Below, piece by piece: positions 1-37,341 of a DNA stretch of 37,341 nucleotides. Origin of the DNA: Gammaproteobacteria bacterium (GTDB lineage: Bacteria > Pseudomonadota > Gammaproteobacteria > Pseudomonadales > Azotimanducaceae). The stretch lies in the NCBI GenBank assembly GCA_009837725.1, contig VXSY01000142.1, forward strand, positions 1-37,341, written 5' to 3'. Below the pieces are notes generated by a model. That model was not told the DNA's origin. It saw only the letters and a list, made by a program, of their open reading frames with translations, and searched no databases. The position numbers and the translations under genes were made by a program. How positions within the stretch are numbered: the first letter of the stretch is position 1; each line of letters begins with the position of its first letter.

Positions 1-2
1 TC

Positions 3-1118
3 GATGCGCCCAGCAACGTCGGGTTCGTAGCGCAGTTGCAGGAACTCGGAGGCGACGCCTTTGGCTTGTTCGACGTTCCCCTTCCAGACAGGCTGGATCA
101 GGCGACCTACTCCGCTGGCCTCGACTTCGCCTACGAGATCGACTTCTGGGGCCGAGACACGAGTGCGGCGCGCGCCGCCCACTCTGAGCGGCTTGCGTCC
201 GAGGCGGATCTTCGCGCCGCGCGGATGGGCGTCGTTGCCGAAACCGTCGCCACCTATCTGGAGATTGTGGACCTTGGGCGCCAGCACGGCTACGCCAAAG
301 AGACCGTCCGCATTCTCGGCGAGTGGGCGGTGCTGGCAGAGGATCGCTACGAACGCGGTGTCGGAGACGTTCGCGACGTGTACGCCATTCGCCGGAACCT
401 GCGCGACGCCGAAGCGGCCTTGCCCGGCATCACGGCGCGCCGAACAGACGCCCAGGGACGTTTGCAGGTCTTGGCAGGGGGCAGCGATGCCGAGCTCGTG
501 GCCGACCTATCCGAATCGATGCCTAGTCCTGCACTGACAGACTCGCCGGTGGTCATTTCTGCCGAGACCCTCGCGCAGCGTCCCGATGTCGCGGCGGCGC
601 GGCAACGCTTGGCAGCCGCCGGGTTCGCGCTCGACGCGCGCCGGGCCGCACTCCTGCCGTCGCTGTCGCTGTCCGGATCCATCGGCTTGCAGAGTTCACA
701 AACCGATGTCTGGTTCGATCCGGACCAATGGTTCAGGAACTTGAGCTCCAACCTGCTCGCGCCGGTGTTTCAGGGCGGCCGGCTACGCGGCAACGTGGCA
801 CTCGCCAAGGCCAACTTGAGGGAGGCCACCTCCACCTACGGCAAGGCGGTAGCCACCGCGACGGCCGAGGTTGGGGCGGCATTGGCCGCACTGGAATCGA
901 GCCGCGAACGGGCCTCTTTGCTGGCGTCGCGGGCCGGGGAGGCAGATGCCGAGAAGGTGCTTCAGGAGCGGCGCTACGCAGCCGGAATCGCCGACTACCG
1001 GACCGTGCTCGGGGCGGCGCAGCTGGAGGTGGCGGCGCTGGCGGCGCTGGCGGCAGGAGAGCGCGAGCTGGCGTACGCGAGGCTGGCGCTGCACCGCGCG
1101 GTTGGTGGGGCGTGGTGA
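3..1118 (+). CDS. RND efflux outer-membrane factor (TolC/NodT-like), 5' truncated by window edge
   Basis: Frame is open upstream of the listed TTG start to position 3. The protein has OEP-type repeats (DFAYEIDFWGRD, YLEIVDLGRQ, ETLAQRPDVAAARQRLAAAGFALDARRAALLPSLSLSGSIG). Confidence 0.9.
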   Translation, partial: DAPSNVGFVAQLQELGGDAFGLFDVPLPDRLDQATYSAGLDFAYEIDFWGRDTSAARAAHSERLASEADLRAARMGVVAETVATYLEIVDLGRQHGYAKETVRILGEWAVLAEDRYERGVGDVRDVYAIRRNLRDAEAALPGITARRTDAQGRLQVLAGGSDAELVADLSESMPSPALTDSPVVISAETLAQRPDVAAARQRLAAAGFALDARRAALLPSLSLSGSIGLQSSQTDVWFDPDQWFRNLSSNLLAPVFQGGRLRGNVALAKANLREATSTYGKAVATATAEVGAALAALESSRERASLLASRAGEADAEKVLQERRYAAGIADYRTVLGAAQLEVAALAALAAGERELAYARLALHRAVGGAW

Positions 1119-1169
1119 ACGACAGAGTCGGCGCGAGAGGCTTGCCCAAGGCGCGAGAAGGAAGACCGT

Positions 1170-2378
1170 ATGCGTAGATGGACAGGCTACCTGATCGCCG
1201 TCGCCGTGGTGGTCGGTGCAACCGGCCTCGCGGTGCTGCTGGTGTCGCTGGCCCCTGAGCCCGAGACGCGCGAGCCGACTTCGCGAATCCCATACGCAGA
1301 CACGGCACTCGTCGTCGCCTCTGACCGGCCCATCCCGGTGCGCGGCGCTGGAACGGTGCGGCCTAGCGCGGAAGTGGACATCGCGTCGCAGGTGAGCGGC
1401 CGGGTGGTGTGGGTGGACCCGGGCTTTGTCAGCGGTCGCGCGGTCGAATCGGGCCAGCCCCTTTTCCGCCTCGAGGAGGCGGACTACGAGCACCGCGTGC
1501 GCGAGGCCGAAGCCGCGGTAGCGGCTCGGCAAGTGGCGGTGTTGGAGGCGTGGGAAGAAGCGACCATCGCCCGTCACGCGTACCAGCTCTTCAAGCAGAA
1601 GCGACCCGATGACGCCGCCGGCGAGGCGAACCCCCTGACGCTGCGCTTGCCCCAGCTAAAGGCGGCCAAGGCCGCGCTCGAACGTGAAAAGGCATTGTTG
1701 GCGCAGGCGAAGCTGGCACTGTCGCGGACCCGTGTGGCGGCGCCGTTCGACGGCATCGTCCGCCACGAAACGGTGGCTGTCGGGCAACTCTTGGCTGCCG
1801 GCCAGTCGGTGGGCAGCGTGTTTTCCTCGGACGCGGCGGAGGTGGTGGTGTCGCTGTCGGATGCGGACGCGACGCTGATTCCGCGGCTTTGGGAGACGGG
1901 TCCCGGCGCCGCACAGGTGGGGGCGCGAGTGGTGGCTGAGTACGCCGACGTGGTGTATGCATGGCAAGGACATGTGGCAGGGACGGATGCTTCGCTTGAT
2001 GCGCAAACCCGCACCATCGACGTCATCGTTCGCGTGCCAACGCCTTTTGGGTTACCGCAAGCGAACTCCGATCCAGGTCGCCTGACAATCCCGCCGCTTT
2101 TGGTGGGCAAGTTCGTCGACGTGACCATCGACGGCCTCGCGCCCGACAGATACTTCAAGACCAGCCGCGCCGCTCTGCAGGCTGGCAACGAGGTGTGGAC
2201 CGTGCGCGACGACGGCACCGTCGGCATCGTGCCGGTACGTGTCCTGCAACGCACCGACGACGAGATCTACGTCACCGGAGCCCTCGAGGACGGTCGGCGT
2301 GTGGTGGTGGGCGGCATCCGCTTTGCGACGGAAGGCATGGCAGTACGCACCGGCAAAGCCCAAGGCGTGAGAGGCTAG
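1170..2378 (+). CDS. RND/HlyD-type periplasmic adaptor (membrane fusion protein)
   Basis: N-terminal TM helix, lipoyl/hairpin architecture (RPSAEVDIASQVSGRVVWVDPGF; SRTRVAAPFDGIVRHETVAVGQLLAAGQSV). Follows the OMF gene by ~50 bp. Confidence 0.9.
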   Translation: MRRWTGYLIAVAVVVGATGLAVLLVSLAPEPETREPTSRIPYADTALVVASDRPIPVRGAGTVRPSAEVDIASQVSGRVVWVDPGFVSGRAVESGQPLFRLEEADYEHRVREAEAAVAARQVAVLEAWEEATIARHAYQLFKQKRPDDAAGEANPLTLRLPQLKAAKAALEREKALLAQAKLALSRTRVAAPFDGIVRHETVAVGQLLAAGQSVGSVFSSDAAEVVVSLSDADATLIPRLWETGPGAAQVGARVVAEYADVVYAWQGHVAGTDASLDAQTRTIDVIVRVPTPFGLPQANSDPGRLTIPPLLVGKFVDVTIDGLAPDRYFKTSRAALQAGNEVWTVRDDGTVGIVPVRVLQRTDDEIYVTGALEDGRRVVVGGIRFATEGMAVRTGKAQGVRG

Positions 2379-2391
2379 GAGGCTGTTCCCT

Positions 2392-2408
2392 GCGCGTCGG
2401 CGACGCGC
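2392..2408. terminator. Perfect 7-bp hairpin GCGCGTC-GGC-GACGCGC between convergent genes; possible bidirectional terminator
   Basis: Inverted repeat in the gap between the convergent adaptor (stop 2378) and methyltransferase (stop 2453). No strong T-tract. Confidence 0.4.
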
Positions 2409-2452
2409 CGTCCTCGGCGGGGTGGGGACTACGGAGAAAGGCCGAATCTCAC

Positions 2453-3481
2453 TCAACCCGGCTTGCGTGCCAGAAAGCAATAAAGCGGCGTGAATATGCC
2501 CGACTCGCCGCCGGCGACGTACGCCGCTGCCGTTCGATCCATCAGTTGCACAACCGCGGCGGAGCCGCGTGGGAAAGCCCCAATCGCCTCGGCCAGCCGC
2601 ACCGAGGCGGCAATCGCCTTGCGCCCCCAGGGGGTGCGGCGGAAGGCGCTTCTCAAGGTGCCGCGGCGTCCCACCATTGGCTGATACCAAGGGGTGCTCG
2701 GGCCTTCCTGGGCGCCGTGGTTCTTCGCCTCGACGATCTCGAACCCGACCGCCTCCAAGGCGTCGTTCACCCCCTTGAAGGTGGCGATCTCGCTAAGCGC
2801 GATGCCGAGCATGAGGTCCCTCTCCGCGGCCCGGTGATGGGCGTTGTCAGGATCGAATACGTCGGTCAGGCACATCTCCTGGCCCCAGAACAACGCCCCC
2901 GGTTTCAGGACTCGATAGATCTCGGCAAACGCTCCCTGCTTGTCCGGCGCATGGCACGTGGACTCGATCGCGTACGCCGCATCGAACGTGTCGGCCTCGA
3001 TTGCGCCCATGTCCATGAAGCTGCATTGCAGGGTTTCCGTCACGTGATCGAGGCCAGCCTCGACGTTTAAGCGTCTGGCCTTTTCGAGCTGCTGGCCGTT
3101 GTTGTTGACACCGAGCACCTGCGCGCCCGATTCGCGCACGACGCGCCGCATCGGCCCACCGACGCCGCAGCCGACATCGACGACTCGCATTCCGCGCTCG
3201 AGTTGCAGGCGTTCGATCATCAAGCGCTGATGGCGGAGGATGGATTCCTCCAGACTCTCGTCCGGCGTCAGCGGCGCGAAGTGGAGCGATTCGCTCCAGC
3301 CGAACTGCATGAACTCCGTGCAAAGGTCGTAGTAGGTGTTGACGGTCTCGGTGTGGTCGTAGCCGCCACTGCCGCCCTTGCGATCGCTTTCGTCCAGCCA
3401 TCCGGCGAAGCGCGCGACGCGATCCTTGACGTTCCAGCCGCCGTAGGCGCGCGCAAGGTTGCCGGGCAGACTGTTGCGCAT
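2453..3481 (-). CDS. Sterol C-24 methyltransferase (SMT/Erg6-like), SAM-dependent
   Basis: YYDLCTEFMQFGWSESLHFAP, VDVGCGVGGPMRRV, GVNNNGQQLEKA, AYAIESTCHAPDKQGAFAEIYRVLKPG, DNAHHRAAERDLMLG and a C-terminus ending GGESGIFTPLYCFLARKP match the SMT signature motifs and the Sterol_MT_C-type C-terminal domain. Confidence 0.92.
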   Translation of the reverse strand: MRNSLPGNLARAYGGWNVKDRVARFAGWLDESDRKGGSGGYDHTETVNTYYDLCTEFMQFGWSESLHFAPLTPDESLEESILRHQRLMIERLQLERGMRVVDVGCGVGGPMRRVVRESGAQVLGVNNNGQQLEKARRLNVEAGLDHVTETLQCSFMDMGAIEADTFDAAYAIESTCHAPDKQGAFAEIYRVLKPGALFWGQEMCLTDVFDPDNAHHRAAERDLMLGIALSEIATFKGVNDALEAVGFEIVEAKNHGAQEGPSTPWYQPMVGRRGTLRSAFRRTPWGRKAIAASVRLAEAIGAFPRGSAAVVQLMDRTAAAYVAGGESGIFTPLYCFLARKPG

Positions 3482-3498
3482 TGCGTGATCCTTGAAGG

Positions 3499-6400
3499 CT
3501 AGGTATTGGCAGTTACGGTGGCCGCGCGGGCGGAACGGTCGGTAAAACGAAGGCGGATGGTGTACAGCGCCGGCACGAGCAGCATCAGAATGGCCGTCGT
3601 GATGGCGATCCCGAATCCGAGCGACGCCGCGAAGGGGCGCAGGTACTGGGCCTGGATCGCCTGTTCCAGTATGAGTGGCGTGAAGCCGAGGAAGGTGGTC
3701 ACGGAGGTCAGCATGATGGGCCGGAACCGACCCTTGGCGCCATCGACGATCGCGGTGCGCGCCGGCGCTCCGTCCTTGAGCCGCTGGTCGATGAAGTCGA
3801 TCATCACCAGTGAGTCGTTAACGACAACGCCGCTCAGGCCGAGGATGCCGAGGATTGCCGTGGTGGTGAAGGTGATGCCGAGCAGCAAATGCCCGATGAT
3901 GACGCCGACCACGCCAAACGGGATCACGGCCATGACGATGAACGGCTTGGTGTAGGACCGAAGGGGAATGGCCAGCAGCACGAACATCACGAGCATGGCA
4001 ATGGCAAAGCCGCGATAGAGCGCGTCCAGGGAGTCGAACTGCTGCTGCTGTTCGCCGCCCATCGTGTACGTCAGCTCCGGATTCGCCGCGGTTAGCTCCG
4101 GCAGCACCGAACCGACCAATATGGCATTGGCCTGACTGCCGGTGATGACGGCTTGGTCCACATCGGCGGTGACCGTGACGACGCGCTGGCCATCCTTGCG
4201 CCGGATTACCGGAGCGGCGACGCCGGTGTCCAGCGTCGCGACCTGGCGCAGGGGAACGTGGCTACCTTGAGGCGTGCGAATCCGATAGCCCTCAACATCC
4301 GTGATGGCGCGGCGCTCATCTTCCGGAAGGCGCGCGTACACCCGCACCTCGTCGCGGCCCCTCTGCACGCGAACCGCCTCGGTGCCGAAGAAGGCGGCAC
4401 GCACCTGCATGGCGAGCGCCTGCTGGGTGAGGCCGAGGGTGCGCGCCTCGGGCCGCAGCGCGAGCTGGATTTCCCGAACGCCGGGGGCGTGGTCCGAGCG
4501 CACGTCGAACACGCCGTCGATGCCGCGCAGGCTTTCGGTCAAGCTGGTGGCGACCTCAATCAGACGCTCCGTGTCGGGGTGCGAGAGGCCGAACTCGACC
4601 GGATTGCCGAGATCAATCACCACGCCGCTGAAGGTGATGCCCCGGACGTACGGCAGGACGCCGACCTCTTCGCGCCACGCTTCGACGACTTCGGCGGTGG
4701 AGATGTCCCGCTCTTGGGCGCCGACGAGCTTGAATTCGATGGCGGCAACGTTGGCTTCGGGATTCCTCGTGGCTACGGGAGTGAGGCCCCCACCCTCACG
4801 GCGCGGACCCTCGCCAACGGTCACCGTGACACCCACCACCAAGGACGACGCATCTTCTCCGCGCCGGGCCGACAGGCCCTCGATGGCGCGCTCGCCGGCT
4901 GCCTTTAGTTCGTTGGCGACTGCAAAGGTCCGCTCGGCGGTGGTGCCGTCCGGCATGTCAAGCCGGGCGGTGACGAAGTCGCCCTGCACGTCGTCGGCAA
5001 ACGTGGACGGGACAATGCCGGCCGGCAAGAGCGAGACGCTGACGATGAAAAGTCCGATGGCGCCGGCCACCACCAGCCCAGGCTGGTCGGTCGCAAACTG
5101 CAGCGCCCGGTGCAGGGGCCCTTCCATGAACTGCGCCAAACGGCGGTCCACGTAGCCCCTCGCGGCGGCGAAGAACCTGTCGATGCGACCGGTCGGCGCC
5201 CAATCGGGTCCGTGCAGGTGGGAGAGGTGATTGGGCAGGATCAACAGCGACTCGAACAGCGAAATCAGCAGCATGGCGATGATCATGATCGGCAGCGCCC
5301 GCCATATTTCGCCGATGCCGCCGGGTATGAAGAGCACCGGCGTGAAGGCCACGATCGAGGTCAGGACGGCAAACGTCAGCGGCACCCTGATGCGGCGGGC
5401 GCCGCGAATCGCTGCGACCAGGGCCGGGGTGCCGCGCTGGCGCTCGAGGTGAATGTGCTCGGCGACGACGATGGCGTCGTCGACGATGATGCCGATGGCC
5501 AGCACGAACACGAACAGCGAGACGGTGTGCAGCGGCACGTCGAACGCCAGCATCACGGCGAGGACGCCAACGAATGCCGTCACGAGGCCGACGACGACCC
5601 ACACCGCGAGGCGGATTTCGAGGAACAGCGCCAACGCGACGAGAACGAGCAGCAAACCCATGCCGCCGTTCTTCAGCAACAGGTCCACCCGCTCGTCGTA
5701 GGTCTGCGACTCGTCGTTGAGGATGTCCACCTGCACGCCATGCGGCAGCGACGGGACGATGACGTTGGTGACGTGCTGCTGCACGGCCGTCGCCACCTCC
5801 ATGACGTGCTCGCCGGCCACCCGCGAGACCTCAACGAAGGCGGCCGGCTTGCCTTGGTGGCGGACGATCCGGTCCACATCCTCGAAACCGTCCCGGACAT
5901 CGGCGATGTCGCCGAGTCGAACGATGGTGCCGTCGCTGCGGCTGAGGACAACGAGGTCCTCGAAATCCTGGTGCACGTATCGCTGGCCAACTGAGCGCAC
6001 GCGAATTTGCCCTTGCGCGGTGTCGATCTGGCCGGCCGGCAGGTCCAGCGAGTTGCTGCGAACCGTGGCTGCGATGTCGTCGAGGGTCAGGCCCAGTGCG
6101 CGCAGCCGCCGCAGCGGTATCTCGATGGAGACCTCGTAGTCCCGCACGCCGCTCGTTTCGACGGTGGACACCGCCGGCAGCGACGCCAGTTCGTCCTCGA
6201 TCTGGTAGGCGATTTCCTTTAGCGAACGTTCCGAGATGTCGCCATAGACCACCAGCCGGATGATGCTCTGGCGGCTGGTCAGTTCCGTGATTGCCGGACG
6301 CTGGGCACCGGCGGGAAAGGACTGGATGCGGGCGACCGCCGAATCGACTTCATCGAGCGCCTGGGCGATGTTGGTGCCCGACTTCATCTCCAGCCTGACC

Positions 6401-6702
6401 GAGGCGACGCCTGGCGCGGCCAGCGACTTCACGGCGCGCACGTCGTCGAGCGAGCTGACCTCCTCCTCAATCTTGGCGACGATCGACTCCTCCACCTCCT
6501 CCGGCGTGGCGCCTGGATAGGCGACGGCGACCTCAATCTGGTTGAAACGGATCGTCGGCCAGGATTCGCGTTCGAGGCCGGACAGGGACACGAGGCCAGC
6601 GGCGAGGATCAGGAGCATGAAGAGGTTGGCGGCAACGCCGTTGCCAGCCATGTAGGCGATGGGTCCTCGAGGCTCCCCGGAATAGTCGTCGTTGTCGCTC
6701 AT
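3499..6702 (-). CDS. RND efflux transporter permease (AcrB/HAE-type)
   Basis: 1067 aa with ESWPTIRFNQIEVAVAYPGATPEEVEESI, TM4 motif VLAIGIIVDDAIVVAEHIH, and a C-terminal half with GILGLSGVVVNDSLVMIDFID. Confidence 0.95.
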   Translation of the reverse strand: MSDNDDYSGEPRGPIAYMAGNGVAANLFMLLILAAGLVSLSGLERESWPTIRFNQIEVAVAYPGATPEEVEESIVAKIEEEVSSLDDVRAVKSLAAPGVASVRLEMKSGTNIAQALDEVDSAVARIQSFPAGAQRPAITELTSRQSIIRLVVYGDISERSLKEIAYQIEDELASLPAVSTVETSGVRDYEVSIEIPLRRLRALGLTLDDIAATVRSNSLDLPAGQIDTAQGQIRVRSVGQRYVHQDFEDLVVLSRSDGTIVRLGDIADVRDGFEDVDRIVRHQGKPAAFVEVSRVAGEHVMEVATAVQQHVTNVIVPSLPHGVQVDILNDESQTYDERVDLLLKNGGMGLLLVLVALALFLEIRLAVWVVVGLVTAFVGVLAVMLAFDVPLHTVSLFVFVLAIGIIVDDAIVVAEHIHLERQRGTPALVAAIRGARRIRVPLTFAVLTSIVAFTPVLFIPGGIGEIWRALPIMIIAMLLISLFESLLILPNHLSHLHGPDWAPTGRIDRFFAAARGYVDRRLAQFMEGPLHRALQFATDQPGLVVAGAIGLFIVSVSLLPAGIVPSTFADDVQGDFVTARLDMPDGTTAERTFAVANELKAAGERAIEGLSARRGEDASSLVVGVTVTVGEGPRREGGGLTPVATRNPEANVAAIEFKLVGAQERDISTAEVVEAWREEVGVLPYVRGITFSGVVIDLGNPVEFGLSHPDTERLIEVATSLTESLRGIDGVFDVRSDHAPGVREIQLALRPEARTLGLTQQALAMQVRAAFFGTEAVRVQRGRDEVRVYARLPEDERRAITDVEGYRIRTPQGSHVPLRQVATLDTGVAAPVIRRKDGQRVVTVTADVDQAVITGSQANAILVGSVLPELTAANPELTYTMGGEQQQQFDSLDALYRGFAIAMLVMFVLLAIPLRSYTKPFIVMAVIPFGVVGVIIGHLLLGITFTTTAILGILGLSGVVVNDSLVMIDFIDQRLKDGAPARTAIVDGAKGRFRPIMLTSVTTFLGFTPLILEQAIQAQYLRPFAASLGFGIAITTAILMLLVPALYTIRLRFTDRSARAATVTANT

Positions 6703-6796
6703 GGTCTGTTGCGCGATGTGCCCGGTGTGTGCCGGTTGCCAGGCGAGGCCGCCCGTCCTACAAGGTCAGACACCTCCCTAATGTCCGTGCACCGTA

Positions 6797-6822
6797 GAAA
6801 CGGGCTTGTCCTCGCCCGTTTC
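6797..6822. other. 9-bp perfect inverted repeat GAAACGGGC-N8-GCCCGTTTC in the Rieske-RND intergenic gap
   Basis: Read directly from sequence; lies between the Rieske stop (6844) and RND start (6702). Confidence 0.6.
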
Positions 6823-6843
6823 CGTGTCCACCGCATAGGTCGC

Positions 6844-7869
6844 TCAAGTCGCGTAGAACTGCTCACAATAGCGGCGAAAGCGCAGGATGTCGCGGTCGGC
6901 ACCCGAAAGCACGGGGCGGGGCCGGTAGCCCTGTCGCCGCCAGATCTCCGCGTCCTTCCGCACTTCCAGCACGAGTTCGTTGAGGAACAGGCGTGGCATG
7001 ACGGCCCACCCCAGCGCCGCGAGCGGTCCCCGAAGCCAGCGCCAACGCGGCAGACGCTCCACGTCGATGACCAGCCACACGTCGATCAGGTCGCCATCCA
7101 CCGGCGTCGAAAGCACCCATTGGCGCACTCGGAAGCCGCTGCGTCCCTCGATGATGACCGTGGAAACACCAAGCCCCCGGACCTCGATGGCGATTTGCAC
7201 CGAAAGCTCGAGTGGCGCAAGGCCGGAGGTGAGCATGTTGCGGCTGAACGCATAGGAACTTCGGAGCACCGGGCCGTCAACCTGCGTCGCGGCAACCTGC
7301 TCAAGTTCACGGTACCCATGCACATGGGCCAGGTGGGCGCTGTCCACGGAGTTCTCCGTGATGGTCTGGGGGTGTGCGCGCACACGCAGCACGGCCAGCG
7401 ATCGTGCGCGATTGACCGCCGACACCTCCTGCGGACGCCAAGTCGGCGCTTGATCGCCGCGATGGTGCCAGGCGAACACGAAACCGTTGCATTCAGTCAC
7501 CTCGAAGCGGTCGAGCTGCGCCGATCTCGGCGGAGGCCCGTTTGGCGTCGCCACACACTTGCCGCCGGTGTCGTACTCGAAGCCGTGGAACGGGCAGACG
7601 AGGCAATCGCCAGAGACCTTGCCGCCGCCATCCGGACCGAGATGGGCACCGAGATGCGGACAGATCGCATCGGCCACGCACACGTCCCCTGCGGAATCGC
7701 GCCAAGCCACGATCTCGCGCCCCATCCACTGCTTTTCCACCAACTTGCCCGCAGGCAAGCGATCGCTCTCCTCAACGACGTACCAGCCGTCGGGGAACGG
7801 ATCCAGCTCTTGCCTGTCCGCAGTGGTCGGTCCGGCTCGTTCCATCGAAAAGCCTTCGCAGATCGCCAT
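6844..7869 (-). CDS. Rieske non-heme iron oxygenase (possible sterol/steroid oxygenase)
   Basis: Rieske motif CPHLGAHL...CPFHGFEY (CxH...CxxH) and mononuclear iron motif D-x2-H-x4-H in ENSVDSAHLAHVHG. Confidence 0.9.
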   Translation of the reverse strand: MAICEGFSMERAGPTTADRQELDPFPDGWYVVEESDRLPAGKLVEKQWMGREIVAWRDSAGDVCVADAICPHLGAHLGPDGGGKVSGDCLVCPFHGFEYDTGGKCVATPNGPPPRSAQLDRFEVTECNGFVFAWHHRGDQAPTWRPQEVSAVNRARSLAVLRVRAHPQTITENSVDSAHLAHVHGYRELEQVAATQVDGPVLRSSYAFSRNMLTSGLAPLELSVQIAIEVRGLGVSTVIIEGRSGFRVRQWVLSTPVDGDLIDVWLVIDVERLPRWRWLRGPLAALGWAVMPRLFLNELVLEVRKDAEIWRRQGYRPRPVLSGADRDILRFRRYCEQFYAT

Positions 7870-8141
7870 TGGCGACTGTCGGTTAGCGGAAACGGGATGT
7901 CAACGACGAACGGTGGCTGTGAGTGCCGGGCTTGGGATGGCTGATGAGGTGAGAGATCAAGTCGGTTCCCCTTGGGAGGGCGTCTCGCCAGGCGCCTCGC
8001 CATCCCCACAAGGGTCGCCCCGATAGAGGCACCGCACGAGTCACCATTGAAGACGACTTGTGCAGAGCTTGGGCAACGCGGTACAAAAGCAGCCGTCAAC
8101 CCGGACCCAAGCGAGGTTGGGCTGGTGATGGGAGGCGTGCG

Positions 8142-9014
8142 GTGAATCGGACAACGGCGTGGCTTGGCATCGCTGGGGCGATCGTGGTCGGAGCGTTGGT
8201 CGCATTCGCCGGCAGCGATGGCGGCATCCGCTGCGGTGCTCTACCCGTGTTTGCCGTCTGCATTGCCCTCGCCTACGCCATGCAGTGGCTGGCCTTCGTG
8301 CCGGCATGGCTCTCGCGCTCGGAGCGCTTCTTCGACCTCACCGGTTCTGCGACCTACTTGGCCGGGATGGGCGTCGCGCTCTTGGCATCGGGTGCCGTCG
8401 ATCTCCGCAGCGGCTTGATCGCCGCGTTTGTGGCGGTGTGGGCAGTGCGCCTCGGCCTCTTCCTGTTCCTTCGCATTCGCCGCGCGGGTGCGGATCGCCG
8501 GTTCGACCGACTGAAGGCGCGGCTACCGGCGTTCCTGATGACGTGGACGCTGCAGGGCGCGTGGGTGTCACTTGCCTGTGCGCCGGCGCTGGCGGCCATC
8601 ACATCTCGAGCCTCGGTACCGGGCCTCGATGGCTGGTTGCTCGCCGGCGCGGCGCTGTGGCTTGCCGGCTTCGCCATCGAGGTGCTTGCCGATGAGCAGA
8701 AGCGGCATTTCCGCATACGCCCGGAGAACGCCGAGCGCTTCATCGATACCGGACTCTGGGGCTGGTGCCGCCACCCGAACTATTTCGGCGAGATACTGCT
8801 TTGGTGCGGGGTGGCAATGGTCGCGGCGCCAGCACTCCAAGGCTGGCAGCTTGCCACCTTGCTCTCGCCCCTCCTGATCGGCCTGCAACTCACCTTCGTG
8901 AGCGGCGTTCCGCTACTCGATACGCGCGCCAAGAAGCGCTGGGGCGAGGACGCGGCCTATCGCCGCTATCGCGAGCGCACGCCCATGCTGTTGCCGTTGC
9001 CGCCGCGCCGATGA
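8142..9014 (+). CDS. DUF1295 / steroid 5-alpha-reductase-like integral membrane protein
   Basis: Multi-TM protein with HFRIRPENAERFIDTGLWGWCRHPNYFGEILLWCG, characteristic of DUF1295/ICMT-like reductases. GTG start at 8142 is preferred to the longer ORF. Confidence 0.85.
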   Translation: MNRTTAWLGIAGAIVVGALVAFAGSDGGIRCGALPVFAVCIALAYAMQWLAFVPAWLSRSERFFDLTGSATYLAGMGVALLASGAVDLRSGLIAAFVAVWAVRLGLFLFLRIRRAGADRRFDRLKARLPAFLMTWTLQGAWVSLACAPALAAITSRASVPGLDGWLLAGAALWLAGFAIEVLADEQKRHFRIRPENAERFIDTGLWGWCRHPNYFGEILLWCGVAMVAAPALQGWQLATLLSPLLIGLQLTFVSGVPLLDTRAKKRWGEDAAYRRYRERTPMLLPLPPRR

Positions 9015-9892
9015 CCGTCGGCCAACATGCCAAGGCCACCGTCGCCTTGGTCGCTATCGCGCTGAACCTGCTTGTGTGGTGCGTGCCACTGCTCCTCCTG
9101 TTCCCGCTTAAGTTGCTCGTGCCGCCCATGCGCCCTTGGTTCGCCCGCCGTGCCGCCGACGTGTATCGCGCCGCGGTCACGGTGGACGACTGGTGGCTCG
9201 GGGCCGTAGCCGGCGCGTCCTGGCAACAACCGGCGCTGGACCTCAATGCCGACGAGACCTGCGTCGTCATCTCCAACCACGTCTCCTGGGCCGACATCTT
9301 CGTCCTGCAAAGCGTCGTTTCCCGCCGGGGCCCCATCCTGAAGTTCCTCTGCAAGCGGGAACTGGCGTGGATTCCGGTGCTGGGGCTCATCTTCCTCGCC
9401 TTCGACTTCCCGATGCTGGCGCGCGCCCGCAGTTCAGCACGCGAACTGCCAGCGAGAACCCAACGGAGTCGAGCTCCGCGGCGAGGCGACATCGAACGCA
9501 TCCGCGAAGCGTGCGCCGGCCTTGCCGATGCGCCGGCGGCAATGCTGGCGTTCGTTGAGGGAACCCGCTTCCGCGAGGCCAAGCGCGATCCGGGTGCCGC
9601 TCTCGAACGCTTGCTGCCGCCTCGGGTTGGCGGCTTCGCGGCAATCCTCGCGGCACTCGAACCGTTGCGGGTGACGGTGGTGGATGTCGCGCTCGTCTAT
9701 CCCGAGCCACGGCCTGCACCGCTGTTCTGGCGCTTTCTCGCCGGCGATGCCGGTCCGGTTGACGTGGTCGTGCAAGCGACACCGGCCGGAGTCATCGCCA
9801 AAGAGGGCGCCAAGCCTTGGCTGGAGCGACGCTGGGTGGAAAAGGACGCGCTGCTGCGATCGGCCGCCACTGCCGCGGAGCAACCGCGGTGA
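9011..9892 (+). CDS. 1-acyl-sn-glycerol-3-phosphate acyltransferase (PlsC/LPLAT family)
   Basis: HX4D motif in SNHVSWADIFVLQ and FVEGTRF motif; ATGA overlap with upstream gene. Confidence 0.88.
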   Translation: MTVGQHAKATVALVAIALNLLVWCVPLLLLFPLKLLVPPMRPWFARRAADVYRAAVTVDDWWLGAVAGASWQQPALDLNADETCVVISNHVSWADIFVLQSVVSRRGPILKFLCKRELAWIPVLGLIFLAFDFPMLARARSSARELPARTQRSRAPRRGDIERIREACAGLADAPAAMLAFVEGTRFREAKRDPGAALERLLPPRVGGFAAILAALEPLRVTVVDVALVYPEPRPAPLFWRFLAGDAGPVDVVVQATPAGVIAKEGAKPWLERRWVEKDALLRSAATAAEQPR

Positions 9893-10596
9893 GCCGGAGC
9901 CTGGACATCCTGCTCGCGGAGGACCACGCCGAACTCGCCGAGACCACCGGCGCCTATCTCGAAGCCTGCGGCCATCATGTGGACTATGCGCCCGACGGTC
10001 TGGTGGCGGTGCATCTCGCAGTCACCGAGAACTACGACGTCATGGTGCTCGACGTCATGCTGCCCGGCATGGACGGCCTCAAGGTCTGCGAACGGCTGCG
10101 CAAGGACGCCCGCATCGCCACGCCGGTCATCATGCTCACGGCGCGGGACCGGCTCGAAGACAAGCTCACCGGCTTTGACGCCGGCGCCGACGACTATCTC
10201 GTCAAGCCCTTCGACATGCCCGAACTCGTGGCTCGGATTGAGGCACTGGCGCGGCGTGCCGAAGGACTGACGCGCCGCTACCAGGTAGCCGACCTGGTGC
10301 TCGACGCCGACACCGCCGAGGTCACCCGGAACGGCCTGCCCATCGCCCTGTCGCGCACCGCTTTCCGACTGCTCGAGCTCTTGCTGCGCGAACACCCCGG
10401 CATCGTCTCGCGCCGCACCATCGAACGCGACCTATGGGACGGCGAACCACCGCACAGCGACGCCCTGCGCAGCCACATCTACAATCTCCGCCAAGCCCTC
10501 GACCGCCCCTTCGCCGAGCACATCGTCACCACGGTGCCGGGCCGGGGCTATTGCCTGCGCTTCCCCGGCGGCGACTCGTCCGCGCCAGGAAACTGA
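9889..10596 (+). CDS. OmpR-family response regulator
   Basis: Receiver domain (LAEDHAEL, MVLDVMLPGMDGL, MLTARD, DDYLVKPFD) plus winged-helix C-terminus (VLDADTAEVTRNGLPIALSRTAFRLLELLL; VPGRGYCL). GTGA overlap with plsC-like gene. Confidence 0.95.
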   Translation: MSRSLDILLAEDHAELAETTGAYLEACGHHVDYAPDGLVAVHLAVTENYDVMVLDVMLPGMDGLKVCERLRKDARIATPVIMLTARDRLEDKLTGFDAGADDYLVKPFDMPELVARIEALARRAEGLTRRYQVADLVLDADTAEVTRNGLPIALSRTAFRLLELLLREHPGIVSRRTIERDLWDGEPPHSDALRSHIYNLRQALDRPFAEHIVTTVPGRGYCLRFPGGDSSAPGN

Positions 10597-11861
10597 ACCT
10601 CCACCGAGGTGCCGTGGCCCGGGCTGCTGCGGGCCTGCAGGGTCCAGCCATACTGCGCCGTCAGGCGACGGACGATCGAGAGTCCGAGGCCGTGCCCGTG
10701 CGCCATCGCCCGGCCAGCCTCGGCGCGATAGAACGGATCGAAGGCGCGTGCGAGTTCCTGTCGCGACATGCCAACACCGGTGTCGGAAACCCGCAACCGC
10801 TGGCCTTCGACACTGATCTCCACCTCGCCGTTGTCGGTATAGGCAAGCGCGTTGCGCAGCAGGTTGGCAATCACCACACGCACCGCTGGCACCGGCGCCC
10901 ATGCCTGCAGGGCACCTCCTTCGCGCACCGTCAGGCGGTTCTGCCGCTCCTCGGCGAGATCCGCCAGACGCCCGGCCTCTTCGGCGACGATGTCACCGAC
11001 CTGCACCGGGACGTCGGTAGCGACCGCCTCTTCGTGCGCCAAGGTGAGCAGGGTTTCGAGCAACGACTCCATGTCGTCGGCGGTGCGGCGCATCCTTGCC
11101 AGCGCCCGCCGGTCGTGCGACGGGCGGTCGGGATTGCGCTCGAGGAGGTCCAGCGAACCCTTGAACACGGCCAGCGGCGTGCGCAGCTCGTGTCCGGCAT
11201 CGCGGGTGAACAGGCGTTCGCGCTCGATGGCGGCATCGAGCCGGTTCGTGAAGCCGTCGAGGGCATCCACCATCGTTGCCACTTCCGCATCGGCGACGGT
11301 GCGAACGCCATCGAGATGGAGCGCAACGCCGCCGGGACGGTCGAAGTCCACCGTCTCGAGTTCCCGTGCCAGACGCACGAGGGGCGACAACGCGGCGCGA
11401 GACCAGCGATAGGCCACGAACAGCAGCACATACATCAACAGCAGCACCGCCGACAGTGGAAGGATGCCGAAATAGAAGGCGAGGTCCGACACCTGGCTTG
11501 CATTGAAGACGAGATACAAACGCTCCCCCCCGCGCTCGGAGACGTGCACCAGGCGGCTTCGCCCCTCGACCGCCAGCCGGCGGAATCCCGCCGGCTCGCC
11601 TTCGAGATCGGCCGGCAAGGACGATCCGTCCAGGAAGCCGCGCATGTTGGCGGTGTCCGGCAGCGGGTGGCCGTCGTCCTCGGCACGGCGCTGCCAGTAG
11701 TGCTCCGCCTCCAGCGCCAGCGCCTGCCGCGTCAGCAGGTCTTCCACCACCGCCTGTGTCGCGAAGATGCCGGCCACGGTTGCCGCGCCAATGACGGTGA
11801 GCTGCACGGCAAAAAGCCGCCCAAGGCGGGCGCTGAGCCCCCGACGCACACCCATTCGCAT
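10548..11861 (-). CDS. Sensor histidine kinase
   Basis: H-box DAGHELRTPLAVFKGSLDLL, N-box NLLRNALAYTDNG, G-boxes VSDTGVGMS / GHGLGLSIVRRL. Start probably the internal ATG at 11861 or 11855; the listed ORF runs to 11927. Confidence 0.93.
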   Translation of the reverse strand: MRMGVRRGLSARLGRLFAVQLTVIGAATVAGIFATQAVVEDLLTRQALALEAEHYWQRRAEDDGHPLPDTANMRGFLDGSSLPADLEGEPAGFRRLAVEGRSRLVHVSERGGERLYLVFNASQVSDLAFYFGILPLSAVLLLMYVLLFVAYRWSRAALSPLVRLARELETVDFDRPGGVALHLDGVRTVADAEVATMVDALDGFTNRLDAAIERERLFTRDAGHELRTPLAVFKGSLDLLERNPDRPSHDRRALARMRRTADDMESLLETLLTLAHEEAVATDVPVQVGDIVAEEAGRLADLAEERQNRLTVREGGALQAWAPVPAVRVVIANLLRNALAYTDNGEVEISVEGQRLRVSDTGVGMSRQELARAFDPFYRAEAGRAMAHGHGLGLSIVRRLTAQYGWTLQARSSPGHGTSVEVQFPGADESPPGKRRQ

Positions 11862-11876
11862 CCTCCTCCGAACGCA

Positions 11877-11933
11877 TTCTGCACGCCACCGCACGTCTTG
11901 CGCGCCACCGCGCGTCCTGCGCGCCACCGCTGC
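11877..11933. repeat. Three imperfect 19-bp tandem repeats (core GCRCGCCACCGC)
   Basis: TTCTGCACGCCACCGCACG / TCTTGCGCGCCACCGCGCG / TCCTGCGCGCCACCGCTGC between the CFA-synthase stop (11966) and the histidine kinase start. Confidence 0.8.
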
Positions 11934-11965
11934 AAGCGTTACGAGAGTGCCTGCCCTCCGCCCTG

Positions 11966-13039
11966 CTAGCGGTTAGCCGTGCGGCGCGGCTGGAACCGAT
12001 AGTGGCAGACAAGCCATTCGTTGCCACCGTTCCAGCCGAACAGTTCTTCGCAAGCCATGAAGAACATGCGCCAGCGTTGCAGTTGGACGGGCGCTCCGTC
12101 GCACTCGCTACCGGGCGGCAGCGCCATCGACAGTGCCTTGCCGGCGGCTTCGCGGTTGCGGTCGAGATTGTCGAGCCAAGCGCGGGCGGTGCGCTGGTAA
12201 TGGCTACCCGACGCCTCCCACGTTCGCGTCAACCGCATGTGCTCCTGGAAGTGTGCCAGCGTGTCCCGCGCCGGCATGACGCCGCCGGTGAAGAAGTGAC
12301 GCGCCATCCAGTCGCCGCGCCCTTCTGCCTCGAACGGATAGGCAAGGCTGCGGTGGCAGAAGATGTGGACGAACAGGGCTCCGTCCGCCACCAGCCACGA
12401 CGAAACTCGTTGCATCAGTTCCGCGTAGTTGCGCATGTGCTCGAACATCTCCACCGAGACGATGCGGTCGAAGCGCTCGTCCGGTACGAACTCGTTCACA
12501 TCGACGGTGCGGGCCTCCACGTTCGTGAGGCCGGCTGTGGCTGCCCTTGCGGCAATGCAGCGCCGTTGCTCGGCCGAATTCGACACCGCAACGATGTGCG
12601 AGGCTGGATGTCGCTCGGCCAGCCAAAGCGCGAACGAACCCCAGCCGCAGCCCAGATCCAGCACCCGCATCCCGTCGGTTAAGCCGGCCCGCTCGGCATA
12701 GAGCTCCAGCATCCGCTCCTCGGCCTGCGCCAGCGTGGTCGTTCCGGCAGGCCAGAGGCAAGCGCTGTATTTCAGGCGCGGCCCCAGCACCTGACCAAAG
12801 AAGCCCGGCGGCATGTCGTAGTGCTGTGCATTCGCGGTGGCGGTGTGCTCAGCGATGGCGCCGCGCTCGAGTTGCCGCAGGATGTCTCGCTGGCGGACGG
12901 CACGTCGCGCCTTGTCTCCTGCGCTCTCCTGCCGCAGTCGGCTACGAATCAGTTGACGAATGCCGAGCCGTAGGAGCGCATCGGGCACCCGACCGGCCTC
13001 CGCCTGGCGCACCAGCGCGTCGAAGCCCGGCAGCCTCAT
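11966..13039 (-). CDS. Cyclopropane-fatty-acyl-phospholipid synthase family methyltransferase
   Basis: NAQHYDMPPGFFGQVLGPRLKYSACLWP, RVLDLGCGWGSFALWLAERHP, RIVSVEMFEHMRNY. Confidence 0.9.
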   Translation of the reverse strand: MRLPGFDALVRQAEAGRVPDALLRLGIRQLIRSRLRQESAGDKARRAVRQRDILRQLERGAIAEHTATANAQHYDMPPGFFGQVLGPRLKYSACLWPAGTTTLAQAEERMLELYAERAGLTDGMRVLDLGCGWGSFALWLAERHPASHIVAVSNSAEQRRCIAARAATAGLTNVEARTVDVNEFVPDERFDRIVSVEMFEHMRNYAELMQRVSSWLVADGALFVHIFCHRSLAYPFEAEGRGDWMARHFFTGGVMPARDTLAHFQEHMRLTRTWEASGSHYQRTARAWLDNLDRNREAAGKALSMALPPGSECDGAPVQLQRWRMFFMACEELFGWNGGNEWLVCHYRFQPRRTANR

Positions 13040-14292
13040 GGCCTACCTCGCGCACGCCACACGGGCCCGCGCCAGCCCCCCGGCGCGAGCAGCATCTGCA
13101 CGTCGCTGGTGGCGCGTTCGGCGAATCCTGCCTCGCAATAGGCGAAGTAGAAGCGCCACATGCGCAGGAATCGGCCTGGGCTGGGGCAAGAAGCATTGTC
13201 CACAGGCAACGGTTCTTGTGGCGCCAAGTCTGCCGAAAGGCGATGCGCGCCAGCGTCGAGACGAAGCCGCCACTCGCGCAGGGTGCGCGCATAGTCGAGG
13301 CCGAAGTCCTCCAGGTTCACGAGGGTGAGGTCGACCTTTGCCGCGGCGCGGGTGAGCACCGATACACTGGGGATGAAGCCGCCGGGAAAGATGTGCTTCT
13401 TGATGAAGTCGGCGCGGTGGAGCGCGCGGCGGTAGCGGCTGTCGCGGATGACGATGGCCTGCAGTGCCATGAGCCCACTTGGCTTGAGCAGCCGCGCACA
13501 GGCAGTGAAGTAGCGGTCCAGATAGTCGTGTCCCACCGCCTCCACCATCTCCACGGAGACGATCTTGTCGAACTGCCCCGTGATGCGGCGGTAATCCCGC
13601 GCCAGCACCTTGACGCGTTCACTCAGGCCACACGCAGCAACGCGCTCGAGAGCGTAGCGATACTGCGCCTCGGACACCGTGACCGCGGTCACGCGACAGC
13701 CGAAACGTTGCGCGGCGTGGATCGCAAGACCTCCCCAGCCACAACCGATGTCCAGCAAGTGGTCGTCCGCGCCGAGTGCCAGTTTGCGGCAAAGGCGCGT
13801 GAGCTTTGCCTCGGAGGCCTCCTCCAACGATTCTGTCCCGGTGTCGTACACCGCGCAGGAGTAGCTCATGGTGTGGTCGAGAAAGGTGCGGAAGAAGCCG
13901 TTGCCAAGGTCGTAGTGGGCGTGGATGTTGCGCCGGCTGCCCCGCAGCGTGTTGCGGCGGAAGCTATGGCGGAGGGTAGCGGCAACGGTGGCCGGCAGCG
14001 ACGCGACTCCCTCCAAGCCCTGGAGCGCTGAGCGATTGCGCAGCATGATCCGAAGCAGCGCCGGCAGGTCGTCGCAATCCCATTCGCCATCCATGTAGCT
14101 CTCGCCAGCACCCACGGACCCATGCAGCAGAAGGCGACGAAAAAAGTCGGTTCGGTGGACGGTGACGCGCACCGTCGGCGGTCCCGCCCCGTACTCGGTG
14201 GTGCCCGCAGCCGTCGTAAGCAGCAATGTGCCGCCGCGCAGATTCCGGAGGGCTTGCTCGACAACGGTCTCGGCGAGACGACGGATGCTCAT
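13036..14292 (-). CDS. Cyclopropane-fatty-acyl-phospholipid synthase (second paralogue)
   Basis: IHAHYDLGNGFFRTFLDHTMSYSCAVY, LDIGCGWGGLAIHAA, KIVSVEMVEAVGHDYL. Start set at the internal ATG at 14292; ATGA overlap with downstream gene. Confidence 0.92.
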   Translation of the reverse strand: MSIRRLAETVVEQALRNLRGGTLLLTTAAGTTEYGAGPPTVRVTVHRTDFFRRLLLHGSVGAGESYMDGEWDCDDLPALLRIMLRNRSALQGLEGVASLPATVAATLRHSFRRNTLRGSRRNIHAHYDLGNGFFRTFLDHTMSYSCAVYDTGTESLEEASEAKLTRLCRKLALGADDHLLDIGCGWGGLAIHAAQRFGCRVTAVTVSEAQYRYALERVAACGLSERVKVLARDYRRITGQFDKIVSVEMVEAVGHDYLDRYFTACARLLKPSGLMALQAIVIRDSRYRRALHRADFIKKHIFPGGFIPSVSVLTRAAAKVDLTLVNLEDFGLDYARTLREWRLRLDAGAHRLSADLAPQEPLPVDNASCPSPGRFLRMWRFYFAYCEAGFAERATSDVQMLLAPGGWRGPVWRARGRP

Positions 14293-14990
14293 CGCGAACC
14301 CCGCTGCGGGTGGACGTGGAACTTCGCTCCCAGGAGCCGCAGCCGCAACGCCTGCCAGTAGATGCGGCAAAGCGTGACGACGCTCTGCACTGGACGACGC
14401 ATTGAGGCGGCGAGGGCCCGCGTCACCGTCAACGGCCGCGTGCGCAGGACGAGCCGAGCGCTGACGGCTTCGACTCCTGCCAGAGTGATGACGATGCCCA
14501 AGGCACCGTCCCGAATTGCAAGCCGCAGCGTGTAGCGGCCGGCAACCGGCAGGAACGGCGAGACGTGAAACGCCTTGTCGAACTCGAACCGGTATCTGCC
14601 GGGCCCGGCGCTCGCCGAGGCAGCGTTCAAGGCATAGCAATGCCGTTCGCCCCATGGCGTGTTGGTCACGTGCAGCACCACGCCGGTAAGCGTTCCCCTT
14701 CCGCCCGCAGCGACACCGAAATAGAAGTTCACCGGGTTGAAGTTGCCGGACAGCGAACGTGGCGCGGTAAGGGCGAGCAGGCGACCGTCCGCCTCGGCAC
14801 CCACGCGACGCAAGTGATCGCGAATGACATTCGGCGGCAGCAAATGACCATCGCCCGCCAGCAACCATCTCAGGCCACTCTGGACGCGCTCCACATCGAC
14901 GCAGAGCATCCAAAGCGGGTAGCGGAAGGAGTGCCGCGGCACTGCGCGCGCATGAACCACGGCGCCGACGCAGACCATCTCACCGAGCAT
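14289..14990 (-). CDS. DUF1365 family protein
   Basis: VVHARAVPRHSFRYPLWMLCVDVE, NFNPVNFYFGV, VLHVTNTPWGERHCY, FDKAFHVSPFLP. Start uncertain (14990 or 14978). Confidence 0.88.
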   Translation of the reverse strand: MLGEMVCVGAVVHARAVPRHSFRYPLWMLCVDVERVQSGLRWLLAGDGHLLPPNVIRDHLRRVGAEADGRLLALTAPRSLSGNFNPVNFYFGVAAGGRGTLTGVVLHVTNTPWGERHCYALNAASASAGPGRYRFEFDKAFHVSPFLPVAGRYTLRLAIRDGALGIVITLAGVEAVSARLVLRTRPLTVTRALAASMRRPVQSVVTLCRIYWQALRLRLLGAKFHVHPQRGSR

Positions 14991-16224
14991 CCGCCAACGC
15001 TCCCATGTGCCCCGCCGCAGCCGCAACCGCGTGGGCGGCCTCTACCCCACTCTGAAAGCCGTCCTCGTGGAACCCCCAGCCCCACCAAGCGCCGCACCAG
15101 AAGGTCCGGTTTGCGCCCTGCACCTCGGCGCGGCGACGCTGCGCCGCCTGTGTTCTCCGGGAAAATACGGGGTGGCTGTAGTGCCGTTCGGCCCAAACTG
15201 CCTGCAGTTGCCGCTCGGGGTTAAGCGTGACGAAGAACGGATGCGGCGAGTGGATTCCCTGCAGCCGGTTCATCCAATAGGTGAACTCCATGCCCCCAGC
15301 GCGACCGGCGCAGACGTTCCAACTCGACCAAGCGCCGCGACGCTGCGGCATCGCCGAAGCGTCGGAGTGCACCACGGCCCGGTTCGGCTGGTAGCGAAAG
15401 GCCCCCACGACCTCGCGTTCGAGTGGCGTGGGCGCTATGAGCTCGAGCGCTTGGTCGGCGTGACAAGCGAGCACCACATGCTCGAATCGGTCCCTTCCTA
15501 CATCCGTCTGCACCGTGGCCCCCTCCGCATCCCGCTCCACGCGCCGCACCGGCTGCGAGGCGCGGACGCAGCCTCGAAAGCGGCTCGCGAAGGCGCGCAC
15601 GTAGGCGGCAGAGCCACCCTCGACGACTTCCCACTGCGGGCGATCTCGAAGCTGCAACAAGCCGTGGTTGGCCATGAACTGCGCCACATGGCCGATGGGC
15701 GTCTGTCGCGCCCGTTCCGGCGGCACGGACCAGATGGCGGCGCACATGGGCAGCAGGTGCCGCTGCTCGAAGCTCTCGGAGAAACCCTCCTCTGCCAGAA
15801 ACTCCGCTAGCGTCCGAGTGTCGTCGTGGCCGACGCACCGGGCTGCCTGGTGGAACCGACGGATGTCGCGCAGCATGGCAAGGAAAGTGGAGCTGAGGAG
15901 GTTGCGGCGTTGGCAGAAGAGGGCCCGCAAGTCGGTCGTGCCGTACTCCACGCCGTCGACGCTGACCCCGAAGGACATGCTGGTGGGCCTTGAGTCCACG
16001 CCGAGTTCGTCGAGCCAAGCCGAAAAGCCGGGATAGTTGCGGCGATTGAAGACGATGAAGCCGGAATCCACGGCATACGTGCGCCCGTCCACGAACAGAT
16101 TGTGGGTGTCCGTGTGCCCGCCGAGGGAGCCGCTCGCCTCGAACAGGGTCACGTCGGCGAAGCGCTGCGCGACGTGGGCGGTCGCCATCCCGGCAACGCC
16201 ACCGCCAATCACCGCGACGCGCAT
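14980..16224 (-). CDS. FAD-dependent oxidoreductase (NAD/FAD-binding, amine-oxidase-like)
   Basis: N-terminal MRVAVIGGGVAGMATAHVAQRFADVTLFEASGSLGGHTDT, plus SGFIVFNRRNYPGF and WCGAWWGWGFHEDGFQSGVEAA. Confidence 0.9.
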   Translation of the reverse strand: MRVAVIGGGVAGMATAHVAQRFADVTLFEASGSLGGHTDTHNLFVDGRTYAVDSGFIVFNRRNYPGFSAWLDELGVDSRPTSMSFGVSVDGVEYGTTDLRALFCQRRNLLSSTFLAMLRDIRRFHQAARCVGHDDTRTLAEFLAEEGFSESFEQRHLLPMCAAIWSVPPERARQTPIGHVAQFMANHGLLQLRDRPQWEVVEGGSAAYVRAFASRFRGCVRASQPVRRVERDAEGATVQTDVGRDRFEHVVLACHADQALELIAPTPLEREVVGAFRYQPNRAVVHSDASAMPQRRGAWSSWNVCAGRAGGMEFTYWMNRLQGIHSPHPFFVTLNPERQLQAVWAERHYSHPVFSRRTQAAQRRRAEVQGANRTFWCGAWWGWGFHEDGFQSGVEAAHAVAAAAGHMGALADAR

Positions 16225-17102
16225 GGTCGCTCCGTCTCCGTGGGCGCCGGCTTCAGATCCGTCACGAGCCCGAGCGCCGCCAAGAGCTTGAGACCGAGCC
16301 ACGCGAGGTCTAGCTGCCACCAGCGAAAGCCCAGTCGCGCCGAGCCGGCGTGACGGTGGTGGTTGTTGTGCCAGCCCTCGCCCATGGTGATGAGCGCCAG
16401 CCACCAGAGATTGCGGCTCGAATCGCGAGTGTCGAACGGCCGCTGCCGGCGGCGCAAGGGACCGGGTCGATGGGCTACGGAGTTCACCAGAAAGGTCGCG
16501 TGCATGAGCGCGACGGTAGAAAGAACGTAACCCCACACCAGCATCTGCCAGCCGTTCGTGCCGAAGTCTGGGCCGAGCGCCTCGCCGAGCGCGAACATCG
16601 ACGCGCCATAGGCCACGGGCGCCGCGAGGTCGAAGCGATTCAGCCATCGCAACTCGGGAAATCGGGCGAGATCCCGAACGCGCACCAAGGGCGTGCGGAA
16701 ATGACGACGAGTGAGGAACCAACCCATGTGCGACCAACAAAAGCCGCGCCCCGCATTATGCGGATCGGCACCTGTGTCTGCGTTCGTGTGATGCAGTCGA
16801 TGGTGCGCGGCCCACCACAGTGGCCCACGCTGCGTCGCGGCGGCGCCCAGCGTCGCGAACACGAACTGGGTGCCCCGGCCGGCGCGAAACGCCCGGTGCG
16901 AGAAACATCGGTGGTAGAAGGCGCTAACCGCGAACGCCCGAACAAGGTAGGAGACGACTGCCACGGCCAGCGCCGCAGCGCTGACGCCGACGGCAAACAC
17001 GGCCAAGCACGCCAGATGCAGACCCATGAAGGGGACAATCCGCAGCCAGCCGATTGCGTCCTCCGACCCACCGCCTTCCATGGCCCCGGCCACACGTTCC
17101 AT
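16209..17102 (-). CDS. Acyl-CoA / fatty acid delta-9-type desaturase
   Basis: Three histidine boxes: HRCFSH, HRLHH, HNNHH. Start probably internal ATG 17102. Confidence 0.9.
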   Translation of the reverse strand: MERVAGAMEGGGSEDAIGWLRIVPFMGLHLACLAVFAVGVSAAALAVAVVSYLVRAFAVSAFYHRCFSHRAFRAGRGTQFVFATLGAAATQRGPLWWAAHHRLHHTNADTGADPHNAGRGFCWSHMGWFLTRRHFRTPLVRVRDLARFPELRWLNRFDLAAPVAYGASMFALGEALGPDFGTNGWQMLVWGYVLSTVALMHATFLVNSVAHRPGPLRRRQRPFDTRDSSRNLWWLALITMGEGWHNNHHRHAGSARLGFRWWQLDLAWLGLKLLAALGLVTDLKPAPTETERPCASR

Positions 17103-17426
17103 ACCCGCCTGGTTCCCAATGCAACGAGGCGAGCATCGTCGAACCGCCGTGAACGAGATGTGAGGGAACGCGACACGCCGCTTCACGTTGCCTTCACGTC
17201 TCACCCGGGGTCAGCGGATCGTCGGTGGAGTGCCGGCGCTGTTCCGGCTGAGCCAGAACTCGATCAAGGTCCCGCGAGTTGCAGTGCGCGACCACCCGGC
17301 GCCGCCAGCACCTTCGCGACCCGGCTCACGGCGTGAAGGGCTTGCGGGTCGAGCGCGGGACCTCCCGGTTGCTGGTAGTCTGTCCGCCGAAGATCAAGCT
17401 ATGCATTCAGTCTTGAGGCGGCGTTC

Positions 17427-18209
17427 TTGGCGAGCGAACAGCGGAAACAAGCGCAGAGCGGCAAATCGCGCCGTGGCATCCGCAAGGCAGCCACGGTGCT
17501 GGTGGTGCGACAGGCGGCTGCCGACATCGAAGTGTTCATGGTGCAGCGACCGGCTCGTGGCGTGTTTCCGGACCTGCATGTCTTCCCCGGCGGCAAGGTG
17601 GATGCCCTCGACAGCGATTTCGAGCACGCCTGCGCTGGCCTCGACGACCGCGACGCCTCACGCCGTCTGATGGTGGCCCGCGGCGGCTTGCGCTACTGGG
17701 TAACCGCGATCCGCGAGTGCTTCGAGGAGAGCGGCGTGCTGCTCGCCTATCGAAACGGCACGTTGTTCGAACCGGCGGACGATGCGGAGTCGGAGCGCTT
17801 CGATGGCTATCAGGACGCACTTGGGGCCGGCGAAACCACGCTGGGCGAAATCGCGCGCCGCGAGGGGCTCGAACTCGCGACCGATCGCGTTGCCTATTTC
17901 AGCCACTGGATCACGCCGGAGACTGCGCCGGCCCGCTTCGACACACGCTTTTTCATCGCTGCCATGCCACCGCGACAGTCGGCGTTCGGCCATCAGCACG
18001 AAACCGTCGGCGGGGAGTGGGTTACGCCCACGTCGGCCCTCAGCCGTTTCGACGAAGGCGACTGGCAGATGATCTTTCCGACCTTGACGACGCTGCGCAT
18101 GGCAGCGCCCTACCGTTCCGTCGAGGAACTGCTCGGAGCGGTGCGCGCAGGTGCGCATCGCATCGAGATCACCGGCGAACTGCATCGCCAAGGCATGCAG
18201 TACTCCTGA
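17427..18209 (+). CDS. NUDIX hydrolase (NUDT19-like)
   Basis: TVLVVRQ...VFPGGKVD...[23 protein letters not shown] start, exact start uncertain. Confidence 0.8.
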
Positions 18210-18218
18210 CGACGGCGC

Positions 18219-18929
18219 GTGGTGGCGGCTAACGTGGCGCAACCCCATACCGGGCCGCGAGGCGACGGCCCGGGAACGCTGCTCGAAATCGATGGGGTTT
18301 CGAAGAGCTTTCGCGATGGCGGCCGCGACCGTCCGGTGCTGGCCGAGGTGTCCTTTCGGGTCGAAGCCGGCACCGCCGTAGCCCTTCGTGGTCCGAGCGG
18401 CTGCGGCAAGTCCACTCTTCTCAATATCATCGCCGGCATCTTGCAGCCGGACTCTGGTGCAGTGCGCTTCCACGGCGATGAGGCTTCGTTCACCGTGTCC
18501 GCCGGCAACGAACGGGAACGAGCGCAGTTTCGCCGCCGCCGAGTGGGCATGGTGTTCCAGTTCTTCAACCTCGTGCCGACGTTGACGGCGGCGGAGAACG
18601 TGCGCTTGGCGGTAGAACTCGCCGGCGACGGCGAGGCAGACCGTGCTCTAGATCGGCTCGAAACGCTGGGGCTCGGGACACGGCGTGATGCCTTTCCTGC
18701 GTTTCTTTCCGGCGGCGAACAACAGCGAGTCGCCATCGCCCGCGCCCTCGCCGCGGAGCCACCGCTGGTGCTTGCCGATGAACCCACGGGCAACCTCGAC
18801 CGTGCCAATGCCGATCAGGTCATCGACGCGCTTTGGCAGGAAACGCGGGAAGCGGGGGCTGCCCTCGTGATCGCAACCCACAGCGAACGCATCGCCACCC
18901 GGGCCGATCGCGTGATCGAGCTCGCGTAA
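18219..18929 (+). CDS. ABC transporter ATP-binding protein (LolD/AttE-like)
   Basis: Walker [10 protein letters not shown], signature [15 protein letters not shown], Walker [13 protein letters not shown]. Confidence 0.95.
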
Positions 18930-18953
18930 CAACGACTGGCGACGAGCGACGCG

Positions 18954-21368
18954 ATGGGCGGGATGTTGCTGTTGCTTCGCAGCCAGCTTCGATTTCTGGC
19001 GCGCAATCCCGTCGGCACCGGCGTCATACTCCTCGGGATCGCTCTCGCCGTCACCTCTGTGGTCACGGTTCACCTAACGGGCCAGACCTTGGCCGGTGCG
19101 GTGCGTGACACTCGGGCACTCGCCGGCTACAGCCACGTAGGAACTCGGCCGAATCTCACCGCGGAGGATTACTTCGCCTTGCGTGCACGCTGGCGGGAAG
19201 GTGAGTGGTCGGACCTGGCGGGGCTGCTGCCGGTTGTGGAAGGAACGCTCGACGTTGGCGGCGAGTTGCGTCGCCTTGTCGGCATCGACCCACTCGCGGA
19301 CATCGGCCACTCCGATCGCGCGTTGGCGCGCTCGGAAGCGGGCACCCCCGAAGCCGGCGCGCCGGCGGTTCTCGATCGCTTTCTCACCGAGGACGTGTTG
19401 GTGACCAGCGAGCGCGTGTTGCAGGCGGCGATGAAGCATGGCGACCTCCCGCCAAACACATCGCTGGTGCCCTTGGCGGATGGCGACGTGCTGCTCGCAG
19501 ACCTGCCCACCGCGTGGCGACTGCTCGAACGCCCCGGCCAACTCGACGCCATTTGGCTGCGAACCGAAGCCGGGCCGACGGGTGGAGGGTTGCCCATGCA
19601 ATGGCTAGAAGCGCTGTTGCCGGGCCTTTCCGCCGCGCTCGATCCGCCGCCCGGCCCGCGCATCGACGGCTTCGTTGTCACGCCGGCGGCGAACTGGCAG
19701 GGAGTCGGGCGCTACGCCGATGCGGTGGTGTTCAACCTTGGTGCCTTAGGTGCGCTGGCGCTATTGGTGGCAGGGTTCCTCGCGGCGGAAATCGGCATTG
19801 CCAATGTGGCGCGCCGGGAGCGCGAGATCCAGCGCCTGCTGGCGCTTGGCGTGTCGGATCGTGTCCTCGCCGCCCTGCAACTGGGCGAGTCTGCAGTGGT
19901 TGGAACGGTGGCGGCGGGCCTAGGACTCGTTGCTGGCATATTGCTGTCCGCAGAGCTCTCGGCTCCGTTGTCACAGCCGCGGCCGTCAACAGGGGATGGT
20001 GCCTTGGATGCTTGGGTGGTTGGCAAAGCACTCGGCACCGGCGTCCTCGTGGCGATGCTCGCCGCCTTGGCAGCCGTCCGGCGCATCGGCATCACACCCG
20101 CCCCGGCAAGACCCATGCGACGCGGACTGTCGGCGAGCGGCGCTGCCATCGCCCTTGCGACCTCGGCCGGGCTGCTCCTGCACGGCAGCCTGCTCGCGGC
20201 CTTCGCCGCCTTGCTGACGTTGTGCGTCGCGCACATGCTGGCCGTGCTGCCAGCCACGGTTTTCGTAGTCGAACGCCGCTCCCTGGCACCGAAGCGGACT
20301 TCGCTGCGCCTCAACTTGCGCGCCGCCAGCGCACACGCGGGTGAAATCGGCTTTGCCCTCGGCGCGTTGTCCATCGCCACGGCAGCAGCCATAGGCATGG
20401 GAGTGATGGTGGAGAGCCTACGCCGCGACTTCCTCACCATGCTGGACCAACGGCTTCAACCCGGTATCTACGTAGCTGGATTGCCAGAGGAGGCCGACCT
20501 TCTCTGGCTTCAGGAGCGGGGATTGGACGTGCGACACCCCGGCACGATGCGGGCACGCACCGATGGAGGCCCGGTGGATGTGACCTTCGCCCGCATCGAT
20601 GCCGAGGAGGCCGCGCGCTACGGGTTGGGGGACGGGCTTACCGAAAGGGTGATGGTGAACGAGCTAGGTGCACGACGGTTTGGCATCGTCCCCGGCGACA
20701 CCTTGCGCCTCCGGGCCGGTGGCCAATCTCGATCGGTGGAGGTGGCGCATGTGTTCCGCGATTTTGGTGCGCCAACGCCGCGAGTCATCGCGCCGGAGAC
20801 CTTGGCGGCAGCGTTCCCGGGCGTACCGATCCAAAGGGACCGCCTGTTTGTTCGTGCAACTGGCGGGGAAGGAGGTGCGATCGCCGGGGAGGTGCGGGGA
20901 CGATGGCCGGATAGCCGCGTCCAGGATCAAGGACAGCTTCGCGCCTTGGCAGAGGATGTGTTCAACGCGTCCTTTGCCGTCGCCGCCGGGCTCGCTGTGC
21001 TGGCACTGGTGGTGGCGGCGGTGGGGCTATATGGCGTGTTGACGGTGTTGCAGACACGACGTGGCCCGGAGTTCCGTCTGCTCCATGCCATGGGAATGCC
21101 CCGGTCCACCATGTGGCGCATGGCGCTGATCCAGTGCGCCGTGCTCGGTGCGGTCGCGACGGTGGCCGCGATCCCACTCGGCTACGCGACCGCATGGGTG
21201 CTCTGTAGCTTCGTCAGCCCAGCCGCCTTCGGTTGGAGCATCAACATCAATCCCGACCTCGGCGCGACGTTGACCCCGATAGGTTGGGGAATGCTGGCGG
21301 CGCTCGCGGCGGGTGCGCTGCCGAGCTGGCGATCCGCGTTTCCGAGCCCAGCACCAGCGGATGAGTAG
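18954..21368 (+). CDS. FtsX-like ABC permease
   Basis: 804 aa with repeated FtsX-type TM blocks (e.g. ALVVAAVGLYGVLTVLQTRRGPEFRLLHAMGMPRSTMWRM), following the ATPase. Confidence 0.9.
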   Translation: MGGMLLLLRSQLRFLARNPVGTGVILLGIALAVTSVVTVHLTGQTLAGAVRDTRALAGYSHVGTRPNLTAEDYFALRARWREGEWSDLAGLLPVVEGTLDVGGELRRLVGIDPLADIGHSDRALARSEAGTPEAGAPAVLDRFLTEDVLVTSERVLQAAMKHGDLPPNTSLVPLADGDVLLADLPTAWRLLERPGQLDAIWLRTEAGPTGGGLPMQWLEALLPGLSAALDPPPGPRIDGFVVTPAANWQGVGRYADAVVFNLGALGALALLVAGFLAAEIGIANVARREREIQRLLALGVSDRVLAALQLGESAVVGTVAAGLGLVAGILLSAELSAPLSQPRPSTGDGALDAWVVGKALGTGVLVAMLAALAAVRRIGITPAPARPMRRGLSASGAAIALATSAGLLLHGSLLAAFAALLTLCVAHMLAVLPATVFVVERRSLAPKRTSLRLNLRAASAHAGEIGFALGALSIATAAAIGMGVMVESLRRDFLTMLDQRLQPGIYVAGLPEEADLLWLQERGLDVRHPGTMRARTDGGPVDVTFARIDAEEAARYGLGDGLTERVMVNELGARRFGIVPGDTLRLRAGGQSRSVEVAHVFRDFGAPTPRVIAPETLAAAFPGVPIQRDRLFVRATGGEGGAIAGEVRGRWPDSRVQDQGQLRALAEDVFNASFAVAAGLAVLALVVAAVGLYGVLTVLQTRRGPEFRLLHAMGMPRSTMWRMALIQCAVLGAVATVAAIPLGYATAWVLCSFVSPAAFGWSININPDLGATLTPIGWGMLAALAAGALPSWRSAFPSPAPADE

Positions 21369-22536
21369 CTACGGCTACCAGCCCACGCTGGCGCGCCCTG
21401 AAGGGCGCGTCGGCAGTTGCTGCGCAACCGCATGCCTGCTGGCGTTGCTTGTGCTGGCACTTGCCGCTGCCGGCTGCACCGAGCCGGTCGCCGAGGGCGG
21501 GCGCCTCAGCACGGTACTCGGCGGTGAAGAGCTCGACGGCTTCCGCCGAGCGACCATGCCCGCGAGCATCGAGTTCCCCAGGGACCACGGTGCCCATCCG
21601 GATTTCCGTAGCGAGTGGTGGTACTTCACTGCCGTGCTACACGACGCCCGGGGTCGTGATTTCGGCGTGCAGTTCACGCTGTTCCGCCAGGCGCTCCTGC
21701 CCCACAGCGGCCGCGGGCCTTGGCGCACCGCCCAGGTGTACATGGGGCACCTTGCCGTCTCCGACGTGGAGGCGGGCATCCATCATCAAGCCGAGCGTCT
21801 GGTGCGGGGGCATCCACGGCTCGCTGGCGTCAGCCATGTGCCGAATGTCCCGGCGGCACCGGCACCTGCGTCCAAGGCATCGTTCGCCGCTTGGATCGAA
21901 GGCTGGCGGTTGGCGTCGGTGTCCACGGCCTTTCTGCCCATGACGCTCATTGCCGAGGACGCGAAGATTGGGCTCGATCTGCACTTGGAACAGACCAAGC
22001 CCATCGTCCTGCAAGGCGATGCCGGCTTCTCCGCCAAGGGCCCGGCGAATGCTTCCTACTACTACTCCGTGCCGCGTCTTGCCGTCTCCGGGACCGTTCG
22101 CGTGGCCGGAGACAGCCATGAGGTCACCGGCCGCGGCTGGCTGGACCGGGAATGGAGCACCAGCGTGCTGGCACGCGAGTACGCCGGCTGGGACTGGTTC
22201 GCTCTACAGCTCGACGACGGCCGCGACTTCATGCTCTATCAACTGCGCCGTCGCGATGGCGCGCAGGATGCCTACAACGGCGCCACCGCAATCGACCCCG
22301 GCGGCGACGCAAAACGTCTCGATCCCGCCGACGTGCGTCTAACCGCAACGCACTCGTGGCGCGGCTGGCCGGTGCGATGGGAGCTGTCGGTCGGCGACGA
22401 GCGCTTCGCTATCGTCGCGGCCTTTGACGATCAGGTGATGGAGACGTTCGTGCGGTATTGGGAAGGATTGGTGTGGGTGGAGAGCGAAAGCGGCGAGCGA
22501 CTCGGTTCCGGCTACATGGAACTCACGGGCTACTAA
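21361..22536 (+). CDS. Lipocalin-like AttH/CrtC-family lipoprotein
   Basis: EFPRDHGAHPDFRSEWWYFTAVL, GRGWLDREWSTSVLAREYAGWDWFALQLDDGRDFMLYQLR; lipobox-like LAAAGC after a hydrophobic stretch. Start ATG 21361 overlaps the permease stop. Confidence 0.85.
   Translation: MSSYGYQPTLARPEGRVGSCCATACLLALLVLALAAAGCTEPVAEGGRLSTVLGGEELDGFRRATMPASIEFPRDHGAHPDFRSEWWYFTAVLHDARGRDFGVQFTLFRQALLPHSGRGPWRTAQVYMGHLAVSDVEAGIHHQAERLVRGHPRLAGVSHVPNVPAAPAPASKASFAAWIEGWRLASVSTAFLPMTLIAEDAKIGLDLHLEQTKPIVLQGDAGFSAKGPANASYYYSVPRLAVSGTVRVAGDSHEVTGRGWLDREWSTSVLAREYAGWDWFALQLDDGRDFMLYQLRRRDGAQDAYNGATAIDPGGDAKRLDPADVRLTATHSWRGWPVRWELSVGDERFAIVAAFDDQVMETFVRYWEGLVWVESESGERLGSGYMELTGY
21391..21431 (+). repeat. Two-hairpin repeat element, copy A
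   Basis: GCGCGCCCTGAAGGGCGCGTCGGCAGTTGCTGCGCAACCGC; 36/41 identical to the reverse complement of 28844-28884. Confidence 0.8.
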
Positions 22537-22550
22537 CGAGGGGAAAACTG

Positions 22551-23114
22551 GTGGCAGACGAAGACTTGATTTGGCAGCGCGAACGATCGGAGCCGGGCCC
22601 GGACTTGCGCATTCTCAACGTGCGGCACGACTGGATGCGCCACCCCAAAGGCGAGCCCTTGCTCAAGCGGTTGGTGCTCGAGTCCGTCGACTGGATCAAC
22701 ATCGTCGCCTTGACGCCAGAGGGCCTGTCGGTGATGGTCAAGCAATTCCGCTTCGGAATTGGCGACTGCACCGTAGAGACAGCCGGCGGTATGGTCGATC
22801 CCGGCGAGACTCCACTCGAGGCCGCCCAGCGTGAACTGCTCGAGGAAACCGGCTACGGCGGTGGCGAATGGTCTTCCCTCGGCGCCGTTGAGCCGAACCC
22901 AGCCATCCACCCGCACCTCTGCCACCACTTTCTCGCCAAGGACGTCGAACGCATCGCCGAACCCACACCCGGCGAGGGCGAGGCCATTCGAGTTTGCCTG
23001 ATGACCGTCGACGAAATCCGCGCAGAAGTGGCAGCCGGTCGCATCCGGCACGTGCTGGCGCTCTCAGCGATGTCTCGGGCGTTCCCGCTGTTTCCCTTGC
23101 TGCCGCCTGCTTGA
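22551..23114 (+). CDS. NUDIX hydrolase (ADP-ribose pyrophosphatase-like)
   Basis: Nudix box GGMVDPGETPLEAAQRELLEETGYG; GTG start 22551 preceded by GAGGGGAA. Confidence 0.9.
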   Translation: MADEDLIWQRERSEPGPDLRILNVRHDWMRHPKGEPLLKRLVLESVDWINIVALTPEGLSVMVKQFRFGIGDCTVETAGGMVDPGETPLEAAQRELLEETGYGGGEWSSLGAVEPNPAIHPHLCHHFLAKDVERIAEPTPGEGEAIRVCLMTVDEIRAEVAAGRIRHVLALSAMSRAFPLFPLLPPA

Positions 23115-23217
23115 GGGATGCGCGGCGAAAGCGAAGCGGGCAATCGGCCGCCGCCACGCCGTTCGGCTACGGTATATTCCGCGCTTGTCCCTTGATGGCC
23201 GCCAGCGCCGCCGAGCC

Positions 23218-24468
23218 ATGCGCGGATTCACCACCAGCGTCGTGCATTCGGACCGTTCGAGTCCCATCGAGCACGGCTCGCTGCAAAAGCCTATCCACGC
23301 CACCGTCGCCTATGGCTACGACGACGTGCAGGACCTTGCGGACGTTTTCCAGGGCAAGAGCAGCGGCTATTCCTATGGCCGGCAGGTGAATCCAACCGTC
23401 TCGGCGCTCGAAGAAAAAATCACGCGCATGGAAAACAGTGTCGCCACGGTGTGCTTCGGCACCGGCATGGGAGCCATCGGTACGCTGCTGTTCGCTTTGC
23501 TGCGGCGGGGAGACCATTTCGTCTCCAGTTCGTTTCTGTTCGGCAACACCAACAGCCTGTTCCAGAGCTTCGCGGCGCATGGCATCGAAGTGAGCTTCGT
23601 CGACGCGACGAAAACCGACGCCGTTGCCGAGGCGATCCGACCCGAAACCAAGCTCGTGTTCGTCGAGACCATTGCCAACCCGGTAACGCAGGTGAGCGAT
23701 CTGGCCGGCATCGGCACGCTGTGCCGCGAGCACGGGCTGGTCTATGTCGTGGACAACACCATGACCTCACCCTATCTCTTCCAGCCGCGCACGGTGGACG
23801 CCTCGCTGATCGTGACGAGCCTGACGAAGTATGTTGGCGGCCACGGCAACGCCCTGGGCGGATCGGTGACCGAGACGGGCCGCTTCGATTGGACCGCCTA
23901 CGACAACATCTACGACACCTATCGCAAGGGCGACCCCGCCAAGTGGGGCATCACGCAGATCCGCAAGAAGGGCCTGCGCGACTGCGGAGCCGCCATCGGC
24001 GCGGAAGCGGCGCACCACTTGGGCGTCGGCGCGGAAACCCTTGCGTTGCGCATGGAACGCCAATGCGCGAGTGCAGCGGCGTTGGCCGGATATCTAGCCG
24101 GCCACCCAGGCGTCGCGAAGGTCTTCTATCCGGGCCTGCGCATCCATCCGGAGTACGACCGCGCCAAGGGGTTGTTCCGCCACCCCGGTGCATTGTTCAG
24201 CTTCGAACTCGCCGACGGCATCGAGCCGTTCCCCTACCTGAACCGCCTGAAGATCGTCGTCAAGTCGAGCAACCTAGGCGACAACCGCACGCTGGCGATC
24301 CCGGTCGCCCACACGATCTACCACGAGATGGGCCCGGAACGCCGCGCCAGCATGGGCATCGCCGACTCCCTGATCCGAATCTCGGTCGGCATCGAAGAAA
24401 CGGAAGACTTGATCGCGGACTTCCGCGCCGCGTTCCCCAACGCATCCGATCAACCACATTCGTCTTGA
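23218..24468 (+). CDS. Cys/Met-metabolism PLP-dependent enzyme (cystathionine gamma-synthase family)
   Basis: FGTGMGAIGTLLFALLRRGDHFVSSSFLFGNT, VYVVDNTMTSPYLFQP, SLTKYVGGHGNALGG (PLP lysine), GPERRASMGIADSLIRISVGIEETEDLIADF. Confidence 0.92.
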   Translation: MRGFTTSVVHSDRSSPIEHGSLQKPIHATVAYGYDDVQDLADVFQGKSSGYSYGRQVNPTVSALEEKITRMENSVATVCFGTGMGAIGTLLFALLRRGDHFVSSSFLFGNTNSLFQSFAAHGIEVSFVDATKTDAVAEAIRPETKLVFVETIANPVTQVSDLAGIGTLCREHGLVYVVDNTMTSPYLFQPRTVDASLIVTSLTKYVGGHGNALGGSVTETGRFDWTAYDNIYDTYRKGDPAKWGITQIRKKGLRDCGAAIGAEAAHHLGVGAETLALRMERQCASAAALAGYLAGHPGVAKVFYPGLRIHPEYDRAKGLFRHPGALFSFELADGIEPFPYLNRLKIVVKSSNLGDNRTLAIPVAHTIYHEMGPERRASMGIADSLIRISVGIEETEDLIADFRAAFPNASDQPHSS

Positions 24469-24549
24469 TGTACCGAGGGCAGCCGACGATTTTCCAGGCA
24501 ATGCACCGGCGCTTGATCCAGCAAGGCGTGCGCCGCCAAAGAGGGAAAC

Positions 24550-25317
24550 ATGGACAGACTAGCTGACAAGACCGCCATCATCACCGGAGGCGCCGGGGGT
24601 ATCGGCGCCGGCGCCGCGCGCCTCTTTGCCGCCGAGGGCGCCAACGTCCTCATCGTCGATCTCTCCGAGGATGCGCTCGAGCGCACGGTGCGGGACATCG
24701 GCAGCAATCGGGTGAGCTACTGCGTTGCCGACGTGACGCAGGCAGACGACAACGAGCGCATGTTCGCCACCGCCGAGGAGCGCTATGGCGGCGTTGATGC
24801 GTTTCTCGCCAATGCCGGCATCGAGGGCGCGGTGGCGCCCATCGTCGAGACCCGGGAAGAGGACTTCGACCGCGTCATTGCCGTGAACGTCAAGGGCGTC
24901 TGGCTCGGCATCAAGTATGCGATTCCGGCGATGGCGAAGCGTGGCGGCGGCAGCATCGTCGTCACCTCTAGCGTCGCGGGTCTCTCCGGTACACCTGGCA
25001 TTGCCCCGTATGGAACCAGCAAGCACGCAGTGATCGGCCTCATGCGAGCGGCGGCGCGGGAGTGCGCACCCATGAACATCCGCGTCAACACCGTCAATCC
25101 GTCTCCGGTCGAAACGCGCATGATGCGCAGCCTCGAGGCCGGCATGTCGCCCGATGACCCGGAGGCGGCGCGCGAACGCATCCGCGGCACCGTGCCGCTC
25201 GGCCGCTATGCAGAGCCGGAGGACATCGCCAAGGTGATGCTGTTCCTCGCCAGTGACGACGCGGCCTTCGTCACCGGCTCCATCTACAAGGCAGACGGCG
25301 GCGCAAGCGCCTACTGA
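24550..25317 (+). CDS. Short-chain dehydrogenase/reductase
   Basis: TGGAGGIGAG nucleotide motif, NAG motif, catalytic S...YGTSK, typical SDR C-terminus SDDAAFVTGSIYKADGGASAY. Confidence 0.93.
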   Translation: MDRLADKTAIITGGAGGIGAGAARLFAAEGANVLIVDLSEDALERTVRDIGSNRVSYCVADVTQADDNERMFATAEERYGGVDAFLANAGIEGAVAPIVETREEDFDRVIAVNVKGVWLGIKYAIPAMAKRGGGSIVVTSSVAGLSGTPGIAPYGTSKHAVIGLMRAAARECAPMNIRVNTVNPSPVETRMMRSLEAGMSPDDPEAARERIRGTVPLGRYAEPEDIAKVMLFLASDDAAFVTGSIYKADGGASAY

Positions 25318-25365
25318 CCGCGGGCCGCAACGGTTCCAAGTTAGCGAAACACACGGAGGATTCCC

Positions 25366-26292
25366 TTGCCCACCCTAGTGATGGACACGAACCTGTCCCT
25401 GCCCAACAAGCGCTCCGGCAAGGTGCGCGACCTTTACGACGTGACGATGCCGAACGGCGACGAAGCGCTTCTCATCATCGCCACCGACCGCATCAGCGCC
25501 TTCGACGTGGTGATGGCCAACGGCCTGCCCGGCAAGGGCGTGGTGCTGACGCAGATCTCCCGCTTCTGGTTCGACCACTTTGGCGACGAGGTGCCGCACC
25601 ATCTCATCTCCACGGATGTCGCCGACATTCCGGGATTAAGCGACGATGAGCGTCGCGAGCTCGCCGGGCGCGTCACGCTTTGCCGGAAGACCGAAGTGCT
25701 GCCCGTGGAATGCATCGCCCGGGGCTACCTTGCCGGCAGCGGCTGGAAGGACTATCAGCGGTCCGGCGCCGTCTGCGGCATCGAACTGCCAAAGAGCCTC
25801 GACAACGGCGACCGTCTCGAAGAGCCGATTTTCACGCCCTCCACCAAGGCGGACACAGGCCACGACGAGAACATCAGCTTCGAGGAAGGCGCGGCCATCG
25901 TCGGCAATGACACCATGCGCTGGCTGGGGAACACGACGCTTTCGCTTTACTCGCGAGCACGCGAGTACGCCTTTAAGCGCGGCATCATCCTGGCCGACAC
26001 CAAGTTCGAGTTCGGCACGGTGGACGGCGCCGACGCACCCCTGCTCATCGACGAGATCTTCACCCCGGACAGCTCCCGCTTCTGGCCGCTGGACGAGTGG
26101 GCACCAGGCGGCGAGCAGCCGAGTTTCGACAAGCAATACGTGCGCAACTATCTGGAGACCGTGGTTGCCGCCGGCGGCTGGGACAAGACGCCGCCGGGCC
26201 CCGAACTGCCGGCACAGGTGCTCGAAGACACCATGGCGCGCTATCTCGAAGCCTATGAACGGCTCACGGGGCACGCGCTCGATCTCGGTTGA
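25366..26292 (+). CDS. purC: Phosphoribosylaminoimidazole-succinocarboxamide (SAICAR) synthase
   Basis: [87 protein letters not shown] before TTG. Confidence 0.95.
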
Positions 26293-26308
26293 CTGCGCAG
26301 AGGCACAC

Positions 26309-27454
26309 GTGAAGCTCCGCTACGGCTGCAACCCGCATCAGGGTCAAGCTGCGTTCGCCGCGACGGATGCTGTGCGCGTGCTTGCTGGTGCGCCGTCCAT
26401 GATCAACATGCTCGACGCGCTCAACGCGTGGCAACTGGTGCGCGAGTTGCGCGCCGCCCTGGACCTGCCCGCCGCCGCCTCGTTCAAGCACCTCTCGCCG
26501 GCGGGAGCTGCGGTAGCGGTGGAACTCGGCGACGATTTGCGTCGTGCCTACGAGGTGGGAGAGCGCGAGCTTTCCCCGCTGGCCACGGCCTATGTGCGCG
26601 CCCGCGGCGCCGATCCGAAATCCTCCTTTGGCGACTTCGTCGGGCTTTCGGATCCAGTGGACTACGCCACAGCCAACTACCTCAAGGGCGTCGTCAGCGA
26701 CGGCGTGATCGCGCCCGGCTTCGAGCAGGGGGCACTCGCGACCCTCGCGGCCAAGAAGGGCGGCTCCTTCCTCGTCATCGAGGCCAACGCGGACTATGCG
26801 CCACCGGAACGGGAGACACGGGAGGTGTTTGGCGTCGCGTTGACGCAGGAGCGCAACAGCCGCCCGATCAGCGTGCGCGATCTGGCCGATGTGGTGTGCG
26901 GCGAACTCACCGGCGAAGCCAAGTGCGACCTGATGCTCGCGCTCATCACGCTCAAGTACACGCAGTCGAACTCGGTGGCCTATGCCCTGGGCGGCCAGAT
27001 GATCGGCATCGGCGCCGGGCAGCAGTCGCGGGTGGACTGCACGCGCCTAGCCGGGGCCAAGGCCGACACGTGGCATTTGGGAAGGCATCCGAAGGTGCTT
27101 GGCCTCGCCTTTCGGCGCGGCGTGCGCCGCCAGGAACGCATCAACTGGCGCGTGCGTTTCATCGACGACGACATGACGCCCGACGAAAGCGCGACATTCG
27201 CCGCTGCGCTCGGCAAACCGGCGGCGCCGCTTACCGCTCGGGAGCGCAGCGCCTGGCTTGCAGAACTTGACGGCGTCTCGCTTGCCAGCGACGGCTTCCT
27301 GCCCTTCCGCGACAACGTGGACCATGCCGCTCGCCACGGCGTGCGTTTCATCGCCCAGCCGGGCGGCTCCGCGCGCGACGCCGAAGTCGAGCAAGCCTGC
27401 CAAGACCACGATATCGCCATGGCGCACACGGGCCTGCGCCTCTTCCATCACTGA
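26309..27454 (+). CDS. AICAR formyltransferase (PurH transformylase domain only)
   Basis: LRYGCNPHQGQAA, SFKHLSPAGAAVAVEL, DPKSSFGDFVGLSD, LKYTQSNSVAYALGGQMIGIGAGQQSRVDCTRLAGAKAD, DGFLPFRDNVDHAARHGVRFIAQPGGSARD. GTG start 26309; 381 aa, with no IMP cyclohydrolase domain. Confidence 0.9.
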   Translation: MKLRYGCNPHQGQAAFAATDAVRVLAGAPSMINMLDALNAWQLVRELRAALDLPAAASFKHLSPAGAAVAVELGDDLRRAYEVGERELSPLATAYVRARGADPKSSFGDFVGLSDPVDYATANYLKGVVSDGVIAPGFEQGALATLAAKKGGSFLVIEANADYAPPERETREVFGVALTQERNSRPISVRDLADVVCGELTGEAKCDLMLALITLKYTQSNSVAYALGGQMIGIGAGQQSRVDCTRLAGAKADTWHLGRHPKVLGLAFRRGVRRQERINWRVRFIDDDMTPDESATFAAALGKPAAPLTARERSAWLAELDGVSLASDGFLPFRDNVDHAARHGVRFIAQPGGSARDAEVEQACQDHDIAMAHTGLRLFHH

Positions 27455-27462
27455 AGTCGCAC

Positions 27463-27804
27463 ATGGCTATGGACTGGGCAAGCTACAAGGCGGCGTGCGA
27501 CCGTCCCGAAGTCCTTTCGCGCTGGATGCTCATCGAAACCGCAGCCCTCGTCGAACCGACGCTGCGGCAGCGCTTGCTGGCAACGCTGGCCGATCCGTTG
27601 CCGAAGCCCAAAGATCACCGGGGAGGTACCGATACCGACATGTTCGAGGTGACGCTATGCGCCGATGACATCCGGTCGGTGCGTCGCGCCGTCGAATGTG
27701 CAGTGGCGGCAGGCATCACGACGCCGCGCACCGTCGCCCGCGGCCTCGGCGGCTTCGCCGAAGCATGGCGCGAGCTCGAACAAGCCAGCGTCAGAACGGA
27801 TTGA
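27463..27804 (+). CDS. Small uncharacterized protein (113 aa)
   Basis: ORF fits tightly between the AICAR formyltransferase (stop 27454) and biotin carboxylase (start 27807) in the same direction; no family recognised. Confidence 0.6.
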   Translation: MAMDWASYKAACDRPEVLSRWMLIETAALVEPTLRQRLLATLADPLPKPKDHRGGTDTDMFEVTLCADDIRSVRRAVECAVAAGITTPRTVARGLGGFAEAWRELEQASVRTD

Positions 27805-27806
27805 GC

Positions 27807-29276
27807 ATGTTCAGGCGCGTCTTCATCGCCAATCGCGGCGTCGTGGCCCGCCGCATCGTCCGGGCCTGTTCGGAACTCGGCGTCGAAAGCGTGGCAGCGT
27901 ACTCAGACCTCGACCGCGCCGCGCCGCACGTCGCCGAAGCCACCGCCAGCGCTCGCCTGCCCGGTTACCGTGCGGCCGACACCTACGTCAACATCGAGCG
28001 CGTCATCGCCGCCGCGAAGTCGGCAGGTGCCGACGCATTGCACCCCGGCTATGGCTTCCTCGCGGAGAACCCCGACTTCGCGAGTCGCGTCGCCGCTGCC
28101 GGCATCGCCTTCATCGGCCCTGCCCCGGACGCAATCCGCACATTCGGCGAGAAAACAGGTGCCCGCCGACACATGGAGCAAGCGGGCTTTCCGGTCGCAC
28201 CGGGGTCTGAATTGATCGAGGACGAACGCGCCCTCTCGGCCGCGGCGCGACGCATTGGCTGGCCCGTGATGCTGAAGCCGGCGGCAGGCGGGGGCGGCAT
28301 CGGAATGCGCGTAGCCCGGAGCGAGGCCGAACTCGTCGCCGCCTTCGCGAGCGCCAAGGCCCTCGCCCAAGGCGCATTCGGCAACGCCGCCGTGTACCTC
28401 GAAGCACTGTTGCCAAACCCCCGCCACATCGAGCTGCAAATGCTCGGCGACGGCGAACGCGTGCGCTGCGTCGGCGAACGCGAATGCTCGGTGCAACGGC
28501 GTCACCAGAAGGTGATCGAGGAGGCACCGGCACCCGGTGTCCGGTCCGGCCACCTTGCCGACATCGGCGAGCGTGCGGTTGCCGCGCTTGAAGCAACGGG
28601 CTACACGAGCCTGGGGACTGTGGAGACACTGCTGGCCAAGAGGCGATTCGCGTTCCTCGAGGTCAACACGAGGCTTCAGGTGGAGCACGGCGTGACGGAG
28701 GAAGTCACTGGCCTTGATCTGGTGCAGTTGCAGATTCGCCTCGCGGCCGGTGAACGACTGGACGAGCTGCTGCCGCCAGAGCGTGCCCCGCTAGGGGGCT
28801 GCGCCCTAGCCGAAGTGGTGAACGATAGCGAGCCCGTAGGCCAGCAGTTGCGAAGCAACTGCCGACGCGCCCGCAAGGGCGCGCAAGCGCCTGCCCGCTT
28901 TGCGGTGCAAGCGCGCATCTACGCCGAGGATTCGCGGCGCATGTTGCCGTCCACGGGAACGCTTTCCGCCTACCGGCCACCCCGCCTCACCGGCGTTCGC
29001 GTGGAAGCGGGTTACGCCGAAGGCCAGGCGATGACGCCCTACTACGACCCGCTGCTCGCCAAGGTCATCGGCACCGGCGCCACCCGCGAGCTCGCCATCG
29101 GCCGAACGCTCGTTGGCGTCAAGGCGTTCGAGATTCGCGGCGTTGACACCAACCGCGACCTGCTGCAAGCCATCCTGCGCCACCCCGACTTTCTCGCCGG
29201 CAAGGTCCACACAGGTTGGCTCGAGTCGCGTCTCAAGGCCGCACCAGCACCGGCTGGCGCACCGCTTCTGCTATAA
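27807..29276 (+). CDS. Biotin carboxylase subunit of an acyl-CoA carboxylase
   Basis: MFRRVFIANRGVVARRIVRAC, LHPGYGFLAENPDFA, MLKPAAGGGGIGMRV, ECSVQRRHQKVIEEAPAP, FLEVNTRLQVEHGVTEEVTGLDLV. Contains an in-frame hairpin-rich insertion around 28790-28884. Confidence 0.92.
   Translation: MFRRVFIANRGVVARRIVRACSELGVESVAAYSDLDRAAPHVAEATASARLPGYRAADTYVNIERVIAAAKSAGADALHPGYGFLAENPDFASRVAAAGIAFIGPAPDAIRTFGEKTGARRHMEQAGFPVAPGSELIEDERALSAAARRIGWPVMLKPAAGGGGIGMRVARSEAELVAAFASAKALAQGAFGNAAVYLEALLPNPRHIELQMLGDGERVRCVGERECSVQRRHQKVIEEAPAPGVRSGHLADIGERAVAALEATGYTSLGTVETLLAKRRFAFLEVNTRLQVEHGVTEEVTGLDLVQLQIRLAAGERLDELLPPERAPLGGCALAEVVNDSEPVGQQLRSNCRRARKGAQAPARFAVQARIYAEDSRRMLPSTGTLSAYRPPRLTGVRVEAGYAEGQAMTPYYDPLLAKVIGTGATRELAIGRTLVGVKAFEIRGVDTNRDLLQAILRHPDFLAGKVHTGWLESRLKAAPAPAGAPLLL
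28790..28884 (-). repeat. Hairpin-rich insertion inside the biotin carboxylase ORF, containing repeat copy B (28844-28884)
   Basis: Three perfect inverted repeats: GCTAGGG-N7-CCCTAGC (28790-28810), GCAGTTGC-GAA-GCAACTGC (28844-28862), CGCGCCC-GCAA-GGGCGCG (28866-28883). Confidence 0.8.
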
Positions 29277-29278
29277 AG

Positions 29279-29298
29279 GCGCGTTTCGACAAACGCGC
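29279..29298. other. Perfect hairpin GCGCGTTT-CGAC-AAACGCGC just after the biotin carboxylase stop
   Basis: 8-bp stem, 4-nt loop, beginning 3 nt after the stop codon; no T-tract. Confidence 0.7.
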
Positions 29299-29355
29299 AG
29301 GGCTTCGCCGGTTCCGGCGCGTGGGCATGACGAGTTCGCGAAAAAGGGGTGGTTC

Positions 29356-29580
29356 ATGGCGCGAGTGCAGATCGAGAGTGAGGTCACGGGCAACGTCTGG
29401 AAGGTCGAGGTTGCCGCCGGCGATGCGGTGCAGGAAGGCGATGTGCTCATCATCTTGGAGTCCATGAAGATGGAAATCCCGGTGGAGGCACCAGAGGCCG
29501 GCAAGGTGGCGGAACTCCTGGTGGCGCCGGAAGACTCGGTGGAGGAGGATCAGGTGGTCGCGGTCATCGAGACCGCCTGA
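29356..29580 (+). CDS. Biotin carboxyl carrier / biotinyl-lipoyl domain protein
   Basis: 74 aa with biotinylation motif ILESMKMEIPVEAPEAGKV. Confidence 0.9.
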   Translation: MARVQIESEVTGNVWKVEVAAGDAVQEGDVLIILESMKMEIPVEAPEAGKVAELLVAPEDSVEEDQVVAVIETA

Positions 29581-29655
29581 CGGTGCCCGAAGCGCCAGGC
29601 AGCGCCGCCATACGCCTCGCTGGCTCGGCGTCTGGCCCCAGCCCCCACCTACCAC

Positions 29656-29700
29656 CTTGCACCGTAGAATGACGCTGTCGCGCCATTCCTACGGCGCAAG
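29656..29700. repeat. Long imperfect inverted repeat upstream of the carboxyltransferase
   Basis: CTTGCACCGTAGAATG ... CATTCCTACGGCGCAAG; arms complementary apart from one mismatch and one bulge, ~12-nt loop. Confidence 0.7.
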
Positions 29701-29727
29701 CTCTAGATCACGGCAAAGAGCGTCGCG

Positions 29728-31284
29728 ATGAGTTGGGAACCGGAAGTCAAGGAAATCGAGCGCCGCCGCAAGCTCGCGCAGGTGCAGGGCGGTAAGGACG
29801 GCATTGCCCGCCAGCACGCCAGCGGCCGGCTGACGATCCGCGAACGCATCGACGCGCTCGTGGACGCGGGTTCGTTTCAGGAGCAGGGCCTCGCTACCGC
29901 CATTCCAGACTACGACGATGACGACAATCTCACCGGCTACGTGCCCGCGAACTACGTCGTCGGCTTCGGCCGCATCGACGGCCGCCGGGTCGTGGTGGGC
30001 GGCGAGGACTTCACGCTGAAGGGCGGCTCGCCGAATGCCGCTGGCCTGCGCAAGAGTGTTTATGCAGAACACATGGCGGTGCAGTTCAAGGTGCCCCTGG
30101 TGCGCTGTCTCGAAGGCGGCGGCGGCAGCGTCAAGGGCGGCGGCGGACGCAAGGGCGGCACGGTCGGCGAACCCGTGTTCAGCGCCCCGCGTTTTCGCAT
30201 CATCGCCGATGCCATGGGGCAGGTTCCCGTGGTCTCCACCGCCGGTGGCGCCGTGGCCGGCTTCCCCGCCGGACGCATGGTGGCCGCGCACTTCGCCGTC
30301 ATGGCGCGGCAAACGGCACAAGTGATGATCGGCGGCCCGAAGCTGGTGGAACGAGCGCTCGGGGTGAGCCTCACCAAGGACGAACTCGGCGGCGCCCACA
30401 TCCACTGCAAGAGCGGCATCGTCGACAACATCGCCGAAGACGAACACGACGCCTTCCGCCAGACCCGACAGTTCCTGAGCTACCTGCCCACCAACGTCCA
30501 CCAGCGCGCGCCCCGCATCGACTGCGCCGACGATCCAGAGCGCATGGAGGAGGAGCTCCTCACCGCCATCCCGCGCGATTCCAACGCACCGTTCGACGTG
30601 CGCGAGATCGTCCGCATGGTGATGGACGAGGACTCCGTGTTCGAGATGGGGCGCGAATACGGCCCGAGCCAGATGGCGGCGCTCGCACGGCTGAACGGCC
30701 AGCCGGTGGGCGTGCTCGCCAACGACTGCCGCCACTACGCCGGCGCCATGACTGCAGAGGCAGGGCAGAAGTACCGCCGCTTCGTGGAAATGTGCGACAC
30801 CTTCCACGTGCCCATCGTTAACTTCGTCGATCAGCCGGGGTTCATGATCGGCCCCGAGGCGGAACGCAACGGCACCATCCGCTACGGCATGGCGGCGGTC
30901 TGCGCGGCGGCGCAAGCAACCGTGCCGTGGGCCTCGATCCAGATCCACAAGGGCTTCGGCGTCGCCACCGCTGCCCACTACGGCCCCAACGCCTACGTGC
31001 TCGCCTGGCCCTCCGTGGAATCCGGTGCCTTGCCGCTCGAAGGCGGAGTCGCGGTGGCGTTCCACCGGGAGATCGCGGCTGCCGAAAACCCCGACGAAAA
31101 GCGCCGCGAAATCGAGGAGCAACTACGACAGGCAAGGTCGCCCTTTCCGCGCGCCGAGTCCTTCGCCGTCCACGAACTCATCGACCCACGCGAAACCCGC
31201 CCCATGCTCTGCCGCTGGGTGGACTGGATTCAGCCGCAGCTAGAGGAACTCACCGGCCCCACCACCTTCATGATGCGCCCCTGA
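29728..31284 (+). CDS. Acyl-CoA carboxylase carboxyltransferase subunit (PccB/AccD5-like)
   Basis: ARQHASGRLTIRERIDALVDAGSFQEQG, RCLEGGGGSVKGGGG, GGAVAGFPAGRMVAAHFAVM, IVNFVDQPGFMIG. Confidence 0.92.
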   Translation: MSWEPEVKEIERRRKLAQVQGGKDGIARQHASGRLTIRERIDALVDAGSFQEQGLATAIPDYDDDDNLTGYVPANYVVGFGRIDGRRVVVGGEDFTLKGGSPNAAGLRKSVYAEHMAVQFKVPLVRCLEGGGGSVKGGGGRKGGTVGEPVFSAPRFRIIADAMGQVPVVSTAGGAVAGFPAGRMVAAHFAVMARQTAQVMIGGPKLVERALGVSLTKDELGGAHIHCKSGIVDNIAEDEHDAFRQTRQFLSYLPTNVHQRAPRIDCADDPERMEEELLTAIPRDSNAPFDVREIVRMVMDEDSVFEMGREYGPSQMAALARLNGQPVGVLANDCRHYAGAMTAEAGQKYRRFVEMCDTFHVPIVNFVDQPGFMIGPEAERNGTIRYGMAAVCAAAQATVPWASIQIHKGFGVATAAHYGPNAYVLAWPSVESGALPLEGGVAVAFHREIAAAENPDEKRREIEEQLRQARSPFPRAESFAVHELIDPRETRPMLCRWVDWIQPQLEELTGPTTFMMRP

Positions 31285-31286
31285 CC

Positions 31287-31475
31287 ATGCCGGCGCTGGT
31301 GCTTTCCCTCGGTAGCGCCGTGATCCTTGGAGGAGGCCTCTGGCTCCTCATCGGTGCCCGCCTGAATCTGAACCCCGACGCCACCCAAAACGACATCCTC
31401 AACGTCTTCGCCTACATAGCCGCCCTCCTCCCCATCTGCTTCGCCCTAGTTTTCTTTGTGCTGGGAAGCCTCTGA
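31287..31475 (+). CDS. Small membrane protein (62 aa, two predicted TM segments)
   Basis: ATG 2 nt after the carboxyltransferase stop; MPALVLSLGSAVILGGGLWLLIGARLN...VFAYIAALLPICFALVFFVLGSL. Confidence 0.6.
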   Translation: MPALVLSLGSAVILGGGLWLLIGARLNLNPDATQNDILNVFAYIAALLPICFALVFFVLGSL

Positions 31476-31614
31476 TCCACGGGCTTCTCTCGGCCACATC
31501 CGGTTCATCCCCGTGCGGGCAGCGGTGCCCTGACGCAGGTACCGTCGTGCAGGCGGCGAGATGCTCTCCCCAAACCGTTTCTTCCTTAGCGCGGTGCGGC
31601 AGCCCGCAGGGTGC

Positions 31615-31730
31615 TTCCCGCACGGGAACATTTCGACCCCGAGGTCACGGCAATCCTCGCCAACCTCCCCGAACGGGAATTTTCCCTTGCTTTTGCCGCG
31701 TTCCACACGGTATGTTCCCGTACAGGAACA
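31615..31730. promoter_or_regulatory. Three ~50-bp-spaced palindromes (TTCCCGNNCGGGAA type), likely HipB operators
   Basis: TTCCCGCACGGGAA (31615-31628), TCCCCGAACGGGAA (31666-31679), TTCCCGTACAGGAA (31715-31728; extended TGTTCC-N6-GGAACA 31713-31730). Confidence 0.75.
31687..31716 (+). promoter_or_regulatory. Putative hipBA sigma-70 promoter
   Basis: -35 TTGCTT (31687-31692), 18-bp spacer, -10 TATGTT (31711-31716); the -10 overlaps the third palindrome. Confidence 0.45.
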
Positions 31731-31759
31731 CAGACACGTCTCGCCGTTCAGAGGATGCC

Positions 31760-31984
31760 ATGACCGTATCCGCGCAATCGATCGGTCGCACCGTCAGGGA
31801 GGTCCGACACAGCCTTGGCGTCACCCAACGCCAGTTGGCAATGACCGCTGGCACTGGCCTGCGCTTCGTCATTGAACTGGAGCAGGGCAAGCCCACCTGC
31901 CAGCTCGAAAGGGTCCTGGCCGTGCTGCACGCCTTGGGAGTGGATGTCGTGCTCAACCCACCCCCCGTCGGCGAAGGTGCCTAA
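31760..31984 (+). CDS. hipB: HipB-like XRE-family antitoxin/repressor
   Basis: 74-aa HTH protein (IGRTVREVRHSLGVTQRQLAMTAGTGLRFVIELEQGKPTCQLERVLAVLHALGVDV), directly upstream of hipA. Confidence 0.88.
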   Translation: MTVSAQSIGRTVREVRHSLGVTQRQLAMTAGTGLRFVIELEQGKPTCQLERVLAVLHALGVDVVLNPPPVGEGA

Positions 31985-31989
31985 ACCGC

Positions 31990-33216
31990 GTGCGAACGCT
32001 CGACGTTTACCTCCACGGCGACCTGGTCGGACGACTCATCCTGCGCAACAACGGGCGGATGACGTTCGAGTATCTCGAGCGCTGGCTTGACAGCACCCAG
32101 GCCGTGCCACTTTCCCATTCGCTGCCGCTACAAGCGAAGCGCTTCTCGCAAGGTGAATGCGAACCCTTCTTCGGCGGCCTCCTGCCCGAAGCGGACAATC
32201 GTCGCCTGATCGCACGCTTTTTCCACATCAGCGAGCGCAACGACTTCGCGCTTCTCGAACGCATCGGCGACGAGTGCGCCGGTGCGGTCTTACTTCGCCC
32301 GGCAGAGGAAACGGACGCACAGGAAGAGCGCTTGCTGCCACTCGCCGAGAAGGATCTGGCGGCAGCGCTTGCCGAACTTCCGCAACGCCCGCTGCTTGTG
32401 GGAACCGACGGATTGCGGCTTTCCCTCGCCGGGGCGCAGGACAAGCTCGCGGTGCGACTCGAAGGCGACGACTTCTTTCTCCCGCTTGGTGCCGCCGTCA
32501 GCACGCACATCATCAAGCCCGCCATTGCCGGCTACGAGGGCTTGGTGTTCAACGAGGCGTTCTGCCTGTTGCTTGCCGCCGCCTCCGGACTGCCGACCGC
32601 ACAATGCCGCGTTGGCAATGCCGGCGGCATCGACTTTCTGCTCGTCCAACGGTTCGACCGCGCGAGGACCGAAGACGGCCGTGTCAAGCGCACTCATCAG
32701 GAGGATTTCTGCCAAGCGCTAGGCGTTCGCACCGACAGGAAGTATCAAGCTGACGGCGGCCCAAGCCTAAGGCAATGCTTCGCCCTGCTGCGCCAGGCAT
32801 CAAGCGCGCCGGTCTTGGACCTGACAGCGCTCCTCAATGCCGTCACCTTCAATCTCATCATTGGCAACCACGATGCCCACGGGAAGAACTTCGCCCTGAT
32901 GCGCGAGCCGGGTCAGGTGCGCTTTGCGCCGCTATACGATCTGGTTTGCACCGCTGTGTTTCCGAACCTGAGCACACGCTTGGCAATGCGGATCGGTCGC
33001 CAGACCGACTCGATGCGCGTCTCGACAGCGGACCTGGATCGCATGGCAACGGACGCTGGGCTGGCGCGACCCTTGGCAATTCAGAGTGTTCGCGAGCTCG
33101 TAGCCACCATTCGCGGCCAAATCGCCTCGGTCGCCGCCCAGGAACCACGATTTGCGCCCACCGCCACCCACGTCGCCCAACGCGCCGAGCATTTCGCCAA
33201 ATCCTTGGGCGCTTGA
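31990..33216 (+). CDS. hipA: HipA-family serine/threonine kinase toxin
   Basis: FFGGLLPEADNRR, LSLAGAQDKLAVRL, THIIKPAI, FLLVQRFDR, NLIIGNHDAHGKNFALM; GTG start. Confidence 0.92.
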   Translation: MRTLDVYLHGDLVGRLILRNNGRMTFEYLERWLDSTQAVPLSHSLPLQAKRFSQGECEPFFGGLLPEADNRRLIARFFHISERNDFALLERIGDECAGAVLLRPAEETDAQEERLLPLAEKDLAAALAELPQRPLLVGTDGLRLSLAGAQDKLAVRLEGDDFFLPLGAAVSTHIIKPAIAGYEGLVFNEAFCLLLAAASGLPTAQCRVGNAGGIDFLLVQRFDRARTEDGRVKRTHQEDFCQALGVRTDRKYQADGGPSLRQCFALLRQASSAPVLDLTALLNAVTFNLIIGNHDAHGKNFALMREPGQVRFAPLYDLVCTAVFPNLSTRLAMRIGRQTDSMRVSTADLDRMATDAGLARPLAIQSVRELVATIRGQIASVAAQEPRFAPTATHVAQRAEHFAKSLGA

Positions 33217-33414
33217 CCGAAAGCCTGACCTTACGTTGACCACGCTTGTAGCGCGCGTGGGCCAACAGACGAAGCGCGTAGTGACTCACGGTAGAGCCGG
33301 GTCCAAGGAGAAAACATAGACACGCCCTGCGGCGGGATCGCCCAAAAAACAATGGCATCGGGGAAGTCACGCCAAGCAACTCTCGGGGGGTGCTTCATCG
33401 CGCTTTGTCTGACG

Positions 33415-33852
33415 TCATACAAGCAGGAAGTCCGCGGGGCGCAAGATGTCGACTCCACGAAACGGCGACACAACCAGCAAGTCTTGGTCGCCCGAGACGA
33501 GATAGCGGGCCTCGCCGCGCAACGCCACTTCGAGGAACTTGTCGTCGTCAGGATCTCGGCAGCCTAGCTGACGACCGTAGATCCTCACCAGTTCAGACAC
33601 GCGTTGCAGACGGTCGGTGTACCTGGCTCGACCCTCGTCGTCGATGTAGCGGTCGAACTTGGGCCTGCATAGCCGGGTTTCCAACTCCGCGAGGGTTTCC
33701 GTAGAGAAGAGCAGCGCGCCACCCCGCTTCTCCACCACTTCAAGCGCCTTGTTCGGGACGCTCGACGGTCGGAGAGCGGCACTGATCAAGACGTTGGTGT
33801 CGAAGACATATCCCTCAGCTCTCGTCGGCAAGGAGCCTTTCAAGCTCCGCAT
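33415..33852 (-). CDS. PIN-domain ribonuclease, putative toxin (COG1569-like)
   Basis: YVFDTNVLISAALRPSS, ETLAELETRL, CRDPDDDKFLEVAL, YLVSGDQDLL: the four conserved acidic positions are present. ATG lies inside the csb2 3' end. Confidence 0.88.
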   Translation of the reverse strand: MRSLKGSLPTRAEGYVFDTNVLISAALRPSSVPNKALEVVEKRGGALLFSTETLAELETRLCRPKFDRYIDDEGRARYTDRLQRVSELVRIYGRQLGCRDPDDDKFLEVALRGEARYLVSGDQDLLVVSPFRGVDILRPADFLLV

Positions 33853-36094
33853 CCGTCAGCCCTCGTCGGGTGGCTTCCCTGCCGATTTCGTTCATGGTCG
33901 CCCGGAGCTCCTTCCAGGCTTGCTCGCGTGACGGGTCGCTGCGGGCCTCGCTCGGAGGCACGGCATGAAAAAGTCCCCCACCGGAATGGCTGTCGCGGCC
34001 AAGCAGCAGAGGGCCGCGAAACGCCGTAGCGAAATGGAGCGTCACGGACGCCTTCGGGCTGCCCCCCTTTGGCCCAACCGAAATCTCCGAGAGTGCCAGT
34101 CTTTCCGGGGCAGGAATACCGCGACGAGCACACTCCGCATACAGGTCTTTAGCAATGGCGGCACGAGCGCGGCTCTTGCTCTTCGCGTGGCGGGTGGCCA
34201 AGTAGGGCGTCACGCTCTCCCAAGTAGCAGCCGGGCCGACAACCGGATCGCCATCGCTGAGCGGAAGAGCCGCCAGACGGAACCGCCCTACGGAACCTGC
34301 CCGCAAGTCGTGCAAGGCCCGTACAGTCCGATCGAACATCTGCCGTGCGGGGCCTTGCGGAGCCTTCGCATGATCCCCACGCCATGGCGCTACCACCAAG
34401 AGACGCTCAATCCAATCGCGTTGGCCGTGTTGGCCTGTGTCAGCCGCCACGAAAATGTGCCCATCGTGCGGAGAACGATCGGGACTGCCATCGTCTTCGT
34501 GGCCGGAGAACAGGCGGCTTACCCTCCCACGGTCGTCACGAGCCAGGGCCATGAGAGCGCGCCGCAGGGCCAGCAATAGCACCGCACCATCCGGTCTTGA
34601 AACTCGCACGCCCGTGTCGAACCGCAGAGCGAAAAGGTCGCAGTGGTCGTGCACGACCGGCTCCATCAGCCCTAAGCCGGTAAAGCGACCGTCGCCGATC
34701 GCGAGGGGGCCCGACACTTCACTCGGAAACTCAATCTCCACGTGCCACATCGCCATCGGTGAGAAGCGCGAACCGTTCGCGAACGCATCAGCGCGCGCGC
34801 CACGACGCTGCAACGGCTCTCGCTGGACGGCGATGCTCGATGGCTTCGTGCGAACGCCAGCATCGCGCAGCGCTTGCACTACGGCAGCGGTTGCCCGCGC
34901 CTCGTCCTCCCGTCGTTGGTGCGCATCGCCGGCAGGGCGTCGACGCGCCCGGGATAGCGCCACTGCCGTCACGCTGCGAAACAGGCGCGATGGGCGTCTG
35001 AAGCGATCCGCCATGGTCTCGTCGCCCGTCGAGACAAGCTTGCCCGACCAGGTCTCTCCAGTGGCTGGGTCCATGGGCGCGAGACCTGCGAATGCCCACT
35101 CAAGGTCACGGCTGCTAATAGGGCACTCTCGGGGGACTTCAACCGTCACGCGGCGGATTGAAGGGTCCGTGTGCTGCGTTCCGATGGACGGGATGGGGAG
35201 GATTCGCGGTCGAAGTACCAAATCATGCCTGTCGGCGTTCCGCCCAACAACGAGTCGCTCGACCTCTGGGCTTTTTCGAGGAAGTGCGTCTTGCAGCTTT
35301 CGCGCCGCTTGGTTCCGGATGCCTACTACGAAAGCCGCGGCGGAATGAAGCGGTCGAGGAGCGAACCGGCTCTCATCCCTCACCTCGAAGTGCAGCCATC
35401 GTGGCGGAGCTTCATAGCCAACGTAGCGAAACCAAGCCTTTGGGGGTTGGGTGAACCTTGTCTGGCCATCATTGCTGGACAGGCGCTGTCGCCTCCCCTG
35501 TTGGCGCACGAGTAGGCTAGTCAAGGAACCGGGCCCTGGCACGGCTATCGTTCCCGAGCTGCTCGGTCGCCAGATGGAACCCGCATAGGCGACGAGTCGT
35601 GCCTCGGACTCATCGTTACCTAGGACTTCGCCTGTCGCGGCGGCCATGTCCACACCGCGACCAAGCTGATATAGCTGGGTAGCCGTTTCGCAAAGGCGTC
35701 GGGCTTGGGCCTCCTGCGTCTCGAACTCCCAGACGTAGAGGATGGGAATCGACGGATCAAACAGGCGTGGTCGCCAAGCCTTACCCACGCGGATCTTCGC
35801 TACGTTCCCCGGGTCACCGCCGACCGCGTCGAGGTCGTTGTTGGGTACGAACGTGGATAGTGTTCCCCCAAGGCGCGAAGCCGGCGTTGCGATTCGAGGA
35901 GCGGGAAGGTCTTCCAGCCAAGCAAGCGCTTGCTGGTCATTGACGGCAATGGATCCTCCACGAGCAGCGCCCGCCACGAGGCCCTGAAACAGCCTCGCCG
36001 GCGACGGTGGCCAGGAACCGCCGTCGAATCCGTCGCCTTCGCCGTGATAGCGGCCGTCATGGATGCGGACCGCGACCATAAGGGACTTATTCAT
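33815..36094 (-). CDS. csb2: Type I-G (I-U) CRISPR-associated protein Csb2 (Cas5-Cas6 type) with antitoxin-like C-terminal extension
   Basis: RAMP-like N-terminus (MVAVRIHDGRYHGEGDGFDGGSWPPSPARLFQGLVAGA) and C-terminal glycine-rich region (TAFRGPLLLGRDSHSGGGLFHAV), adjacent to csb1. Tail PPSEARSDPSREQAWKELRATMNEIGREATRRGLTDAELERLLADES follows. Confidence 0.85.
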   Translation of the reverse strand: MNKSLMVAVRIHDGRYHGEGDGFDGGSWPPSPARLFQGLVAGAARGGSIAVNDQQALAWLEDLPAPRIATPASRLGGTLSTFVPNNDLDAVGGDPGNVAKIRVGKAWRPRLFDPSIPILYVWEFETQEAQARRLCETATQLYQLGRGVDMAAATGEVLGNDESEARLVAYAGSIWRPSSSGTIAVPGPGSLTSLLVRQQGRRQRLSSNDGQTRFTQPPKAWFRYVGYEAPPRWLHFEVRDESRFAPRPLHSAAAFVVGIRNQAARKLQDALPRKSPEVERLVVGRNADRHDLVLRPRILPIPSIGTQHTDPSIRRVTVEVPRECPISSRDLEWAFAGLAPMDPATGETWSGKLVSTGDETMADRFRRPSRLFRSVTAVALSRARRRPAGDAHQRREDEARATAAVVQALRDAGVRTKPSSIAVQREPLQRRGARADAFANGSRFSPMAMWHVEIEFPSEVSGPLAIGDGRFTGLGLMEPVVHDHCDLFALRFDTGVRVSRPDGAVLLLALRRALMALARDDRGRVSRLFSGHEDDGSPDRSPHDGHIFVAADTGQHGQRDWIERLLVVAPWRGDHAKAPQGPARQMFDRTVRALHDLRAGSVGRFRLAALPLSDGDPVVGPAATWESVTPYLATRHAKSKSRARAAIAKDLYAECARRGIPAPERLALSEISVGPKGGSPKASVTLHFATAFRGPLLLGRDSHSGGGLFHAVPPSEARSDPSREQAWKELRATMNEIGREATRRGLTDAELERLLADES

Positions 36095-36097
36095 GGC

Positions 36098-37171
36098 CTA
36101 CCCTTTCTTTGCGCTCGCGTCTTCCTTGGCAAGTCGCTTGTCGAAGTCCACCTGTCGGTCCTTCCCAACCCCGAAATCGCACGATGCCGCCTGCGCGTAT
36201 GCGAGCACCGCGTCCTCATCCAAAGGCACGGCGGTACGGACTCCGGCTCGGGAAATGGTCTCCCAAGCACTATCACATTCGGGATCCAGAGTCAGCAGGC
36301 AGCCGGCCCTCAGGAACCCGTCCATCGGCGCAGTGGCTGCAACCAGCGCCAAACCGAGAATATAGCGCCGTAGGGCCACGTCGTTGCTCCCGTTGCCCTC
36401 TAAGCGTCGGAGCGCGATCAGATTCACAGTTACATTGCGCCGAATCGAGCCTCTTGCGATGACTCCCCCGTGCGTGCCCACGGCAGGCACATGCACGAAC
36501 CCGCGTTGCGCCAATGGGCTCTTGGGGTTGCCCTCGGACTTCTCCCTATCCGCGTCGGAGAAGACATCTAGGTCGGCGTAGTCAACCGGCGGGTTGTACT
36601 GGGCGGAGCGGCGCAGTTCGTCAACGTCCTCTGCTCTGATGGTTGCCTGAATGACCCGCGGGAACTTGACCTGAGTATCTCGGGAATCCCAAACCCCGAA
36701 CACCAAAGATGTGGGACCAAGCTTGGCTATTGCCGTGGCATCGCCGCGACCGTCGTAGTCCAAAAAGGCGTCATGCACCTCTCCCTTGAGGGCTGTCGAG
36801 CGCACGATGGCATCGCCGAGCCGATGCCCCGCCTCAAGGAGGGAGACCGATTTCTCGTTCCCATACCTGATCTCGATCTGCGGCACCAGCGCAGCACGAG
36901 GATTCTCCGGGTCGTCGCGCCGCGCTGGCAAAAACGCCGGCTCCATGCGGTTGGCCTGTGCACCAACGCTGTCGATGGTGGCGATCTTGGTACCATCCGC
37001 AAGCTCGTCGATGTTGTAGTGGACATTCGCCTCCGAGTACGCATAGGTTGGCGGAAAGATCACGCCGCCCGGACCCTCCACCGGCATCAGTTCCTGACGC
37101 AAATGAAGTGCGACTGGGCCGTGCGGGTTGTCCGCCCAATCGTTGATCCGGTCCTCAGTTTCAGCAGTCAT
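36098..37171 (-). CDS. csb1: Type I-G (I-U) CRISPR-associated RAMP protein Csb1 (Cas7)
   Basis: IDSVGAQANRMEPAF, GHRLGDAIVRSTAL, GPTSLVFGVWDSRDTQVKFPRVIQATI, QRGFVHVPAVGTHGGVIARGSIRRNVTVNLIALRRL. Start set at internal ATG 37171 (MTAETEDRINDW). Confidence 0.88.
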   Translation of the reverse strand: MTAETEDRINDWADNPHGPVALHLRQELMPVEGPGGVIFPPTYAYSEANVHYNIDELADGTKIATIDSVGAQANRMEPAFLPARRDDPENPRAALVPQIEIRYGNEKSVSLLEAGHRLGDAIVRSTALKGEVHDAFLDYDGRGDATAIAKLGPTSLVFGVWDSRDTQVKFPRVIQATIRAEDVDELRRSAQYNPPVDYADLDVFSDADREKSEGNPKSPLAQRGFVHVPAVGTHGGVIARGSIRRNVTVNLIALRRLEGNGSNDVALRRYILGLALVAATAPMDGFLRAGCLLTLDPECDSAWETISRAGVRTAVPLDEDAVLAYAQAASCDFGVGKDRQVDFDKRLAKEDASAKKG

Positions 37172-37341
37172 TGGCCATTTCCTCGGTAACGTTGGTGATG
37201 CAGCGAGCCTGTCCTTCCTGTCCGGGCCAGTCCAAGTGCATCGTGAATCTGCGAAAGGGCGCACCCGGCACGGGCGGTGATTCGGCACCTAGTGTACTGT
37301 CTCCAATAGAACAGGTTTTATGACGCATCGGCGATTGCGGT

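Follow-up and report, generated by a model that had tools for sequence, protein, structure and literature searches.

The gene at positions 2453 to 3481 of the window (the whole stretch of 37,341 nucleotides analysed here) codes for a protein that is, judged by its sequence, a genuine bacterial member of the sterol methyltransferase (SMT) family and belongs to a distinct subfamily, which we call type A. We consider it on balance probable that this enzyme acts with a pair of oxygenases and a pump to modify and transport sterols acquired from the host or the surroundings. The preliminary description had read the gene as a bacterial homologue of sterol C-24 methyltransferase; its membership of the family was borne out by the domains and by the tree, but not the C-24 specificity as stated, the region I signature being partly changed in all 87 members of the clade.

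The minus strand of this interval is filled by an open reading frame of 342 codons running from ATG to stop, and no coding was found in the matching frame of the plus strand, which a stop interrupts. Both domains of the broad SMT family are present in the product, namely Methyltransf_11 (2e-17) and Sterol_MT_C (9e-17; score 61.4 bits, cut-off 21.7). The Sterol_MT_C model had no match in any of 14 control genomes, so that the match is not due to chance; with the Pfam scores this rules out a chance motif. The signature motifs announced in the preliminary description stood in part: the SAM-binding motif DxGCGxGGP (DVGCGVGGP, residues 102-110) and YAIExTCHAP (YAIESTCHAP, residues 170-179) are there, as is the eukaryote-like C-terminus (IFTPLYCFLARKP), and it is region I (MQFGWSESLHF) that is altered. 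Placement with tocopherol-type methyltransferases, which had been named as evidence against the assignment, was not found in the domains, the models or the tree: Ubie_methyltran reached only 1e-6, the NCBIfam models for UbiE and tocopherol methyltransferases scored far below their cut-offs, and a methyltransferase of tocopherol, carotenoid or UbiE type is ruled out by the Pfam and NCBIfam scores. None of the NCBIfam equivalog models came near its cut-off. Eukaryotic contamination was likewise ruled out by a GC content of 0.649 (0.66 in the window), the bacterial operon and the recurrence of the locus in many genomes. The AlphaFold model and a PDB search gave a class I methyltransferase fold, which does not reveal the substrate; the nearest structures were the natural-product methyltransferases AtmM, TleD, SpnF and MitM, with no close SMT structure among the matches listed.

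In the tree the type A proteins form one clade of 87 sequences with 10 phylum labels (SH-aLRT 100; stem 1.05), separate from the bacterial SMTs of the same family that carry the canonical motif. The phylogeny that had been proposed as a check places the window protein within the SMT family and outside the eukaryotic 24-SMTs (SH-aLRT 100), the eukaryotic side of the tree being weak as it consists of only two rows. Kinship with the SMTs reported from uncultured bacteria was confirmed (PMC10070321), whereas the small group to which the protein had been assigned proved to hold relatives in the hundreds, over ten phyla. When 85,462 species genomes were scanned, at least 563 relatives were confirmed; the best 80 of these show 61-82% identity, their titles naming Gamma- and Alphaproteobacteria, Chloroflexota, Gemmatimonadota, Acidobacteriota, Nitrospirota, Nitrospinota, Dadabacteria, Latescibacterota, Acidimicrobiia and one Deltaproteobacterium. 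Of the 16 genomes in the genus of the window, 10, among them that of the window itself (G000), encode a Sterol_MT_C protein (by sequence seven of type A, one of type B and two of type C), and no homologue at E <= 1e-40 was found in 398 other genomes sampled evenly from the phylum. Phylum labels require 17 changes on the tree against a minimum of 9, which alone is no proof of transfer, and the phylum spread has to be read bearing in mind that bins may contain stray contigs (GTDB). The nearest relative of the window SMT belongs to another genus (L068, which is G048:C31; 81% identity, support 100) and is closer to it than those of its own genus (70-73%), in keeping with gene transfer, which is also the best explanation for the spread of the cassette described below.

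Types B (L053, L064) and C (L055, L059, L063) are further bacterial SMTs, both with a canonical region I, and the type C gene adjoins a cluster containing oxidosqualene cyclase (OSC). The genome of the window has no second intact SMT; a remnant of 31 amino acids from the C-terminus of a type C SMT (G000:C239:24676-24765; L007, L065), identical at 24 of 31 positions to the intact copy in G005, makes it seem that a type C gene has been lost there.

The active site sets type A apart. C-24 methylation depends on the aromatic residues of the signature Y81EYGWG86 (PMC6997595), in place of which the window SMT reads MQFGWS; over the whole of region I, Y81, E82 and F89 of the diagnostic YEYGWGSSFHF are replaced. 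All 87 type A sequences of the alignment have the same residue at six positions (M58, L66, W199, Q201, M203 and L333). We take their yeast and Arabidopsis counterparts to be Y81, F89, A221, Y223, W225 and M360, and yeast numbering, in which Y81M, F89L, A221W, Y223Q and W225M are invariant throughout the 87, is to be treated as a lead only. E82 is replaced by V, Q or another residue in 81 of the 87. The contrast with types B and C is independent of the two eukaryotic sequences: these proteins, which come from sequenced genomes, keep Y81 in 90%, E82 in 100% and F89 in 100% of cases. Type A retains the equivalents of W85, H90, F91, E195, C198 and H199, and position 83 is aromatic in about 96% of its members. 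Fixation of residues unlike those of canonical SMTs in the entire clade indicates an active site that is both constrained and different, and C-24 specificity is therefore not to be assumed.

Table 1. Genes of the window at and around the type A SMT.
Feature	Position	Strand	Evidence
Outer-membrane efflux protein, 5' part beyond window start	3..1118	+	OEP 5e-35
Membrane-fusion (adaptor) protein of tripartite pump, 402 aa	1170..2378	+	HlyD_3 6e-10; conserved beside type A SMT
Type A sterol-methyltransferase-family protein, 342 aa	2453..3481	-	Methyltransf_11 + Sterol_MT_C; clade of 87; altered active-site residues
RND exporter (AcrB family), 1067 aa	3499..6702	-	ACR_tran 9e-157; conserved beside type A SMT
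Rieske non-haem iron oxygenase, KshA_C	6844..7869	-	Iron-site motifs CPH..CPFH and NSVDSAHLAHVH intact
DUF1295/steroid 5-alpha-reductase-like membrane protein, doubtful cassette part	8058..9014	+	DUF1295 3e-57, Steroid_dh 1e-6

The minus strand carries, in this order, the genes for the Rieske protein, the RND exporter and the SMT, the RND gene ending 17 nt upstream of the SMT start, and the outer-membrane and adaptor genes (OMF and MFP) converge on them from the plus strand. The Rieske protein is predicted to be of KshA type, having both the Rieske and KshA_C domains and both iron-site motifs. No recurrence of the DUF1295 protein beside type A was seen elsewhere. Contig C75 of the same genome ends in an overlap with positions 1-137 of the window (133 of 137 identical) and carries the 5' part of the outer-membrane gene and, some 0.64 kb ahead of the first base of the window, a gene for a P450 fused to GPP34; we infer the join of the two contigs from the 137-nt overlap, the junction not being assembled. 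Elsewhere in the window lie a HipA-like protein of the toxin-antitoxin kinase family (31990-33216, plus strand), Cas_GSU0054 and Cas_GSU0053 proteins of Csb2/Csb1 type that are part of a CRISPR-Cas locus at the window end (33815-37288, minus strand), and, consecutively on the minus strand (11966-17204), two cyclopropane-fatty-acid-synthase-like proteins, a flavin amine oxidase-like protein and a fatty acid desaturase.

Relatives of the window have GPP34-P450, RND, SMT, MFP, OMF and Rieske genes together in varying order. The GPP34-P450 gene lies near 57 of 80 type A loci, the KshA_C Rieske gene near 50 and both near 43; among the 48 loci of at least 20 kb these counts are 36, 33 and 29. As a background, the 4.66 Mb of G000 contain one full-length GPP34-P450 and two KshA_C proteins. 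Distances between SMTs correlate with those between their partners (Mantel r of 0.52 for the P450, 0.56 for the Rieske protein and 0.34 for RND), host kinship contributing to these values. The GPP34-P450 fusion is found at L048:3561-5567, at G000:C75:11138-13132 and at about 60 other loci, its haem motif being intact in 64 of 64 copies; GPP34 (Golgi phosphoprotein 3) is best known as a membrane-lipid-binding protein of the Golgi.

Several observations connect this cassette to sterols. Among solved structures the P450 is closest to CYP46A1 (cholesterol 24-hydroxylase) and CYP51, and the Rieske protein to KshA, the 3-ketosteroid 9-alpha-hydroxylase. Two loci (L113 and L138) have a complete CYP51-ERG24-SdmA-SdmB-OSC cluster less than 1.5 kb away from their type A SMT and P450, which ties these two to sterols, and L091 has the same arrangement with OSC out of view. 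G000 itself encodes an ERG24-family sterol reductase (C13:2289-3383; L168) that resembles the solved delta14-sterol reductase 4quv; genes related to it adjoin type A at L101, L105 and L109. Transporters of MMPL/HAE3 type with sterol-sensing-domain and Patched Pfam matches occur near type A in other phyla (L116:6464-8947, L088:4575-7010). Separately, in one genus member (L062:1299-10240, G010:C366) squalene epoxidase and OSC adjoin an RND gene homologous to that of the window.

Sterol synthesis appears to be a separate matter. The preliminary description had asked for a search of the genome for squalene epoxidase and oxidosqualene cyclase, and neither was found: G000, which is 95.8% complete, has no cyclase of the OSC/SHC family and no match to squalene epoxidase, and de novo synthesis is thereby unsupported in it, an absence that this completeness keeps from being final. 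All seven genus members that carry type A likewise lack a cyclase, and G075, a relative assembled as a single contig, has SMT, P450 and RND and no cyclase. Among 50 named type A genomes (of unspecified completeness, and with the OSC-like and SHC-like classes split by score), about 15 have an OSC-like cyclase, 18 an SHC-like one and 23 neither in full. Cassette and OSC are accordingly separable, and in some cells the substrate is possibly home-made.

It is on these genomes that an ordinary C-24 SMT of a de novo pathway has to be judged, in which the assembly would simply have missed OSC and squalene epoxidase and the altered residues would leave the reaction as it is. We find this unlikely, for besides the lack of both enzymes in a nearly complete genome, throughout the genus carriers and in the single-contig relative, those relatives that do bear OSC have canonical type B or C SMTs beside the OSC cluster. 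It draws strength from the coexistence of type A with OSC in L113, L138 and about 15 of the 50 named genomes, from the retention of most catalytic residues (the equivalents of W85, H90, E195 and H199), and from bacterial SMTs, many of them from sponge metagenomes, that methylate desmosterol in vitro (PMC10070321).

The reading that we prefer, that acquired sterols are remodelled, would work as follows. The SMT would be a SAM-dependent C-methyltransferase with a remodelled active site which, with the KshA-type Rieske protein and the GPP34-fused P450, would alter sterols taken from a host (probably a sponge) or from the surroundings, and the co-encoded RND exporter would carry either the sterol or the altered product across the envelope. 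That the substrate class is sterol seems very likely, and that the sterol is acquired instead of being made by this cell, distinctly probable. Chances are about even that the methyl group still goes to a side-chain double bond, GCGVGGP binding SAM and the retained W62, H67, F68 and E173 touching the sterol; we are equally divided over C-24 as the position methylated, C-26 and ring A being the alternatives. The pump is of multidrug type and may be unrelated to sterols.

Two other acceptors have to be weighed. It is quite improbable that the enzyme methylates a linear isoprenoid or some other hydrophobic natural product (squalene, for example) which the P450 and Rieske proteins make or modify and the pump exports. 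Botryococcus has SMT-like squalene methylases, and G000 encodes a protein of the squalene/phytoene synthase family but no cyclase, so that linear isoprenoids are conceivable; the AcrB-type tripartite exporter in the operon and the natural-product enzymes nearest to the structural model would also suit such a role. The KshA-type Rieske protein, the CYP46/CYP51-like P450, the ERG24-like reductase and the adjacent sterol clusters nevertheless indicate steroids, as do the MMPL proteins that match the sterol-sensing domain and accompany type A elsewhere among the phyla. Methylation of ring A (C-4) on 3-oxo steroids, by analogy with nematode STRM-1/4-SMT, is very improbable: 4-SMT is an SMT-family enzyme that has no region I aromatic signature and requires 3-oxo sterols (PMC6997595), Y81 and E82 are lost in type A, and the same three enzyme classes co-occur, the Rieske protein and the P450 on this view standing in for DAF-36 and DAF-9 of nematodes, but W85 and, in about 96%, an aromatic position 83 are kept, the neighbouring clusters also demethylate sterols at C-4, and type A is about 37-43% identical to ScERG6 and AtSMT1 against 21% between nematode 4-SMT and Erg6p.

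The acquisition of sterols agrees with where type A is found. Five loci (L118, L119, L127, L135 and L136) come from the bins MPNQ, MPND, MPNO, MPMV and MPMX, which are symbionts of the sponge Aplysina aerophoba. Beyond these five, association with sponges is inferred from genome names: the prefixes RHO, IRC, COS and APA agree with the hosts covered in a study of sponge MAGs, the SB06xx and jk18/p16 genomes we presume to be sponge series, and the Plut series may, we assume, be coral. Many carriers being known or apparent sponge symbionts suggests that these bacteria reshape sterols from their surroundings.

Steranes with alkylated side chains are taken as fossil evidence of eukaryotes and sponges. 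If at least ten phyla of sponge bacteria, many of them not making sterols, share a transferable sterol-remodelling set, unusual sponge sterols may partly be a joint product of host and microbe, and the question of the missing C-26 methylase would become testable with a defined and expressible gene family; the cassette also offers candidates for how bacteria alter or move sterols that they do not make. A bolder version, that type A methylates sterols in a new way (at C-26, say, or at another position that known 24-SMTs do not serve) and that symbionts of many phyla, a large share of them devoid of sterol synthesis, use it to rework host sterols, we put forward only as a speculative one. Were it true, type A would be one possible origin of unusual sponge sterols such as aplysterol and of side chains that serve as animal biomarkers (26-methylstigmastane), the methylase of whose C-26 step was named as undiscovered in 2023 (PMC10070321).

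SMTs in bacteria and sterol genes in sponge symbionts are already known. The Rieske/P450/RND cassette around an SMT is apparently undescribed: the main texts of PMC10070321 and PMC9531527, in the portions searched, do not mention it, and a search of open-licence papers on sponges, Rieske proteins, sterols and symbionts gave no such SMT cassette. Against the same open-licence literature, the type A clade and the fixed active-site changes and cassette that go with it look new, although some of the enzymes of Brown et al. may be of type A. These authors expressed 24 metagenomic SMTs in 2023, most of them active on desmosterol and three yielding 24-isopropyl sterols (PMC10070321). With these enzymes and ERG6/SMT1/SMT2 (EC 2.1.1.41), type A shares the domain pair, the length, the SAM motif, YAIE-TCHAP and the C-terminal FTP...ARKP block, and it differs from them in Y81M, the loss of E82, F89L, A221W, Y223Q and W225M, the window differing in addition by its Rieske/P450/RND cassette and by a genome without OSC.

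A parallel in habitat is offered by the ERG24-CYP51-OSC clusters (CSG) that Kelly et al. described in 2022 as transferred among Ircinia symbionts of ten phyla and often flanked by SMTs (PMC9531527). Sponge symbionts, ten phyla, evidence of transfer and an SMT in the set are common to both systems, and a cluster of the Ircinia type adjoins the type A genes in L113, L138 and L091. The SMT that flanks the CSG is of type C in the genomes read (L055, L113), unlike the type A of the window; moreover, the three core CSG genes are absent from the window and the type A cassette occurs without CSG. The nematode STRM-1/4-SMT is also an SMT-family relative with an altered region I; it acts on acquired sterols in a pathway containing a Rieske 7-desaturase and a P450 (PMC6997595), and it stands farther from the 24-SMTs than type A does. 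Finally, with the sterol transporters BstA/BstB/BstC of Methylococcus, as in the window, an RND-superfamily protein is encoded beside sterol-modifying genes (PMC10942540). BstA, which binds sterols, belongs to the MMPL family, represented beside type A in other phyla only, whereas the pump of the window is of AcrB type with its outer-membrane and membrane-fusion partners.
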